Below, in pieces: positions 1-64,000 of a DNA stretch of 64,000 nt; positions within the stretch are counted from its first letter, which is position 1, and every line of letters starts with the position of its first letter. The notes below the pieces were generated by a model, which saw only the letters and a program-made list of their open reading frames with translations, ran no database searches and had not been told where the DNA came from. Position numbers and translations under genes: made by a program. The stretch comes from an uncultured Cohaesibacter sp. (GTDB taxonomy: Bacteria > Pseudomonadota > Alphaproteobacteria > Rhizobiales > Cohaesibacteraceae), in the NCBI RefSeq assembly GCF_963666525.1, contig NZ_OY762905.1, positions 3,265,501 to 3,329,500 of the forward strand, written 5' to 3'.

Positions 1-362
1 CCCTGTCCCGTCTTGAAGCCATGATCACCATGGGGGGCTACAGCCTTCCCACCAAGACCATCCGTGAAATGATCGTCGGATCGGTGGATGTGATCATTCA
101 GGCCAGCCGCCTGCGTGACGGTTCGCGCCGTATTACCCACATCACGGAAGTAACGGGTATGGAAGGCGATGTCATCACCACGCAGGATCTGTTTGTCTAT
201 GACATCACGGGTGAAGATGCGTCCGGCAAGATCCTCGGTGTGCACCGGTCTACCGGCATTGGCCGACCAGCCTTCTGGGAACGGGCCCGCTACTACAATG
301 AAGAAACCAATCTGGCAGCGGCGCTCGATGCAGCCAATGTCGATCCGGCCACTTTTGCATAG
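1..362 (+). CDS. cpaF: CpaF/TadA pilus assembly ATPase, C-terminal fragment
   Basis: The reading frame is open from base 3 and its start lies before the window, so only about the last 120 residues are seen. The peptide begins LSRLEAM and has the GGYSLP, DGSRRITHITEV and STGIGRP runs typical of the CpaF end of the type II/IV secretion ATPase family. CpaF is the cytoplasmic hexameric ATPase that drives assembly of Tad (Flp) pili. The Walker motifs are outside the window. It ends 12 bases before tadB, which fits one tad operon. Confidence in the family is high. Confidence 0.93.
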   Translation, partial: LSRLEAMITMGGYSLPTKTIREMIVGSVDVIIQASRLRDGSRRITHITEVTGMEGDVITTQDLFVYDITGEDASGKILGVHRSTGIGRPAFWERARYYNEETNLAAALDAANVDPATFA

Positions 363-374
363 CGGGGAGCAGGT

Positions 375-1379
375 ATGGACTTCATCGGCAATGATCTGAT
401 TTTCACGATAGCCCTGTTCGTTCTGGTCGTCTTTGCCGTGCTGGGCGTTGCTTGGGGGCTTTTCTATCCGCGCCTGTCGAAGAATTTCAATCGCGACCAG
501 CGCGTTCAGGCCGTCGCGATGAGCCGGGTCCAGATAGCCGACAAGCGTCTCAAGGCTGGCAATTTGGACCGGCGCAAGGATATCGAGGCCAACCTCAAGC
601 AGATCGAGAATGCCCAGAAGAAGGGCAAGGAAAAGAAGCAGTCCCTCAAGGCGCGGCTTTCTCAGGCAGGGCTTACCATGACGCCGAAGCAATTCTGGCT
701 CTATAGCGCCGTTTCCGGGGTTGTCTTTTTTCTTGGCGGACTGGTTGGCGGTATGTCGACGCTGGTCGCCATTGGCCTCGGTCTTGTCGGCTTTCTCGGC
801 GCACCGCATTTCTGGCTGGCGCGCAAGCGCAAGAAGCGGATGGCGAAATTCATGAAGGAATTTCCCAACGCAGTTGACGTCATTGTCCGCGGCATCAAGA
901 CAGGCCTTCCTTTGGCCGATTGTCTGGTTATTGCCGCAACGGAGACCGCCGAGCCGGTGCGCAGCGAGTTCAGGCGGCTGATCGATGAGCAGGCAATGGG
1001 GTTGCCGCTCGCCAAGGTCGTGCCGCGTCTGCATCAGCGCGTGCCACTGCCGGAGACCAACTTCTTTGCCATCGTCATTGCAATCCAGACGCAGGCAGGC
1101 GGCTCCCTCTCCGAAGCTCTTGGCAACCTGTCGCGCGTGCTGCGATCGCGGGCTCAGATGAAGGAAAAGGTGGGAGCCATGTCGATGGAGGCCAAGGCCT
1201 CCGCCGCGATCATTGGTGCCATGCCGTTTGTGATCGCCTTCATGCTCTATCTGATCCAGAAATCCTTCATTCTTGTGATGTTCGAGGAGCCTCTGGGGCA
1301 ATTGATGCTGGGAGCTGCTCTGGCGTGGATGGGGATTGGTATCTTCGTCATGCGCCAGATGATCAATTTCGACGTGTAA
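375..1379 (+). CDS. tadB: TadB, inner-membrane platform protein of the Tad pilus
   Basis: A 334-residue member of the T2SSF (GspF-like) family. A hydrophobic segment lies near residues 8-30, a basic lysine-rich stretch at about 65-90, a pair of membrane segments at about 105-150, the T2SSF domain at about 170-295 (FPNAVDVIVRGIKTGLPL, GGSLSEALGNLS) and two C-terminal membrane segments. TadB with TadC forms the membrane platform on which the CpaF ATPase acts. It starts 12 bases after cpaF, with a GGGGAG ribosome-binding site just before the ATG, and is followed by tadC after 90 bases. Confidence 0.93.
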   Translation: MDFIGNDLIFTIALFVLVVFAVLGVAWGLFYPRLSKNFNRDQRVQAVAMSRVQIADKRLKAGNLDRRKDIEANLKQIENAQKKGKEKKQSLKARLSQAGLTMTPKQFWLYSAVSGVVFFLGGLVGGMSTLVAIGLGLVGFLGAPHFWLARKRKKRMAKFMKEFPNAVDVIVRGIKTGLPLADCLVIAATETAEPVRSEFRRLIDEQAMGLPLAKVVPRLHQRVPLPETNFFAIVIAIQTQAGGSLSEALGNLSRVLRSRAQMKEKVGAMSMEAKASAAIIGAMPFVIAFMLYLIQKSFILVMFEEPLGQLMLGAALAWMGIGIFVMRQMINFDV

Positions 1380-1469
1380 AGGTGGGCGGAAGGCCCCGGC
1401 AGATTCTGGCAGGCATAGGCTGGGAGCGGTTCTGCCGGACAGTGCAACAACAGGCGCTAGGGAAAGCAA

Positions 1470-2435
1470 ATGGCAGGTTTTGAGCTACAGGACATGTTTG
1501 CGCTGGTAACGGCCATTGCTGTCATCGCCTCGATTCTGGCCGTGGCCATGCCTTTCCTCGAGAAGGATCGTCTTGGCGATCGCATGAAGGAAGTCGCCAG
1601 CGAACGGGAACGCATCCGCAAGCGTGAACGCGCCATTCTGAATCAGGGCAAGGACGGTGGCCGCATCTCTCTGCGTCAGGAACCCAAGGAGCTGGTTATC
1701 AATATTGTTGACCGCTTCAAGATGCGCGACGCCTTCACCGACAAGGAAACCCGTATCAAGCTCAAGCAGGCGGGGTTTCGACTTGAAAAGCACTTGATGA
1801 CCTACACCTTTGCCCGCATCGTCGGACCCATGGTGGGGCTCGCGGTGTCGCTTTTCTACGTCTTTGTCGTGGTCAAGCCGGATTATCCGGCCATGGTCAA
1901 CCTTTTCATCTGTGTCCTGTTTGCCTACGCCTGCTATTACGCTCCGTTGCTCTATCTGAAGAACCTGCGCTCGAAACGGCAGGGCTCGATCATCAAGGCC
2001 TGGCCGGATGCGCTCGACCTTTTGCTGATCTGCGTGGAATCGGGCATGACGGCAGAAACCGGCTTTCAAAAGGTGGCCGCAGAAATCGGCTCCGCCAGTG
2101 TCGAACTGGCCGAGGAACTGACGATCCTGACCGCCGAGCTGTCCTATCTTCAGGACCGGCGCATGGCCTACGAGAACATTTCCGAGCGAACCGGCATCGA
2201 AGGGGTGCGTGGTGTGATGACCTCGCTCATTCAGGCGGAGCGCTATGGCACGCCGCTGGGTGATGCCATCCGCATCATGGCCGAGGAAAACCGGGCAGCC
2301 CGCCTGACGGCGGCCGAGAAGAAGGCCGCCGCCCTGCCGCCAAAACTGACCGTGCCGATGATTCTCTTCTTCCTGCCCGCGATCTTCGTGATCGTGCTTG
2401 GCCCGATTGCCGTGCAGTATTTCTCTTCACATTGA
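1470..2435 (+). CDS. tadC: TadC, second inner-membrane platform protein of the Tad pilus
   Basis: A 321-residue T2SSF family protein paralogous to TadB. Membrane segments lie near residues 10-30, 110-135, 140-160 and 290-320. The T2SSF domain includes WPDALDLLLICVESGMTAE and the conserved AERYGTPLGDAIRIMAEE stretch. Together with TadB it forms the platform for Flp pilus assembly. A GGGAAAG ribosome-binding site precedes the ATG. It is the last gene of this tad operon in the plus direction, with a bidirectional terminator 130 bases downstream. Confidence 0.93.
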   Translation: MAGFELQDMFALVTAIAVIASILAVAMPFLEKDRLGDRMKEVASERERIRKRERAILNQGKDGGRISLRQEPKELVINIVDRFKMRDAFTDKETRIKLKQAGFRLEKHLMTYTFARIVGPMVGLAVSLFYVFVVVKPDYPAMVNLFICVLFAYACYYAPLLYLKNLRSKRQGSIIKAWPDALDLLLICVESGMTAETGFQKVAAEIGSASVELAEELTILTAELSYLQDRRMAYENISERTGIEGVRGVMTSLIQAERYGTPLGDAIRIMAEENRAARLTAAEKKAAALPPKLTVPMILFFLPAIFVIVLGPIAVQYFSSH

Positions 2436-2566
2436 CCAACGATCCTTGTTGGCGCGGAAGCTTCCCCGGCCGATTCCGCGGCGGGGCTTCGTGGCACGAT
2501 ATGGGGAGCCAGTCAGACCATGGATCGGGTCGTGCGTTGGACGTTTGTCCCCGAGAGGGCACAAAG

Positions 2567-2590
2567 AAAAAGGGCCGCAGAGGCCCTTTT
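2567..2590. terminator. bidirectional intrinsic terminator between tadC and the tadD-like gene
   Basis: Stem AAAAGGGCC / GGCCCTTTT with loop GCAGA, flanked by an A-run on one side and a T-run on the other, so it can act in both directions. It sits between the convergent ends of tadC (plus) and the TPR lipoprotein gene (minus). Confidence 0.8.
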
Positions 2591-2646
2591 CGTCTGTCTG
2601 GTCATGTTCTGAGAGAGGATCGGTGAGGATCCTGCAAGAGGGGAGG

Positions 2647-3441
2647 TCAGCCCTGCTTCTTGATCTTGTCCCAGTTGCCGCGCTCGCTTAGCATTTCCTT
2701 GAGATAGGCCATGTTCTGGGCGGCCTGCTGTGGTGAGAGCTCGTTCTGGGCAATGGATTCGGCTTCCTGGAACTTGCCTTGCAGGCCGAGCGCCAGTGCC
2801 AGATTCTGCCGTACGCGGCTGTCGGCCTTCGGGTTCTTGGCTGCTTGCCGCAGATAGCCTTCAGCCGAGGCAAGATCACCTTCCAGCAGATAGGAAAGAC
2901 CATAGTTGCTCAGAACGCTCGGTTCATCGGGCGCCTGCAACAACGCCTTGTCATAATGGCTGCGTGCGGTCTGGAAGTCGCCAACCTGATCGTAGATCGC
3001 GCCCATCGCCGAATCCAGCCGCCAGTCCGGAGAAGTTGGCGTCTGGGCCGTGTGCAGAACCTGCAGCGCCTGCTGGAAACGGCCAACGGTTGCCAGTGCC
3101 TTGCCATAGGCGGCCAGAACGACCCGGTCCGTTGGGTGCTGAGCGGCAAGCTGTTCAAGCACTGCCAGCGCCTGTTCATGGCGACCGAGCAGCCTCAGAG
3201 ACTGGCCGTAGTTGAGGGCGGTCTTCACGTCCTTGCTGTCGCTGTTGTAGCGCTTGCCCCAATAGGTGACGGATTCCTGCAGTGCCTCTTCAGTCGCATA
3301 GCTGGCGCCCTGATGGCTCGATGAGGAAACGCTCTTCTTGTTCGACGAGCAACCGGCGAGAGCAACCGCCAGCGCAATGGATCCGGCGAGCATGAACTTG
3401 CGCATGGACGGCGTGGGCTTGGTATTCAAATGAGCGTTCAT
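2647..3441 (-). CDS. tadD: TPR lipoprotein, TadD-like
   Basis: A 264-residue protein with a lipoprotein signal: a basic start, a hydrophobic run and the lipobox LAGC, with the lipidated Cys near residue 31. The mature part holds about four TPR repeats (for example LNYGQSLRLLGRHEQALAVLEQL and SNYGLSYLLEGDLASAEGYL). TadD-type lipoproteins help assemble or localise the Tad secretin, and its place beside tadB/tadC supports that role, although it is on the opposite strand. The ATG at 3441 has an AGAGG site 8 bases upstream; an internal ATG at 3405 would give a more standard signal peptide. Another TPR lipoprotein role is possible. Confidence 0.8.
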   Translation of the reverse strand: MNAHLNTKPTPSMRKFMLAGSIALAVALAGCSSNKKSVSSSSHQGASYATEEALQESVTYWGKRYNSDSKDVKTALNYGQSLRLLGRHEQALAVLEQLAAQHPTDRVVLAAYGKALATVGRFQQALQVLHTAQTPTSPDWRLDSAMGAIYDQVGDFQTARSHYDKALLQAPDEPSVLSNYGLSYLLEGDLASAEGYLRQAAKNPKADSRVRQNLALALGLQGKFQEAESIAQNELSPQQAAQNMAYLKEMLSERGNWDKIKKQG

Positions 3442-3746
3442 CTATCAAACCTCTGAAATCGGCAAGGCAAATGGCGGTCTGCAAACCCCGGAGCGGGCAC
3501 AGGATTCCTTTGTTCCAGAAATAATCTATTAACCCTAATGCTTGGTTAATTAGTGCAATTTGCAAGCGGATGCCGGGATGAAACTGCTGATTGGCTCCTT
3601 CGCCGGCTCGCGTCAGTCGTGCGAGGAAAGCGCAAGTCGGGCGATTGCGCTTTTGCCCGGATCCATTAGGATTCCAGCTGGATGGCGGATTGATTCTTGG
3701 AGTTCGAGGCCCCATCTTGGCAATATGCAAAGAAAAACGAGAAAGA
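3442..3746. other. intergenic region between divergent tadD-like and aminopeptidase genes
   Basis: About 305 bases that must hold both divergent promoters. There is an AT-rich run near 3520-3560 (taatctattaaccctaatgc). No RNA gene, repeat or clear operator was seen. A frame in phase with the aminopeptidase extends back to 3591, but that stretch does not resemble the family. Confidence 0.5.
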
Positions 3747-5147
3747 ATGACAATGCCGAAAAATGGTGATTCCAGCCCAATTTATTTTATAAACAGTGAT
3801 GCCGAGACCCTGGTTCCCAACGCGCTTTCCGCGCTGGCAACACAATGGGTCGAGACAACAGGCTTTGCCGCCAAGGAAGGCGAGGTCTGCCTCGTTCCGG
3901 CGCTTGACGGTCAGTGTGATGCCGTTCTTTTTGGCCTTGGCAAGAAAAGCAGCAAAACCGCGTCTCCGCTGCTGCCTGGTCTGTTGCCGGTGAAATTGCC
4001 CGCCGGGCGCTATCATTTTGCCAACCCCGAAGCGCTCGGCGATGATCCGCAAGCGCTGTTTCTGGCAACCCTCGCCTGGCATCTGGGCAGCTACCGTTTC
4101 GATCGTTACAAGGAAAATGCCAAGCTGCTGCCGGAGCTTGACTGGCCAGTTGGCGTTGATCGCGAAGATGTTCTGCGGCAGGTCAAGGGCTCCAATCTGG
4201 CGCGTGACCTCATCAACATCCCGTCGAATGACATGGGCCCGGACGAACTGGAAGCGGTGACCCGTGGTCTGGTCGATACCCATGGTGCCCGTCTGGAAGT
4301 GACCACCGGAGACGAGCTGCTCGAGAAGAATTTCCCGATGATCCACGCTGTTGGCCGCGCTTCGCCGCGTGCACCACGCCTGCTCGACTTCATCTGGGGC
4401 AGGGAAAGCGATCCCAAGGTGACACTGGTGGGCAAGGGCGTCTGCTTCGATACCGGCGGTCTCAACCTCAAGCCAGGCAGTTCGATGGCGCTGATGAAAA
4501 AGGACATGGGGGGTGCCGCCAACGTGCTCGGACTTGCCTCCATGATCATGTCGGCCAATCTGCCCGTGCGTCTGCGTGTGCTTATTCCGGCGGTCGAGAA
4601 TTCGGTGTCCGGCAGTGCCTTCCGCCCCGGTGACGTGCTCCAGAGCCACAAGGGCCTGACGGTGGAGATCGGCAACACCGATGCCGAAGGGCGTCTCATT
4701 CTCGCCGATGCACTGTCGCTTGCCGACGAGGAAGAGCCGGAACTGCTGATCGACATGGCAACGCTCACGGGTGCTGCCCGCGTGGCCCTTGGTCCGGATC
4801 TGCCGCCTTTCTACAGTGATGACCATGAGTTGGTCCATGCACTTGCCAGCGAAAGCACGCGGCAGTGGGATCCGCTCTGGAACATGCCGCTGTGGGACGC
4901 CTATGATGCCAAGCTGTCCTCCGACATTGCCGATGTGAACCACATCACCACGGATGGCTTTGCTGGCTCCATCACGGCAGCGCTGTTCCTGCGGCGCTTT
5001 GTTTCCAAGGCCGGAAGCTGGGCTCATTTCGATATCTTCGGCTGGGCTCCCGCCGCTCAGGCGGCTCGTCCCAAGGGCGGTGAAGCGCAGGGCATTCGCG
5101 CTCTCTACACCCTGATCCGCAACCGTTATGATATTGGATGGTCCTGA
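3747..5147 (+). CDS. M17 leucyl aminopeptidase family protein
   Basis: A 466-residue metallo-aminopeptidase that removes N-terminal residues from peptides in the cytoplasm. The signature NTDAEGRL lies at about residues 310-317. Metal and catalytic residues are visible as K230 and D235 (VGKGVCFDTGG), D253 (MKKDMGG), D312 and E314. The start at 3747 (or 3753) follows a GAGAAAG site and removes a 52-residue non-conserved extension. It is shorter than classical PepA (about 500), as in the second M17 enzyme common in alphaproteobacteria, so I do not assign pepA. A MarR regulator and an NlpC/P60 peptidase follow on the same strand. Confidence 0.9.
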   Translation: MTMPKNGDSSPIYFINSDAETLVPNALSALATQWVETTGFAAKEGEVCLVPALDGQCDAVLFGLGKKSSKTASPLLPGLLPVKLPAGRYHFANPEALGDDPQALFLATLAWHLGSYRFDRYKENAKLLPELDWPVGVDREDVLRQVKGSNLARDLINIPSNDMGPDELEAVTRGLVDTHGARLEVTTGDELLEKNFPMIHAVGRASPRAPRLLDFIWGRESDPKVTLVGKGVCFDTGGLNLKPGSSMALMKKDMGGAANVLGLASMIMSANLPVRLRVLIPAVENSVSGSAFRPGDVLQSHKGLTVEIGNTDAEGRLILADALSLADEEEPELLIDMATLTGAARVALGPDLPPFYSDDHELVHALASESTRQWDPLWNMPLWDAYDAKLSSDIADVNHITTDGFAGSITAALFLRRFVSKAGSWAHFDIFGWAPAAQAARPKGGEAQGIRALYTLIRNRYDIGWS

Positions 5148-5164
5148 TATAAGGGACTATGCAC

Positions 5165-5218
5165 GTCGGGTTTCCGCGGGGAATGGTGTCGCCGCACCAC
5201 CCCCGCTGCAGGCCCGAC
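5165..5218 (+). other. long nested stem-loop between aminopeptidase and marR
   Basis: Three stems nest: GTCGGG (5165-5170) with CCCGAC (5213-5218), GCGGGG (5176-5181) with CCCCGC (5201-5206), and TGGTG (5184-5188) with CACCA (5195-5199). No T-run follows, so it is not a simple terminator. A second hairpin CCCCG/CGGGG lies at about 5273-5298. It could be 3' UTR structure of the aminopeptidase mRNA or leader structure of marR. Confidence 0.45.
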
Positions 5219-5333
5219 TTGCCTCGATTGCATGAATCTGCATTAATCGGTACGGAGCCATACGAGAGAGCCCCGGATTGTTTGTGGGATTCGGGGTGGG
5301 GATTGGCCAGGCTCCCGGAGATGATGCTTTTTC

Positions 5334-5684
5334 ATGACTATGGATATTTGCGCTGGCCAGGCGCTGCAATTATGGCACAACGTGACCCATGATCTGGTGC
5401 TGGAAGAGGAAAGCGATCTCTCCGCAAGACAGATGATGGTGCTTCTCACCGTTTATATGGAGACACCCCCCCATACAGTGCGCGGCCTTGCTGCCAAGCT
5501 CGGCGTTACCAAGCCCGCCATCACCCGCGCGCTGGATACAATGGGTCGAGCCGGTTTGCTGACCCGCCGCCGTGACGACAAGGACAAGCGCAATGTCGTC
5601 ATTCTGCGGACGGTCAAGGGCGCGCTCTATGTCGAAAAGCTTGGTTACAAGATCGTCGATCAATCCCGCCTTATTGCGGGCTGA
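5334..5684 (+). CDS. MarR-family winged-helix transcriptional regulator
   Basis: A short (116 residue) MarR-type protein. The winged helix is clear: VRGLAAKLGVTKPAITRALDTMGRAGLLTRRRDDKDKRNVV at about residues 47-88, with the DxRD-like wing. The dimerisation helices at both ends are short. The ligand is unknown. It lies between the M17 aminopeptidase and the NlpC/P60 gene, all on the plus strand, and may regulate one of them; that is inference. A GGAG site lies about 12 bases before the ATG. Confidence 0.85.
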   Translation: MTMDICAGQALQLWHNVTHDLVLEEESDLSARQMMVLLTVYMETPPHTVRGLAAKLGVTKPAITRALDTMGRAGLLTRRRDDKDKRNVVILRTVKGALYVEKLGYKIVDQSRLIAG

Positions 5685-5813
5685 AGGCTCAGGGGATATA
5701 GCTTGACGCACCGGTTGGGAGCAGCTTGCCTGCCCACGATTTCGTGCGGCCGTCACTTCGGCTTTCCACGTCTCCCTCAGCCAGCCAACAGACAATGACT
5801 ACAGGAACAGCTG

Positions 5814-6728
5814 ATGCTCAATCCCTCTCTCAACGCCTTTCGTCCCGACCTTGCAGACAAGCGCCTGATCGGGCAGGTCGAGGCTGAACGCTTCGTCGAT
5901 CCGCTCATCAAGCGGGTGCAGGTACCCATCGCACCTCTGAAGTTTGGTGCCGACGGGCGCAGCGGGCTGGATACACAGGCGATGCTGGGCGAGGTGGTCA
6001 AGGTCTTCGAGGAGGGGGGCAACGGCTGGAGCTGGGTGCAGCTCGATGGAGATGGCTATGTCGGCTACATGCCTTCCAACGCGCTCGGGCCGTTCGGCGG
6101 CCCACTCAATGACGAATTCGTCGTCGGGGCACCGACCCACCGGGTCAGCGCCGTGCGCACCTTCGTCTATCCCGGCCCGGACCTCAAATTTCCCGCCGCT
6201 GTGTTCCTGTCACTTGGCGCAGGGCTTATTCTGGGTGAAGAGCGGGAAGTCCGCGGCACCCGCTATCGCAAGCTGCTCAATATGCCGACGCCCAACGGCG
6301 AGGCGGGGTGGGTCGTTGCCCAGCATGTGCGGGACATTGACGACAAGGTGGATGATTTTGTCACCGTCGCCGAAAGCCTTGTCGGCACGCCCTATCTGTG
6401 GGGTGGCAAGAGCTCCCTTGGCATCGATTGCTCGGGCCTTGTGCAGCTCGCCTGCGAAATGGCAGGAATCCCTATGCTGCGTGATGCATCGATGCAGGAA
6501 AAGGAAGCAGGGGTTGCGCTCGACTTGTCAGCCGGACTTCCCCCGCTCGAACGCGGTGATCTGGTCTTCTGGCCGGGTCATGTGGGCATCATGACCGATG
6601 CCGAAACCCTGCTTCATGCCAATGGCTATCACATGGCGGTGGCCAGGGAGCCGCTCGCCGGGGCCATAGAGCGCATCGCGCAGAATGAGTATGGCGCACT
6701 CAGGGCAATCCGGCGTCTGGTGGGGTAG
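5814..6728 (+). CDS. NlpC/P60 family cell-wall peptidase with N-terminal SH3-like domains
   Basis: 304 residues. The N-terminal 170 residues look like two bacterial SH3-type modules (around NGWSWVQLDGDGYVGYMP and the repeat ending GEAGWVVAQHV). The C-terminal NlpC/P60 domain has LVGTPYLWGGKSSLGIDCSG with catalytic Cys206, His256 in GHVGIM and a third polar residue at His268. Such enzymes cleave gamma-D-glutamyl-diamino acid bonds in peptidoglycan stem peptides. No signal peptide is obvious, which suggests a cytoplasmic muropeptide-recycling role, consistent with the neighbouring aminopeptidase. Confidence 0.9.
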   Translation: MLNPSLNAFRPDLADKRLIGQVEAERFVDPLIKRVQVPIAPLKFGADGRSGLDTQAMLGEVVKVFEEGGNGWSWVQLDGDGYVGYMPSNALGPFGGPLNDEFVVGAPTHRVSAVRTFVYPGPDLKFPAAVFLSLGAGLILGEEREVRGTRYRKLLNMPTPNGEAGWVVAQHVRDIDDKVDDFVTVAESLVGTPYLWGGKSSLGIDCSGLVQLACEMAGIPMLRDASMQEKEAGVALDLSAGLPPLERGDLVFWPGHVGIMTDAETLLHANGYHMAVAREPLAGAIERIAQNEYGALRAIRRLVG

Positions 6729-6731
6729 GGC

Positions 6732-7673
6732 TTAATAGCCCACACCCCGATCGACGATGCCGACCATTGGCTCGCCCGCTTCATTGCGCAGGATCTGCTC
6801 GACGATGCCCTTGGTTGTCGCATAAGGAGCGCTGACGGCGGCGATATGCGGTGTGATGATGACGTTTGGCAGATCCCACAGGGGGCTGTCTTCGGGCAGT
6901 GGTTCCTGTTCGAAGACATCGAGCGATGCTCCGGCGAGAATACCTTCCCGGATGGCGGTCACGATGTCGGCTTCAACCTGAAGCTTGCCACGGCCGGCGT
7001 TGATGATCACCGGCCCGCCCAGCGGACCATCCTTGGCGAGCTTCTTGAACAGGTCGAGATTGAGAATGCCCTCGGTCTGCGGCGTGTGCGGCAGCAGCGA
7101 GACAAGAATGTCTGTCTTTGCCAGCATCTCATCAAGGCCTTCGGCGCCGTGATAGGTGGCAAGGCCTTCGACCTGCTTGGACGAGCGGCCCCAGCCGGAA
7201 ACCCGGTAACCGAGACTTTGCAGTTTGCGGGCAGCGGCAAGGCCGAGCACGCCGATGCCGAGCATGCCGACCCGGAAGTCTTCCGCCGCGGCATCGGGCC
7301 TCTGGTTCCAGTCCCTGTTGGCCTGAAGACCGAGGCTGCGCAGGCTGTGGCGGTGATGCATCAACACATTCAGCACCACATATTCGCACATGCGGGCCGT
7401 CAGATCGTCACCAATGACGCGCACGATCGGCACATTCGGCAGGTTCGGTTCCTGGGTCAGAAATTCAACACCGGCACCAAGTGAGAAGATCGCCTTCAGA
7501 TTGGGCAGGTCCTTGAGGAAGGCTGTGTCCCCCTTCCACGCAAGGGCATAATCGATCTCACTGAGATCGCCCAGATCATCGGACAGCCGAACCTCGGCAT
7601 CCGGCAAAAGCTTGTTGAGATTCTCGGTCCAGGCAGGAATATCCCAGCCCTTTGCGGTCAGTGCAATTTTCAT
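6732..7673 (-). CDS. ghrA: D-2-hydroxyacid dehydrogenase, glyoxylate/hydroxypyruvate reductase A type
   Basis: 313 residues. The NAD(P)-binding motif GIGVLG lies at 139-144, with catalytic Arg228 in INAGRGK, Glu near 255-257 in DVFEQEPLP and His276 in ITPHIAA. The subfamily resembles GhrA, which reduces glyoxylate and hydroxypyruvate with NADPH; the substrate here is inferred. The start at 7673 (MKIALTAKGW) follows an AAAGGA site with 9-base spacing; the frame upstream of it is not conserved. It converges on the NlpC/P60 gene with only 3 bases between the stops. Confidence 0.88.
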   Translation of the reverse strand: MKIALTAKGWDIPAWTENLNKLLPDAEVRLSDDLGDLSEIDYALAWKGDTAFLKDLPNLKAIFSLGAGVEFLTQEPNLPNVPIVRVIGDDLTARMCEYVVLNVLMHHRHSLRSLGLQANRDWNQRPDAAAEDFRVGMLGIGVLGLAAARKLQSLGYRVSGWGRSSKQVEGLATYHGAEGLDEMLAKTDILVSLLPHTPQTEGILNLDLFKKLAKDGPLGGPVIINAGRGKLQVEADIVTAIREGILAGASLDVFEQEPLPEDSPLWDLPNVIITPHIAAVSAPYATTKGIVEQILRNEAGEPMVGIVDRGVGY

Positions 7674-7790
7674 GAAGTCGTGTCCTTTGGGAGGCGATGG
7701 TTGTTTTGGCCGGAACAATAAAGAGGGTTGGAACCGAATGGCAAGTCAAAGCGACCAATAGGAAAGCGCTGTTCACAAAAGGAGCCAATC

Positions 7791-8036
7791 ATGACACGCA
7801 AGACTTGCAGCTTTCTTCTGGTTTTACTTATGGCAAGCCCCGTTTCTGCACGCGGTTTGATGCCCGCAAGCGACGCGTCTGCGGATTTGAAGCGCTGCCA
7901 GCAGATCCGCGAAGAAGCGATCAAATACGGCAATCCCCATTTGATGAGAGAGTACAACAAATGCATGAGCCGCATCCTGCGCGGACAGCCAGCCTTCCCG
8001 ACTGGGCCTGTACGTCTGCCGAGCGATGACAATTAA
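7791..8036 (+). CDS. small secreted protein of unknown function
   Basis: 81 residues with a clear signal peptide (MTRKTCSFLLVLLMASPVSA, cleavage before RG). The mature protein is about 60 residues, helical and charged, with two cysteines about 22 residues apart (LKRCQQ and NKCMSR) that could form one disulfide. The start is well supported by GGAG at 7781-7784, 6 bases before the ATG. It is divergent from the ghrA-like gene and convergent with yejF. I do not recognise the family. Confidence 0.7.
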   Translation: MTRKTCSFLLVLLMASPVSARGLMPASDASADLKRCQQIREEAIKYGNPHLMREYNKCMSRILRGQPAFPTGPVRLPSDDN

Positions 8037-8076
8037 CCGGAGCATCAAGGCTGGGGAGAGCGCAAACGGCGCCTCC

Positions 8077-9720
8077 TCAGTCCGCGACCACGCCTTCCGG
8101 CGCTGTTTCCATACGTAGGGCAGCCGCCATCAGGGCCTTCGTGTAGTCGGTTTCGGGCGCCTTGAATATTCTCTCAACGGTGCCTTCCTCGACCACCTTG
8201 CCATTGCGCATCACGATGACACGATTGGATAGGGCCCTGACCACCTTGAGGTCGTGGCTGATGAACAGGTAGGTGAGGCCATGCTTGGCTTGCAGATCAC
8301 GCAGCAGATCCACTACCTGCGCCTGAACGCTCATGTCGAGCGCACTGGTCGGCTCGTCCAGCATGACAAATTTGGGTTCCAGCACCATCGCCCGCGCAAT
8401 CGAGATGCGCTGGCGCTGACCGCCGGAAAACTCGTGCGGATAGCGATGGCGGGTGTCCGGGTCGATGCCCACTTCCCTTAGAACGGCAACGACCTTGGCG
8501 TCGCGTTCCTCTTCGCTGAGTTCAGGAGCATGGATAGCCAGACCCTCATCGACGATCTGGGCGATGGACATGCGCGGCGAGAGCGAGCCGAACGGGTCCT
8601 GAAAGACGATCTGCATGTCGCCCCGCTTGTCCCGCATGGCCTTGCTATTCAGCCCGTCAAGGTGATGGCCTTGAAAGACGATCGGACCTTCAGACGAGAT
8701 CATGCGCAGCAGCGCCAGCCCCAGTGTCGTCTTGCCCGAACCGGATTCGCCCACGATCCCGAGTGTTTCACCTGTGCGGATCGACAGCGAAATGCCATCC
8801 ACCGCCTTGATGTGCCCCACAATCTTGCGCATGAAACCGCGCTTGATCGGGAACCAGACCTTGAGATCATCGGTTTCAAGCAGCACGGGCGCATCATCGG
8901 CTACCGGACGAGCCTCTCCGCTTGGCTCGGAGTTGAGCAAATGTCTGGTGTAGGGGTGGGTCGGATTGGCAAACAGCTCTTTGGTCGGTCCCCGTTCGAC
9001 GATCTCGCCCTTGGTCATGACACAGACCTTGTCGGCGAGCTTTTCCACGATGCCCAGATCATGGGTGATGAACAGCAGCGCCATACCGTGGGTCTTCTGC
9101 AAGCTACGCAGCAGCTCCAGAATCTGCGCCTGCACCGTAACGTCGAGTGCCGTGGTCGGTTCGTCGGCGATCAGCAGTTCTGGCTCGTTGGCGAGCGCCA
9201 TGGCGATCATCACGCGTTGGCGCTGGCCGCCCGAAAGCTGATGCGGGTAGCTCTTGAGGCGCTTCTCCGGCTCGCGGATGCCCACGTCATTGAGCAGCTC
9301 AAGAACCCGCTCGCGGGCCTGCTTTTCGCCCATGCCATGGTGGATGGACAGCACTTCGCCGATCTGCTTTTCGACCGTATGAAGAGGATTGAGGGAACTC
9401 ATCGGTTCCTGAAAGATCATCGAGATCCGGTTGCCACGCACCGCGCGCAGGGTCTTGTCCGGCGCGTTGAGCAGGTCGATCCCGTCAAACAGGATCTGGC
9501 CGGATGGATGGGAAGCCGCCGGGTAGGGCAGCAGCTTGAGGATCGACAGGGCCGACACGGACTTGCCCGAACCGGACTCGCCCACCAGCGCCATCGTCTC
9601 GCCCTTCTCCAGCTCGAAGGAGATGCGGTCCACGGCCAGTTGCTCCTTGCCATCCTGCAGGAAGGCGACAGACAGATCCCTGACGGAAAGAAGCGGCTGA
9701 GAAGATTGGGTCTTGGTCAT
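8077..9720 (-). CDS. yejF: peptide ABC importer, fused double ATPase YejF
   Basis: 547 residues with two complete ABC domains. The first has Walker A GESGSGKS at about 47-54 and signature [15 protein letters not shown]. The second has GESGSGKTT at about 320 and signature [15 protein letters not shown] with [11 protein letters not shown]. The fused-ATPase layout is that of YejF of the YejABEF oligopeptide/microcin C importer. It is the last gene of the operon and starts 12 bases after yejE. Confidence 0.93.
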
Positions 9721-9732
9721 TGGCTTCCCTCC

Positions 9733-10872
9733 CTAGTGAAATGTCTTGCGCGGATCAAAGGCATCGCGCACCGCTTCGCCGATGAAGATCAACAGACTCA
9801 GCATGATGGAAATCGACAGGAAGCCGGTGATCCCGAGCCACGGTGCCTCGATATTCTTTTTGCCCTGAGCCAACAGCTCGCCGAGCGATGGCGACCCCGG
9901 CGGCAGGCCGAAGCCGAGGAAGTCAAGCGAGGTGAGGGTCGTGATCGAGCCGTTGAGGATGAACGGCATGAAGGTCAGCGTTGCCACCATGGCATTCGGT
10001 AGCAGGTGCCGGAGCATGATGGTGCGGTTGGAAACCCCTAGCGCCCGTGCCGCAGAGACATATTCGAAGTTGCGGGCACGCAGGAATTCTGCGCGCACCA
10101 CGCCCACCAGCGCGACCCAGCTGAAAAGCAACAGGATCGACAGCAGGATCCAGAAGCTTGGTGTGATGATGGCCGCAATGATGAGCAGCAGATAGAGCTG
10201 TGGCACCGAGGTCCAGATCTCGATGAAGCGCTGGAACACTAGGTCCGTGAGCCCGCCGAAATAGCCCTGCACCGCACCGGCGGTTACCCCGATCACCGAG
10301 GAGAACAGGGTCAGTGTCAGCCCGAACAGCACCGAGATGCGGAAGCCATAGATAAGGCGCGCCAACACGTCGCGACCCTGATCGTCGGTGCCGATCCAGT
10401 TCCAGTTGCCGATGGTGCAGTTGCGGTCGTTGACCCCCTGATCAAACGGGGCGCAGCGGGTTGCCTTGTCGAGCATCCAGCTTGGCGGCGCCGGAGCGGG
10501 GGTCGGCAGGTCCATGTTGACTGTCTTGTAGCTGTAGCGGATCGGAGCCCAGAGAATCCAGCCGTTGTCGTTTATCTCTTCCTGGATGAAGGGATCGCGA
10601 TAATCGGTCGTTGGCAGGAAGCCGCCAAACCGGGTTTCCGGATAGTCGGTCAGCAGTGGCGAGAGGATTTCGCCCTTGTAGGAAACCAGTAGCGGCTTGT
10701 CATTGGCGATCAGTTCGGCAAACAGCGTCACGAAAAACAGGATGAGGAACAGCCACAGCGAGACATAGCCGCGCTTGTTGGCCTTGAAATTCTTCAGACG
10801 TCGCTGGTTGAGCGGCGAGAGGCGATCATGGAAACCGGACTTTTGGGCTTTGGTCATGGTGTTGTTGTTCAT
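9733..10872 (-). CDS. yejE: peptide ABC importer permease YejE
   Basis: 379 residues. One membrane segment near 36-55 is followed by a long periplasmic stretch and then by the transport domain from about 180. The EAA loop reads SAARALGVSNRTIMLRHLLPN and the C-terminal segment GEAVRDAFDPRK is typical of DppC/OppC-like permeases. The long N-terminal periplasmic insert matches YejE. It begins 2 bases after yejB and so is translationally coupled. Confidence 0.93.
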   Translation of the reverse strand: MNNNTMTKAQKSGFHDRLSPLNQRRLKNFKANKRGYVSLWLFLILFFVTLFAELIANDKPLLVSYKGEILSPLLTDYPETRFGGFLPTTDYRDPFIQEEINDNGWILWAPIRYSYKTVNMDLPTPAPAPPSWMLDKATRCAPFDQGVNDRNCTIGNWNWIGTDDQGRDVLARLIYGFRISVLFGLTLTLFSSVIGVTAGAVQGYFGGLTDLVFQRFIEIWTSVPQLYLLLIIAAIITPSFWILLSILLLFSWVALVGVVRAEFLRARNFEYVSAARALGVSNRTIMLRHLLPNAMVATLTFMPFILNGSITTLTSLDFLGFGLPPGSPSLGELLAQGKKNIEAPWLGITGFLSISIMLSLLIFIGEAVRDAFDPRKTFH

Positions 10873-10874
10873 CC

Positions 10875-11984
10875 TTACACCTCCCGGCTCTCGAAATCGA
10901 TGCGCGGATCGATCAGCATATAGGTGACGTCGGACACAAGGCCGATGATGAGACCCATCAGCGAGAAGATGTAGAGCGTCGCGAAGACCACGGCATAATC
11001 ACGGTTGATCACGCTTTCAAAGGACAGGAGACCCAGCCCATCGAGGGAAAAGATGGTTTCGATCAGCAAGGAGCCGCCGAAGAAGGCTCCGATGAAGGCG
11101 CCTGGGAAACCGGCGATGACAATCAGCATGGCGTTGCGGAACACATGGCCATAGAGCACCTGCCGCTCGGTCAGCCCCTTGGCACGCGCCGTCACCACAT
11201 ATTGCTTGCGGATTTCGTCCAGAAAGGAGTTTTTGGTCAGAAGCGTCGTCGTGGCGAAGGCCGACAGGGACAGGGCGATCAGCGGCAGCACCATGTGCCA
11301 GCAATAGTCGAGCACCTTTTCCCACCAACTGAGATCGGCGAAATTGTCCGAGACCAGACCACGCAGCGGGAACCAGTCAAAGAAGGATCCGCCGGCAAAC
11401 AGCACGATCAGCAGAACCGCAAACAGAAAGCCCGGAATCGCATAGCCGACAATGATCACGGCGCTGGTCCAGACATCGAACCGCGAGCCATCGGAGACCG
11501 CCTTGCGGATGCCGAGCGGAATGGAGATCATGTAGGAAATCAGGGTCATCCAGAGCCCGAGCGAGATGGAAACCGGCATTTTCTCCTTGATCAGTTGCAG
11601 CACGCTGATATCGCGGAAATAGCTGTCACCGAAGTTGAAGGTGGCATAGTTGCCGAGCATGCCGAGGAAGCGCTCCAGTGGCGGCTTGTCAAACCCGAAC
11701 TGCTTTTCGAGATCCTTGATGAAGTCGGGGTCTAGCCCCTGGGCGCCTCGGTATTTCGAGGTGATGTCATCGCCAGCGCCGCCGCCCCCCGTTCCCGTTC
11801 CGGCAAAATCGCTGCCGCCGCCGGAAATGCGGGCGGTCGCCGACACATCGGTGCCTGTCACCTGCGCAATGACGCGCTCGACGGGGCCGCCGGGAGCGAA
11901 CTGGATGACCGCGAAATTGATCGCCATGATCCCGATCAGCGTCGGAATGATCAAGAGGAGACGTCGCAATATGTAAGCGCCCAA
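10875..11984 (-). CDS. yejB: peptide ABC importer permease YejB
   Basis: 369 residues of the DppB/OppB type, starting with [19 protein letters not shown] and carrying the EAA-loop stretch [22 protein letters not shown]. The first periplasmic loop, at about residues 53-75, is unusually glycine-rich ([16 protein letters not shown]), longer and simpler than I expect in this family. It follows the solute-binding gene after 178 bases that contain a strong hairpin. Confidence 0.93.
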
Positions 11985-12116
11985 AAAGTCTCTCCATCCT
12001 CTGGACCGGCCCCATCTTCATTCATGGTGTACCGGTTTGATTGCTTTCAAGTGTCGTGATCCGGACTTTTGTCCGAAGCGAAAGGCTCTTGCCTTGTGGC
12101 AGGTGCCATCCTAACC

Positions 12117-12152
12117 CTTCGGTAACCATAAATCAGAATATGGTTACCGAAG
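12117..12152 (-). repeat. 14-bp perfect inverted repeat between solute-binding gene and yejB
   Basis: CTTCGGTAACCATA (12117-12130) and TATGGTTACCGAAG (12139-12152) with an 8-base loop. No T-run follows on the minus strand. It lies just after the stop of the second solute-binding gene and before the permease genes, where hairpins often protect the 3' end of the binding-protein mRNA. A smaller hairpin CGGAC/GTCCG lies near 12062-12074. Confidence 0.6.
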
Positions 12153-12162
12153 TCCTGCAAGC

Positions 12163-14064
12163 TTATGAATCTCTTGCTTCTTTCCACCACCAAATGGCTG
12201 GCTGGAAGTCGTAGAGCCGGTCTTCCGCCGGTCTGCCGAAGCCGGACCAGACGCCGATGGTGTGCACCGGTTTGTTCCAGTTCGGCACCCAGTAATGTCC
12301 GGCGCGCCAGATGCGGTCGATCGCCCGGCCTGCATCATTCATCTCGTCCCGCGTCTTGGCGGCAAGACCCGTTGCGATCAGTTCGTCGACAGCCTTGTTG
12401 GCAAAACCGGCAAGATTGAGACTGCCGTTGACATGGGCAGCCTCCGAACCGAGAAAATTGGCAAGCGTCGGTGCCATGTTCTGCGACATTGAATAGCGCT
12501 GGCCGACCATGTCGAAATCGAAGCCGTCGATGCGGCTCTGATATTGTGAGGGATCGACCAGTCGGAAGGTGAGGGGAATGCCGAGCCGTTCCAGATTGGC
12601 CGCCCAGGGCGTGACGATCCGCTCGAACAGCGGACTGTTGGCCAGGAGTTCGATGCTCAGTACGTCGCCAGCGGCATTGGTCAGCCCCTTGTCGCTCTTG
12701 GTCCATCCCGCGTCTGTCAGCAACTCGAAGGCCTTGCGCAGCAGCGCCCTGTCCTTGCCCGATCCGTCTGAGGCTGGCGGGCTGTAGGCTTCCTTGAAGA
12801 CATCCGGGTCGAGCGTCGCGCGATACCGCTCCAATAGCGCCAGTTCACCGCCCGTCGGCAGGCCTTCAGCTTTCATCGCGCTGCGTTCGAAGAACGAGGC
12901 CGTGCGCTGGTAGAGGCCATGGAACAGCTGCTTGTTGGACCATTCGAAATCGAAGGCAAGGGCAATGGCCTGTCGGGTGCGCTTGTCGGCAAACTTGGCT
13001 CGACGGGTGTTGAAGAACCAGCCTTGCGCCCCGGAGGGCGTGTGGTCGGGTATTTCCAGCCGTTGTACGCGCCCGTCCTTGATGGCGGGGAAGTCATAGC
13101 GGGTGGCCCAGCTGGCCGAGGAAAAATCCTCGAAATAGGTGATGTCACCCTTTTTGAAGGCTTCGAAAAGAACGGTCTGGTCGCGGGTGAAGACGATCTC
13201 GATCGTGCCGAAATTGTAATGCCCCACTGCGGTTGGCAATTCTGCTGCCCAATAGGCGGGATCCCGCTCCAAGATGAGGCTGCTGCCCGCATTGACGGAT
13301 GCGACCCTGTAGGGGCCGGAACCGACGGGTGGCGTCAGATTTGAGGCATCAAAGGCCTTGCCGTCATACTGGGCCCTGGCAAAGATCGGCACGATGCTGG
13401 CAACGTCCAGAACACCCTGCCGTGCGTGTTGCTTTGCCAGATGGAAGACCACCTTGCCGTCTTCCTTTTCCACCCTGTCGATATCCTTGAGGGCTGCTTG
13501 CAATACCGGATGACCCCTTTCCTTGAGGATCCGGTAGGAGAAGACCACGTCGTCTGCGGTCACAGGATTGCCGTCGTGAAAGCGGGCTTCCGGACGCAGG
13601 ATGAAGGTCATCCGGCTGCCGTCCGGGGCCAGAGCAACCGAGCGGGCAAGATGGCAATAGACCGCAGCCGGTTCGTCATAGGCCCTGACCATCAGCGTGT
13701 CGAACAACAGCTCGATCATCGGAGGGGCGTCACCTCTCAACACAAAGCCGTTGAGAGTGTTGAAGGTTTGCGGATTCTGGTTGTAGTTCCAAGAGACCGG
13801 GCCAAGGGCGATTTTGCCGCCCTTGGGGGCATCAGGATTGATATAGTCGAAATGGGCAAAATCCGGGGGGTATTTGAGATCGCCAAACACCGAAAGGCCG
13901 TGGCGTTCGCTCATCGCAAAGCCGACAAGGGGGCGGCTGGTCAGAACAAGGCCAAAGGACGCAAGGAAGGCTGATGACTTGAGGACGGCGCGACGGGACA
14001 GCCCTTTGCGCAGTCGATCCGCGCGTCCGGACTGGTCGATGATCGTGTCATTGCCTCGTGTCAT
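12163..14064 (-). CDS. yejA: extracellular solute-binding protein family 5 (YejA-like), second copy
   Basis: 633 residues. The N-terminus carries a twin-arginine-like signal (LSRRAVLKSSAFLASFGLVL). The mature protein opens with the YejA hallmark of a short lobe (FGDLKYPPDFAHFDYINPDAPKGG) and continues as a peptide-binding SBP_bac_5 fold. It should bind oligopeptides in the periplasm and hand them to YejB/YejE. It shares its overall organisation with the gene directly upstream, from which it is separated by 51 bases, so the operon has two receptors for one transporter. Confidence 0.9.
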   Translation of the reverse strand: MTRGNDTIIDQSGRADRLRKGLSRRAVLKSSAFLASFGLVLTSRPLVGFAMSERHGLSVFGDLKYPPDFAHFDYINPDAPKGGKIALGPVSWNYNQNPQTFNTLNGFVLRGDAPPMIELLFDTLMVRAYDEPAAVYCHLARSVALAPDGSRMTFILRPEARFHDGNPVTADDVVFSYRILKERGHPVLQAALKDIDRVEKEDGKVVFHLAKQHARQGVLDVASIVPIFARAQYDGKAFDASNLTPPVGSGPYRVASVNAGSSLILERDPAYWAAELPTAVGHYNFGTIEIVFTRDQTVLFEAFKKGDITYFEDFSSASWATRYDFPAIKDGRVQRLEIPDHTPSGAQGWFFNTRRAKFADKRTRQAIALAFDFEWSNKQLFHGLYQRTASFFERSAMKAEGLPTGGELALLERYRATLDPDVFKEAYSPPASDGSGKDRALLRKAFELLTDAGWTKSDKGLTNAAGDVLSIELLANSPLFERIVTPWAANLERLGIPLTFRLVDPSQYQSRIDGFDFDMVGQRYSMSQNMAPTLANFLGSEAAHVNGSLNLAGFANKAVDELIATGLAAKTRDEMNDAGRAIDRIWRAGHYWVPNWNKPVHTIGVWSGFGRPAEDRLYDFQPAIWWWKEARDS

Positions 14065-14115
14065 GCATCCTGCCTTTTCTGTCGTTTTACGGTTCTTGCG
14101 CTCGTTCCGGATCGA

Positions 14116-16080
14116 TTACATCTTCGCCGCCGTGGCCTTAGCCTGGTCGTACCACCAGATGGTCGGGAAGCCGATGGTCATGACCGGAAGAGGATCGACA
14201 TGGCTGAACTTGTTCCAATAAGCGATGCGGGTTGCGGGCAGGGTCCAGCCTGGAATGACGTAATAGTTGGCCAGCAGAACCCGGTCCATCGCCTTGGTTG
14301 CCGCTTCCAGATCGTCGCGATCCTTGGCATAGATGATCTTGTCGATAAGCGTATCGATCGCAGGGTTCTTGATGCCGGCATAGTTGGCCGAGCCATCCCG
14401 GTCGGCAGAGGCGGATCCGAAATACTCCCGCTGCTCGTTGCCCGGCGACAGGCTCTGGCTCCAGCCCAGATAGACCAGATCATAATCGCGGCTGCGAATG
14501 CGGTTGACATATTGCGCACTGTCGACGACGCGCGGAATGAGCTTGATGCCAACGCGTTCAAGCGATGCCTGCAGTCGCAGGGCGACCCGCTCGAAAGCCT
14601 CGCCATTGAGCAGATATTCGATCTCGAAGGCTTCACCCTTTGCGTTGCGCATGACGATCTTGGTGGGATCGCTGGCCAGACCGACGGAAACCATGATCTT
14701 GTGCATGAAACCGTTGTCCCGCTTGTCCTCGTCCACCTCGGTCCTTGGCTCCCAGCCTGCCTGCTTGAACAGGTCGAGCGCCTTCTTGAGGTTGTCGCGC
14801 AGGTCTTCTCGGCTTTCCACCTTGGGGTTGGTGTAGGCGTCGAAGGCGGTTGCCGGAATCTGGTCGCGCAGCGGCTCAAGCAGGTCCTTGACCTTGCCGC
14901 CCGCCTTGCCCGAGGAAGCCAGTTCCGAGCCGAAGAAGTAGCTGTTGATGCGGCTGTACTGGTCATAGAACAGGGTGCGGTTCATTTCCTCGAAATTGAA
15001 CACATAGTTGAGGGCTTCCCGCACCTTGGGGTTCTGGAATTTTTCCCGCCGCAGGTTCGGAATGAAGCCGACCATGACGCCCGAGGATTCGTCGGGCACC
15101 ACATCCATCACCACCTTGCCGTCCTTGACCGCCGGGAAATCGTAGTTCGTGGCCCATGTCTTGGCTGTCGATTCCACCCGGAAATCATAGGCACCCGACT
15201 TGAACGCCTCGAACATCACCGTACTGTCGCGGAAGAATTCGTAGCGGACCGTTTCGAAATTGTTCTGGCCGACATTGATGTTGAGATCCTTGCCCCAATA
15301 GTCGGCCACACGCCCGTATTCGACATATTTGCCCGCCGAGAAGCTCTTGATCTCATAGGGGCCGGACCCGAGTGGCGGTTCCAGCGTGCCGTGACTGATA
15401 TCGCGTGTCTCGCCCTTGGCATTCTGACCGGTCCACCAGTGCTTGGGCAGGATCATCAGTTCCCCGACGATGAAAGGCAGTTCACGGTTGCCTTGCTGGT
15501 CAAAGGTGAAGGTCACCTCGTTGTCGCCCGTCACTTCGGCGGACTTGACGTGGGAATAGTAGAACTTGCGCTGCGGATTGAGTTCGATGGCCTGCTCGAA
15601 TGACCAGACGACATCCTCCGGTGTGATTGCGATGCTGTCGTGCCAGTGGGCATCGCTGCGCAGGCGGAATTTCACATAGGAGAAATTGGGCCCGACATAC
15701 ATGGCCTCGGCCAGGAGGCCGTAACTCGTTGAAATCTCGTCATAGGAAGGCGTGAACAGGGTTTCGTAGATCAGCCCGAGACCGGAGGCCGCTTCGCCCT
15801 TGGTCAGGATCGGGTTGAAACTGTCGTAGCTGCCCACCACCGCAAGGCGCGCGCTGCCTGTCTTCGGGGCATCTGGATTGACATAGCCGAAATGGGAGAA
15901 ATCGCCGGTATATTTCGGCTCGCCCATCAGCGAGGAGCCGCTCACCCAGGTCTCGAACTCGACCGCATGCGCCCTGCCATCCCCGTCCATCAGGTTGAGT
16001 GCGCCGCTTGTGACAAGCGCCAGGGCAAGCAGACCGGCGCGAAAGGCCGAAAAACTGCGGGTTGGTAGCAACTGAGACAC
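14116..16080 (-). CDS. yejA: extracellular solute-binding protein family 5 (YejA-like), first copy
   Basis: 654 residues from a GTG start at 16080. An AGAGGAG site lies about 6 bases upstream of that GTG, and the following VSQLLPTRSFSAFRAGLLALALV is a Sec-type signal; the longer frame from 16185 is not signal-like. The mature protein opens GEPKYTGDFSHFGYVNPDAPKTG, the same lobe as in the next gene, and ends PTIWWYDQ. It is the first gene of the yej operon. The two copies clearly differ in sequence, so their peptide preferences may differ. Confidence 0.9.
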   Translation of the reverse strand: MSQLLPTRSFSAFRAGLLALALVTSGALNLMDGDGRAHAVEFETWVSGSSLMGEPKYTGDFSHFGYVNPDAPKTGSARLAVVGSYDSFNPILTKGEAASGLGLIYETLFTPSYDEISTSYGLLAEAMYVGPNFSYVKFRLRSDAHWHDSIAITPEDVVWSFEQAIELNPQRKFYYSHVKSAEVTGDNEVTFTFDQQGNRELPFIVGELMILPKHWWTGQNAKGETRDISHGTLEPPLGSGPYEIKSFSAGKYVEYGRVADYWGKDLNINVGQNNFETVRYEFFRDSTVMFEAFKSGAYDFRVESTAKTWATNYDFPAVKDGKVVMDVVPDESSGVMVGFIPNLRREKFQNPKVREALNYVFNFEEMNRTLFYDQYSRINSYFFGSELASSGKAGGKVKDLLEPLRDQIPATAFDAYTNPKVESREDLRDNLKKALDLFKQAGWEPRTEVDEDKRDNGFMHKIMVSVGLASDPTKIVMRNAKGEAFEIEYLLNGEAFERVALRLQASLERVGIKLIPRVVDSAQYVNRIRSRDYDLVYLGWSQSLSPGNEQREYFGSASADRDGSANYAGIKNPAIDTLIDKIIYAKDRDDLEAATKAMDRVLLANYYVIPGWTLPATRIAYWNKFSHVDPLPVMTIGFPTIWWYDQAKATAAKM

Positions 16081-16456
16081 TCTGTTTCTCCTCTGGCATG
16101 TCTTCCGGACAGGCTCTGTGCACCGAGCCTGTGTCGCGGGAGAATGTCGTTTCCTGATCGCGCCCACACGGGGAACCGCGCCCAACTCTGTTTCGGATCA
16201 TACTGGCATAGCCCTGGCGATGGTATCAAAACAATACCCATGCAGCCAAAGCATGAACCTGCCACTTGTCTGCAGCCTCGCGCCAGCGCCATGTCTGCCG
16301 TAAATCGGCTCAGAAATGGGGACTGCGTGAAAAGATGCAAGCATCAATCAGGCATCAAAAGATGAAATCTTCACAAGCAATTAGACCGGATTGTGGCAGT
16401 TTCTGCCAAACTCCGTGAATTTTTCGTAAGAATGGCAATAAACAATTGCAAAAGGC
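16081..16456. other. intergenic region upstream of the yej operon
   Basis: About 375 bases between the first yejA-like start and the end of ybaK, both on the minus strand. It should hold the yej promoter and leader. A short GATGC-AA-GCATC palindrome lies near 16334-16345. No gene, RNA or further operator was recognised. Confidence 0.5.
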
Positions 16457-16478
16457 ACCCTCAGTCGAGACTGAGGGT
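16457..16478 (-). terminator. intrinsic terminator overlapping the ybaK stop codon
   Basis: A 10-bp perfect stem, ACCCTCAGTC with GACTGAGGGT, and a two-base centre, followed on the minus strand by GCCTTTTGC. The stop codon of ybaK (16461-16463) is inside the stem, so the terminator is part of the coding end. It would end a pncA-pncB-ybaK transcript. Confidence 0.65.
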
Positions 16479-16949
16479 CTTGGCTCCGGCGGCCTTTGCG
16501 AGAGCCTGCGGTTCAACCTTGAAGACCGCATTGGGGGCACCGGCGGCGGCCCATACCGTTTCAAACTGCAAAAGGTCGGGGTCCATGTAGACCTCCATCT
16601 CGCACAGATGCCCGATCGGGGCGACCCCGCCAATGGCAAAGCCGGTTTCAGCACGCACCTTTTTCGGATCGGCCCGATCCAGCGTCGAGCCGATCACACC
16701 GGCGGCCAGATCAAGGTCGGCCCGGTTGTTGCCAGCGATCAGCAATAGCACCAGATGGTGATTGTCATGGCGCTCGAAGATGAGGCTTTTGACGATCTGG
16801 GCGACGGCGCAGCCACAGGCCGCAGCTGCATCTTCAGCCGTGCGTGTGGAATCGGGCATGGTCACCACCTGACTATTAAGCCCCAGCGCATCAATTGCGT
16901 CCTGAACCCGTTCCTTCGAGCTTTTCTTGCCTGCCATTTGACTATTCAC
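16461..16949 (-). CDS. ybaK: YbaK/EbsC family aminoacyl-tRNA deacylase
   Basis: 162 residues spanning a YbaK/ProX-type domain (SLIFERHDNHHLVLLLIAGNN, TGFAIGGVAPIGH, VEPQALAKA). Family members hydrolyse mischarged Cys- or Ala-tRNA(Pro) in trans. The conserved KSLIF lysine and the GGVxPxG loop are present. It lies 14 bases downstream of pncB, so it is probably co-transcribed, with no obvious functional link. The exact substrate cannot be told from sequence. Confidence 0.85.
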   Translation of the reverse strand: MNSQMAGKKSSKERVQDAIDALGLNSQVVTMPDSTRTAEDAAAACGCAVAQIVKSLIFERHDNHHLVLLLIAGNNRADLDLAAGVIGSTLDRADPKKVRAETGFAIGGVAPIGHLCEMEVYMDPDLLQFETVWAAAGAPNAVFKVEPQALAKAAGAKTLSLD

Positions 16950-16963
16950 TCCACTATCAAAAT

Positions 16964-18259
16964 CTAAACAATAACATCCATGGCTTCCTGTTCGCCGACG
17001 CTGAACACCCGCTTGTAACGGGCAATCTCGTCTTTCGGCCCCATGGCCTTGTTCGGATTGTCCGAAAGCTTGACCGTTGGCCGCCCGTTGGCCGAAACGG
17101 CCTTGCAGACGAGCGAGAAGGGCGATAGTTCATCGTCGGGCACCAAGCCCCTGAAATCATTGGTCAGCAGGGTGCCCCAGCCGAAGGAGACCCGCACCCG
17201 GCCATTGAACTTGTTGTAGAGCATGGCAATCTGGTCGACATCAAGGCCATCGGAGAAAATGATCAGCTTGTCGCGCGGGTCTTCCCCGCGGCTCTTCCAC
17301 CAGCGGATGGCCGTCTCTGCGGCCTCTTCGGGGCGGCCACTGTCGACGCGGATACCCGTCCAGTTGGTAAGCCAGTCCGGTGCGCGTTCGAGAAATCCCT
17401 TGGTGCCGTAGGTATCGGGCAGGATCACCCGCAGATTGCCGTCATGTTCGCGCTGCCAGTCCTCAAGGACACGGTAGGGGGCGTAGGCCAGTTGCTCGTC
17501 ATTCTCGGCCAGTGCCGAATAGACCATCGGCAGCTCGTGGGCATTGGTGCCGATGGCTTCCATCTCGCGCCGCATGGCGATCAGGCAGTTGGAGGTGCCG
17601 GTGAAATTGTCGCCCAGCCCTTCCTGCATGGCCTGCACACACCAGTCCTGCCAGAGGAAGGAATGGCGCCGCCGGGTGCCGAAATCGGCAACCTTCACAT
17701 CGCCGATTGTTCGCAGGCGCTCGACCTTCTCCCATAGCCGCGTCATGGCGCGGGCATAGAGGATCTGCAGCTCGAAGCGCTTCATCTTGTGCAGGATTGC
17801 CCGTGATCGCAGCTCCATGATCACCGACAGCGCCGGAATCTCCCAGAGCATCACTTCCGGCCAGGCGCCCTCGAAGGTCAGTTCATACTGATCGCCAACC
17901 CGCTCCAGATGATAGGGCGGCAGGGTGAGATTCTCGAACCACTCCATGAAGTCGGGATGAAACATCGAGCGCTTGCCATAGAACATGTTGCCGCGCAGCC
18001 AGGTGCTTTCGCCCCGCGACAGCTTCAGCCCACGGATATAGTCGAGCTGGGCCCGCAGCTCGCCCTCGTCGATCAGTTTGGCCAACGGCAGGGTCTTGGT
18101 TCGGTTGATCAGGCTGAACACCACATGCACGTCGGGTTTGTTGTGAAAAACCGATTGCGCCATCAGCAGCTTGTAGAAATCGGTGTCGATCAGAGAGCGG
18201 ACAATGGGGTCGATTTTCCAGCGGTGGCTGTAAACGCGAGATGCAAGATCGATGGTCAT
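16964..18259 (-). CDS. pncB: nicotinate phosphoribosyltransferase
   Basis: 431 residues, the normal PncB length. Motifs include SLIDTDFYKLLMAQSVF at the start, RRRHSFLWQDW with the phosphorylated His region, LPDTYGTKGFL, and IRVDSGRPEEAAE with the phosphate-binding stretch. It converts nicotinate, PRPP and ATP to nicotinate mononucleotide in NAD salvage. It follows pncA after 112 bases on the same strand, giving consecutive steps nicotinamide to nicotinate to NaMN. Confidence 0.95.
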   Translation of the reverse strand: MTIDLASRVYSHRWKIDPIVRSLIDTDFYKLLMAQSVFHNKPDVHVVFSLINRTKTLPLAKLIDEGELRAQLDYIRGLKLSRGESTWLRGNMFYGKRSMFHPDFMEWFENLTLPPYHLERVGDQYELTFEGAWPEVMLWEIPALSVIMELRSRAILHKMKRFELQILYARAMTRLWEKVERLRTIGDVKVADFGTRRRHSFLWQDWCVQAMQEGLGDNFTGTSNCLIAMRREMEAIGTNAHELPMVYSALAENDEQLAYAPYRVLEDWQREHDGNLRVILPDTYGTKGFLERAPDWLTNWTGIRVDSGRPEEAAETAIRWWKSRGEDPRDKLIIFSDGLDVDQIAMLYNKFNGRVRVSFGWGTLLTNDFRGLVPDDELSPFSLVCKAVSANGRPTVKLSDNPNKAMGPKDEIARYKRVFSVGEQEAMDVIV

Positions 18260-18371
18260 GATCTATCCTGAACAGTATTGGATGTCCGGCTGGCAAGAGG
18301 GGATATCAGGCAAAGAAACTCGACGGGGATATCTTGGAGGGCCATGGAATGCGCGGAACTGAAAGAGAGGC

Positions 18372-18986
18372 CTACTGGCCGATGATGGTGATAGTGTGGG
18401 CCTGCATTTCGTCGAGTGCCTGCCGCAGCGAACCGTTGAGATCAATGGCTCGACAGGCGGAAAGATCAACCGACACGTCAAACCCGAGTTTTGCAGCGTC
18501 TAGTGCCGAATAGCGCACACAAAAGTCCGTAGCAAGTCCTACAAATAGCAAGGAAACCACGCCCTTGTCGCGCAAATAGCCCTCAAGGCCGGTCGCAGTA
18601 TGATGGTCATTCTCGAAAAAGGCGGAGTAGCTGTCGATGGCCGGATTGGTTCCCTTGCGCAGAATGAGGTCTGCCCGAGCGGTGGCCAGCCCCGCGTGGA
18701 ATGCGGCTCCGTCCGTGCCCTGAACGCAATGATCTGGCCAAAGCACCTGGTCCCCATAGGGCATCTCCACCATGTCATAGGGGGCTTTGCCGTCATGGGC
18801 GCTGGCAAACGAACTGTGACCGGACGGGTGCCAGTCCTGCGTTAGCACGACGTGGGCGAAGGAGTGCTGCATCAGGTTGATGCGCTCGATGATCTCGTCA
18901 CCACCGGGAACGGCCAGCGCTCCGCCGGGACAGAAGTCGTTCTGAACATCGATGATGATGAGTGCCTGATGTTGCGCAGGATCCAT
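18372..18986 (-). CDS. pncA: bifunctional nicotinamidase/pyrazinamidase
   Basis: 204 residues of the isochorismatase-like hydrolase fold. The catalytic triad is visible as D13 (IIIDVQNDF), K111 (RKGTNP) and C156 (ATDFCVRYS). The metal site is D51 and H53 (QDWHPSGH) and H86 (WPDHCVQ). It deamidates nicotinamide to nicotinate, the substrate of the neighbouring pncB. Confidence 0.95.
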   Translation of the reverse strand: MDPAQHQALIIIDVQNDFCPGGALAVPGGDEIIERINLMQHSFAHVVLTQDWHPSGHSSFASAHDGKAPYDMVEMPYGDQVLWPDHCVQGTDGAAFHAGLATARADLILRKGTNPAIDSYSAFFENDHHTATGLEGYLRDKGVVSLLFVGLATDFCVRYSALDAAKLGFDVSVDLSACRAIDLNGSLRQALDEMQAHTITIIGQ

Positions 18987-19144
18987 GCTAGGCGCCTTTC
19001 CGGAGGACTTGGCCCGAACGGCCAGAACGGAATGTTTTTACGGAATGATTTTCTGGTACTAAATCAAAGAATTGTCCCATGCGCCAGATGGCGGCTGAAA
19101 GAAATGACAAGAATCTCCGGCAGCCTGGCTGTTGCCAAAACGAA

Positions 19145-19170
19145 AAAAGGCCGGATGAGACCGGCCTTTT
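19145..19170 (-). terminator. intrinsic terminator downstream of the cytochrome c gene
   Basis: Stem GGCCGG (19149-19154) / CCGGCC (19161-19166) extended by A/T pairs, loop ATGAGA. On the minus strand it is followed by six T, and it lies 45 bases after the cytochrome c stop. The plus strand also has TTTT, so weak bidirectional action is possible. Confidence 0.8.
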
Positions 19171-19215
19171 GTTGGCATTCAGCACCCCTAGAGGTGAATG
19201 GCGGTGCCTGTACTG

Positions 19216-19734
19216 TTATTTCAAAGTCTGCAGATAGGCGATAAGGTCGGCACGATCTTCAGGCTTCTTGAGACCGGCAAAGGCCATGGCTGTGCCCGGA
19301 ACCAGATCTTTCGGCTTGGTCAGATAGACATTGAGGGTTTCCGGATCCCAGCTCTTGCCTTCCCCGAAGGAATGCATGGCGTCGGTGTATTTGAAATCGG
19401 AAACCGAAGCGACAGCGCGGTCGACGACACCGAACAGATGCGGACCGGTCTTGTTGGCTGCCCCTGAATCGAAGGTGTGGCAGGCGGCGCATTTCTTGGC
19501 GACTTTCTCACCCTTGCCGGCATCGGCCGAAGCAAGAAGGGTGGCGAAATCAACCTCCGGTGCAGCTTCCTTGCCTGGTGTGGCGCCAGATGCATCGGCA
19601 ACTTCAATAACATAACCGGGCTGAGCAGGGGCTTCATCATTGAAGATATAGCCGGTTGCCATCCCTGTAACCATTGTAAAAATAAGGGCCATCAAAATAG
19701 CGCCAGCTATTTTGTTGAATTCGAAAAAGTTCAT
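19216..19734 (-). CDS. membrane-anchored c-type cytochrome
   Basis: 172 residues. An uncleaved N-terminal membrane anchor (AGAILMALIFTMVTGMATGYIF) is followed by a short linker and a class I cytochrome c domain. The heme motif is CAACH (C82, C85, H86), and the distal Met lies in the GTAMAF stretch near residue 150. This matches the anchored CycM/cytochrome c552 type that carries electrons from the bc1 complex to terminal oxidases. The start at 19734 (MNFFEFNKIAG) follows a GGGAG site; the frame upstream is not conserved. Confidence 0.88.
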   Translation of the reverse strand: MNFFEFNKIAGAILMALIFTMVTGMATGYIFNDEAPAQPGYVIEVADASGATPGKEAAPEVDFATLLASADAGKGEKVAKKCAACHTFDSGAANKTGPHLFGVVDRAVASVSDFKYTDAMHSFGEGKSWDPETLNVYLTKPKDLVPGTAMAFAGLKKPEDRADLIAYLQTLK

Positions 19735-19923
19735 TGGTCCTTGCTCCCGGTCTTTTGCAGGACGAAACGGATCGTGCCTAGGATTGGTCCTAAGGTTCAT
19801 TCGGTAATTCTTCCTGCGGAAACTACTAGCTTTTCCTGATGAATGTCCATAGGAATAGCGGCTAAGTTTGCTCGACTTTCGCCATAGAGCGAGAGCTTTT
19901 CAACAACATAAGGGGGAATGCTT

Positions 19924-20679
19924 ATGTCTACCAACGGGATGGCTGCCAAACCGATCATTCTGATACCGGCGCGCATGGCGTCGATGCGTCTGCCGGGCAA
20001 GCCGTTGCTGGACATCTCTGGCGTACCGATGATCACCCAGGTCTGGCGTCGCGCCGTGGAGGCCGACATAGGGCCGGTTGTCGTGGCTGCCGATGGGCAT
20101 GAGATCGCGGAAGTGATCCGCAAGGAAGGCGGCGACGCCGTTGTCACCAATCCCGCCCACCCCTCCGGTTCGGACCGTATTTCAGAGGCGCTGGAGCACT
20201 ATGATCCCAACCGGCACTATGATGTGGTGATCAACGTTCAGGGCGATCTGCCGACCATTGATCCCGCCGCAATCCGCTCCTGCTTCAAGCCATTGGAAGA
20301 CCCCGCGGTCGATATCGCAACCCTCGCGGTACAGATTTCCAACGAAGAGGAAAAGACCAACCCCAATGTCGTCAAGATCGTCTCGTCGCCGCTCGGTGGC
20401 GGCCGCATGAGGGCGCTTTATTTCACCCGCGCCACTGCACCCCATGGCGATGGACCACTCTATCATCACATAGGCATCTATGCCTATCGCCGCACCGCTC
20501 TTGAGAAATTCATCTCCCTGCCGGTCTCTCCGTTGGAGAAGCGCGAGAAGCTTGAACAGCTGCGCGCTCTTGAGGCCGGCATGCGCATCGATGTGATGGT
20601 CGTCAATGATATTCCGCTCGGAGTTGACACGCCCGCCGATTTGCAAAAGGCACGTGACATCCTCGCCTCGAGAGCGTAA
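19924..20679 (+). CDS. kdsB: 3-deoxy-manno-octulosonate cytidylyltransferase
   Basis: 251 residues. The nucleotide-binding [29 protein letters not shown] and [12 protein letters not shown] signatures identify KdsB, which makes CMP-Kdo for lipopolysaccharide inner core. The ATG at 19924 has an AGGGGG site at the usual distance; the ATG two codons earlier sits too close to it. pheA follows after 63 bases, a pairing that recurs in Rhizobiales. Confidence 0.94.
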
Positions 20680-20742
20680 AGCAGGCAGACCGCGAATTTC
20701 CAATCATGCAAGGGGCACGGGGGTGCCCGGTAAGGAGCCGTT

Positions 20743-21630
20743 ATGATCGCCAAGAAAGTTGTTTTTCAGGGGGAACCTGGTGCCAATTCGCACACCGCCT
20801 GCAACAATGTGTTTCCAGAGTCCGAAGCGATCCCGATGGCGACCTTTGAAGACTGCTTCAATGCCGTGCAGAATGATCAGGCTGATCTGGCCATGATCCC
20901 CATCGAGAATTCGGTGGCCGGGCGCGTGGCCGATATCCATCATCTTATGCCGACGTCCGACCTGCACATCATCGGCGAATACTTCCTGCCCATCCATCAC
21001 CAGCTGGTTGGCCTGCGCGGGGCAAAGCTGGAAGAAATCAAGTCAGTGCAGAGCCATGTCATGGCGCTGGGCCAGTGCCGCAAGATCATCCGTGAACGCA
21101 AATGGCAGGCCATTGTTGGCGCCGACACGGCTGGATCTGCGCACCAGATCTCCCAGCAGGGTGATCGCAGCAAGGCCGCCATCGCATCCGAGCTGGCCGC
21201 CGACATCTATGATCTCGACATTCTCAAGGCCGACATCGAGGATGAGGATCACAACACGACACGCTTCATCATCCTGTCGAAATACCCGATACGGGCCGAC
21301 CTCAACAGCGGGCTCGTGGTCACCACCTTCGTCTTCCGGGTCCGCAACGTGCCGGCCGCTCTCTACAAGGCTCTTGGCGGCTTTGCCACCAATGGCGTCA
21401 ACATGACCAAGCTGGAGAGCTATCAGACTGGCGGCAAGTTTTTCGCAACCCAGTTTTACGCCGACATCGAGGGACATCCGGACGATACCCATGTCCGGCT
21501 TGCTCTGGAAGAGCTGCGTTTCTTCTCGGCGGAACTGAAGATTCTGGGTATCTATCCAGCGCACGAATATCGCAGGAAGAACCACGAACCGGAAGCGAAC
21601 CGCGAACTGCGGCCAAGTCCCGACGTTTGA
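20743..21630 (+). CDS. pheA: prephenate dehydratase
   Basis: 295 residues without a chorismate mutase domain. The prephenate dehydratase domain starts VVFQGEPGANSH and contains the catalytic-loop TTRF at 172-175. A C-terminal ACT domain (about 195-275) includes NMTKLESYQTGGKFFATQF, with the phenylalanine-binding LES region. It converts prephenate to phenylpyruvate and is expected to be inhibited by phenylalanine. It follows kdsB and ends just before a structured terminator region. Confidence 0.94.
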   Translation: MIAKKVVFQGEPGANSHTACNNVFPESEAIPMATFEDCFNAVQNDQADLAMIPIENSVAGRVADIHHLMPTSDLHIIGEYFLPIHHQLVGLRGAKLEEIKSVQSHVMALGQCRKIIRERKWQAIVGADTAGSAHQISQQGDRSKAAIASELAADIYDLDILKADIEDEDHNTTRFIILSKYPIRADLNSGLVVTTFVFRVRNVPAALYKALGGFATNGVNMTKLESYQTGGKFFATQFYADIEGHPDDTHVRLALEELRFFSAELKILGIYPAHEYRRKNHEPEANRELRPSPDV

Positions 21631-21655
21631 AAGGGATAGCCCCTAAGGGCTCGAC

Positions 21656-21733
21656 AAGGCTCGAAAAGACATGCGGTCTCCTGCGAGGCCGAGACGGAAC
21701 TGGGCACGGTCCATCGGATCGAGCCTTTTTTAT
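21656..21733 (+). terminator. terminator with a large structured loop, possible small RNA end
   Basis: AAGGCTCGA (21656-21664) pairs with TCGAGCCTT (21719-21727), followed by TTTTATT. The 54-base loop contains GTCTC (21676-21680) and GAGAC (21691-21695), which can form an inner hairpin. A separate hairpin AGCCC-CTAA-GGGCT precedes it at 21638-21651. It will end the kdsB-pheA transcript; the size of the loop suggests it may also yield a stable 3' RNA. Confidence 0.6.
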
Positions 21734-21767
21734 TGCAGGCGAAAATTGCTCGCGGGCGTTGTCTGCG

Positions 21768-22208
21768 TCAGCACTGGTGAGAGTAGGTGAAGACCAGCCG
21801 ATCCGTGGTCCAGCGTCCTGTCGGCACGCAGCGTTGCTGCACTTCCCGGCTTCCTTCCACGGTCACCCGCAGCTGGTTGCCGGACACCGGCCCTTCAACA
21901 TGATAGGGCATGGGCGAGTCCGGGCAATATTTTGAAAAGACCCGGGCCGTGCCATTGTACCAGTTGCCCTGTTTTACCCCGTCAAACAGCAACGTGCCCG
22001 GCCCGACAGCCAGCCCGGCCCTAGGGCGCTCATAGTAGAACCAGCGATTGTTTCCCTGTGCGACAAGCCGCATCAGTGATCCGTTGTGCCACCAGCAACT
22101 GTCTGCTGCGGCTGGAGCGATACTCATGGCTGTGAAGGCAGAAACCTGCAGCGCCAATATCAGCAGTAAATGACATTTTGTGCGAATGAGGTGCGAAATG
22201 ACTGTCAT
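21768..22208 (-). CDS. conserved-looking secreted protein of unknown function
   Basis: 146 residues with a signal peptide (hydrophobic LLLILALQVSAFTAMSIAPAAA, cleavage before DSCWW). The mature part is rich in aromatic residues and begins SCWWHNGSLMRLV, with motifs FYYERPR, GTLLFDGVKQGNWYNGTA and a terminal Cys. Four cysteines in the mature chain suggest two disulfides. A strong GGGGAGG site precedes the start. I recognise it as resembling rhizobial hypothetical proteins but know no function. Confidence 0.7.
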   Translation of the reverse strand: MTVISHLIRTKCHLLLILALQVSAFTAMSIAPAAADSCWWHNGSLMRLVAQGNNRWFYYERPRAGLAVGPGTLLFDGVKQGNWYNGTARVFSKYCPDSPMPYHVEGPVSGNQLRVTVEGSREVQQRCVPTGRWTTDRLVFTYSHQC

Positions 22209-22547
22209 GATGATTGCCCTCCCCGAAAAATCTCATGCAAGTATTTCAATGTAACATGGCGACATCCCCGATAGAAGCGATCGAAAGTCGGTACATACGA
22301 TGGCGAGGTAAAAGACGGAGATATCTGCCTGTCGAAATACTGATGCCATGTGTGCACCTTCAACTGGATGTAGCACCATAAATATTGGGCAAAATTGAAG
22401 GGCAATTTCATTTGATTATACGAAGTATTAAGCATAATTCGCCCGATGAAGCCGCTATGCCATTGGAATTACGTCATTGCATGACTCACTATTTCTCAAC
22501 TTTTTTTGGATATTTTACCTCGGTGACCATTATTAAGGGCAGATGAA
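22209..22547. other. intergenic region before the GGDEF/EAL gene
   Basis: 339 bases, more AT-rich than its surroundings, between a divergent secreted-protein gene and the GGDEF/EAL gene. An AAGGGCAG site at 22533-22542 belongs to the downstream TTG start. No RNA gene or clear repeat was found. Confidence 0.5.
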
Positions 22548-25241
22548 TTGATTGGCACTCGCAATATAACGTTGCTGAAAAGCTGGCTTCTTCTGAAGGC
22601 GCGCATCCTGAATGTCGCCAACCTGCCTGCCATTACCGCGACGCTGGTCATTATCGTGGTCACCCTGATAGCCGAGGATATCAGCGGCACGGCCTACATC
22701 GAGAAGTCCCGGTCCGATCTGCATAACAAGGCAACGCAGACGGCCCTGTCGCTGCAGGGCGCCATCATTGCCAACATCGAGAGCGGACGCGGCCTTGCCA
22801 ATGTGTTGGCGACTGAACCGAACATGAGCAACGAGCGGTTCAATTTGCTGGCCAAGCAGATCATGCACCGCTATTCCTTCATGAAGATTCTGGCGACAGC
22901 GCCGGGGCTCGTCGTCAATCGGATCTATCCGCTCGAAGGCAATGAGAATGTCATAGGTCTGGACTATCGCAAGAATGACGCCCAGAAGGAAATGGTACTT
23001 CGGGCGCGCGACACCAATCAACTGACCATGGCTGGGCCGCTTGATCTGGTACAGGGCGGGCAGGGGTTGGTTATCCGCTATCCTGTCTATGTCGACGATC
23101 CTGCAAGAGGCCGCTATTTCTGGGGTATTGTCTCTTCCGTTCTTGAGATGCAGCGTTTCTATGAAGTGCTGGGGCTGATGGACAACGGGGACGACGTGGA
23201 ATATGCGCTTGTTGGCCGTGACGGCAAGGGCGCCGATGGCGAACAGTTTTTCGGCGATGCGCGCATTCATGAACTGGACCCGATCAAGGTCAAGGTGAAT
23301 TTTCAGGTTGCATCATGGGAGCTGCTGGCTGTGCCAAAGGCGGGCTGGATCGTGCCAGCCTCGATCTACTGGATCATCCGCTTGATTGCCTTTGTTGCCT
23401 TCCTGTTTGTCGTTGTGCCAATGGTCATCGTGGCAAGACTGTCACGGGAGCGCATGGCCCATTTGAACGCCCATATCGAGAGTCAGAGAGAACTCGCTCG
23501 CGTTTCAAAACGCTTTGAGCTGGCCGTGGAAGCGCTGAAGCTCGGTGTCTGGGAATATGATCCAAGCACGAGGAAGTTTTACTGGGACGCCCAGACAAGG
23601 GAAATCTACGGCGTCGACGCCGATTATGACGTCAATGACCTGTCATGGAAGTCGCTGCTGGCACCGGAAGATCGCAAGCGCATCTTCCTTGAGGGGCCGG
23701 GCGTGATTGCCCAGGAGGGCAAGTATCTCACGGACTATCGCCTGATCATGCCGGACGGCAAGACCAAGACTATCCGGGTGTCTGCCTTCAGTTGGGTTGA
23801 TGAGGATGGCAAGTTCAAATATGTCGGTGTGAACTGGGACATCACCCAGCACGTTGCTCGTGAGCAGGCGCTGCATGAAGCGCGGGCCGTAGGCGAATTG
23901 CGTTATCAGGAGTTGGAGAAGGCCAAGACCCGCATCGAGTTCAACGCGCTGCACGACTATCTCACCAAGCTGCCGAACCGCCGCTACATGGATGATTATC
24001 TGGCGGGTTCCGAGGTTCGCGGCAGGACGTTTGTCCGGGATTCCGACAGCTGGCTCCTGAAGATCGATCTTGATGGCTTCAAGGAAATCAACGACAGCTT
24101 CGGCCATGCCGCAGGGGACGCGATCCTTGTCAAGGTCGCCGAGCTGCTGCGCGAACTGACCGAGGCCGATGAATTCATCTCTCGCATCGGTGGCGACGAA
24201 TTCGTCGTTCTGTGCTCTGGCAAGGCCAATCCGAAACGCCCTCAGGAACTGGCCGAGCGGTTTATTGCCGAGGTTCAGAAACCCTATGACTATAACGGTC
24301 TGACGTGCCGGATTGGCGCCAGCATAGGTATTTCCAACTGGAAGGACGCCAAGGGCGATCCGGACAAGCTGCGCTCCAATGCCGATCTCGCGCTTTATCA
24401 GTCAAAGCAGAGCGGCAAGGGCTGCTTCACCTTCTTCAGCCAGCCGCTGTTCGACAATGCCAGCGAAAAGCGCCGTCTGGCGGATGATCTGTTGCGCGGT
24501 ATCGAGAACAACGAATTCATTGCCTATTATCAGGGCCAGTATGACGCCAGAACCCACAAGCTGGTGGGGGCCGAAGCGTTGGCGCGCTGGGTACATCCCG
24601 AACGGGGCATTGTCTATCCGGACAAGTTTATCGAACTGGCGGACAGCCTTGGCGTGACCAACGAAATTGACGCGATGATCATGGAGCACGCGCTGGCGAC
24701 CAAGGCCTACTGGGCCGAGAACAAGCTGCATGTCGACCGCATTTCTGTCAACGTTTCGGCCAAGCGCCTCAGCGACCGGGATCTGATCCCGAGCCTCAAG
24801 GCTCTGGACTTCGATCCCTCGAACCTGACGTTCGAACTGGTGGAATCGACCTTCCTGGACAGGAGCGCACCGCAGGTGGCGGCCAATATCCGCCGTCTGC
24901 GTGAAATGAACATCGAGATCGAGATCGATGATTTCGGCACCGCCTATGCGTCCATCGTCAGCCTGACCCATCTGCTGCCGAACCGGCTCAAGATCGATCG
25001 TGAGCTGATCTTCCCGGTCTCGTCCAGTGAACACCAACGCGAACTGGTGCATTCGATCATCCACATCGGGCGGACACTTGGTATCGGTATCGTGGCCGAA
25101 GGCATCGAAACCATGGAACACGCGGAAATACTCCGTGTCATGGGTGCCGATCTGTTGCAGGGCTTTGCCTTCTGCAAGCCGATGGCCCGCGAACAGTTTC
25201 TGGCGCACCACATGGCAAAGAACAGCTTCATCGTCGCCTGA
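22548..25241 (+). CDS. CHASE-PAS-GGDEF-EAL cyclic-di-GMP signalling protein
   Basis: 897 residues from a TTG start preceded by AAGGG. Membrane segments at about 26-46 and 268-292 enclose a periplasmic CHASE-like sensor domain. A PAS domain follows at about 325-430, then GGDEF with an intact RIGGDEF site near 546-552, then EAL with EALARW near 675, DDFGTAYAS and AEGIE. Both catalytic signatures look intact, so it may both make and break c-di-GMP, with the sensor domains deciding the balance. The ligand is unknown. It stands alone, between divergent and convergent neighbours. Confidence 0.9.
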   Translation: MIGTRNITLLKSWLLLKARILNVANLPAITATLVIIVVTLIAEDISGTAYIEKSRSDLHNKATQTALSLQGAIIANIESGRGLANVLATEPNMSNERFNLLAKQIMHRYSFMKILATAPGLVVNRIYPLEGNENVIGLDYRKNDAQKEMVLRARDTNQLTMAGPLDLVQGGQGLVIRYPVYVDDPARGRYFWGIVSSVLEMQRFYEVLGLMDNGDDVEYALVGRDGKGADGEQFFGDARIHELDPIKVKVNFQVASWELLAVPKAGWIVPASIYWIIRLIAFVAFLFVVVPMVIVARLSRERMAHLNAHIESQRELARVSKRFELAVEALKLGVWEYDPSTRKFYWDAQTREIYGVDADYDVNDLSWKSLLAPEDRKRIFLEGPGVIAQEGKYLTDYRLIMPDGKTKTIRVSAFSWVDEDGKFKYVGVNWDITQHVAREQALHEARAVGELRYQELEKAKTRIEFNALHDYLTKLPNRRYMDDYLAGSEVRGRTFVRDSDSWLLKIDLDGFKEINDSFGHAAGDAILVKVAELLRELTEADEFISRIGGDEFVVLCSGKANPKRPQELAERFIAEVQKPYDYNGLTCRIGASIGISNWKDAKGDPDKLRSNADLALYQSKQSGKGCFTFFSQPLFDNASEKRRLADDLLRGIENNEFIAYYQGQYDARTHKLVGAEALARWVHPERGIVYPDKFIELADSLGVTNEIDAMIMEHALATKAYWAENKLHVDRISVNVSAKRLSDRDLIPSLKALDFDPSNLTFELVESTFLDRSAPQVAANIRRLREMNIEIEIDDFGTAYASIVSLTHLLPNRLKIDRELIFPVSSSEHQRELVHSIIHIGRTLGIGIVAEGIETMEHAEILRVMGADLLQGFAFCKPMAREQFLAHHMAKNSFIVA

Positions 25242-25302
25242 CCTGCTTGACAGGGGCCTCGGCGCTGATTCAATGGGAGATCCTTCAGCGGGCTTCAAAA
25301 GC

Positions 25303-25328
25303 AATGAGGCCGAACAAGCGGCCTCATT
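25303..25328. terminator. bidirectional terminator between GGDEF/EAL and beta-lactamase-fold genes
   Basis: A 10-bp perfect stem, AATGAGGCCG (25303-25312) with CGGCCTCATT (25319-25328), and a 6-base loop. It is followed by CTTCC on the plus strand and by GCTTTTG on the minus strand. It sits between convergent genes. Confidence 0.65.
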
Positions 25329-25356
25329 CTTCCAGATCAGATGTCTGTAATTCGCC

Positions 25357-26280
25357 TCAGCCCATCAACTGATAGGTTACGGGCACAAAGCGGAAGCCCT
25401 GATCCCGTTTCTCAACGAACCCTGCGGCCGGAAACGGCATGTGATAGCCGATCAGCGGAATGCGATCCGTTGCGACCATGTCCAGCACCTTGCGGCGCGT
25501 CTGTACGGCCATCGCCTTGTCCGCATCGAACTTGACCTCCCAGTCCGGATAGGCCAGCGACCAGACATAGTGATTGGCCAGATCGGCCATCAGCAGCAAC
25601 TGCTTGCCCATGCTGTCCAGCATAAAGCTCATGTGGCCCGGAGTATGGCCGAAGGTGGCCATGGCGGTGATGCCCGGCGCGACCGTGTCGCCATCCTTGA
25701 GGAAGGTCATCTTCTCGGCCAAAGGCCTGACATTCTTCTCGAAGCCGTCATTGCCAGCCTTTGACCAGTGGTCGAACTCAACCTGACCCGTGAGATAGGC
25801 GGCGTTGGCAAAGGTTGGCATGCCATCCATCATCAACCCGCCAATATGGTCGCCATGCATGTGGGTGAGCACCACATGGGTGACGTCTGCGGGCGCAAGC
25901 CCGGCCTCGGCCAGAGCTGCAGTGATGCCGGCGGCGTTGAGCCCCGTATCGAACAGGATGATGTTGCCGCCCGAGCGCACCAGCGTCGGGGTGAAGTAGA
26001 ATTGCGCCATGTCCGTGCCGATGAAATTGTCGGCGCTGACCTTGGCAAACACGTCGTCTGAAACATTCACCCCGAAGATGCCGTGTGGCTTCTCGCGCGG
26101 GGCAGACCCGGCCAGAAGCGCGATGACATCAAGGTCACCCAGCTTGAAGCCGCGAGCCTTGGCCATGGGCAGGGCGGGTTTCATCATGTCTTGCGCCTTC
26201 GATGGGCCGGATGTCAGCATGAGACCGGCAGCGCCCACGGCTCCGACCATCGCCATGCGCCGATCAATTGAAAAGGTCAT
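25357..26280 (-). CDS. secreted metallo-beta-lactamase-fold hydrolase
   Basis: 307 residues. The N-terminus (IDRRMAMVGAVGAAGLMLTSG) looks like a Tat signal with cleavage near AQD. The metal motif HMHGDH is at 140-145, with further ligands in FGHTPGH, LMADLANH and IGYHMPFP. This is the MBL fold of lactonase-like or quorum-quenching-like hydrolases, but the substrate cannot be inferred. It is encoded alone, convergent with the GGDEF/EAL gene. Confidence 0.85.
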   Translation of the reverse strand: MTFSIDRRMAMVGAVGAAGLMLTSGPSKAQDMMKPALPMAKARGFKLGDLDVIALLAGSAPREKPHGIFGVNVSDDVFAKVSADNFIGTDMAQFYFTPTLVRSGGNIILFDTGLNAAGITAALAEAGLAPADVTHVVLTHMHGDHIGGLMMDGMPTFANAAYLTGQVEFDHWSKAGNDGFEKNVRPLAEKMTFLKDGDTVAPGITAMATFGHTPGHMSFMLDSMGKQLLLMADLANHYVWSLAYPDWEVKFDADKAMAVQTRRKVLDMVATDRIPLIGYHMPFPAAGFVEKRDQGFRFVPVTYQLMG

Positions 26281-26579
26281 AGTGTGTCTCCCCTTGTCAC
26301 CATGTCACCAAACAGTTTTCTCAAATCCGCTCTGGAGCAGCAGCCTATTCGCTTGTACTTCTGGCAGTCGCGGTTGGTGATGCAGTGTAGGGGAGGTCGG
26401 TTGAGGTGGCGAGACACTATCCTGTGATGAAATCGTGTTCGGCCTCTCCTCGCGCAAATGTGTACGGCGCGAATGTGTAGACAATGTTTCGAATTGTTTC
26501 GGGCCTTAACGGGATCTCAATCGAAATGGGATACCACCAACCAGAGGCCTTAAGCGAAAGAAAAGGGAAGGATCCAACC

Positions 26580-27746
26580 TTGCCGGATAGTATGCAATCA
26601 ACAAATGCCGGACAGGCAACGAACGACGGTGCCGAGCAGCGACCGATGTTCGCCCTGTTTGCTGTCTGGCGCCTGCTCGCAGCCCTGATGGTCATGTTCT
26701 ATCACTTCTGCGCCTTCGGACCCGAAGCCTACAGGCAGTTTGCCATGGACGCAGAGGTCTTCACCGCCCTGCTTGATCTTTTCTTCATCGTCTCCGGCTT
26801 CCTGATCTGGGTTCACTATGCCCAGAAGCTGAACAGCAGCGGCGATTATGGCACCTTTCTGTTGCGCCGTCTGGCCCGGCTCTATCCGCTCCATCTGTTG
26901 ACCCTCGGCATCTTCTGCATTGCCTGGCTGATCATTTCGGTGGCGGGGCTTGATGTGCAGTTGATCGAGTTCTATTCCTTCAGGGAACTGCTGCGCCAGC
27001 TGGTTCTGGTCAATGCCTGGGGGATGTCCGACGGACTGGCCTTCAACTTTGTTTCCTGGTCACTGTCTGCGGAATGGTTCTGCTATCTGGCCTTCCCGTT
27101 GATCGTCATGACCTTCCGCAAGACCGGGCTTCTCGGCCTCATTGCCATGCTGGCGCTGGCCATCGCCCTGCTGGAAGGGCTCACCTACTTCAAGGTCATT
27201 CCCTTCCCGACGTGGCTCGATGCCAATACATGGGGGGCCTATCGGGTTTTTGCCGACTTCATCATGGGGGCCATCATCGCTGTCGTGGCTCACAAACGCC
27301 TTATCGCCATCCAGAGCCACTGGTATGCATGGGGAGCCCTGGCGCTGGCCCTGCTGGTCATGTTCTTCGACCCGGCCTGGGGCTATGGCAACATCATTGC
27401 CATCACCATCGCGCTCTATATCGCCGCGCAGGTCGAGATCAACGCTCCGGAACGAAGCGCCTATCTCATGCCCTTGATGCCGCTCGCCATCGTCTCCTTC
27501 GGCATCTACATGTGGCATCCGGTCTTCACTGCGTCGATTCTGGGGCTGGGCTGGCTGATGATCCTCGAACCGTTGCAGATCATCGGCTTTGCGCCAGTGA
27601 TGGCCGTCGCGGTGATCGTGACAATCGCCACGGCGTTGCTGTCGGCTCGCTTCTTTGAGGCTCCTGCCCGCAGAATGATCCTGTCTCTGAGCCAGAAACG
27701 CTTTTCCGGCGATCTGGTCGGGGGTGCCCTCAGAAAGACCTCGTAG
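26580..27746 (+). CDS. acyltransferase 3 family membrane protein
   Basis: About 388 residues with some ten membrane segments. Family signatures are RLLAALMVMFYHF with the catalytic His, FFIVSGFLIWVHYAQ and LRRLARLYPLHLLTL. Such OafA/YrhL-type proteins O-acetylate cell-surface polysaccharides or other glycans. The frame is open from 26484, but the first 32 residues look unlike the family. A TTG at 26580 is preceded by GGAAGGA and is my preferred start; the ATG at 26592 is also possible. Confidence 0.85.
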   Translation: MPDSMQSTNAGQATNDGAEQRPMFALFAVWRLLAALMVMFYHFCAFGPEAYRQFAMDAEVFTALLDLFFIVSGFLIWVHYAQKLNSSGDYGTFLLRRLARLYPLHLLTLGIFCIAWLIISVAGLDVQLIEFYSFRELLRQLVLVNAWGMSDGLAFNFVSWSLSAEWFCYLAFPLIVMTFRKTGLLGLIAMLALAIALLEGLTYFKVIPFPTWLDANTWGAYRVFADFIMGAIIAVVAHKRLIAIQSHWYAWGALALALLVMFFDPAWGYGNIIAITIALYIAAQVEINAPERSAYLMPLMPLAIVSFGIYMWHPVFTASILGLGWLMILEPLQIIGFAPVMAVAVIVTIATALLSARFFEAPARRMILSLSQKRFSGDLVGGALRKTS

Positions 27747-27784
27747 ACAGTTTGGTGCCGGTCATGCGTGGCGGGCAATTGCCA

Positions 27785-28795
27785 TCAGGCCTGACCGGTG
27801 TTCACCCAGCTTCTGATCAGCCAGGCGGCGATGGAAAACGGTCCGGGCGTATGCGGCAGCGCGCTGTCGGTGCCTCTCGCCATCAGTTCCTTCACTTCCT
27901 CGCGGGTGAACCATTGCGCATCGGTCAGCTCGGTGGTGTCGATGGTGATTTCGCTCGTCAGGGCTTCGGCATAGCACCCAAGCATCAGCGATGAGGGGAA
28001 AGGCCAGGGTTGGCTGGCCATGTAGCGCACGGCACCAACACGGATGGCGGCTTCCTCGAACACTTCCCGGCGGACGGCATTTTCAATGGTTTCGCCCTGC
28101 TCCATGAACCCGGCAAGGGTCGTGTAGATCGGGCCGGTAAAGCGGGTGTGGTGAGCCAGCAGGCAACGCTCGGTGCCGGCATCATCCCGATGCAGCACCA
28201 GCATGATCACGGCCGGGTCTGTCCGCGGGAAATGGATGGCCGAGCAGTTCGGACAATCCCGGCGGGCACCACCCAACGTGACGACGGTTTTGGTGCCGCA
28301 TTTGGAGCAATAGGGGTGCGCCTCATGCCAGTTGAGCAGGCCACGGGCCTGGGCGATGGCACCAAGCTGATCGGCAGGCAGCAGGCCATGCAGCCCAAGC
28401 GTCCGGACCGATTCCAGTCGGTATGTTTCAGAGCCTTCGAGTTCTTGCGCGGCGGCATCGCGGATCAGCGCCGCCAGCCGAGGGGCGTTGCCTTCCTCAG
28501 GGTCCGTGCCGAGAATGATGACCGTTTCCATGTCTGCGCCCAGCGCCTCGGCGGCTTTCTTGTCGAATATCGCTCTGAGGGAGTCGGATTCGCTCGCTCC
28601 GGCTTCGACCACCAGCGTGTCCTTGTGGAACAGGTAGAAGCCTGCAGCGCTGTTTGCCAGCATGGCGGGGATGCTTGTCTCGTCGCGATGCTCGGTGTCC
28701 CGGTCAAGGCGGTTGTGCATGAAGCCTACGCCATCAACGGCAGGAATGGAGCGGGCAGCGGCAAAGGGGTCGCGAGAAAAAGAAAAATCATCCAT
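27785..28795 (-). CDS. nudC: NAD+ diphosphatase NudC
   Basis: 336 residues. A four-cysteine zinc ribbon (YCSKCGTK and CPNCSAIHFPRTDPAVI) is followed by the Nudix box GFMEQGETIENAVRREVFEEAAI. The NudC-specific SQPWPFPxS motif comes next. It hydrolyses NAD(H) and removes NAD caps from RNA. It converges on the acyltransferase and lies downstream of the HIT gene on the same strand. Confidence 0.94.
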   Translation of the reverse strand: MDDFSFSRDPFAAARSIPAVDGVGFMHNRLDRDTEHRDETSIPAMLANSAAGFYLFHKDTLVVEAGASESDSLRAIFDKKAAEALGADMETVIILGTDPEEGNAPRLAALIRDAAAQELEGSETYRLESVRTLGLHGLLPADQLGAIAQARGLLNWHEAHPYCSKCGTKTVVTLGGARRDCPNCSAIHFPRTDPAVIMLVLHRDDAGTERCLLAHHTRFTGPIYTTLAGFMEQGETIENAVRREVFEEAAIRVGAVRYMASQPWPFPSSLMLGCYAEALTSEITIDTTELTDAQWFTREEVKELMARGTDSALPHTPGPFSIAAWLIRSWVNTGQA

Positions 28796-28903
28796 GGGTC
28801 AATTCGTCCGATAAGCGACCAGCCGCAGACTGGGTTTCAGTGCGGTCGGTCTTTAAGTCTAGTAGAGCTGCGACGGAATGGCGGCAGTCAGTGGGAGGGG
28901 GTG

Positions 28904-29317
28904 TCACTCGCTCGACAGTGCTGTTTCGAGCGCCTTGATCAACCTGTCGGCATCATCCTTGTCGTAGGCCTTGGCGGGCAGTTTGCCCCAGATCGGGCCA
29001 GCCCATGCGGCATCGCCTTCAAAGCGGGCAATAACATGAATATGGAGCTGCCGCACCTGATTTCCAAGATTGGCAACATTGAGTTTGTCGCACCTGGTCA
29101 GCGCCTTGAGCGCGCCGGAAACGGACGCGATTTCATCCATCAGCTGATGCTGCAAACCCGTTTCCAGATCGATCAGTTCGGCAAGTCCGGCAATCCTTGG
29201 AACCATCAACAGCCAGGGGAAATTGGAATCATTCACCAGCCGAACCGTGCAGAGCGGCAGATCAGCCACGGGCATGCTATCGGCCTTCAGCTGGGGATCA
29301 AGTGTGAATTCAACCAT
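28904..29317 (-). CDS. HIT-family nucleotide hydrolase/transferase
   Basis: 137 residues. The histidine triad reads QLHIHVIAR, so the first His of the classic HxHxHxx is replaced by Gln, as in several proteobacterial HIT proteins. The N-terminal stretch LCTVRLVNDSNFPWLLMVPR is characteristic of this subgroup. The start at 29317 follows a GGAG site 7 bases upstream. It lies before nudC on the same strand and is divergent from the SRP RNA gene. Confidence 0.87.
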   Translation of the reverse strand: MVEFTLDPQLKADSMPVADLPLCTVRLVNDSNFPWLLMVPRIAGLAELIDLETGLQHQLMDEIASVSGALKALTRCDKLNVANLGNQVRQLHIHVIARFEGDAAWAGPIWGKLPAKAYDKDDADRLIKALETALSSE

Positions 29318-29368
29318 GATTTCACTCCAAATGGCTAGAGATACTGAAATTGATTCTCTTATTGCCTC

Positions 29369-29399
29369 TTGCAATAGCACGCCACAAGTGACATATGAA
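29369..29399 (+). promoter_or_regulatory. probable promoter of the SRP RNA gene
   Basis: TTGCAA at 29369-29374 and CATATG or TATGAA at 29392-29399 lie 17-19 bases apart, ending about 6 bases before the predicted 5' end of the RNA. The match is only moderate. Confidence 0.4.
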
Positions 29400-29404
29400 C
29401 AGTC

Positions 29405-29501
29405 GGAAGGTTGGCAATGGACGTTCCCCTCGCCAACCGGGTCAGGTCCGGAAGGAAGCAGCCCTAACGAGTTACAGAGCGGGTCATCTGTTCAGCCTTC
29501 C
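29405..29501 (+). ncRNA. ffs: signal recognition particle RNA, small bacterial type
   Basis: About 97 bases. The invariant SRP tip is present as GTCAGGTCCGGAAGGAAGCA with the paired GCCCTAAC side. The ends GGAAGG (29405-29410) and CCTTCC (29496-29501) close the long hairpin. It lies immediately upstream of dnaX, its usual place in alphaproteobacteria. The RNA binds Ffh to target membrane proteins. Confidence 0.95.
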
Positions 29502-29723
29502 ACTTATCCCCCCTCTTCCGCCGAAATGATCAGCCAGTCGGACCATAGACCGGATGGAGAATGCTGTCCAACGGACCATTTCGCATTGCTCCCGTGCAAT
29601 TGGGGTGAGCGCTGCTGCTTTCAACAACAATTGACTTTCCGTCGACAAGATGGGTGACGCAGCGCGCGTTCCTCTGCTATGGATAGCCATACTCTGTTTT
29701 GCAAGAAGGCTCGGGATTCCCTA

Positions 29724-31745
29724 ATGGACGATCAGGAACATCAGACAGCTGAAGGTTATCGCGTACTGGCGCGCAAGTACCGCCCTGCGAGCTTCGATGA
29801 TCTGATCGGGCAGGCACCCATGGTGCGCACCCTGACCAACGCCTTCAAGGCCGGGCGCATCGCACAGGCCTACATGCTGACCGGTGTGCGTGGTGTAGGC
29901 AAGACCACCACCGCCCGCATTCTGGCCCGCGCCCTCAATTACGAGATCCCCGGTGAGATCAACGCGCCCACCATCGACATGCCCCGCATGGGCACCCACT
30001 GTCAGGCGATCATGGAAGGTCGCCATGTGGACATCATGGAAATGGACGCCGCCTCCCACACCTCCATCAACGATATCCGCGAGATCATCGAGGCGGCGCG
30101 CTACAAGCCGGTCAGTGCGCGCTACAAGGTCTACATCATCGACGAAGTGCACATGCTCTCGACCGCCGCCTTCAACGGCCTGTTGAAGACGCTGGAAGAG
30201 CCGCCTGAACATGTGAAGTTCATCTTCGCAACCACCGAAATCCGCAAGGTGCCGGTCACCGTGCTGTCCCGCTGCCAGCGGTTCGATCTGCGTCGCATCG
30301 ATGCAGGCGAAATGGCCACCTATATGCAGAAGCTCTGCGGCAGGGAAAAGGTCGAGATCGAGGATGATGCGCTGCAGATGATCGCAAGGGCAGGGGAAGG
30401 CTCCGTGCGCGACTCGCTGTCGCTGCTCGATCAGGCCATTTCCCATGGCGCAGGCCGGATCACGTCGGAAACCACCCGGCAGATGCTGGGCCTTGCCGAC
30501 CGCGCCCGCATCATCGACCTGTTTGAGGCGCTGATGAAAGGCGATATCGCCAGGGCGCTGGATGAACTCAAGAGCCAGTATGACATCGGTGCCGAGCCCG
30601 CAGTCGTGCTCTCCGACCTGGCCGACTTTGTCCATCTGGTCACCCGCCTCAAGCTGACCCCGGATGCCAGCTCCGACGCTGCCGCGACCGAGGCCGAGAA
30701 AACCCGGGGGCGCGACTTTGCCGGTACGCTTTCCGTGCGGGTTCTTTCCCGCGCCTGGCAGATGCTGCTCAAGGGGCTGGCAGAGGTGCAATCTTCACCG
30801 CGTCCGCTGGCCTCTGCCGAGATGGTGCTGGTGCGGATGGCCTATGTCGCCGATCTGCCAAGCCCGGATGAAGCCCTCAGGATGCTGGCCAACAAGGATT
30901 TCCGCCCGCCGATGCCAACCGGTGCCGGATCGGGACCATCCACACCGCCCGATGCGCGGGTGCCCGGTGCGCCATCCCAGCCACCGCAACAGGCCCAGAT
31001 GCCACAGGGAGTTCCCCCGCAAAGCCCGGGGCCGTCAGGTAGCGCAGGCCCCACTGCCATGCAGGCGGGGGCGGGCATGGCTTCGCGCGGCATCAATGCC
31101 GCCAATGTGCCCGCAGTGGATGTGCCTCCAGACCACCTGCGGGGATATGCCGAGCCGGCACAGGCCGAGAGAGCCAATTTGCGCCTGGTTTCCAGCCAGA
31201 GCGAAGCACAGGTCAACCGGCAGAGGCCCAGCGCGTCTGCGCTCGGAGCCGGGCAGGGGCCGGTTTCGCCGGTCAAGCCGGTCATTACCCGATTTGAAGA
31301 GATCATCGCGCTGGCCAAGTCCCACCGGGATATCGCCCTGCAGTTCATTCTGGAATCCGCAGTGCGTCCTGTTTCGGTCGAACCGGGACGGGTGGTGATC
31401 GCTTATGATGGCGTCGACGGTGAAGCGTTGCAGAGCAAGCTGTCGCGCAAGCTCTCCGACTGGACCGGCGAGCGCTGGCTGGTTGATCTGGCCAAGGAAG
31501 GCGGTGGTGCTACCCTTTTCGAGCGCAAGGAAGAGCGTGAACGGCAGGCCCGCGAGGAAGCCGACCATCATCCTCTGGTCGAAGCCGTGCGCAAGGCCTT
31601 CCCCGGCTCCAAGGTGGTTGATGTGCGCATCAATCGCGACTTTGAAGAGGAATTTCTGGCCCCCGTCGTTGAAGATCCGGAAGAAGAGGGCGATATGTCC
31701 CTGATGATCGATGACGCCGATGAACTGGGGCTGGACGATTTCTAG
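29724..31745 (+). CDS. dnaX: DNA polymerase III tau subunit
   Basis: 673 residues. The AAA+ clamp-loader domain has Walker A GVRGVGKTTT at about 54-63, DEVHML at 140-145 and sensor SRCQRFDLRR. The zinc module between them keeps only one cysteine (C93), unlike the four in E. coli. A Pro/Gln/Gly-rich linker (about 400-470) leads to the C-terminal polymerase-binding domain. I saw no A6G slippery site for a gamma product. The start at 29724 (MDDQEH) has only a weak ribosome-binding site; an ATG at 29679 is the alternative. Confidence 0.94.
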   Translation: MDDQEHQTAEGYRVLARKYRPASFDDLIGQAPMVRTLTNAFKAGRIAQAYMLTGVRGVGKTTTARILARALNYEIPGEINAPTIDMPRMGTHCQAIMEGRHVDIMEMDAASHTSINDIREIIEAARYKPVSARYKVYIIDEVHMLSTAAFNGLLKTLEEPPEHVKFIFATTEIRKVPVTVLSRCQRFDLRRIDAGEMATYMQKLCGREKVEIEDDALQMIARAGEGSVRDSLSLLDQAISHGAGRITSETTRQMLGLADRARIIDLFEALMKGDIARALDELKSQYDIGAEPAVVLSDLADFVHLVTRLKLTPDASSDAAATEAEKTRGRDFAGTLSVRVLSRAWQMLLKGLAEVQSSPRPLASAEMVLVRMAYVADLPSPDEALRMLANKDFRPPMPTGAGSGPSTPPDARVPGAPSQPPQQAQMPQGVPPQSPGPSGSAGPTAMQAGAGMASRGINAANVPAVDVPPDHLRGYAEPAQAERANLRLVSSQSEAQVNRQRPSASALGAGQGPVSPVKPVITRFEEIIALAKSHRDIALQFILESAVRPVSVEPGRVVIAYDGVDGEALQSKLSRKLSDWTGERWLVDLAKEGGGATLFERKEERERQAREEADHHPLVEAVRKAFPGSKVVDVRINRDFEEEFLAPVVEDPEEEGDMSLMIDDADELGLDDF

Positions 31746-31843
31746 CCTCGGCGGCGGCGCAAGCAAACCCGAATGACACCCAATAGAGATGAGCCCGCTG
31801 GCGCTTCAGAGCCGCCGGGGCGTCACCATGAAAGGAAGATCCC

Positions 31844-32164
31844 ATGGACATGATGAAGATGATGAAGAAGGCGAAGGAAATGCAGGCCAAGATGGCCGAG
31901 ATGCAGGAACAGGTCGCCGAAATGGAAGCAACCGGCGTCTCCGGTGGCGACATGGTCAAGGTCGTCCTGACCGGCAAGGGTCAGATGAAGTCCCTGTCCA
32001 TCGACCCGTCGTTGATCAATGCCGACGATGCGGAAATTCTTGAAGACCTCATCATTGCAGCCCACAATGACGCCAAGGCCAAGGTGGAAGCCGCCATGCA
32101 GGACAAGATGCAGTCCATGGCGAGCGATCTGGGCCTGCCCGCAGGCATGAAACTGCCGTTCTGA
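31844..32164 (+). CDS. ybaB: YbaB/EbfC nucleoid-associated protein
   Basis: 106 residues starting [17 protein letters not shown], with the [20 protein letters not shown] core of the YbaB family. It binds DNA as a tweezer-like dimer. It lies 98 bases after dnaX, and a GGAAGA site precedes the start. It is normally followed at once by recR, but here a LysE-type gene intervenes. Confidence 0.95.
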
Positions 32165-32235
32165 TCTGGTTGTCCTGATTGTGTTGGCCTGTTCTTTCTG
32201 CCAGTTTTTCTGTCAGTCACAAAAGAGTTGATCCG

Positions 32236-32853
32236 ATGACCCTTTCCTCCCTGTTGCTTTATGCCGGAACCCTGTTTCTGGTTGCCAGCGTGCCGGGGCC
32301 CAGCATCACGACGCTGGTCGCCCGTGTGCTCAGCCGCGGTTATCGCGATGTGCTGCCCTTCGTTGTGGCCATGTGGCTCGGTGAGGCGGTCTGGCTGTCG
32401 CTGGCCATCGGCGGGCTCTCGGTTGTTGCGTCCAGCTTTGCTTCGGTCTTTGCCGTCATCAAATGGCTCGGCTGCTGCTATCTGGTCTATATGGCTTACA
32501 GGATGTGGACGTCCCGTCACGATGTGGCGGAAGAGCTGGTTCTGCCAACCCGGAAATCCGGTGCCGGCATGTTTCTGGCCGGGTTCGCGGTGACCATGGG
32601 CAATCCCAAGATCATGCTCTTTTATGCCGCCCTGTTGCCGACGCTCATCGATCTCGGCTCGGTCACTACGGTGGGCTGGTTCGAGCTGATGGTCACCATG
32701 CTGATCACGTTGGCGACGGTCGATCTGGGCTGGGTCTTCTTTGCCAGCAAGGCGCGACTGTTGCTGAAGAGTCCGCGGGCGGTCCGCATCGCCAATCGGA
32801 CCGGTGCGGTTGCCATGGCAGGGGCCGCAGCGGCAATCGTCAGCAAATCCTGA
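32236..32853 (+). CDS. LysE/RhtB family amino-acid exporter
   Basis: 205 residues with about six membrane segments. The family signature appears as SVPGPSITTLVARVLSRGYRDVLPF, and a second conserved part as GFAVTMGNPKIMLFYAALLPTLI. These transporters export amino acids or analogues. The start at 32236 follows AAAAGAG. It sits between ybaB and recR on the same strand, an insertion in a block that is usually contiguous. Confidence 0.88.
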   Translation: MTLSSLLLYAGTLFLVASVPGPSITTLVARVLSRGYRDVLPFVVAMWLGEAVWLSLAIGGLSVVASSFASVFAVIKWLGCCYLVYMAYRMWTSRHDVAEELVLPTRKSGAGMFLAGFAVTMGNPKIMLFYAALLPTLIDLGSVTTVGWFELMVTMLITLATVDLGWVFFASKARLLLKSPRAVRIANRTGAVAMAGAAAAIVSKS

Positions 32854-32898
32854 GGGATCGCTCGCCCGGAGTGAGGCGACAGCAAGGTGAGGTATGGA

Positions 32899-33543
32899 AT
32901 GGCCAGTCATGTTGCCGGACCTGAAATTGAGAAGCTGATCAAACTGCTTTCGCGTCTGCCCGGTTTGGGACCGCGTTCGGCCCGGCGGGTGGCGCTGCAT
33001 CTGATCAAGAATCGTGAGCAGCTGCTTTTGCCGCTATCCGATGCCATGCGCGAAGCCGTCGAGACCATCAAGGTCTGCGAGACCTGTGGCAACATCGACA
33101 GCACCAGCCCCTGCACGATCTGTAACGACAGCCGTCGCGACGCCTCTGTTCTGGTGGTGGTCGAGGATGTCTCGGACCTTTGGGCGCTGGAGCGTGCATC
33201 GGTCATCAACGCGCCCTACCATGTGCTGGGCGGAACCCTGAGCCCGCTTGACGGGGTCGGACCGGATGATCTCAACATCGCCGGGCTTCTGCGCCGCACA
33301 GCAAAGGGTGAGGTCAAGGAAATCATCCTCGCGGTCAACGCCACCGTGGAGGGCCAGACGACGGCCCATTACATCACCGATCAGCTACAGGCACAGGCCC
33401 GCGCGCTGAAGGCGGCCAATCCGGACCACGAGCCGCTGAAGATCTCCCAGCTTGCCCATGGCGTGCCGATCGGCGGCGAGCTTGACTATCTCGACGAGGG
33501 CACCCTGCTGCAGGCAATCCGCAGCCGCAAAGTGTTCGAATAG
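32899..33543 (+). CDS. recR: recombination mediator RecR
   Basis: 214 residues. The N-terminal helix-hairpin-helix ([20 protein letters not shown]) is followed by a four-cysteine zinc finger (C60, C63, C72, C75) and a Toprim domain ([25 protein letters not shown]). With RecO it loads RecA at gapped DNA. The ATG at 32899 has a GAGGT site; a GTG at 32887 is a less likely start. Confidence 0.95.
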
Positions 33544-33623
33544 CGAGCCTTGGCGACGCAGCAACCGGCCGATCAATGGTCCCGGAGACATTTGCCACGC
33601 GAACCCAAGCCGTTTGCAGTGTG

Positions 33624-33968
33624 CTAGTTGGACGGCTTGGGCAGGTCTTTCGCCTGCCTTTCCTGTTTTTCAATGCAGTCCTTGAACAGGCCATAACTGC
33701 CAGACCCGGACCGGTCGTTCCTGTCCGAACGGGCGGCTTTGTCACAGAGCTGGCGGGTCGTGCCGCTGATCTCGCTCCACCGGTCGTCAAGTTGCGCTTG
33801 AGCGAAATATTCAGACGTCAGGCAAGGATCGTAGATATCTTTGGAAAGTTGCCCGTCCGGGCCTGTCGCATAGGCCGTACAGTAGCCTTCTGAGTCATAA
33901 TGCGGCAAGTCGCTGGCAAAGGCTGGCTGACAGATGAGAAAAGCTGGCAGAAGAAAAAGAAAGCGCAT
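33624..33968 (-). CDS. small secreted cysteine-containing protein of unknown function
   Basis: 114 residues with a signal peptide (MRFLFLLPAFLICQPAFA, cleavage before SD). The mature part has four cysteines (about positions 30, 49, 74 and 97) in a polar, charged chain ending DLPKPSN, which suggests two disulfides. It lies between recR and rmuC and is convergent with recR. I do not recognise the family. Confidence 0.65.
   Translation of the reverse strand: MRFLFLLPAFLICQPAFASDLPHYDSEGYCTAYATGPDGQLSKDIYDPCLTSEYFAQAQLDDRWSEISGTTRQLCDKAARSDRNDRSGSGSYGLFKDCIEKQERQAKDLPKPSN
33640..33670 (+). terminator. possible recR terminator inside the convergent gene's coding end
   Basis: Stem GGCAGG (33640-33645) / CCTGCC (33653-33658) with a 7-base loop, followed by TTTCCTGTTTTT. 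It lies about 100 bases after recR and within the last codons of the minus-strand secreted-protein gene. A longer inverted repeat CCCAAGCCGT/ACGGCTTGGG (33604-33641) overlaps it. Confidence 0.45.
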
Positions 33969-34055
33969 GGTGCACCTGCAATCGGATTGGCGTTGTGTGA
34001 GACTAGAACCGCAGGCAGCCCAGACACAAGATGCTTTTGTCGCAATGGTTGAAAA

Positions 34056-35411
34056 CTAGTCGTCTTCACGCCCGAACAGCAAGCCTGTCGTGCCAGAACT
34101 GTTGTTGTTGCTGTCATTGGTGCGCTCTCTGGGGCCGGCGATGCCATAGGGACCTTTGACGGGAGCCCGCAACGGAACTGTTGGTGTCTCTATTTCGGAA
34201 AGCTTCGGAAGAGGTTCTGCCGGACTGTCCTCGGGCAGATGTCGGGTCAGGTCTTGTGCCGCAGCCTCCAGTTCCCTTTCGCTGACGTCGATCTCCTCGA
34301 TCTTGCGGCCTCGGGTGACGATCTTGCCCGTCGAGGTGAGGATCTGCTCCACATCCTTCTGTGCCTGGTTGAAATGGCTTTGTAGCTTGGAAACCCGGTC
34401 GTCCAGTCGGCTGACATCCTCGACAAGTAGCGTCACTTCGCGCTGGATGATATGAGCCTGCTCGCGCATCCGGGCATCCTTGAGGATCGACTGTATCACC
34501 TGGATCGACAGGGTCAGCAGCGACGGCGAGACAATGACGATGCGGGCGCGGTGGGCAGTCTGCACGATATCGTCGAACTGCTCATGCAGATCGGCAAACA
34601 GGCTTTCCGACGGCACGAACATAAAGGCCGTGTCCTGCGTTTCGCCGACGATGAAATAGCGCTCGGAAATGTCCTTGATATGCTTCTTGACGTCATTGCG
34701 GAAGCGGGTGCGGGCTGCCTTGTCCTCGTCCGGGTTGGTCGCTTCCTTGACCGCAGTCCAGCCTTCCAGCGGAAATTTGGCATCGATGATCAGCACGGCG
34801 GTATCGTTGGGGATATGGATGACGCAGTCCGGGCGCTTGCCATTCGACAGGGTGAACTGGAAATCATAGGCATGTCTTGGCAGGGCATCCTCGATGATGG
34901 CTTCCATGCGTCCCTGCCCGAATGTGCCGCGGGTCTGTTTGTTGGCAAGGATCTGCTGCAGTTCCACCACGCGGCCGGACAGTTCGGTGATATTGCCCTG
35001 CGCCTTGTCGATAACCGCCAGCCGCTCATGCAGGGCACGCAAATGGTCGCCGGTCATCTTCTGCTGTTCACCAAGGCTGCGGGTCACGGTCTGGGTCAGC
35101 CGGTGGCCCATGCCGTCCATCCGGTTGGTCAGCGCCTGGGACATCTCGGTCTGGCGGGTCGAGAAGATCTCGGCCATCGTCTGCATGCGCCCGGTCATCT
35201 CTGCCTGAAGGCGGGAAAGCTCCTCCACCTGAGCCCGTTGAGCCCGCGCCTGTTCCTGGGCCTCGTAGAGCGCATGTTCCCGGGCGCCGTTCTGTCGCAT
35301 GAGGCCGAGCAGCAGCCACAGGACAAGCCCCGCGATCAGCGCCAGAGCGCCGATCAGCACCTGAAATGTGGTGAGGCCATACTGGCCGATGGTGATCACG
35401 ATGTCATTCAT
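34056..35411 (-). CDS. rmuC: DNA recombination protein RmuC
   Basis: 451 residues. A single N-terminal membrane segment (about 12-35) is followed by a long Arg/Glu/Gln-rich coiled coil to about 130. The RmuC nuclease-like domain comes next (DCVIHIPNDTAVLIIDAKFPLEGW, FMFVPSESLFADLHE). RmuC limits inversions between repeats. The start at 35411 (MNDIVITIGQYG) is chosen because the upstream residues are not conserved; its ribosome-binding site is weak. It is divergent from def. Confidence 0.92.
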   Translation of the reverse strand: MNDIVITIGQYGLTTFQVLIGALALIAGLVLWLLLGLMRQNGAREHALYEAQEQARAQRAQVEELSRLQAEMTGRMQTMAEIFSTRQTEMSQALTNRMDGMGHRLTQTVTRSLGEQQKMTGDHLRALHERLAVIDKAQGNITELSGRVVELQQILANKQTRGTFGQGRMEAIIEDALPRHAYDFQFTLSNGKRPDCVIHIPNDTAVLIIDAKFPLEGWTAVKEATNPDEDKAARTRFRNDVKKHIKDISERYFIVGETQDTAFMFVPSESLFADLHEQFDDIVQTAHRARIVIVSPSLLTLSIQVIQSILKDARMREQAHIIQREVTLLVEDVSRLDDRVSKLQSHFNQAQKDVEQILTSTGKIVTRGRKIEEIDVSERELEAAAQDLTRHLPEDSPAEPLPKLSEIETPTVPLRAPVKGPYGIAGPRERTNDSNNNSSGTTGLLFGREDD

Positions 35412-35568
35412 GGCGTGATTATAGAGTGATTCGGATGTGGCAAGAAACAAAGAGTGAACATATTAAAAGCCGACCGGGCATGGACTTAATGCGAAAAGCT
35501 CAGGATTTTCCTGCCCCTTGATGCGCTTTGCGATTGACGCTCGCGGTGGAAACGCTTATTTCAGCTTC

Positions 35569-36087
35569 ATGGCAGTGATGGATATTGTAACATTGCCGGA
35601 TCCGATCCTGCGAAAGCAGTCGCTTCCGGTTGAGCGCGTGGACGATGATCTGCGCCGACTTCTCGATGATATGCTGGAAACCATGTATAAGGCCCCGGGC
35701 ATCGGCTTGGCTGGCATACAGGTGGGCGTGGACAGGCGCATCTTTGTGATGGATACCTCGCGAGAGGAAAACGCCCCCATCTGCATGATCAATCCGCAAA
35801 TCATCTTCCAGTCAGAAGAGCTGAACACCCACGAAGAGGGGTGTCTGTCGATTCCTGAATATTATGCGGAGGTTGACCGGCCCAAGCTTGTGACGATGAA
35901 GTTTCTGGATCGTTTCGGCAAGGAGCAACAGCTCGAGCTCGACGGTCTTGATGCCACCTGCGCCCAGCATGAGTTCGATCATCTGAACGGTGCCCTGTTC
36001 ATCGACTATATCTCAAAGCTGCGTCGCGACCGGGTGATCAAGAAATTCACCAAGCTGGCGAAACAGAAGGACAAGAGCGTCCTCTAG
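35569..36087 (+). CDS. def: peptide deformylase
   Basis: 172 residues. Motif 1 reads [10 protein letters not shown] (usually GLAAxQ), motif 2 EGCLSIP with metal Cys92, and motif 3 QHEFDHLNG with the HExxH-type metal and catalytic residues. It removes the formyl group from nascent proteins. I chose the ATG at 35569 ([14 protein letters not shown]) from the family; no strong ribosome-binding site decides it, and 35521 or 35578 remain possible. fmt follows 40 bases later. Confidence 0.93.
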
Positions 36088-36127
36088 GGCGTCTGTCAAA
36101 CCGTCACCACCTTGGAAAGGATCGAGC

Positions 36128-37057
36128 ATGCTGCGCGTTGTCTTTATGGGGGCTCCGGATTTTTCGGTTCCCACCCTGATGGAAATCGTCGGGCAGGGCC
36201 ACGAGGTGGTCGCTGTCTATTCGCAGCCGCCAAGACCGGCCGGGCGCGGCATGGAAGAGCGCAAGACCCCGGTGCACGAGGCTGCAGAACAGCTTGGCCT
36301 GCCTGTCTTCACACCCACGTCACTGAAATCGGAAGAAGAGCAGGAAAAATTCCGGGCACTCGATGTCGATGTGGCCGTGGTTGTTGCCTATGGCCTGCTG
36401 CTGCCGAAGGCTATTCTTGAAGCGCCACGTGAAGGTTGCCTTAATCTGCATGGCTCGCTGCTGCCGCGCTGGCGCGGCGCTGCTCCGATTCAGCGTGCCA
36501 TCATGGCAGGCGATCGGGAGACCGGCGTTCAGGTCATGCGCATGGACGAGGGGCTTGATACCGGCGACATCTGCATGTCCGAGACCATTGCCATCACCGC
36601 CGAGATGACGGCCGAGGACTTGCATGATCGCATGATGGTGCTCGGTGCCGACCTGATGGTCCGGGCGCTGGCCGCCCTGTCGCGCGGGCTGCTGCAGTCC
36701 CGCCCGCAGCCAGACGAGGGCGTCACTTACGCCAAAAAGATCGACAAGGCGGAAAGCCGCATCGACTTCGCAAGACCGGCAGACGAAATCCACAACACCA
36801 TTCGCGGCCTTTCGCCATTTCCGGGCGCGTGGTGCGAGATGACCATCCGTGGCAAGGCCCAGCGTGTCAAGCTGCTGCGCTCGGAACTGGCCGATGGCAA
36901 GGGTGCTCCGGGTGAGCTGCTTGATGATGCCATGACGGTTGCTTGCGGCGTGGGCGCGGTTCGCCTCGTCATGTTGCAGAGGGCCGGCAAGGGCGCCATG
37001 AAGGCCGACGAATTCCTGCGCGGTGCCGACCTGACGATTGGCGACGTGATCGCCTGA
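36128..37057 (+). CDS. fmt: methionyl-tRNA formyltransferase
   Basis: 309 residues. The catalytic site is visible as N106 and H108 ([18 protein letters not shown]) and D144 (GLDTGD). A C-terminal OB-fold domain binds the tRNA. It formylates initiator Met-tRNA, the step that def later reverses. An AAAGGAtc site precedes the ATG. truA follows after 12 bases. Confidence 0.95.
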
Positions 37058-37069
37058 TGAAGGGACGCC

Positions 37070-37864
37070 ATGCCTCGTTACAAGCTTCTGATTGAATATG
37101 ATGGCCGCCCGTTCTCGGGCTGGCAGCGGCAGGACAATGCGCCCTCCGTCATGGAACTGATCGAGGATTCCATCCACACCTTCACCCACGAACGGATCAC
37201 CTTGTTCGGGGCGGGGCGGACGGATTCCGGCGTCCACGCGACCGGTCAGGTTGCCCATTTCGATCTGGAACGGGACTGGCACAGCCAGAAGATTACAGCT
37301 GCGCTCAATTTCTTCCTCAAGGAGACCGGTGTTGCCGTGCTTGGTGCGTGGAAAGTGACCGGCGAGTTCGACAGCCGGTTCAAGGCCGTCAAGCGCTATT
37401 ACCGCTATCGCATCTGCAACCGCCGCGCCCCGCTGACCTTTGAGATGGGGCGGGCCTGGCAATATAGCTTCCCCATCGATGTCGAGCTGATGCAGCAGGG
37501 GGCCGACCGGCTCGTCGGGCATCATGACTTCACGACCTTCCGCGCCACCGCCTGTCAGGCCAAGAGCCCGTGGCGGACCATGGAAATGCTGCGCATCAGC
37601 CGCGAGGGCGAATGGGTCTATCTCGACGCCATGGCCCGGTCATTCCTGCACAACCAGATCCGCTCGTTTGTCGGCTCGCTGGCCGAGGTTGGCTCCGGGC
37701 GCAAGCCGGTGGACTGGATCACCGAGATTCTCGAAACCCGCGACCGCCGCGCCTGCGGTCCTGTCGCCCCTCCGGACGGGCTCTATCTCACCCGCGTCGA
37801 TTATCGCGAGGATGAGGTCTACGAGATTGTCGAGGAGCCCTGGCGGGGCCACAAGAAGGACTAG
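37070..37864 (+). CDS. truA: tRNA pseudouridine(38-40) synthase
   Basis: 264 residues. The catalytic Asp52 lies in GAGRTDSGVHATGQV, and the C-terminal MARSFLHNQIRSFVG motif is present. It modifies the anticodon arm at positions 38-40. It is the last gene of def-fmt-truA. Its stop overlaps by 4 bases the stop of the convergent membrane-protein gene. Confidence 0.95.
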   Translation: MPRYKLLIEYDGRPFSGWQRQDNAPSVMELIEDSIHTFTHERITLFGAGRTDSGVHATGQVAHFDLERDWHSQKITAALNFFLKETGVAVLGAWKVTGEFDSRFKAVKRYYRYRICNRRAPLTFEMGRAWQYSFPIDVELMQQGADRLVGHHDFTTFRATACQAKSPWRTMEMLRISREGEWVYLDAMARSFLHNQIRSFVGSLAEVGSGRKPVDWITEILETRDRRACGPVAPPDGLYLTRVDYREDEVYEIVEEPWRGHKKD

Positions 37865-38442
37865 CTTGAAACGACAAGCAGCGAATGGCTGATGCTCTGC
37901 AGCCAGAAGGCAGCAGCAATCCCGACGATCATCATCAGGATCGACAGGCCAAGCGCCGTAAACGGTGGACATTGCAGCACGAAGCTGTAAAGCCGATAGG
38001 CAATCCACATGGCAAAGCCATAGATGGCCAACATCAGCAGGATCGCCAGTTGTGCCGGAATGAGATGGGCCGTCATCATCGCACCGGGCAGGATCGTGAT
38101 CACCACCATGATGACGTTGAGCCAGTTGTAGCTGACCATCAGCGGAATATACCTGTCCCTGTATCCGAGCAGTGTGAGCAGCGCCAACAGCAGGATGGCC
38201 GGCAGGCCCCAGTCGAGAAACAGCTGCAGGAGATAGAGCGGAAAACCGCCCGACCGGAACAGCAGCACTTCGTCCAGATAGCCGAACAACAGGGCATACA
38301 ACATGCCCAGTGGCTCGACCAGCAGAATGGCCATAAAGGATCGCCAGAAGCCGCGCGGCGTGGCATCGATCCCGTAGAGCGCATCGTTCTTGCCGCGTAC
38401 GAAGGCCCACAGAAGCTCGAGATGGTAGACAATATAGGTCAT
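37861..38442 (-). CDS. multi-pass membrane protein of unknown function
   Basis: 193 residues with about five or six predicted membrane segments (for example LLVEPLGMLYALLFGYL, AILLLALLTLLGY, LNVIMVVITILPGAMM and the C-terminal LSILMMIVGIAAAFWL). The layout resembles Yip1-like small membrane proteins that sit in this position in other Rhizobiales, but I cannot name it. It is tail-to-tail with truA and lies downstream of dapE on the same strand. Confidence 0.75.
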   Translation of the reverse strand: MTYIVYHLELLWAFVRGKNDALYGIDATPRGFWRSFMAILLVEPLGMLYALLFGYLDEVLLFRSGGFPLYLLQLFLDWGLPAILLLALLTLLGYRDRYIPLMVSYNWLNVIMVVITILPGAMMTAHLIPAQLAILLMLAIYGFAMWIAYRLYSFVLQCPPFTALGLSILMMIVGIAAAFWLQSISHSLLVVSS

Positions 38443-38569
38443 TGAGCGCCGTTCAGTCGGTGAGAAATGCGTAAAAGATGATAAGGCATCTGATGATCAG
38501 GAGACGAGCCCGAATGCAGACAGAGCTGACAAGGCCAGCCCCGTCCACAGATCGCAGGAGCAGTCGATC

Positions 38570-39739
38570 CTACCGTTCGAAATACTGCAGCATGAATTCA
38601 TAGTAGATGTCGGCGAGCTGTTCGAGGTCGGCAACGGCGACATGCTCGTCGATCATGTGCATGGTTTGGCCGACGAGGCCGAACTCGATCACCGGGCAAT
38701 AGTTCTTGATGAAACGGGCGTCCGACGTGCCGCCACCGGTAGAAAGCTCCGGCGTCCGGCCAGTGATGGCTTCCACCGCCTTGGAAAAGCGACCGATGAG
38801 GCTTTCCGAACGGGTCAGAAAGGCCTCGCTGCCGTCACTTTCAAGGGTCAGCGAGAGTGTGAATGCATCATTGGGGAGATGCTTGCGAGCATGCTCCAGC
38901 ACGAAGGCTTCCAGCTTTTCCGCATTCCACAGGTCGTTGAAACGAACGTTGAAACGGGCCGAGGCGCTCTTGGGAATGAGGTTCCAGGTCTCGTTGCCCA
39001 CGTCCATGGAAATGAATTCCAGATTGCTCGGCTGGAAGAAATCCGTGCCATGATCCAGCACTTCGGCGCTGATCCGTTCGACGAGGCGGGCCAGAACCGG
39101 AACCGGGTTGCTGGCCAGATGCGGATAGGCCACATGCCCCTGCTTGCCGCTGACTGTGAGGGTGCCAGACTGGCTGCCACGGCGACCAACCTTGATCATG
39201 TCGCCCATCTGGTTCGGATTGGTCGGTTCTCCGACGATGGAGTCGGAAAACTGCTCGCCGCGATCATCGGCCCATTGCATCAGTTTGACGGTGCCGTTCT
39301 TGGCCGGGCCTTCTTCATCGCCGGTCAGCACGAAGGAAACCGTGCCCTTCGGCTCGCCATGCGCTTCGATATAGCGCAGGGTGGCGGCAACAAAAGCGGC
39401 AACGCCGCCCTTCATGTCGGCAGCGCCTCGACCATGCAGCAGACCATCCTTCACTTCGCCGCTGAACGGGGGGAGCGTCCACAGGGTTTCATCGCCAGTG
39501 GGCACCACGTCGACGTGACCGGCAAAGGCCAGATGCGGGCCATCGCCGCCAGAGATCTTGGCAAACATGTTTTCCACGTCCGGATAGCCGGGTTCGGAGA
39601 ACACCGGACGATGGATCTCAAAGCCGAACGGGCTGAGCTGTCGCTCCAGATAGGCCAGGGCTCCGGCCTCTTTCGGGGTGACGCTGGGGCATTGGATAAG
39701 GGCGCTGGCAAGGTCCGTCGCGGAAGGGGCTTTGGTCAT
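38570..39739 (-). CDS. dapE: succinyl-diaminopimelate desuccinylase
   Basis: 389 residues of the M20 family. The metal site is visible as H75 and D77 (FAGHVDVVPTGDE), D108 (GRGAADMKGG) and E142/E143 (LTGDEEGPA). The STGGGTSDARF stretch near the C-terminus is typical of DapE. It makes LL-diaminopimelate for lysine and peptidoglycan. The start at 39739 (MTKAPSATD) is chosen by family; the ribosome-binding site is weak. dapD, the earlier succinylation step, lies about 2 kb away on the same strand. Confidence 0.94.
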   Translation of the reverse strand: MTKAPSATDLASALIQCPSVTPKEAGALAYLERQLSPFGFEIHRPVFSEPGYPDVENMFAKISGGDGPHLAFAGHVDVVPTGDETLWTLPPFSGEVKDGLLHGRGAADMKGGVAAFVAATLRYIEAHGEPKGTVSFVLTGDEEGPAKNGTVKLMQWADDRGEQFSDSIVGEPTNPNQMGDMIKVGRRGSQSGTLTVSGKQGHVAYPHLASNPVPVLARLVERISAEVLDHGTDFFQPSNLEFISMDVGNETWNLIPKSASARFNVRFNDLWNAEKLEAFVLEHARKHLPNDAFTLSLTLESDGSEAFLTRSESLIGRFSKAVEAITGRTPELSTGGGTSDARFIKNYCPVIEFGLVGQTMHMIDEHVAVADLEQLADIYYEFMLQYFER

Positions 39740-39957
39740 TCTCGGGCGCTTTCTAAGGATGATAGGCGGATGAAGGTACCGACAGGCCTCGGGGGCAAGG
39801 CATGCGGGCACAGGTCTTTGAGTTCGTGGCGAGCATAAGCGTGCAGCCCCCAGCCTTCAACCGGTTTGTGACATCTGTCCCAGAAGCATGATTGCCGCAG
39901 CAAGATCCATTCAGCCTGAAGAAAGCCTGCCTGAGTAGGTGAGCGGGAAGGGCGTGA

Positions 39958-40434
39958 CTAGATTGCCGTCATTGGCTGGTCGCTCTCATCATCCGGCTGA
40001 AGTTTCCTGTGGCTCATGATGCCCAGATCGACGAAATAGATCAGCCAGAAGGGAATGAGCGGCGCCAGAAACATCAGGCGGCTGCTGAACTCCATCGTGC
40101 AGGGCAGCGGAAAGTGAGGAGCCAGTGCGCTGAGCGTCAACAGGATGGGAATGGCATAGGCAAAGAAGCTCTTGTGGCCCCGCTCCAGCTTGCGCAGTCG
40201 CTTGATGACCACGCAATACCACATGAACAGAAAGACAAAAGCCATGATGGCCAGCGCGACATAATAGGATTTGCCAAGGAAGGTCGATGGATCCTGCGTG
40301 CACAGCTCGTTCTTGTCGACCCGGAACAGGAAAGCGGCGCCAACCTCCATCGGGAACAGGAACAGATGGGCAAACCAGAAATCCCTGCGCCCTATTTCGC
40401 CGCGGCTGTCAAATAGCAGACCCTCGAACGTCAT
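39958..40434 (-). CDS. DUF805 family membrane protein
   Basis: 158 residues. The N-terminal LLFDSRGEIGRRDFWFAHLFLF matches the hallmark of DUF805 proteins (GRxGRxxFW), followed by three or four membrane segments. The function of the family is unknown. The start at 40434 has an exceptional G-run ribosome-binding site (seven G) 8 bases upstream. It lies between dapE and the CMD gene. Confidence 0.82.
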   Translation of the reverse strand: MTFEGLLFDSRGEIGRRDFWFAHLFLFPMEVGAAFLFRVDKNELCTQDPSTFLGKSYYVALAIMAFVFLFMWYCVVIKRLRKLERGHKSFFAYAIPILLTLSALAPHFPLPCTMEFSSRLMFLAPLIPFWLIYFVDLGIMSHRKLQPDDESDQPMTAI

Positions 40435-40561
40435 CACCAGTCCCCCCCCATTCGCATGATCCTGGCATCCAGTCTTCGGAACAGGCCGGTGTGGACGAGG
40501 ATCACTTTCCTGTGACTGCGAGCTTACCGTGCATGGCAAGGGGCGGCAATTATCCAAAGGC

Positions 40562-40581
40562 CCCTATCCCCCGATAGGGGA
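40562..40581 (-). repeat. 8-bp inverted repeat downstream of the CMD gene
   Basis: CCCCTATC and GATAGGGG flank a four-base centre. On the minus strand it lies 75 bases after the CMD-family gene and is followed by CCTTTGG, so it is at best a weak terminator. Confidence 0.35.
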
Positions 40582-40655
40582 CGGCAAATACAGGCGGGTG
40601 CCAGCCCCGACTGGCAGCAGAGCCGCAATCGGAGCCAGACCCGGGCGATCGCAAA

Positions 40656-41081
40656 TCAGGCGAGGGAAGCCTTGCGGGCTGCAAAGACTTCCTTTGCGGC
40701 ATTGAGGCCGTTGATGGCCGCAGGCAGACCGCCATAGACCGCCATCTGCCAGATCACCTCGACGATTTCCTGCTCGCTCGCCCCGACGGCAAGGGTGTGC
40801 TCGATGTTGATCTTGAGCTGCGGCGCGGTCTGTCCTCCCAGCACTGTGAGAGCGGCAACGGTTGCCAGCTGGCGTGATTTGCTGTCGAGGCCCGGCCGCG
40901 AATAATGCCGGCCATAGGCCCATTCAATCAGACTCTCGCCAAACCCCGGCAGCATGTCGCCGAACCAGTCATTCAGCGTTTCCTCGAGGCCGGGGTGGTG
41001 GGCATCGCAATAGGCACGGGCGCGTTCAAGGGCGCTTGCCTGATTGTCGGATGCGGGGGATTTTACTTGTGTCTTGTGCAT
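40656..41081 (-). CDS. carboxymuconolactone decarboxylase (CMD) family protein
   Basis: 141 residues with the CMD fold: SRQLATVAALTVLGGQTAPQLKINIEHTLAVGA, with the conserved His, then EVIWQMAVYGGLPAAINGL. There is no CxxC, so it is closer to gamma-carboxymuconolactone decarboxylases than to the peroxidase AhpD. The start at 41081 follows a GGAGG site. Its first 56 bases overlap the end of the MerR gene, so the two are co-transcribed and probably co-translated. Confidence 0.87.
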   Translation of the reverse strand: MHKTQVKSPASDNQASALERARAYCDAHHPGLEETLNDWFGDMLPGFGESLIEWAYGRHYSRPGLDSKSRQLATVAALTVLGGQTAPQLKINIEHTLAVGASEQEIVEVIWQMAVYGGLPAAINGLNAAKEVFAARKASLA

Positions 41082-41454
41082 GTCCTGCCTCCATGACATG
41101 GGCCTTTTCCATGTCGCGATAGAAATCGATTTTCTGATCGAGAACAGGCAGCGTCGCTTGCAGATCTTCAATCTGTTTCAACACCGTTTGCTGTTGGGTT
41201 TCCAGCATCTCCCGTCGGGCGGTGGCCGTGTGCGGGCCTTCTGCACGCAGCTGGGCATAGCGGACCATGTCCGAGATACCCATGCCGGTTGCCTTGAGAT
41301 GCTTGAGAAAGGTCAGCCAGCTGGCGATTTCCATGCCGTATTGCCGCCGCCCTCCCGCATCGCGCGAGGCATCGGGCAGAAGCCCGATCTTCTCGTAATA
41401 GCGGATGGTATGGACGGACAGACCGGTCAGCCGGGCCAGATTTCCAATCTTCAA
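41026..41454 (-). CDS. MerR-family transcriptional regulator
   Basis: 142 residues from a TTG start at 41454 with a GGAG site 8 bases upstream. The MerR DNA-binding domain starts LKIGNLARLTGLSVHTIRYYEKIGLLPD and is followed by a coiled-coil dimerisation helix. No metal-binding Cys cluster is seen (the C-terminus is helical with basic residues), so an organic signal such as an aldehyde is more likely than a metal. The frame upstream of the TTG overlaps its own operator and is not coding. It is the first gene of a MerR-CMD operon. Confidence 0.87.
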   Translation of the reverse strand: MKIGNLARLTGLSVHTIRYYEKIGLLPDASRDAGGRRQYGMEIASWLTFLKHLKATGMGISDMVRYAQLRAEGPHTATARREMLETQQQTVLKQIEDLQATLPVLDQKIDFYRDMEKAHVMEAGHAQDTSKIPRIRQSGKRP

Positions 41455-41482
41455 GGGACTGCTCCTGTTTCGATGGAGATGG

Positions 41483-41513
41483 AGGCTAAGTGTTAGAGTG
41501 CACTCTAGGTCAA
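41483..41513 (-). promoter_or_regulatory. MerR-type promoter with palindromic operator
   Basis: On the minus strand TTGACC (41508-41513) and TAGCCT (41483-41488) are separated by 19 bases, the overlong spacer typical of MerR-controlled promoters. The spacer holds the perfect 14-bp palindrome TAGAGTGCACTCTA (41494-41507). It lies about 30 bases upstream of the MerR start, so autoregulation is expected. The sequence resembles operators of aldehyde-responsive MerR proteins, from memory. Confidence 0.8.
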
Positions 41514-41523
41514 GCGGGAAAAT

Positions 41524-41557
41524 AAAAAAAGTCCCGCCTCCGTGAAGGAGACGGGAC
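41524..41557 (-). terminator. intrinsic terminator of dapD
   Basis: Stem GTCCCG-CTCC / GGAG-CGGGAC with one C/A mismatch and loop GTGAA, followed on the minus strand by seven T. It lies 30 bases after the dapD stop and separates it from the MerR promoter. Confidence 0.9.
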
Positions 41558-41588
41558 AATGCAATGGAACATTCCAGCTGTCGGCTGA

Positions 41589-42443
41589 TCAGTCGCGCAG
41601 CAGCTCGTTGATCGAGGTCTTCGAGCGGGTGCGCTCGTCGACGCGCTTGACGATCACGGCGCAATAGAGGTTCGGGCCGGGCGTGCCATCCGGCAGCGGC
41701 TTGCCTGGCATGGTGCCGGAAACGACAACCGAGTAGGGAGGCACTTCGCCCATGAAGATCTCGCCGGTGGCGCGGTCGATGATCTTGGTGGAAGCCCCCA
41801 GATAGACGCCCATGGACAGGACGGAGCCTTCACGCACGATCACGCCTTCGGCCACTTCGGCGCGGGCGCCGATGAAGCAATTGTCTTCGATGACAACCGG
41901 ACCAGCCTGCAGCGGCTCCAGAACGCCGCCGATGCCAGCGCCGCCGGAAATGTGGACATGCTTGCCGATCTGGGCGCAGGATCCGACGGTTGCCCATGTG
42001 TCGATCATGGTGCCTTCATCAACATAGGCGCCGAGGTTGACAAAGGACGGCATCAGCACAACGCCCTTGCCGATGAAGGCAGAGCGGCGCACGATGCAGT
42101 TTGGTACGGCGCGGAAGCCGGCATTCTCGAAATCAATCCCGCCCCAGCCGTCAAATTTGGAGGGCACCTTGTCCCACCAAGTCGCGTCGCCCGGGCCACC
42201 CTTGATGACTTCCATGGCATTGAGACGGAAGGACAGCAACACAGCCTTTTTCAGCCACTGATTGACGACCCAGTTTCCGTCGGCTGCTTTTTCAGCGACG
42301 CGTACAATACCGTTATCAAGAAGAGTGAGAGCTTTCTCAACCGCATCCCTGATGTCGCCGGTTGTGTTGCTATTGATGGTTTCGCGAGCATCGAAGCCTT
42401 CTTCGATCGTGCTTTGAAGCGCGGTCAGATCAACTTGAGTCAT
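41589..42443 (-). CDS. dapD: 2,3,4,5-tetrahydropyridine-2,6-dicarboxylate N-succinyltransferase
   Basis: 284 residues. The left-handed beta-helix of hexapeptide repeats is clear ([39 protein letters not shown]). It uses succinyl-CoA in the lysine/diaminopimelate pathway, whose desuccinylase dapE lies nearby. It is transcribed alone and ends at a strong terminator. Confidence 0.95.
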
Positions 42444-42649
42444 GTCTCTTGCTTTCAGCTAGTCGTGTTGATGGTGATAACGGCCGGAAGATCGCCCCAC
42501 CTGCCGGACAGTCGGCCCGGGATGGATGATCTGTCTTGGGCGCAAACCATAAGCAAAGCGCTTGCGAAGTCAATGCGGGAAACGCCAAAGAGCTTGATTT
42601 TGATCATGCGGAGCCAAAGGCCAACTGCCGGGGCACGGCATGGGGCAAC

Positions 42650-42679
42650 AAAAAGGGCCGGCAGGAGGACCGCCGACCC
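42650..42679 (-). terminator. intrinsic terminator of the PAS-protein gene
   Basis: On the minus strand GGGTCGGC pairs with GCCGGCCC (one G-T pair) around a 9-base loop and is followed by TTTTTG. It lies 37 bases after the PAS gene stop. Confidence 0.8.
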
Positions 42680-42715
42680 GTTGGATGTCTTTGCTATGTG
42701 CAATCCCGCATCTTG

Positions 42716-43240
42716 TTAAAGGGAGAGCACAAACCGCCGGTAGGACGTGGATTTGTCCCTCAGCAGGGCGCTGAGGTGATCATTGCTGGCTTTCAGCCCT
42801 TCGTCCGCATCATCGAATTTGGCTTCGATGTCACACAAATCCTTGTAGAGCGGCTCGATGATCTCCCGGACCACGGTCCGGTTCGGCGTTCGCCGCGATG
42901 CTTCGTAGCCGACCACTTGCCCCTTGTCATCGCGGGCAGGGGAAATGCGGGCAAAGGTCCAGTAGTGATCACCGTTGGTGGTCAGATTCTGGACATAGGC
43001 GAAAACGTCTTCTTTTGCCTCGAGGCCATCCCACAGTCTCATGAAGATGGAGCGAGGCATGTCCGGATGGCGCATGCAATTGTGTGGTTGACCAACAAGG
43101 GCCTTGTTGCCGTAGCCTGTAATGTCCCGGAAAAGGCCATTGCAGTAGGTGATGTAACCATCCTTGTCTGTCCGGCTCACCAGAATTTCGGAATCACCAA
43201 ATCGTCGTTCAATACCGGTGGGAGAAATTGTTGTTGTCAT
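42716..43240 (-). CDS. single PAS-domain protein, Aer-like N-terminus, no output domain
   Basis: 174 residues. One PAS domain spans about residues 15-125 (LVSRTDKDGYITYCNGLFRDITGY, VGQPHNCMRHPDMPRSIFMRLW, NGDHYWTFARISPARD), very like the redox-sensing PAS of Aer-type receptors. The remaining 45 residues are helical with no recognisable kinase, GGDEF or methyl-accepting domain. An AAGGAGAGGAG site lies close to the ATG. It is transcribed alone from a leader that carries an unusual hairpin, and it ends at its own terminator. Confidence 0.82.
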   Translation of the reverse strand: MTTTISPTGIERRFGDSEILVSRTDKDGYITYCNGLFRDITGYGNKALVGQPHNCMRHPDMPRSIFMRLWDGLEAKEDVFAYVQNLTTNGDHYWTFARISPARDDKGQVVGYEASRRTPNRTVVREIIEPLYKDLCDIEAKFDDADEGLKASNDHLSALLRDKSTSYRRFVLSL

Positions 43241-43263
43241 TTGAGTCTCCTCTCCTTCGGTTT

Positions 43264-43297
43264 GGGCAGTCTTCGGTGGGAGGAGGGAAGACTGTCC
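43264..43297 (-). promoter_or_regulatory. leader hairpin with anti-Shine-Dalgarno loop ahead of the PAS gene
   Basis: On the minus strand GGACAGTCTTC pairs with GAAGACTGCCC (11 bp, one G-T pair). The 12-base loop is CCTCCTCCCACC. It lies 23 bases upstream of the PAS start codon, whose ribosome-binding region AAGGAGAGGAG is complementary in part to the loop. Loops with CCTCCTCCC are known from alphaproteobacterial small RNAs that bind ribosome-binding sites. Confidence 0.5.
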
Positions 43298-43910
43298 GGA
43301 TTTGCGCCTGTCGCTACTCGTTCACCAGGACCCGTTTCGCAGGCGGCAGACGCATCGGGGGTCGTTCTTTAAAGTTTATCTAAAGAAGCTCTAAGAAATA
43401 GTGATAATTTCGCTAAAAGGAAACAGAAAAATATTGAACTGTGTATTGAAGTGATGTTTGATTAATATAGGTGCAATTAAAGGTGTTGTTGAAATGCCAT
43501 TTAAGTGCTATTTTTGAAGGTAATTCTGAAATAAAAATATTGTTTTTGGCTATATGCCGAAATATTGGCAATTTTTACATGAGTTTTGTTTCGTCGGTTA
43601 AAGCTATGGTGTTCTGCTGTGCAGTGGTTCTATTTTTTAGGCATCGGCGGAAAAGATATACTGGCCTCGGTGAAAACTCTGGTTGTTTGCATCGTCATCG
43701 GGCCGGTGCGTATCTTTGCATATTAGGGCGATTTTAAGGCTCACGATGGCATAAGAGCGAATGTGGTGATAGAAAATCAGCATATATGCCGATTGCGGGT
43801 GCAACGACTCGCTTCGTTTAAGTGATTGTACTATCTTATGAGAGCGGACCAGGACGGGTCCGGTTGCTGTTCAACAAGAGCGCTGGATGGCTGCGACAGT
43901 TTTGGGGGAC
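43298..43910. other. AT-rich intergenic region without a recognised gene
   Basis: About 610 bases, clearly richer in A/T than the rest of the window from about 43370 to 43830. An 88-codon frame at 43471-43737 has no ribosome-binding site and no recognisable protein. A CGGACC/GGTCCG hairpin lies near 43846-43863. It should contain the promoters of the PAS and L,D-transpeptidase genes. Confidence 0.5.
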
Positions 43911-45443
43911 ATGATGAAGAGTAAAGGGCAATTGTTTCTGACGGCAGGGTTTCTCCTTTCGAGCGTGAGCGCAGGCTTGGCGACGGAGACGTCACTTGAA
44001 GACGTGGCCGGAACCGGAACGGCTGCAGAAGCGGTTCAGGTCGCACTGGAAAACGCCGGGGATGAACCGATCCAGATCATCGTGTCCCGCAAGGATCAGC
44101 GCCTCAAGGTCTACCGCGGACAGGAGGTCATCGCCACCTCGCGTGTCTCGACAGGCAAGGCAGGGCACTCGACCCCGACCGGCATCTTCTCCATCCTCGA
44201 GAAAAAGCGTCAGCATTTCTCCAACATCTACGACAGTGCCCCGATGCCCTATATGCAACGCCTGACATGGTCCGGTGTTGCCCTGCATGAATCCAATTCC
44301 GTTCCCGGCTATCCGGCTTCTCACGGCTGCGTGCGGTTGCCGCGCGGGTTTGCCAGCGAACTGTTTTCCATGACCGAGCGCGGCGCCCATGTGATCATCG
44401 CCAACCGCGAGGCAGAACCGCAACTTATTGAAAGCGCAACGCTCTTCCAGCCCGAAAATATCGAGTTGGCCAGCAAACTTTCAGAGCTGAGCCTTGGTCC
44501 GGTCGAACCGGTCAAGGGGCATGGCAAGCTCGAGCTGCTCTCGGACAAGCCATCAGAAGATCCGCTTGCCGCCAAGTTGTCCATGCGCCTCAATCTTCTG
44601 GATCAGGTCAGGCAGAGCAAGGCACCGATCCGGGTGTTCATCACCCGCCAGCCACGCGGCAATCTCGTGCGCGAGGTTCAGGTCATGCTCAACAGCCTCG
44701 GATTTGATGCCGGTGAGCCGGATGGTCTGGCTGGCAAGGCGACCTACACGGCCGTCCGGGCTTTCATCGAGGCGCGCAAGGGCAGCATCGAGGCCAACGC
44801 CGAGCCACTCAAGGCGGTGATCGACAAGGATCTGTTGGCTGCGCTTTATCATGCTGCAGGCAAGGGTGACGTGCCCACCGGCCACATCTATGTGCGCTCC
44901 AATTTCAAACCGCTGTTCGATGCGCCGATCATGATCAAGAACCCGTCCCAACCGCTCGGTGTTCATCTGCTGACGGCCACCCATTCGTCCTCTGAGGCTG
45001 GCAAGCTGAACTGGCTGTCTGTCAATCTGACCGATCGTTATAACGAGACCATGCAGAGCAGTCTGGGGCTTGAACAGGATCAGGAGCTGGGTGGACTGGT
45101 TGCTTCCGCCGATGTGCTCGATCGTATTGAAATCCCCGAGGAAGTGCGTGCCCAGATCGACTTGCTGGTCAATAGCGGCTCGTCCATCACCATCTCCGAT
45201 CGTGGCTTCAGTCATGAAACGACCCCGGTGGGAACCGATTTCATCGTGCTGACAAAGCCTGACCTGCCGTCTTCCCGGCCGGTGAAGCAGGCCAGCGCTG
45301 CCGAGAATCCGAAGGTGGTGAAGCCAAAAAAGTTGGCAAGAAACGACAAGCCAGCCGTCGTTGACGAAAAGCCTGCAAGAAAGGGTCTTTTCTCGCTGCT
45401 GATGAACCGGGGATCCAGCCTGACGGAAGTCAAGACCCGCTAA
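43911..45443 (+). CDS. L,D-transpeptidase with peptidoglycan-binding domain
   Basis: 510 residues. A signal peptide (LFLTAGFLLSSVSAGLA) is followed by a YkuD domain with IIVSRKDQRLKVYRGQEV, HESN and the catalytic SHGCVRLP (H138, C140). A peptidoglycan-binding domain 1 follows at about 250-300 (VREVQVMLNSLGFDAGEPDG), then a long Lys-rich C-terminal tail. Such enzymes make 3-3 crosslinks or attach proteins to peptidoglycan in the periplasm. A G-run lies directly before the double ATG at 43911/43914. It ends at a strong terminator. Confidence 0.9.
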   Translation: MMKSKGQLFLTAGFLLSSVSAGLATETSLEDVAGTGTAAEAVQVALENAGDEPIQIIVSRKDQRLKVYRGQEVIATSRVSTGKAGHSTPTGIFSILEKKRQHFSNIYDSAPMPYMQRLTWSGVALHESNSVPGYPASHGCVRLPRGFASELFSMTERGAHVIIANREAEPQLIESATLFQPENIELASKLSELSLGPVEPVKGHGKLELLSDKPSEDPLAAKLSMRLNLLDQVRQSKAPIRVFITRQPRGNLVREVQVMLNSLGFDAGEPDGLAGKATYTAVRAFIEARKGSIEANAEPLKAVIDKDLLAALYHAAGKGDVPTGHIYVRSNFKPLFDAPIMIKNPSQPLGVHLLTATHSSSEAGKLNWLSVNLTDRYNETMQSSLGLEQDQELGGLVASADVLDRIEIPEEVRAQIDLLVNSGSSITISDRGFSHETTPVGTDFIVLTKPDLPSSRPVKQASAAENPKVVKPKKLARNDKPAVVDEKPARKGLFSLLMNRGSSLTEVKTR

Positions 45444-45473
45444 CAGCAGCCACCACTCAATGCAGATACGATC

Positions 45474-45506
45474 AAAGCCCTGCTCCGGTCTGAAGCAGGG
45501 CTTTTT
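45474..45506 (+). terminator. intrinsic terminator of the L,D-transpeptidase gene
   Basis: An 11-bp perfect stem, AAAGCCCTGCT (45474-45484) with AGCAGGGCTTT (45494-45504), followed by further T and CG. It lies between convergent genes and may also serve phoB from the other side. Confidence 0.88.
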
Positions 45507-45562
45507 CGTTGAACGCCAACCAAACAGGGTGGCGGAATCGTCTGGTGTGAACCCCGGTGGAC

Positions 45563-46261
45563 CTACTCGACGGAAAACTGGTCGTCGAAGCTGTAACCGG
45601 AGCCACGCACGGTGCGGATAGGGTCCTTGGCGCGGCCACGGTTGATCGTCTTGCGCAGGCGGCCGACATGGACATCGACAGTGCGTTCATCGACATAGAC
45701 ATCATGGCCCCAGACGCCATCAAGCAGTTGTTCGCGCGAATAGACACGGCCCGGGTTCTGCATCAGGAATTCCAGCAGCCGATATTCGGTCGGCCCCAGA
45801 TTGACCTCGCGATTGGCGCGCTTGACCCGATGGGTTTCCCGGTTGAGTTCGAGATCTCCGGCCTTCAGGATCGTTGCCACCAGATCGGGGCTGGCCCGAC
45901 GCAGGATGGCGCGAACGCGGGCCATCAGTTCGGGCACGGAGAATGGCTTGACGACATAGTCGTCGGCACCGGTCGATAGACCCCTGATCCGTTCGGACTC
46001 CTCGCCTCTGGCGGTCAGCATGATAACCGGCAGCTTGACCGTCTTCGGCTTGGCGCGCAACCGTCTGCACAGTTCAATACCGGACAGACCTGGCAGCATC
46101 CAGTCGAGCAGCAGCAGGTCTGGCAGTTCTTCCTGCAGACGGCTCTCGGCTTCGTCGCCGCGTGCGATCACTTCAACCTGATAGCCCTCGGCCTCCAGAT
46201 TATAGCGAAGAAGCAGACTGAGGGCTTCTTCATCCTCAACGATCATGACTTTCGGGCTCAT
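45563..46261 (-). CDS. phoB: phosphate regulon response regulator PhoB
   Basis: 232 residues. The receiver domain starts PKVMIVEDEEALSLLLRYNL, with phospho-acceptor D53 (LLLLDWMLPG) and K105. The winged-helix OmpR-type domain ends in ERTVDVHVGRLRKTINRG and RTVRGSGYSF. It is activated by PhoR and binds PHO boxes. It is the last gene of the pst-pho cluster. The start at 46261 is chosen by family; the ribosome-binding site is weak. Confidence 0.95.
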   Translation of the reverse strand: MSPKVMIVEDEEALSLLLRYNLEAEGYQVEVIARGDEAESRLQEELPDLLLLDWMLPGLSGIELCRRLRAKPKTVKLPVIMLTARGEESERIRGLSTGADDYVVKPFSVPELMARVRAILRRASPDLVATILKAGDLELNRETHRVKRANREVNLGPTEYRLLEFLMQNPGRVYSREQLLDGVWGHDVYVDERTVDVHVGRLRKTINRGRAKDPIRTVRGSGYSFDDQFSVE

Positions 46262-46388
46262 AACCAATTTTCCGCATTCTGGGATCCGGACGGCGGACAT
46301 GAAACTGTCGCTCGGATCTGACCTTCGGTGAGGACAGACTCAAGGGCCTGTGCCCTGTCTGACCTGGCTTTCGCCGGGAGTTGGAGGA

Positions 46389-46412
46389 GGGGCTGGCCAT
46401 TTGCCAGTCCCC
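46389..46412 (-). repeat. hairpin between phoU and phoB
   Basis: On the minus strand GGGG-CTGGC pairs with GCCAG-CCCC around a short loop with one bulged base. It lies 9 bases after the phoU stop and is followed by TCCTCC rather than T-run, so it is more likely a processing or stability hairpin than a terminator. Confidence 0.4.
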
Positions 46413-46420
46413 CGCGGGTG

Positions 46421-47092
46421 TCACAGGGTGCGATCTTCCATCACCTTGCCGGTCTTCACATAGTAGACGCTTTCGGCAATGTTGGTGGCATGGTCGCCGA
46501 CGCGTTCCAGATGCTTGGCGACAAACAGCAGGTTGGCGCAGTAGCTGATGTTGCGCGGATCTTCCATCATGTAGGTGAGGAATTCGCGGAACAGCGAGCG
46601 ATAGAGCAGGTCCACCTCGTCGTCGCGCTTGACCACGGCAATGGCGGCGTTTGCGTCAGACGTGGTGTAGGCGTCAAGCACCGAGCGCAGCTGGTCGAGG
46701 GCGATTTCGGCCATGTGTTCGATGCCGTGCAGCAGCTGCTTGGGAGGCGACTTGCCTTCAAGAGCACTGGTGGCGCGGGCGATGTTCTTGCCCAGATCGG
46801 CCACACGTTCCAGATCGGTTGCGATGCGCAATGCACCGATGATCTGACGCAGGTCCTGTGCCATCGGTTGGCGCCGGGCGATGATCAGCACCGCCTTTTC
46901 CTCGATTTCCTGATCCAGCTTGTTGATGGCAGCGTCCTTGGCGGCCGTTGCCTGTGCCGCGGCCACGTCCTGACGCATCAAGGCCTTGATGGACTCCTCC
47001 ACCATGCGTTCGGCCTGACCGCCCATTTCGGCGATGCGACCGGTCAAGCCACGCAGGTCGTCATCATAGGAGCTGACTGTATGCTCGCTCAT
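46421..47092 (-). CDS. phoU: phosphate signalling adaptor PhoU
   Basis: 223 residues forming two repeats of a three-helix bundle (for example RMVEESIKALMRQDVAAA, IIARRQPMAQDLRQIIGALRIATDLERVADL and FVAKHLERVGDHATNIAESV). The ExxxD metal motifs ERVADL and ERVGDH are present. It links PstSCAB to PhoR and restrains PhoB when phosphate is plentiful. It lies between pstB and phoB. Confidence 0.96.
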   Translation of the reverse strand: MSEHTVSSYDDDLRGLTGRIAEMGGQAERMVEESIKALMRQDVAAAQATAAKDAAINKLDQEIEEKAVLIIARRQPMAQDLRQIIGALRIATDLERVADLGKNIARATSALEGKSPPKQLLHGIEHMAEIALDQLRSVLDAYTTSDANAAIAVVKRDDEVDLLYRSLFREFLTYMMEDPRNISYCANLLFVAKHLERVGDHATNIAESVYYVKTGKVMEDRTL

Positions 47093-47169
47093 CTCGAATC
47101 TCTCCTTGCATTCGCAGTCTGCCCGAAAGGATAGCTGTTTCCACGGGCTAGAGAAGGCGAATAAATAAC

Positions 47170-47976
47170 TTAGCCGAAACGGCCGGTGATATAATCCTGG
47201 GTGCGCTGATCAACCGGGTTGGTGAAGATCTGGTCGGTCGGACCTTCCTCAACCAGATTGCCCATATGGAAGAAGGCCGTGCGTTGGGAAACGCGGGCAG
47301 CCTGCTGCATGGAATGGGTCACGATCACGATGGTGTAATTCTCCCGCAGCTCGTCGATCAGTTCCTCGACCTTGGCCGTGGCAATCGGGTCGAGCGCCGA
47401 GCAGGGCTCGTCCATCAGGATGACTTCGGGGCTGACGGCAATGGCTCGGGCGATGCAGAGGCGCTGCTGCTGACCACCGGAAAGACCGGTGCCCGGCTCA
47501 TCGAGGCGATCCTTGATTTCCTCGAACAGGCCGGCCTTCTGCAAGGACGTGACGACAATCTCGTCCATTTCCGCCTTGGTGCGGCAAAGACCGTGGATGC
47601 GCGGGCCATAGGCGACGTTCTCGAAGATGCTTTTCGGGAACGGGTTGGCCTTCTGGAACACCATGCCGACGCGGGCGCGCAGCTCGACCACATCGACGTC
47701 CGGATTGTAGATGTCCGTGCTGTCAAGCTTGATGGTGCCGCCGACACGGCAGATGTCGATGGTATCGTTCATGCGGTTGAGGCAGCGCAGGAAGGTGGAC
47801 TTGCCGCAGCCGGACGGGCCGATCAGCGACGTCACCTGATTTTCCTCGATCTTCAGATCGACATCGAACAGGGCCTGCTTTGCGCCGTAATGGACGGTCA
47901 CTTTTTCACCCGACATCTTGATCGGGTTGGAGCGGACATCGCTATCCGCCTTGAAGGTCTGGTTGGTATCCTGCAT
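47170..47976 (-). CDS. pstB: phosphate ABC importer ATPase PstB
   Basis: 268 residues. Walker [10 protein letters not shown] lies at 53-61, the signature [14 protein letters not shown] and Walker [14 protein letters not shown] follow, and the H-loop is THSMQQA. The start at 47976 (MQDTNQTF) is the family start; the frame upstream of it is not conserved. It lies between pstA and phoU. Confidence 0.96.
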
Positions 47977-48059
47977 GGTCAATGCTTTCTTTGTCCTGTG
48001 ATCGCCAGGCGCCATCTCTTGCGGCTGCCCGGCAGTACAAACCTGGTTGCTATGCCGCC

Positions 48060-49382
48060 TTACCAGCGACGTTCGAAGCGGCGGCGCAGAAGCACCGCGG
48101 AAATGTTCATCAGCGCAAGGAACGCCAGAAGGATCAGGATCGCGGCTGACGTGCGCTCGGTGAAGGCGCGCTGGGCCTCGCCCGACCACATGTAGATCTG
48201 AACGGGCAGGGCCGTTGCCGGATCGAGCGGGGTCGCCGGGAAATCCTTCACGAAGGCCACCATGCCGATCATCAGCAGCGGTGCGGTTTCACCCAGAGCC
48301 TGCGCCAGACCAATGATGGTGCCGGTCAGAATGCCGGGCGTTGCCAGTGGCAAGACGTGATGGAAGATCGCCTGCGTCTTGGAAGCCCCAACCCCCAGAG
48401 CTGCTTCACGGATAGAGGGCGGAACCGCCTTCAGTGCCGAACGGGTGGCAATGATGATGGTTGGCAGGGTCATCAGGGTCAGAACCAGACCGCCAACAAG
48501 CGAGGCGGAACGCGGCAGACCGGCAAAGTTGATGAATACGGCAAGACCCAGCAGACCGAAGACGATGGATGGCACTGCGGCGAGGTTGTTGATGTTGACC
48601 TCGATGAGGTCGGTCCAGCGGTTCTTGGGCGCGAATTCCTCAAGATAGATCGAGGCGGCAACGCCGATCGGCAAGGCCAGCACCAGGACGATCAGCATCA
48701 TGAACACCGAACCGATAACCGCAACGGCAATACCGGCGGATTCAGGGCGGGACGACGGGCCGTTGAAAAACAGGTTGCTGTTGAACTGCTTTGCCAGCAC
48801 TCCCTTCTCGGACAGATCATCGATGATTGCAATCTGGGCATCGCTGATCTTGCGCTTGGATTCGGGAATGTCACGCGGGATCTGCCCCTTCAGGAAGCTG
48901 TCCACGTCACCGTCAGCCAGCGCCCAATAATCGATGCGGGTGCCAATGAGGTTCGGGTTCTCGACCACCAGATCGCGCAGGTCAACCGATGCGCCCTTGG
49001 ACAGCAGACTCTTGGCATCGCGCATGGCGTTGCGTTTGGTCTTGTCCTTGGGGTCGATGCCGGCAGCCTTGTAGATGGCCGCTTCCAGAACCTTGTTGTA
49101 GCGGATCGGCATCTGGATGACGTTGATGTCGCGGTTGCCCGAAGGATCGATCAACTGCTCGCTGAGATAGATGTCCAGATGGATCTTGGTCTGCTGAAAG
49201 GCGGTATAGCCCTTGGTGACAATCGACCAGAACAGCAGAAACAGGAACAGTATGCCCATGGTAATGGCCGCGATGCCCATCGCCTGGAAGCGCCTCTCCC
49301 GACCGTAGCGCTTTCTGAGGCCCAGATCACGATGCTTGCTGGTGGCAAGGATCTCGGTTGATTGGTTGGCTGTATCAGTCAT
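48060..49382 (-). CDS. pstA: phosphate ABC importer permease PstA with N-terminal extension
   Basis: 440 residues, about 150 longer than E. coli PstA. One membrane segment near 36-58 is followed by a periplasmic stretch of about 150 residues (DUF3333-like, from memory) and then the six-segment transport domain with the EAA loop [22 protein letters not shown]. The ATG overlaps the pstC stop (TGATG), so the two are translationally coupled. Confidence 0.94.
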
Positions 49383-50929
49383 CAGTCATACTGCTCCCGA
49401 TATTTCCGCACGATGTGCAGGGCAAAGATGTTGAGGCCAAGCGTGATAACGAACAGGGTGATACCCAGCGCGAAGGCCACAAGGGTCTGGGGCGAGTTGA
49501 ACTCGAGGTCGCCCGTCAGCTGGCTGACGATCTTGACGGTCACTGTGGTCACGGCCTCAAACGGATTGAGTGTCAGGTTGGCGGCGATACCGGCTGCCAT
49601 CACCACGATCATCGTTTCGCCGATAGCGCGCGATGCGGCCAGCAGGATGGAGCCGACGATACCTGGCAGAGCGGCCGGCAGGATGACCTTCTTGATGGTT
49701 TCGGATTTGGTAGCACCAAGACCGAGGGAGCCATCGCGCAGCGACTGCGGCACGGCCGTGATGATATCGTCCGACAGGGAGGAAATGAACGGGATCAGCA
49801 TGATCCCCATCACGCAGCCTGCGGTCAGTACGGAGTTGGCCGAGATATCAAGGCCGATCGCTGCGCCCGTATCCCGAAGAAACGGGCCGACAGTGACCAG
49901 CGCGAAGAAGCCGTAGACGATGGTTGGGATACCGGCAAGGATTTCGAGCAGCGGCTTGGCAATGGCCCGAACCGTGTTGCTGGCGTATTCGGCCATATAG
50001 ATGGCAGCAAACATGCCGATCGGCACGGCAACCAGCAGCGCCACCAGCGAAATATAGAGGGTACCCCAGATCAGCGGCAGCAGACCGAAGGATCCTTCCC
50101 CGCCACCGGCACGTCCGGCAGAGGTGAAGCGCGGATCCCACTGGGTTCCGAAGAAGAAGTTGGACAGCGATACCTTGTTGAAGAAGTGGATGGCCTCGAA
50201 CAACATCGACATGACAATGCCGATTGTCGTCAGAATGGCGATCGAGGAGGCCAGCACCAGAGCAACCTTGATGTTGGTTTCCACCAGGTTTCTGGCGCGC
50301 AGTCGCGGCGATACGCGCAGGTAGGAGATGGCCAGACCAATGACCAGCAGCAACCCCACGCCGCCAAGTAGAATATAGCCGCCGGTCTTCTTGGCTTCGT
50401 TGAGCCGGTTGGCCGCGTCGACCACCGGAGTTGGCACATCCTCGGCCAGCGCCACGCCAACCTCTTTGAGGGTCGGGCGCACGGCGACAAGGCCGTTGTG
50501 CAACTTGTCGGCGGTTGCCTTGTCGAGCAGGCTGACCCCGACAGCAACGCTTTCAACCACGCTCTTCATCAGGGCGCGGCGGGTATCGAGGGTTTCATAC
50601 TGTTCCTTGTCTGCGCAGATGGCCGGAACCTTGGCGTCCGCATCTCCTTCGATGCGAGCCATTTCCCGGTCACACGACTGGCTGTAGCCGGTGCGCAGTT
50701 CGGAATCGATAATCGAGCTGTTGAAAAAAGGCTGTGCAATGAGCACGGCGACCATGAAGAAAATAGCCGGAAGCGCGGTCCATATCATCACATAGGAGCC
50801 GTAATATCCGGGACGGGAATGAAGCTCAGCTATGTTTCCGTTGACGCAGGACAAGGCGCGATTGCGCCCCAGAGCTGCGCCGATCAGCGCGAAAACAGCA
50901 ATAGCTGCCAAAAGCCATAACGGGCTCAT
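49382..50929 (-). CDS. pstC: phosphate ABC importer permease PstC with N-terminal extension
   Basis: 515 residues, far longer than E. coli PstC. Membrane segments at the N-terminus and near residues 45-65 frame a periplasmic region of about 130 residues. A third lies near 190-210, and the transport domain follows with the EAA loop LRDGSLGLGATKSETIKKVILP. The extension is usual in Rhizobiales PstC. It partners PstA in the same operon. Confidence 0.94.
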   Translation of the reverse strand: MSPLWLLAAIAVFALIGAALGRNRALSCVNGNIAELHSRPGYYGSYVMIWTALPAIFFMVAVLIAQPFFNSSIIDSELRTGYSQSCDREMARIEGDADAKVPAICADKEQYETLDTRRALMKSVVESVAVGVSLLDKATADKLHNGLVAVRPTLKEVGVALAEDVPTPVVDAANRLNEAKKTGGYILLGGVGLLLVIGLAISYLRVSPRLRARNLVETNIKVALVLASSIAILTTIGIVMSMLFEAIHFFNKVSLSNFFFGTQWDPRFTSAGRAGGGEGSFGLLPLIWGTLYISLVALLVAVPIGMFAAIYMAEYASNTVRAIAKPLLEILAGIPTIVYGFFALVTVGPFLRDTGAAIGLDISANSVLTAGCVMGIMLIPFISSLSDDIITAVPQSLRDGSLGLGATKSETIKKVILPAALPGIVGSILLAASRAIGETMIVVMAAGIAANLTLNPFEAVTTVTVKIVSQLTGDLEFNSPQTLVAFALGITLFVITLGLNIFALHIVRKYREQYD

Positions 50930-51156
50930 AATGATCTGCCCCTTGTGCGATTTCGATTATCGCATATCAGTTTCGAACAGAGGTCTTCTGCCGGGTCTGT
51001 TACGCTGGCGCACCTTGTGAAGAAAGCCGCAGCGCCGGAGAAGATCCTTTTTACGTCTCCCCGTCGTCTGAGCCACCAGATGGCTGGCAGAAGATGGGGT
51101 CTTTTCATCAGTCGCGTGTCAGATCGGTCGGAAGGAACATGAACTGACGGAATTAC

Positions 51157-51192
51157 AAAAAGGCCATGCGCAAGCTTTGCCCGCGCATGGCC
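51157..51192 (-). terminator. terminator/attenuator downstream of pstS
   Basis: A 10-bp perfect stem, GGCCATGCGC (51162-51171) with GCGCATGGCC (51183-51192), followed on the minus strand by TTTTTG. It lies 16 bases after the pstS stop and before pstC, so partial termination would give more PstS than permease. Confidence 0.85.
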
Positions 51193-51208
51193 CTCACAAG
51201 GCTAGGCC

Positions 51209-52249
51209 TTAAAGGGTTTTGCCTTCAGCAATCGCAGCCTTGATGGCTTCGCGTTCTGCTTCCGGAGCAGGAACCAAACCGTATTCAGAGGTCGGGGAGC
51301 CTTCGCCGGTCATGTCGTCAGACATGAAGAAGTCAACATATTCCTGCAGGCCGGGGATGACGCCCAGGTGAGACTTCTTGACGTAGAAGTACAGCGGACG
51401 GGAAACCGGGTAGGTGCCGTCTGCGATCACTGCAGCGTTCGGGGAAATGCCAGACATGGTAGCAACTTTGAGCTTGTCCATGTTGTTTTCGTAGAAGGCA
51501 AGACCGAAGACGCCGAAGCCGGTTTTGTTGCTGTCGATGCGAGCGAGGGTTTCGGTATAGTCGCCGTCGATGTCGATGGCTTTACCGTCCTTGCGAACCT
51601 TGAAGCATTCGCTTTCAGCGGCTTTCTTGTCGAGGCCGGAAGCGATGTAAAGGTCATAGGCGCCAGAGGCCTTGCAGCCGGCTTCCAGAACCTTGGTTTC
51701 GAATACTTCACGGGTGCCGTGCTTTTCGCCAGGGATGTAGGCAGCGATGTCCCAATCCGGGAAGGAAGCGTCGATGTCAGACCATTTGGTATTGGAGTTG
51801 TCGACCAGCTTGCCGTCCTTGACGATCTTCGGAGCCAGGGCGTTGAACCAGTTGACCGGTTCGAAAGCGAAGTCCGGGCCGTTGACGTCGGAAGCGAAGA
51901 CAATGCCGTCGTAGCCGATCTTCACTTCCATGATTTCCTTGACGCCGTTTTCAGCGCAGGTCTTGATTTCAGCGTCTTTGATTTTGCGGGAAGCGTTGGC
52001 AACGTCGATGGTGTCTTCACCAGCGCCTGCGCAGAACTGCTTCAGACCAGCGGAAGAGCCGCCGGATTCAACAACCGGGGTTTTGAAATCTGGGTAGTTT
52101 TCGCCAAAAGCTTCAGCGACGATGGTTGCATAAGGAAGCACGGTGGAAGACCCGGCTACCTGAACCTGATCACGAGCCTGAGCTGCGGTACCTGCGATAA
52201 CGGCGGTGGCAGCAATAGCAGCTGCGCTAGCAAAAGAAGCGAATTTCAC
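51209..52249 (-). CDS. pstS: periplasmic phosphate-binding protein PstS
   Basis: 346 residues. The signal peptide (MKFASFASAAAIAATAVIAG, cleavage after AQA) is followed by the phosphate-binding signatures VAGSSTVLPYATIVAEAF, ESGGSSAGLKQFC and SRKIKDAE. The length and the TREVFE stretch fit the longer PstS type. It is the first gene of pstSCAB-phoUB and lies behind a PHO-box array. A GAGAGG site precedes the ATG. Confidence 0.96.
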   Translation of the reverse strand: MKFASFASAAAIAATAVIAGTAAQARDQVQVAGSSTVLPYATIVAEAFGENYPDFKTPVVESGGSSAGLKQFCAGAGEDTIDVANASRKIKDAEIKTCAENGVKEIMEVKIGYDGIVFASDVNGPDFAFEPVNWFNALAPKIVKDGKLVDNSNTKWSDIDASFPDWDIAAYIPGEKHGTREVFETKVLEAGCKASGAYDLYIASGLDKKAAESECFKVRKDGKAIDIDGDYTETLARIDSNKTGFGVFGLAFYENNMDKLKVATMSGISPNAAVIADGTYPVSRPLYFYVKKSHLGVIPGLQEYVDFFMSDDMTGEGSPTSEYGLVPAPEAEREAIKAAIAEGKTL

Positions 52250-52405
52250 TTGACCTCTCCATAAGTCAGTTTTTAGAGCGACGAGCCAGTCAATTGGCTT
52301 TTCATCTTGCGCTCACGATTATGCCGGCCTCCTGAAAAGGCTTGCTCCAATCTGGCAAGCTCGGTCATCGGTTGGCCGGGACAAGCGCGAACCTATCGCT
52401 CTCGT

Positions 52406-52445
52406 GTGATGGGTATATGACATCTATATTTCAGTTTTGTGACGC
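52406..52445 (-). promoter_or_regulatory. PHO-box array upstream of pstS
   Basis: On the minus strand four 7-mers recur every 11 bases: GCGTCAC, CTGAAAT, ATGTCAT and CCATCAC, separated by AAAA, ATAG and ATAC. Against the PHO half-site CTGTCAT they match 4, 5, 6 and 4 of 7, so the central pair is a good PHO box. It lies 157-196 bases before pstS and after the phoR stop. An 11-bp inverted repeat (52425-52435 with 52454-52464) overlaps it. Confidence 0.75.
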
Positions 52446-52494
52446 TTTAATATACTGAAATATATGGAGAATTTTTTGGACTATCATGTGGATG

Positions 52495-53835
52495 TCACAA
52501 ATCCGCAGCTTTTATGGCAGGAAGGCGGACCTGAAAGGTCGCCCCCTCGCCGGGCGTACTCTCGACAAGAAGCTTGCCGCGGTGGCGTGTGAGAATGTGT
52601 TTCACGATGGCCAGCCCCAGCCCAGTGCCCTTCTGCTCCCGCGACGAGGCCACATCGACGCGGTAGAAGCGTTCGGTAAGGCGCGGCAGATGCTCCTGCG
52701 GGATGCCTGGGCCGAAGTCCCTGACATTGATGGCGAAATAGTCACGGCCGTCTGCCGCATCGACCATCTGGCTGCAGTTGACCTCCACCTTCTCTCCATC
52801 CCTGCCGTATTTGAGCGCATTCTCGACAAGATTCTCGAACACCTGAACCAGCTCGTCCCGGTCCCCGGCCACCCACAGCTCCTCGTCAAGCCCGTCGGTA
52901 GCGATTGCAACATTCAGATCCGAGGCCAGTGGCGAGAGGCTGTCGATCACGTGGCGCATGATCTTGCTGAGGTCGACCCTCGTGTCGGGCAGAACATGGG
53001 CGCGCATCTCGATTCGTGACAGGGACAGGAGATCGGAGACGAGGCGTGACATCCGCTCGGCCTGATCCAGCATGATGGCGAGAAAACGGTCCCGCGCCAC
53101 ACTGTCGTCCTTTGCCGGTCCCTGCAGGGTCTCGATGAAGCCGATCACCGAGGCGAGGGGGGTGCGCAACTCGTGGCTGGCGTTGGCGACGAAGTCTGCG
53201 CGCATGCGGGCCATGTTCTTCTGTTCAGTCTGGTCATGCAGCAGCAGCAGGATGAATTCTGGCCGGCCACCCTTTTCCGGCTCCGAGTTCAGGTGAATGG
53301 GCGTGACCCAGGCTTCATAGAAGCGTTCGCTGTGACTCTTGAGGGTATAGTCGACCTTTTCGATCGGGCCACCGTCGAGCACATTGTCGAGCGCTGCCAG
53401 CATGTCCGGCTGGCGGATCCGGAAGGACAGCGGGTCGCCTTCCTTGACATTGCCGAAGATGGTTGACCCGGCCTGATTGGCAAAGCGGACGATGCCGCGC
53501 CGGTCCAGAATGAAGCAGGGGTCGGGCAGGGCGGCGGCCAGATTGCGCATGTGCAGGTCCGGGATGATGGCCCTGCGCCGGGCCTCGACCTTTGCCTTGA
53601 GGCGCGTCACCTTGCGACGGCGCGGGAAAAACATCGTGGCAACGACCGCAGCCAGAAGCACCAGACCGGCGTGCCAGACCTCCCCGTCATTCTGAATGGC
53701 GATCCAGACAAGGCCAATGGTAACGACGATCAGTGTCCAGCGTGCACTATAGAGCCTGCTCAACGGACCGCTGCCAACGAGGCGGTCCAGATCAGCAGAT
53801 GGTCCAAGGCCGGATTTGCGCGTGTCGAGTGCCAT
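52495..53835 (-). CDS. phoR: phosphate regulon sensor histidine kinase PhoR
   Basis: 446 residues. Two membrane segments lie near 32-48 and 55-70. A PAS domain follows at about 100-200 (PDPCFILDRRGIVRFANQA), then HisKA with H221 in VANASHELRTPLASVIGF, and HATPase with NALKYG, DFGPGIP and GTGLGLAIVKHIL. It phosphorylates PhoB. The start at 53835 (MALDTRKSG) is chosen because upstream residues are non-conserved; the ribosome-binding site is weak. It precedes pstS on the same strand. Confidence 0.94.
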   Translation of the reverse strand: MALDTRKSGLGPSADLDRLVGSGPLSRLYSARWTLIVVTIGLVWIAIQNDGEVWHAGLVLLAAVVATMFFPRRRKVTRLKAKVEARRRAIIPDLHMRNLAAALPDPCFILDRRGIVRFANQAGSTIFGNVKEGDPLSFRIRQPDMLAALDNVLDGGPIEKVDYTLKSHSERFYEAWVTPIHLNSEPEKGGRPEFILLLLHDQTEQKNMARMRADFVANASHELRTPLASVIGFIETLQGPAKDDSVARDRFLAIMLDQAERMSRLVSDLLSLSRIEMRAHVLPDTRVDLSKIMRHVIDSLSPLASDLNVAIATDGLDEELWVAGDRDELVQVFENLVENALKYGRDGEKVEVNCSQMVDAADGRDYFAINVRDFGPGIPQEHLPRLTERFYRVDVASSREQKGTGLGLAIVKHILTRHRGKLLVESTPGEGATFQVRLPAIKAADL

Positions 53836-54302
53836 GTCTGAAATTCCAGTCCGAAAGTCATGCAATATGCAAAGAGTATAAAGAGAGCAGACGCTATTCG
53901 TCAGCACCTTGCCAAAAGAAAGCAACCATTTTGCAACAGCGGTCCCAGCGATTGCCGATGGCACGAATTCGAACAGAATCAGGCAGAACCCCATCCTGAA
54001 GCGATCCGCCAGACAAACCTGCGGATGCCGGAGCCCCTTCTGCTCGCAACAACACAAGGAAGTCCGGCAGTTTTGACAGGGGTGTCGGTCGTGTTTTGGG
54101 GGATGCCATCCGGACGGAACGCTGTTGCCGCCTGTATCAGTGGGCCGCAACAGCTTCGCAGCGGCACAGAAAGTTTGCTGTTGATATCTCTTGCGTCGGA
54201 CCGCGTTTCAACCCGATTTGGGCCAAAGACGACGACCTCGGAATGACTTCGCCAGTCACCGGGATGGCGGAATCTGTCGCATGAGGGCCGCATGACCCTT
54301 GC
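53836..54302. other. intergenic region between apaG and phoR
   Basis: 467 bases containing the phoR promoter region. Short open frames exist on both strands (for example plus 53860-54246), but they lack ribosome-binding sites and recognisable protein features. No repeat or RNA was seen. Confidence 0.5.
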
Positions 54303-54701
54303 TCAGTTGATGGTCTTTGTGTTGTCTGGAATGTCCAGGGAGAAGGTCGGAATGATGACTTCGAACGTCGAGCCGTCCTCGGTTTCCATCTCGTAGTGAC
54401 CGGACATGAAGCCGCTGTCGCTGTCCAGCGGACAGCCGGAACTGTATTTGAAGCAATTGCCAGCCACAATGCGCGGGTGCTCGCCCACGACACCGCTGCC
54501 ATGAACTTCCTGAATGCGCCCCTGTGCGTCGATGATGCGCCAGTATCGTGCCTGAAGCTTGATGTCTGCCTGCCCGTGATTGCAGATTTCAACATGATAG
54601 GCCCATACATGTTGTCCTCTGTCCGGGGTCGATTGCTCCGGCTGGTATTCTGGCACAACCATCACTTGAATTGATCCGGTCGTTGCTGTGTATTTCTGCA
54701 C
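54303..54701 (-). CDS. apaG: ApaG family protein
   Basis: 132 residues from a GTG start at 54701 (GAGGA site 4 bases upstream). The ApaG beta-sandwich signature is clear: YTATTGSIQVMVVPEYQPEQS, HVWAYHVEICNHG, ARYWRIIDAQG and SGCPLDSDSGFMSGHYEM. The fold is fibronectin III-like and the function remains unsettled. A longer frame to 54806 adds 35 residues rich in Leu/Phe that are not typical of ApaG. In many Rhizobiales apaG adjoins metZ; here about 5 kb separates them. Confidence 0.92.
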   Translation of the reverse strand: MQKYTATTGSIQVMVVPEYQPEQSTPDRGQHVWAYHVEICNHGQADIKLQARYWRIIDAQGRIQEVHGSGVVGEHPRIVAGNCFKYSSGCPLDSDSGFMSGHYEMETEDGSTFEVIIPTFSLDIPDNTKTIN

Positions 54702-54987
54702 TTGGTCCTCATACTCCGGTGGAACGATGAATGATGCAAAGCCCGATAGTCGGAATAGTCCGAACAAAGAGAGTTTAGGGATCACCAAAACTCGCAATAA
54801 GTTCATGAGAATTGCATAGCAAAGCTCTGGCAGGAATAATATAGCCTATTGAAGCGTATTGGATAGAATATGTGTCAAAGATTGTATTGAATGTTGGGCA
54901 ATCCACAGAGACAACCCATTTGCCAATACTGATTAGGCAGGTACAATAAGTCCGTGCTAGAAGTAAACAGCAGTTTGGGAAGAAGTC

Positions 54988-55629
54988 ATGCTTGATGCTC
55001 AATTGAAAAGGCTTATTGATCCGCCTGTTACCCGTATTGGCAAAATGATTGCCGCGCATGGGGTCGCACCCAACCAGATCACCTGCCTCGGGCTGCTGAT
55101 CGGGTGTGGCGCAGCAGGGGTGATCGCCTATGAGTTGTATTGGCTCGGGCTGGCTCTGATGGTTCTGAGCCGTCTGATGGACGGGCTCGATGGTGCCGTT
55201 GCCCGGGCTGGCCACAAGACGGATCTTGGCGGCTATCTCGATATTGTCTTCGACTTCATCTTCTACGGCCTCATTCCGCTGGCCTTTGCGATTGCCAGAC
55301 CGGAAAACGCCCTGCCGGCTGCGGTTCTGCTGATGGTCTTCTATGCCAACGGTGCCAGCTTTCTGGCCTTTGCCATCATGGCCGAAAAGCGAAAGCTGTC
55401 CACTGGGAGCCACGGCTCCAAGTCGCTCTATTTCACCGGGGGGCTCGCTGAAGCCGGGGAGACCTACGCGGTGTTTGCGCTCTTTTGCCTGTTTCCGGAT
55501 TGGTTCGGCTGGTTTGCCTATGCCTTCGCCGTCATCACTGCCATCACCACCGTCTCGCGGATCCTGCTGGCAAGAGAGCTGTTTGGCGACAAGCCATCTG
55601 TTGTCGATGAGGCGTCGCATGAGGGGTGA
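54988..55629 (+). CDS. CDP-alcohol phosphatidyltransferase family protein
   Basis: 213 residues with about six membrane segments. The catalytic motif DGxxAR...G...D...D is complete as DGLDGAVARAGHKTDLGGYLD, continuing to IVFD, with all aspartates in place. Enzymes of this family transfer a phosphatidyl group from CDP-diacylglycerol to an alcohol in phospholipid synthesis; the acceptor is not evident. It is divergent from apaG. Confidence 0.9.
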   Translation: MLDAQLKRLIDPPVTRIGKMIAAHGVAPNQITCLGLLIGCGAAGVIAYELYWLGLALMVLSRLMDGLDGAVARAGHKTDLGGYLDIVFDFIFYGLIPLAFAIARPENALPAAVLLMVFYANGASFLAFAIMAEKRKLSTGSHGSKSLYFTGGLAEAGETYAVFALFCLFPDWFGWFAYAFAVITAITTVSRILLARELFGDKPSVVDEASHEG

Positions 55630-55681
55630 GGCGCGTTTGAGCGCCTGATGGGCGGCTGGCTATCAAGGCTGGCCTGCCGCC

Positions 55682-56110
55682 TTACGGCAGGATCAGGTGA
55701 CCGTCTTCACCGATGGGGAAAGCACCCCATGCGATTTCCCACACATAGCCGTCCGGGTCGGAAAAATAGCCACTGTAGCCACCCCAGAAGGTGTCGCTGG
55801 CCGCTTTTCTCAGCTGGCCGCCAGCCGCAATGGCCTGTGCCATCACCGTATCGACATCCTGCCGCTCGCGACAATTGTGGGCCAGCGTGATGCCGCAGGT
55901 ACCTGCCTGCGGGATGAAGCTGCCGTCAGGAATCTCCTTGGCCATTTCTTCGAGGGGATAGAGGGCAAACACCGAGCCCCATGTCTTGAAGAAGGCTACC
56001 CCCTGTCCTGGCTCATAGCTTGTCGGCCAGCCAAGACCGTCACGATAGAAGTGAACGGATCGCTCAAGGTTGCTGACACCGAGCGTGATCAGTGAGATCC
56101 GTGGTTCCAT
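55682..56110 (-). CDS. VOC (glyoxalase/bleomycin-resistance) family protein
   Basis: 142 residues with the paired beta-alpha-beta-beta-beta modules: RISLITLGVSNLERSVHFYRD at the start and GYFSDPDGYVWEIAW with the metal-ligand Glu near the end. The substrate is unknown. The start at 56110 follows a GGAG site. It converges with the phosphatidyltransferase gene. Confidence 0.87.
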   Translation of the reverse strand: MEPRISLITLGVSNLERSVHFYRDGLGWPTSYEPGQGVAFFKTWGSVFALYPLEEMAKEIPDGSFIPQAGTCGITLAHNCRERQDVDTVMAQAIAAGGQLRKAASDTFWGGYSGYFSDPDGYVWEIAWGAFPIGEDGHLILP

Positions 56111-56496
56111 GAACTTCTCCAGTCTGTTGCGAGCCCGCCTGCGATGCGCCCGCCCGTGTTGGTGCAGCGGCATTGTCAGCCTCTGTGTTCCTCAAGAATA
56201 TAAAGCCTCTGTCGAAAAATAATTTCCCCATCATCCGACGGATAGCCGAATGAAAGGCAAATGATTGCTGCTGTTGACTGTATGGAAAGAAGGAATTTCT
56301 ACTTTTAAAATGAACTTTAAGATCCTCTTTCTTGCAAAATTCCGGCTGAAAAGCAGAATGGCGGGCAATGCTAACAGTCAAGGAGCCCGATCCCGGCAGG
56401 CCTCTGGCTGCTCACCTCTTGCCGGATCACTCAGACGACCGGAGACCCGTCGGCTGAGTTTGACAGAATGGCTCACACGGAGATACGCATAAAAAA
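56111..56496. other. intergenic region between VOC and rhodanese genes
   Basis: 386 bases between divergent genes. An imperfect hairpin with GATC-CCGGCA and TGCCGG-ATC arms lies at about 56389-56429. A short plus-strand frame at 56265-56492 is not protein-like. No RNA gene was recognised. Confidence 0.45.
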
Positions 56497-57432
56497 ATGA
56501 TTTCACAGACCCTCGTGGCATTCGGGCTGCTGATCACCCCGACCTTTGCCGCCTCCTTTGGTCCGCTGGTTTCCCCCGAGCAGCTCAATGCCGCAGTGGG
56601 CGATGCTGCGCCCTTCATCATCGACATCCGCGCGACCGACAAGGAAGGAGCGAGCCTGTTTGAAAAAGGCCATATCGCCGGTTCGGTCAATGCGCCTTAC
56701 GGGTTGTTTCGCGGTCCTAAGGAAAATCCGGGCCAGCTGGTAACCGAAGACCATCTGGAAAAGGTGCTCGGGGATATTGGCGCAGACAAGAACCGTGCCA
56801 CGGTCGTCGCCTATCAGGGTGCAGATATTTCCGATTTTGGCGCTGCTGCCCGTGTCTACTGGACCCTGAAGACGGCAGGGTTTACCGACATCTCCATCCT
56901 CAATGGCGGTATCGACACCTGGACACAGCAGGGCCTGCCGCTTGAAACCGGTGTGGTTGTCCTCAAACCGACCTCTGTCGATATCAGCTTTTCCGATCGG
57001 TGGCTGGCCAACCGGGACGAAATTCTTAAGATCGTCGGTGGCGAAGAGAAGGCCCGCCTTGTCGATGCCCGTCCGGAAGAATTCTGGAAAGGCGAGAAAA
57101 AACACCCTGCCGCCGCCCGTCCCGGCACCCTGCCGCAGTCCGAATATTTCGTGCATTCCAGCTGGTTCGATAACAAGCCGGTGATCGCCGACGCTGCCAA
57201 GGCCAAGGAAATCGCCGCCAAGGCCGGATTCAAGAATGGCGAAGAGCTGGTCAGCTTCTGCAACACAGGGCACTGGGCCGCGACCAACTGGTTCGCCCTC
57301 TCTGAGCTGGCAGGTCTGGGCAATGTGAAGCTCTATCCTGAATCGATGGTTGGCTATTCAAACGCAGGCCATGAGCTGGCCAACACGCCAGGCCTCTTCA
57401 AGACCCTCATCAAACAGGTAACCGGTGGCTGA
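56497..57432 (+). CDS. exported two-domain rhodanese sulfurtransferase
   Basis: 311 residues. The N-terminus (MISQTLVAFGLLITPTFAAS) looks like a signal peptide, although without the usual basic residues. Two rhodanese domains follow; the first is inactive (AYQGAD at the loop), and the second carries the catalytic Cys255 in SFCNTGHWA. It would move sulfane sulfur in the periplasm. The GGAG site is 14 bases from the ATG, longer than usual. Its last 8 bases overlap the YeeE-type transporter gene, so the two are coupled. Confidence 0.88.
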   Translation: MISQTLVAFGLLITPTFAASFGPLVSPEQLNAAVGDAAPFIIDIRATDKEGASLFEKGHIAGSVNAPYGLFRGPKENPGQLVTEDHLEKVLGDIGADKNRATVVAYQGADISDFGAAARVYWTLKTAGFTDISILNGGIDTWTQQGLPLETGVVVLKPTSVDISFSDRWLANRDEILKIVGGEEKARLVDARPEEFWKGEKKHPAAARPGTLPQSEYFVHSSWFDNKPVIADAAKAKEIAAKAGFKNGEELVSFCNTGHWAATNWFALSELAGLGNVKLYPESMVGYSNAGHELANTPGLFKTLIKQVTGG

Positions 57433-58564
57433 TTCCGTGACTGACATCTCGACAACGCTGGAGGCCCCTGCAAAGGGGTCTCGTCTGTTTGCAAGGGCTG
57501 GCCTCATTGGTCTGACCCTTGTTGCCATTCTGGCCCTCATGGCAGCGGCGGGTGTGCGCTATGGCCTGCTACTGGCCATCGGCGTCGGTTTCGGTCTGAC
57601 GTTGGAAGGCTTGCGCTTCGGCTTCGCCGGTCCGTGGCGGGCGATGATCCTGCGGCGCGAGCCTGCCGGGCTGATCGCTCAGCTTCTGGCCATCGGGCTC
57701 GTTGCCATCGTCGCCTTTCCGCTGTTGTCCGGCGACCATCCAGAACTGATTGGCGCCCATGCCGCCGTTGGCTGGTCCATGGTCGGTGGTGCATTCGTGT
57801 TCGGTGCTGCCATGCAGCTTTTGCTCGGCTGCGGTTCGGGCACGTTGGTCAATGCCGGATCTGGCAATCCGGTCAGCGTGTTAGCCTTGCCCTTCTTTGT
57901 CGTCGGAGCCTTTGCCGGGTCCTATCACCTTCTATGGTGGACGGATCTGGGGCATCTGCCGCTGGTGGTGCTGGAAGGGAGCCGTGGCCTGGTGATCACC
58001 CTGCTGGGGCTGCTGATCGTCGGACTTGGTGCGCTTTCTCTTGCACCACGACAGGCCCGTTTTGTGCCGCGCCGTCTGCTGGTTGCTGCCGTACTGCTGG
58101 CTGCGCTGGCGATAGCCAATTTCGCGGTTGCCGGTCAGCCTTGGGGCGTGGTCTATGGCCTTGGCCTGTGGGCTGCCAAAGGGGCGTCGGCATTGGGAGC
58201 GGATCTGACGGCATCGTCCTACTGGGCAAGCCCGGTGCATCAGGAACGACTGGCCGCCAGTCTGCTCACCGACTACACGTCTCTCACCAATCTCGGCATC
58301 ATTCTCGGGGCCTTCATTGTTGCCGTCTGGCGGTCTGGCCTCAGTACAAGGCTGCCCTCGCTGCCCGCAAGGGCGTGGCTGGCCACTGTCATTGCCGGTT
58401 TCCTGCTTGGCTATTCCTCGCGTCTGGCGCTCGGCTGCAATGTCGGGGCCTTCTTTTCGGGGATTTCCACCGGCAGCCTGCATGGCTGGGTATGGTTTGT
58501 TGCGGCTTTTGCCGGGGCGTGGGTGGGCATACGCCTGCGCAAGCCACTGGGATTGGAGGGATAG
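57425..58564 (+). CDS. YeeE/YedE family sulfur-compound transporter
   Basis: 379 residues with about ten membrane segments. Two glycine-cysteine motifs typical of this family are present: LLLGCGSGTLVNAG (C136) and LALGCNVGAFFSGIS (about C338). In the relative TsuA such cysteines pass thiosulfate across the membrane. The GTG at 57425 overlaps the rhodanese stop; a second GTG at 57437 is possible. Coupling to a periplasmic rhodanese supports a role in sulfur uptake. Confidence 0.88.
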   Translation: MADSVTDISTTLEAPAKGSRLFARAGLIGLTLVAILALMAAAGVRYGLLLAIGVGFGLTLEGLRFGFAGPWRAMILRREPAGLIAQLLAIGLVAIVAFPLLSGDHPELIGAHAAVGWSMVGGAFVFGAAMQLLLGCGSGTLVNAGSGNPVSVLALPFFVVGAFAGSYHLLWWTDLGHLPLVVLEGSRGLVITLLGLLIVGLGALSLAPRQARFVPRRLLVAAVLLAALAIANFAVAGQPWGVVYGLGLWAAKGASALGADLTASSYWASPVHQERLAASLLTDYTSLTNLGIILGAFIVAVWRSGLSTRLPSLPARAWLATVIAGFLLGYSSRLALGCNVGAFFSGISTGSLHGWVWFVAAFAGAWVGIRLRKPLGLEG

Positions 58565-58567
58565 GCG

Positions 58568-58756
58568 ATGACCGGATTTTTCTTGAGCCGGGCCTTCCCC
58601 GCATCAGCAACCCTTTTGGCAGTGGTCGCGCTGCTGGTGTTCGATTTGCAAACCAGCAAGCCGCTCAATCCCTATACAGCACCGGCGGCCATCATGCTTG
58701 GCTCGGACGAGGCAGCCAGCGGAGCCTTCTGCGCGTTGGTGCCGCCCGGCAAATAG
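58568..58756 (+). CDS. small single-pass membrane protein linked to the YeeE gene
   Basis: 62 residues beginning 3 bases after the YeeE stop, with a GGAGGG site 7 bases before the ATG. One membrane segment (ASATLLAVVALLVF) is followed by about 35 polar residues including one Cys (GAFCALVPPGK end). It is too short to classify. Position and ribosome-binding site argue that it is real and co-expressed with the transporter. Confidence 0.55.
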   Translation: MTGFFLSRAFPASATLLAVVALLVFDLQTSKPLNPYTAPAAIMLGSDEAASGAFCALVPPGK

Positions 58757-58864
58757 AAGGGCGTTCCGCACAGGATGTGAAATCAGGTGGAGGGTGGCCC
58801 GGGTGGATGGATTTCTTCTGCCCGGGCCAGACGGCCTGTGTCCTGCGCTTTGGGCCCCTGAGGA

Positions 58865-59323
58865 TCAAGCCTTCTCAGGGGCAACCGAATAGCGGGCGAT
58901 CTGTTCAGGGGAGAGGCGGATGGCCTTCTTGGTCTGCTGGCTGATCGGGTGCCACAGGGTCCTGACGGCGGCAAGCTCCTTGCCGTCCCGCGCGCGCAGA
59001 ATGCTGGTGAAGCGCTCGCACTTGTGGTGCTCATACTGCCCCAGCCATGTCCGCACGATCAGTTCGTCGCCCTCGAAGGCACCTCGCTTGTAGTCGATCT
59101 CGTGGCGGGTGACGACCCAGAACATCAGCTCATGATCGTCTTCATGGGCGATCACATCCCAATGCTCGGTAGCCGCTTCCTGAATCCATCTGAGATAGAT
59201 GGTGTTGTTGACATGGCCGATCATGTCGATGTCGGAGGGCTGCACGACAAGGGGCATGTCGTAGGGAAGAGTGGGGTCTTTTCGCGAGGGAAGTGCTTCA
59301 GCAGGGGTGAGATCTTGGGACAT
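58865..59323 (-). CDS. acyl-CoA thioesterase, 4HBT hotdog family
   Basis: 152 residues. The catalytic-loop stretch VQPSDIDMIGHVNNTIYLRWIQEA has the Asp-containing (D)xDxxGHVNNxxY pattern of 4-hydroxybenzoyl-CoA-thioesterase-like enzymes. These hydrolyse acyl-CoA esters; the substrate is unknown. It follows metZ on the same strand after 126 bases. Confidence 0.88.
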   Translation of the reverse strand: MSQDLTPAEALPSRKDPTLPYDMPLVVQPSDIDMIGHVNNTIYLRWIQEAATEHWDVIAHEDDHELMFWVVTRHEIDYKRGAFEGDELIVRTWLGQYEHHKCERFTSILRARDGKELAAVRTLWHPISQQTKKAIRLSPEQIARYSVAPEKA

Positions 59324-59390
59324 GCGGCTTTGCCTTTCGGACGTGACAGAGCCAGTCTAGACGATCATCAGGCTCCGCTTCAAGGCAGGT

Positions 59391-59422
59391 GCAAGGGGTC
59401 TTCCTCTGCAAAGTCCCCTTGC
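59391..59422 (-). terminator. hairpin downstream of metZ, possible terminator
   Basis: GCAAGGGG (59391-59398) pairs with CCCCTTGC (59415-59422). No T-run follows on the minus strand, so termination is uncertain. It lies about 30 bases after the metZ stop. Confidence 0.35.
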
Positions 59423-59449
59423 TGCCAGAGAGTGTGGATCCGGTTGGGA

Positions 59450-60646
59450 TCAGAGCGTCGCCAGAGCCTGCTCGAAGTCGTCCCACAGGTCCTCGATATC
59501 CTCAAGACCAACAGACAGACGCAGCGTGCCCTGACCGATACCGGCGGCTGCCAGCTGGTCGTCGTTGAGCCGCTGATGGGTGGTCGTGGCCGGATGGGTG
59601 ATCAGGCTCTTGGCGTCACCCAGATTGTTGGAGATCTTGATGACCTTGAGAGCATTTTCCAGCTCGAAGGCCTTCTGCTTGCCACCGGCCACATTGAGCG
59701 CCACCATGGTCGAGCCACCACGCATCTGCTTCTTGCAGACATCGGCCTGCGGGTGGTCATCACGACCAGGATAGAAGATCCTGTCGATGGCCTTGTGCTC
59801 GGCCAGACGGTCGGCGAGGATAGCGGCACTGCGGGTCTGTTCCTTGACGCGTAACGGGAAGGTCTCCAGTCCCTTGAGCATGATCCACGCATTGAACGGC
59901 GACAGCGATGGACCGGTGTGACGATGGATGTCCTTGAATTCCTCTTCGAGGAACTGCTCGGTCGACAACACGACCCCGCCCAGGCAGCGACCCTGACCAT
60001 CGATATGCTTGGTGGCCGAATAGATCACCACGTCGGCTCCGAGGGCCAGCGGACTCTGCCACATGGCAGTCGCGAAGACGTTGTCGACGACCAGCTTGGC
60101 TCCCGCTTCATGGGCAATCTCGGCCACACCGGCAATGTCGATCACCGACAATACGGGGTTGGTCGGGCTTTCGAGGAAACAGGCACGGGTGTTCGGGCGC
60201 ATCGCCGCCTTCCATTCCTCAAGATTGGTGCCATCCACCAGCGTGCATTCGACACCAAAGCGGGGCAGCAGCTCCGAGACGATATAGAGGCAGGAGCCGA
60301 ACAGGGCGCTTGCGGCAACCACATGGTCGCCAGCCCGGACGCATGAAAGCATTGCAGAGGAAACGGCCGCCATGCCGGACGCCGTACCACGCGCGCCTTC
60401 AGCACCTTCCAGCAGCGCCATACGGCTTTCGAACATGGAAACAGTGGGGTTGGCATACCGCGAGTAGACATAGCCCGGCTCTTCGCCGTTGAAGCGGGCT
60501 TCCTGTGCCTCGGCGCTGTCATAGACATACCCCTGCGTCATGAACAGTGCTTCAGAGGTTTCCCCCCACTGTGAACGCATCACGCCGCCATGCACCATCT
60601 GGGTAGCGGGGCGGTAAACGGTTTCGGGTTTCTTGGTCTCAGACAT
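59450..60646 (-). CDS. metZ: O-succinylhomoserine sulfhydrylase
   Basis: 398 residues of the Cys/Met-metabolism PLP family. The PLP lysine is K213 in YSATKHIDGQGR, and GTASGMAAVSSAM and YSRYANPTVSMFE are typical of MetZ. It makes homocysteine from O-succinylhomoserine and sulfide. The start MSETKKPETVYRPAT is usual, with an AGGA site 9 bases upstream. A SAM-II riboswitch, leader ORF and terminator lie 95-215 bases upstream, so SAM is expected to repress it. Confidence 0.95.
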   Translation of the reverse strand: MSETKKPETVYRPATQMVHGGVMRSQWGETSEALFMTQGYVYDSAEAQEARFNGEEPGYVYSRYANPTVSMFESRMALLEGAEGARGTASGMAAVSSAMLSCVRAGDHVVAASALFGSCLYIVSELLPRFGVECTLVDGTNLEEWKAAMRPNTRACFLESPTNPVLSVIDIAGVAEIAHEAGAKLVVDNVFATAMWQSPLALGADVVIYSATKHIDGQGRCLGGVVLSTEQFLEEEFKDIHRHTGPSLSPFNAWIMLKGLETFPLRVKEQTRSAAILADRLAEHKAIDRIFYPGRDDHPQADVCKKQMRGGSTMVALNVAGGKQKAFELENALKVIKISNNLGDAKSLITHPATTTHQRLNDDQLAAAGIGQGTLRLSVGLEDIEDLWDDFEQALATL

Positions 60647-60742
60647 GGCTCAATCCTGTTCTTGACAGGCTCCGTCGGCCTAGCGCGCCAGGGGCGCGAG
60701 AGGGCAGAGCGCTTTTTTCGTTTGGTCAACCGGATTTTGAGC

Positions 60743-60779
60743 AAAATAAAACCCGGCGACACCTTTCAGTATGGCCGGG
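60743..60779 (-). terminator. attenuator terminator in the metZ leader
   Basis: On the minus strand CCCGGC (60774-60779) pairs with GCCGGG (60752-60757) and is followed by TTTTATTTT. It lies just after the SAM-II aptamer and about 100 bases before metZ. Its first arm is inside the 9-codon leader frame, so translation would block it. A second small hairpin CGCGCC/GGCGCG lies at about 60683-60697. Confidence 0.8.
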
Positions 60780-60795
60780 ACAGACAGTTTTTCAT
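60766..60795 (-). CDS. 9-codon leader ORF between SAM-II aptamer and terminator
   Basis: The frame reads MKNCLSRPY then TGA. Its ATG (60793-60795) directly follows the 3' edge of the SAM-II aptamer. AAGG (60802-60805), part of the aptamer's 3' strand, sits 6 bases before it as a ribosome-binding site. Codons 6-7 form the first arm of the downstream terminator. The peptide is too short for any homology call; expression is inferred from layout. Confidence 0.45.
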   Translation of the reverse strand: MKNCLSRPY

Positions 60796-60860
60796 CCCCG
60801 ACCTTTTAGCAACTTTCTTTTACGTGGCGGCAAGCCGGCCGGCTCAAATGACCACAAGTG
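60796..60860 (-). ncRNA. SAM-II riboswitch aptamer
   Basis: On the minus strand the consensus elements appear in order: GTGG (60852-60855) closing with CCAC (60824-60827), the loop CATTTGAGCC, the GGCCGGCTTG region, the A-rich ACGTAAAAGAAAG and the GCTAAAAGG that forms the pseudoknot. This is the classic alphaproteobacterial SAM-II that precedes met genes. SAM binding folds the pseudoknot and hides the ribosome-binding region at its 3' edge. Confidence 0.93.
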
Positions 60861-60866
60861 CGACAT

Positions 60867-60895
60867 TATGTACGCTCAAAGGACGGGTGTGTCAA
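60867..60895 (-). promoter_or_regulatory. sigma70-type promoter of the metZ leader
   Basis: On the minus strand TTGACA (60890-60895) and TACATA (60867-60872) are separated by exactly 17 bases. Transcription would start near 60860, the first base of the SAM-II aptamer. Confidence 0.8.
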
Positions 60896-60934
60896 TCATC
60901 GAAGACGCGCATTCGGGATTGGAGATGCCCCCGC

Positions 60935-61609
60935 CTAGGAGGCGGAGTTGGCGCAATAGGAATGATATGTCTTGATCATTTGGCCCAGCTCGCGAGTGTC
61001 GCCGCTGAGGACAAAGGTGCCCAGCTTGCCCGGCAAGTGGCGCACTTTCTGGTTGGAGGAGCAGCTCTGCGTCATGTCGTAACTGCCCATCTTGTCAAAG
61101 CCGAACTGCTTGATGATGCGCTGTTCGGCGCTTGCTGCGAACTCGTTCCATGCCGCGCCACGCAGCCCGTGCTTTTCGCTCACATAGGTCCAGATGGCCT
61201 GTTTGGCACTCTTCACCTTCTGTTCCATATCCGGTTGGAAGTCGAATTTCAGAAGGCTGTTGCGTGAAGCCTTGCTGGCGTCGAGGCTGGAAAAGGAGAC
61301 GCCGGACGTCTCGCGAATATCCAGCAGGGTTTCCTGAATGCGGATGTCATTGGCGGCGGTGCAGGTTTGCGGCTTTTCATACCGGCTGATGATCTTGCAG
61401 CCGGAGACGCTGATCTGACTGCCATAGACCTTGTGGTCGAGCGATCGCGACAGGGTCTTCTGGATCGTGCTTTCCATCTGCTGAACCTGCTCGGCCGAAA
61501 ACAGTGGCTTGGTTCGGGCAAAGCTTTTGGTTTGCCAGAAGACCATCATGGTCAGCGCGGGAATGATCGCCAGAAATGCGGCGATTGTAACAATGACTTT
61601 GTTTTTCAT
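60935..61609 (-). CDS. membrane-anchored protein of unknown function, paralogue of the next gene
   Basis: 224 residues. One N-terminal membrane segment or signal (VIVTIAAFLAIIPALTMMVF) precedes an exported domain with four cysteines at 71, 83, 183 and 219. The upstream gene has the same length and cysteines at 73, 85, 185 and 221, so spacings 12, 100 and 36 are identical. Shared words are CKI, SAEQ, CSS, a HLP-KLGT-like run and K-YH-x-x-C. I chose the ATG at 61609; a TTG at 61630 is possible. No family is recognised. Confidence 0.7.
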   Translation of the reverse strand: MKNKVIVTIAAFLAIIPALTMMVFWQTKSFARTKPLFSAEQVQQMESTIQKTLSRSLDHKVYGSQISVSGCKIISRYEKPQTCTAANDIRIQETLLDIRETSGVSFSSLDASKASRNSLLKFDFQPDMEQKVKSAKQAIWTYVSEKHGLRGAAWNEFAASAEQRIIKQFGFDKMGSYDMTQSCSSNQKVRHLPGKLGTFVLSGDTRELGQMIKTYHSYCANSAS

Positions 61610-61670
61610 CGGATCAAATATCAGTTTCAATTATGATGCGTTTGCTTTGGTGTTTTTATTTTAGTTACAA

Positions 61671-61685
61671 CCGTTTTAAAAACGG
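61671..61685. repeat. 15-bp palindrome between the two paralogues
   Basis: CCGTTTT and AAAACGG flank a central A in an AT-rich spacer, about 60 bases upstream of the 61609 start. It may be an operator for the second paralogue. Confidence 0.4.
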
Positions 61686-61814
61686 ATAGAGAATTCATTA
61701 AAATTGGACACATCAGCAAAAAACTTCGGAATTCAGAGCACAAATCTGAAAGCCGTGTAGCCGGGCGGCTTGTCTGAGGGGCCGCCGCAGATGGAGATCG
61801 CGCTTCATCGTTGC

Positions 61815-62489
61815 TCAGCCATCAATGCAGTTGGCATGATAGGACTTGAGGCTGTAGGCGGCGTTCCGGTCAACGGTGGAAAGGCTGATGGTGCCGAGAG
61901 TCTTGGGCAGGTGATATTGTTGCAGTCTGCTGGAGCAATTCTGTGTCTTGGCATAGCTCTGCATGTCGGTCAGACCCGCTTCTGACACGGCGTTCTGCTC
62001 GGCGGAATGGGTTTCCTGCGCCCACATCGAGCCGGTATAGCCGGTGTTGTACCGGTTGTAGCGATTGAACAGGGTCTTGGCGCGATCGAACCGCTTCTGC
62101 ACGTTTTCCTTGAATTCGAACTGGATTGAGCCGGTTGCACCGGTCCCGTTGCGGGAATTCTCGAAAACCCGAACCTGCTGAACATCCTTGAGATCGATCT
62201 GGAACTCGCTGTAGCGTGCCGTTGGTGAGCTGGCGCAATCCCCCGCGCGGTTCAACTGATAGGTGATCTTGCAGCTGTTCACTTCCACCTTGTCGGTGAA
62301 GGGGTCGAAATAGGCCATGTTCGATTTGAGAAAAGAGGCAATTTTTGTCTCTGCCTGCCTGATTTCGCTGGAATTCAGGCGCGTACCATGAATCTGGTTG
62401 GAGTTCGCTGGCGTTTCATACGTCAGAATGATACCCGCAATGAAGCAAGCCGATATGATACAAACCGCTATAAGCTTTTTCATTTGCAC
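61815..62489 (-). CDS. exported protein of unknown function, paralogue of the downstream gene
   Basis: 224 residues. An N-terminal hydrophobic segment (LIAVCIISACFIAGIILTY) acts as anchor or signal. The exported part has cysteines at 73, 85, 185 and 221, in register with the neighbouring paralogue. Conserved runs are NSCKITYQ, SAEQNAV, QNCSS, HLPKTLGT and KSYHANC. Two disulfides (12-residue spacing in the N half, 36 in the C half) are plausible. Sequence identity to the paralogue looks low to moderate, so the duplication is not recent. The role is unknown. Confidence 0.7.
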   Translation of the reverse strand: MQMKKLIAVCIISACFIAGIILTYETPANSNQIHGTRLNSSEIRQAETKIASFLKSNMAYFDPFTDKVEVNSCKITYQLNRAGDCASSPTARYSEFQIDLKDVQQVRVFENSRNGTGATGSIQFEFKENVQKRFDRAKTLFNRYNRYNTGYTGSMWAQETHSAEQNAVSEAGLTDMQSYAKTQNCSSRLQQYHLPKTLGTISLSTVDRNAAYSLKSYHANCIDG

Positions 62490-62537
62490 ACTGTTTTGGC
62501 GTGATCCCTGATGGACCCGGACAGCCCATAAAGAATC

Positions 62538-62565
62538 GGCGTCTGCATCATGCAGGCGCCTTTTT
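62538..62565 (+). terminator. plus-strand terminator in a divergent intergenic region
   Basis: A 10-bp stem, GGCGTCTGCA (62538-62547) with TGCAGGCGCC (62551-62560) and one G-T pair, loop TCA, followed by TTTTTG. No plus-strand gene lies upstream within reach, since the next upstream gene is on the minus strand. It may end a short transcript starting near 62490, or attenuate the dCTP deaminase gene downstream. Confidence 0.7.
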
Positions 62566-62783
62566 GTCTTGCCGTATTGTTAGTACGCTGCGTCTGTTCG
62601 GGCCGTTAAATTAAAAGGTAAAATTTGAACGAAACCACCTTTTACGCAACTTTGCGCATAAAATGATCTCAGGGTTGTGCGTGCGGGCGCCAGATGAGGC
62701 CCTTGAGTGGGGCGGCGAGGGGCTGTTGCCCGGTGGCCTCAAGCCTGCTACACATCGTCAAATCGCAATTGACAGGGCGCTTC

Positions 62784-63884
62784 ATGACACATCTTTCCTT
62801 TTCCGGCACCGGCATTCTGAACGACGCGGACATCGCAAGGCTGATCGATAGCGAGGCCATTCGCTTTGACCGCCCGCAGGATGACGATCAGGTTCAGCCG
62901 GCCAGTCTCGATCTGCGCCTCGGAGCCAAGGCCTATCGGGTCCGTGCATCCTTTCTGCCGGGCAAGGGGCAGACGGTGAAGGACAAGCTGGACCAGCTGC
63001 AACTGCACCAGATCGACCTCACCGAGGGCGCGGTGCTGGAAACCGGCTGTGTCTATATCGTGCCCCTGATGGAGAGTCTCAACCTTACCGGCGACATCGA
63101 GGCGGCCGCCAATCCGAAAAGCTCGACGGGGCGGCTCGATATTTTCACCCGCGTGATTGCCGATGGCTCGCGCCAGTTCGATACCATCCCGGCGGGCTAC
63201 AGGGGGCCGCTCTATCTGGAAGTCAGCCCGCGCACCTTTCCGATCTTCGTGCGGGCCGGAAGTCGCCTGTCACAGATCCGCTTCCGCAATGGGCGGGCGC
63301 GCCTGACCGATCCGGAACATCTCACCCTGCACCGGGAAGAAACGCTGGTGGCCTCAACGGATGAGCCGTTCATCGACAATGGCATTGCGGTTTCCATCGA
63401 TCTGGCCGGAGACGGCATCATCGGCTATCGCGCCAAGCGCCACACGGCTGTGATCGATGTCGACGAGCGCGATGCCCTCGACATGCTCGACTTCTGGGAG
63501 CCGATAGCGGGGCGGGGCAAGAATGCGCTCATTCTCGACCCTGACATGTTCTACATTCTGGTCTCGCGGGAGGCGGTGCATGTGCCGCCGCTCTATGCTG
63601 CCGAGATGGTGCCGTTCGATCCCCTCGTGGGCGAGTTCCGCGTCCATTATGCCGGCTTCTTCGATCCCGGCTTCGGAGCGTCTGAAGCGGGGGGCAAGGG
63701 TAGCCGGGCGGTGCTGGAAGTACGCAGCCACGAGGTGCCTTTCATCGTTGAGCATGGCCAGTTGATCGGGCGGCTCGCCTATGAGCGCATGCGGGCGCGT
63801 CCCACCCATCTCTATGGCTCGGGCATCGGTTCCAACTATCAGGCGCAGGGGCTCAAGCTCTCAAAGCATTTCAGGATGGCATGA
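62784..63884 (+). CDS. dcd: 2'-deoxycytidine 5'-triphosphate deaminase, long duplicated form
   Basis: 366 residues, about twice a standard Dcd, as usual in alphaproteobacteria. Two related halves are seen: PASLDLRLGAKAYRVRAS with STGRLDIFTRVIADG in the first, and FYILVSREAVHVPPLYAAEM with GEFRVHYAGFFDPGFG in the second. It converts dCTP to dUTP for thymidylate synthesis. The start at 62784 (MTHLSFSGTG) is chosen over an unconserved 30-residue extension. Confidence 0.92.
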   Translation: MTHLSFSGTGILNDADIARLIDSEAIRFDRPQDDDQVQPASLDLRLGAKAYRVRASFLPGKGQTVKDKLDQLQLHQIDLTEGAVLETGCVYIVPLMESLNLTGDIEAAANPKSSTGRLDIFTRVIADGSRQFDTIPAGYRGPLYLEVSPRTFPIFVRAGSRLSQIRFRNGRARLTDPEHLTLHREETLVASTDEPFIDNGIAVSIDLAGDGIIGYRAKRHTAVIDVDERDALDMLDFWEPIAGRGKNALILDPDMFYILVSREAVHVPPLYAAEMVPFDPLVGEFRVHYAGFFDPGFGASEAGGKGSRAVLEVRSHEVPFIVEHGQLIGRLAYERMRARPTHLYGSGIGSNYQAQGLKLSKHFRMA

Positions 63885-63888
63885 TGCG

Positions 63889-64000
63889 ATGCTGAAGACC
63901 GTCGAAGCCGAGTTCTATGCCGAGTTGGAGGAGAAAAGGTCCCGCTTTCTGGCCTTTCTCGTGCCGATTGAACAGTTTGACACCCGGCTCGAGCAACTGC
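63889..64000 (+). CDS. YigZ/IMPACT family protein, N-terminal fragment
   Basis: Only 37 codons before the window ends: MLKTVEAEFYAELEEKRSRF then LAFLVPIEQFDTRLEQL. The E-x-K-x-SRF-x-A pattern is typical of the start of YigZ/UPF0029 proteins, whose function is unclear. It begins 4 bases after the dcd stop. Confidence 0.55.
   Translation, partial: MLKTVEAEFYAELEEKRSRFLAFLVPIEQFDTRLEQL

Follow-up and report, generated by a model that had tools for sequence, protein, structure and literature searches.

The window analyzed here, a stretch of 64,000 nucleotides from the genome of an uncultured Cohaesibacter sp. (contig NZ_OY762905.1), carries metZ on its minus strand (59450–60646). The gene encodes an O-succinylhomoserine sulfhydrylase (NF005696, 687.3 bits, cut-off 675), has an 82–99% match in five Cohaesibacter records and starts with an ATG at 60646 that has its own SD-like AGGA. 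When the minus strand is read from 60895 to 60646, promoter-like hexamers are followed by a SAM-II aptamer, an ATG with a short reading frame, a hairpin with a U-tract and finally metZ itself. A first-pass annotation made from the sequence alone placed a sigma-70-like promoter at TTGACA (60895–60890) and TACATA (60872–60867). Both hexamers and the 17-base spacer are present, but the choice of the -10 element is less certain; a promoter scan favored TTGACA-19-CATAAT, and as this CATAAT, which ends at 60865, overlaps TACATA, two -10 candidates remain. By the same type of scan TTGAC(A/G) was found 84–90 bases 5' of GCUAAA, with spacers of 17 to 19 bases, in 16 of the 17 Cohaesibacter loci, the exception (L002) having a poor pair elsewhere. 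A simple consensus scan of the window listed neither the metZ promoter nor the hairpin of the metZ leader, because TACATA is without the required final T and because the loop limit of the scan was 8.

The surroundings of metZ hold a few further features. Just upstream of the metZ promoter are two paralogues of 231 and 224 aa (60935–61630 and 61815–62489, both on the minus strand), which are 26% identical over 184 positions (E 6e-23) and have no Pfam or NCBIfam match. Relatives of these proteins were found in 11 of the 20 genomes of the family set, all within the genus, and two adjacent copies occur in nine of the 11, namely in all nine members of the clade to which the window belongs. A YedE/TsuA-like sulphur transporter (57425–58564, plus strand, PF04143) is located two genes from metZ, and the window also contains a bacterial small SRP RNA (29406–29503, plus strand, RF00169, 52.7 bits).

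The aptamer (60865–60786, minus strand) matches RF00521 over the full length of the model (positions 1–79) with 61.3 bits in cmscan, well above the gathering threshold of 36 (E 2.5e-11), in agreement with the first-pass annotation; at E 0.001 the genome has no second match. It is positioned 5' of a gene of the methionine/SAM pathway, and the complementarity needed for the P2 pseudoknot is present (CCGGCC with GGUCGG); relatives have CCGACC or CCGGUC with strands that can pair. The Cohaesibacter metZ aptamer is predicted to bind SAM. Sequence, aptamer model, folding and the count of pairs all identify the 3' strand of P2, GGUCGGGG (60803–60796), also as the 5' strand of an antiterminator. The start of this strand overlaps the SD-like AAGG at 60805–60802. 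The AGG beside the leader frame belongs to the SAM-II consensus (GCUAAAgAGGCCggGg) and is therefore no argument for a leader ORF, so that only the ATG is informative. Of the genomes of the genus, 17 of 18 contain a match to RF00521, as do 19 of 20 genomes of the family set (genus included), 227 of 297 sampled from the order and 141 of 289 sampled from the class. For the comparisons below 159 loci were used, comprising all 19 of the genus and family and 140 from the order and class among the matches listed. By tblastn metZ was on the same strand as the aptamer in 132 of the 159; the start offset of metZ is implausible in L056 and L154, and the gene is therefore badly placed there.

Upstream of metZ lies the intrinsic terminator noted in the first-pass annotation (60779–60743, minus strand), which is predicted by folding to form with -16.5 kcal/mol. 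It consists of CCCGGC (60779–60774), an inner stem, GCCGGG (60757–60752) and then UUUUAUUUU, with TTTTATTTT at 60751–60743 as the U-tract. The key feature of the locus is the antiterminator, which had not been named earlier: the P2 3' strand GGUCGGG (60803–60797) is complementary at 7/7 positions to CCCGGCC (60779–60773), the CCCGGC of which is the 5' arm of the terminator. As the 3' strand of the pseudoknot can pair directly with the terminator arm, switching is explained without a ribosome. For the platform alone the energy was -19.0 when folded freely, with the terminator formed, and -17.2 when the antiterminator was enforced, and two states this close in energy fit what a switch needs. A single locus proves little in this respect, since complementarity of at least seven pairs is not rare in the background where CCCGG arms are common. 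Of 26 unrelated terminator-like hairpins, taken from the window and from elsewhere in the genus and family loci, nine could form at least 7 contiguous pairs with the same strand, although the window was unmasked for this set, so that the nine probably include the hairpin of metZ itself.

The pairing of the GGUCGGG/CCCGGCC type is conserved at 7/7 positions in all 17 Cohaesibacter loci, where the linkers vary in sequence and are between 10 and 19 nt long. Within the genus no two-sided changes were found in the antiterminator pairs and the pair counts do not exceed those of shuffles; the lack of a covariation signal in the pair counts of the genus together with L018, which is aligned there with a shift of one base, is explained by too little change. 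In the wider set a hairpin with a U-tract was found by rule in 144 of 159 loci; in 133 of these the P2 strand forms five or more pairs with the terminator arm. The rule accepts hairpins far downstream, probably inside the gene, in at least five of the 144 (L019, L052, L101, L119, and L159), and it misses others, as L018, L042, L106, and L108 among the 15 negatives have a hairpin and U-run by eye. When distinct pieces from P2 to the arm of at most 60 nt were folded (longer pieces being excluded), 119 of 128 folded better than with the first 11 bases shuffled (mean z -1.75) and 114 of 128 better than with the remainder shuffled. Changes in the two strands also match. The arm has a U opposite P2 position 2 in 6 of 6 loci with A at that position vs. 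38 of 127 with G (order and class), and an A in the arm at the partner of P2 position 3 faces U in all 12 cases and is found in 0 of 72 loci with C there. Counted on distinct combinations this gives p = 0.0002 (Fisher), uncorrected for relatedness and with five distinct combinations, in which U faces U or C as a mismatch (U-U or U-C), falling outside the 2 × 2 table. In a test with permuted pairs, for which 26 of the 159 loci were dropped (15 without a hairpin by the rule, 11 with unclear register), the own pairs of the 133 usable rows were better, and 8 of 2000 permutations reached the observed value; the effect was weak when each of the 60 distinct combinations of P2 and arm was counted once (166 of 2000).

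Some SAM-II loci have a different layout. In L019, from the same family, the aptamer is intact and metZ is located ~100 nt downstream with no usual terminator nearby, and the rule gave a weak hairpin 142 nt on; GGGG could pair with CCCC instead, and the expression platform may differ. In ten loci (L043, L050, L054, L055, L057, L060, L094, L095, L131, and L132) the aptamer precedes another gene family, a putative metA. At these ten loci the hairpin rule found none in five and only weak hairpins in L050 and L054.

It is very likely that the metZ leader of Cohaesibacter is a transcriptional SAM-II riboswitch with a direct antiterminator, for which no ribosome is needed. Transcription would presumably start at the promoter-like sequence, and the events would then be ordered as follows. 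At low SAM, GGUCGGG (60803–60797) would be free of the pseudoknot and pair with CCCGGCC (60779–60773), so that the terminator's first arm is taken up in the antiterminator and the polymerase may proceed into metZ. With SAM bound, GGUCGGG would be locked in the P2 pseudoknot, CCCGGC would be free for GCCGGG, and transcription would end at the U-tract near 60743, resulting in a small RNA of ~115 nt. The leader AUG presumably plays no essential part in this. A transcriptional OFF switch for metZ, built from aptamer and terminator, had been proposed in the first-pass annotation and is retained here; the translated leader ORF that was to link the two is not, as the antiterminator is found in 17/17 genus loci, the ATG in 13/17 and the 9-codon frame in 7/17.

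This reading is in line with published descriptions of SAM-II switches. Many SAM-II representatives are described as having a putative terminator that lies between P2 and the gene (PMC1273637), and SAM-II switches with terminators are described as common in alpha-proteobacteria. The metZ SAM-II of Sinorhizobium meliloti was predicted to terminate upon SAM binding, and with SAM the RZ sRNA (~100 nt) goes up and metZ mRNA goes down (PMC9373788). This system has the aptamer class, the gene, the terminator between them and a short terminated RNA (predicted here) in common with Cohaesibacter. The leader start codon after P2 in Cohaesibacter is a possible difference from S. meliloti as described (PMC9373788). 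Similarly, the account of the metZ SAM-II of G. oxydans, likened by description, concerns the same gene, predicts a terminator and an antiterminator, and reports coverage of the 5' UTR 20-fold over the ORF, i.e., RNA-seq that fits termination (PMC5756330). The starting picture of the first-pass annotation was a switch that occludes the RBS, as SAM-II is presented in PMC10907184. In a literature search of mostly partial main texts no proposal was found that a leader frame connects a SAM-II aptamer with a terminator; metZ is mentioned 0 times in the available text of a Ribo-seq study (PMC10117765), and SAM-II occurs only in the reference list of PMC3723493.

The leader frame itself deserves closer consideration. 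An ATG (60795–60793), placed 6 nt from the SD-like AAGG, opens, as previously described, a frame of nine codons, MKNCLSRPY followed by TGA (60795–60766, minus strand), and not metZ, which starts 149 bases later (given as about 150). CCCGGC is indeed contained in the frame, although it spans codons 6 to 8 and not 6–7. Nine codons is an ordinary length for a frame opened by a given ATG, as 30% of shuffles of the window leader gave a frame as short or shorter. The 9-codon form was found in 7 of 17 genus loci (L001, L011, and L013–L017), and these frames differ at codons 2 to 5, mostly with amino-acid change; in L010 the ATG is directly followed by TGA and a GTG two bases on opens the 8-codon VNIRLSRP, making 8/17 if counted. 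Elsewhere the frame has 51 codons in L012 and 22–29 codons, running through the terminator, in L004, L006, L008, and L009. Its length thus varies between 1 and 51 codons, and the leader ORF is not conserved among close relatives. The frame is probably non-functional or at most accessory, and a leader ORF as the conserved main mechanism is rejected, on the genus and the wider loci, in view of the loss of the ATG and the variability of the frame.

The role first assigned to this frame was that of a relay, in which a ribosome translating the nine codons in the absence of SAM covers the terminator arm, whereas SAM would keep the leader untranslated and so allow the terminator to fold. The spacing of AAGG and ATG suits such a relay, and the frame from the ATG does cover the terminator arm in 12 of 17 genus loci, with the GTG frame of L010 in addition. 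The start codon is also more frequent than expected. An ATG at SD spacing (4–11 nt from the GG of the aptamer) is present in 13 of 17 genus loci vs. 2.6 ± 1.4 in shuffles and, uncorrected for relatedness, in 16 of 142 loci outside the genus vs. 9.2 ± 2.7; any start codon at this spacing occurs in 66 of the 142 vs. 41.9 ± 5.1, again uncorrected for relatedness and mostly as GTG (37 loci), which may be attributed to the G-rich (GGGG) end of P2. This excess argues against a purely accidental reading and, with the 13 of 17 genus loci, makes it conceivable that the start codon has a secondary role. The conservation of the ATG among close relatives is on the other hand incomplete, as L002, L003, L005, and L007 have none at SD spacing; all four keep aptamer, antiterminator and terminator, with antiterminator energies (-12.3 to -15.4 kcal/mol) similar to those of ATG-bearing loci (-10.5 to -16.5 kcal/mol). 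Mapped onto a metZ tree of the 19 loci, the SD-spaced ATG requires four or more changes, two of which are imposed by branches with good support, and clustering of the label is not clear (83 of 500 shuffles gave a value this low). All nine loci of the window's clade share an unchanged GATG, for which the pairing of GAU with GUC inside the antiterminator, seen in folds of L013 to L016, is another possible reason. The GG of the SD is moreover paired in the antiterminator, which puts the antiterminator and ribosome-loading states in competition, and loading of a ribosome would be required within ~50 nt of transcription. Attenuators of the trpL type are mediated by ribosomes on a short frame that overlaps an intrinsic terminator. 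The overlap is shared with the Cohaesibacter leader (for ribosome-mediated attenuators see PMC12218461), but this leader has no regulatory codons (no Met in MKNCLSRPY beyond the start) and an unconserved frame, and its simple translation would prevent, not allow, termination. In the same source the metZ mRNA level is unchanged under tetracycline, which is weakly against dependence on leader translation and is confounded by mRNA stabilization (PMC12218461). The leader frame is probably not needed for SAM control of metZ, and the relay, possible but unnecessary and poorly conserved, is highly improbable.

Another role for SD and AUG within the aptamer would be to load ribosomes for metZ, either by hand-over from the leader frame or by an SD acting at a distance. 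The precedent is the metA SAM-II of S. meliloti, in which the SD of the riboswitch is needed for translation 74 nt downstream (PMC9373788). As described there, it resembles the present locus in having an SD in the aptamer, AUG1, a terminator and then the gene; AUG1 is however in frame with metA, AUG2 being used, while the frame in the window ends 119 nt before metZ. Frames that stop 4–23 nt short of the metZ ATG or run into it (L012, 51 codons) are found in L004, L006, L008, L009, and L012, i.e., in 5 of 13 loci vs. 1.5 expected in shuffles, and the first four of these are all the genus loci with an SD-spaced ATG outside the window's clade. As they are partly close relatives the excess rests on few independent events, and translational coupling to metZ is a possibility in these species. 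In the window and seven of its eight clade mates the frame ends 114–119 nt before metZ (in L010 119 nt from the GTG frame and 142 from the ATG), and metZ has its own SD-like sequence. Ribosome loading for metZ is thus very unlikely as the explanation of the locus. It is also extremely improbable that the terminator is a constitutive attenuator, terminating at a fixed rate while SAM acts through mRNA stability alone or not at all. PMC9373788 does report that SAM is linked to stabilized metZ mRNA and to reduced promoter activity, and describes a metA terminator that is not predicted to respond to SAM; a terminator arm complementary to the SAM-controlled strand in 17/17 loci is however not what such an attenuator calls for. 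It is conceivable, although unlikely, that SD and AUG are kept in Cohaesibacter as a real ribosome-loading site that adds a translation-dependent layer, by covering the arm or by hand-over to metZ, to the transcriptional switch.

The transcriptional switch with a direct antiterminator is in itself of an ordinary and already described kind, here found in an additional genus, Cohaesibacter. The comparison suggests that the direct antiterminator is a common feature of SAM-II terminator platforms, while start codons nearby come and go. If the leader AUG does matter, the locus would be a rare case in which a single aptamer strand is used for pseudoknot, antiterminator and ribosome loading together.
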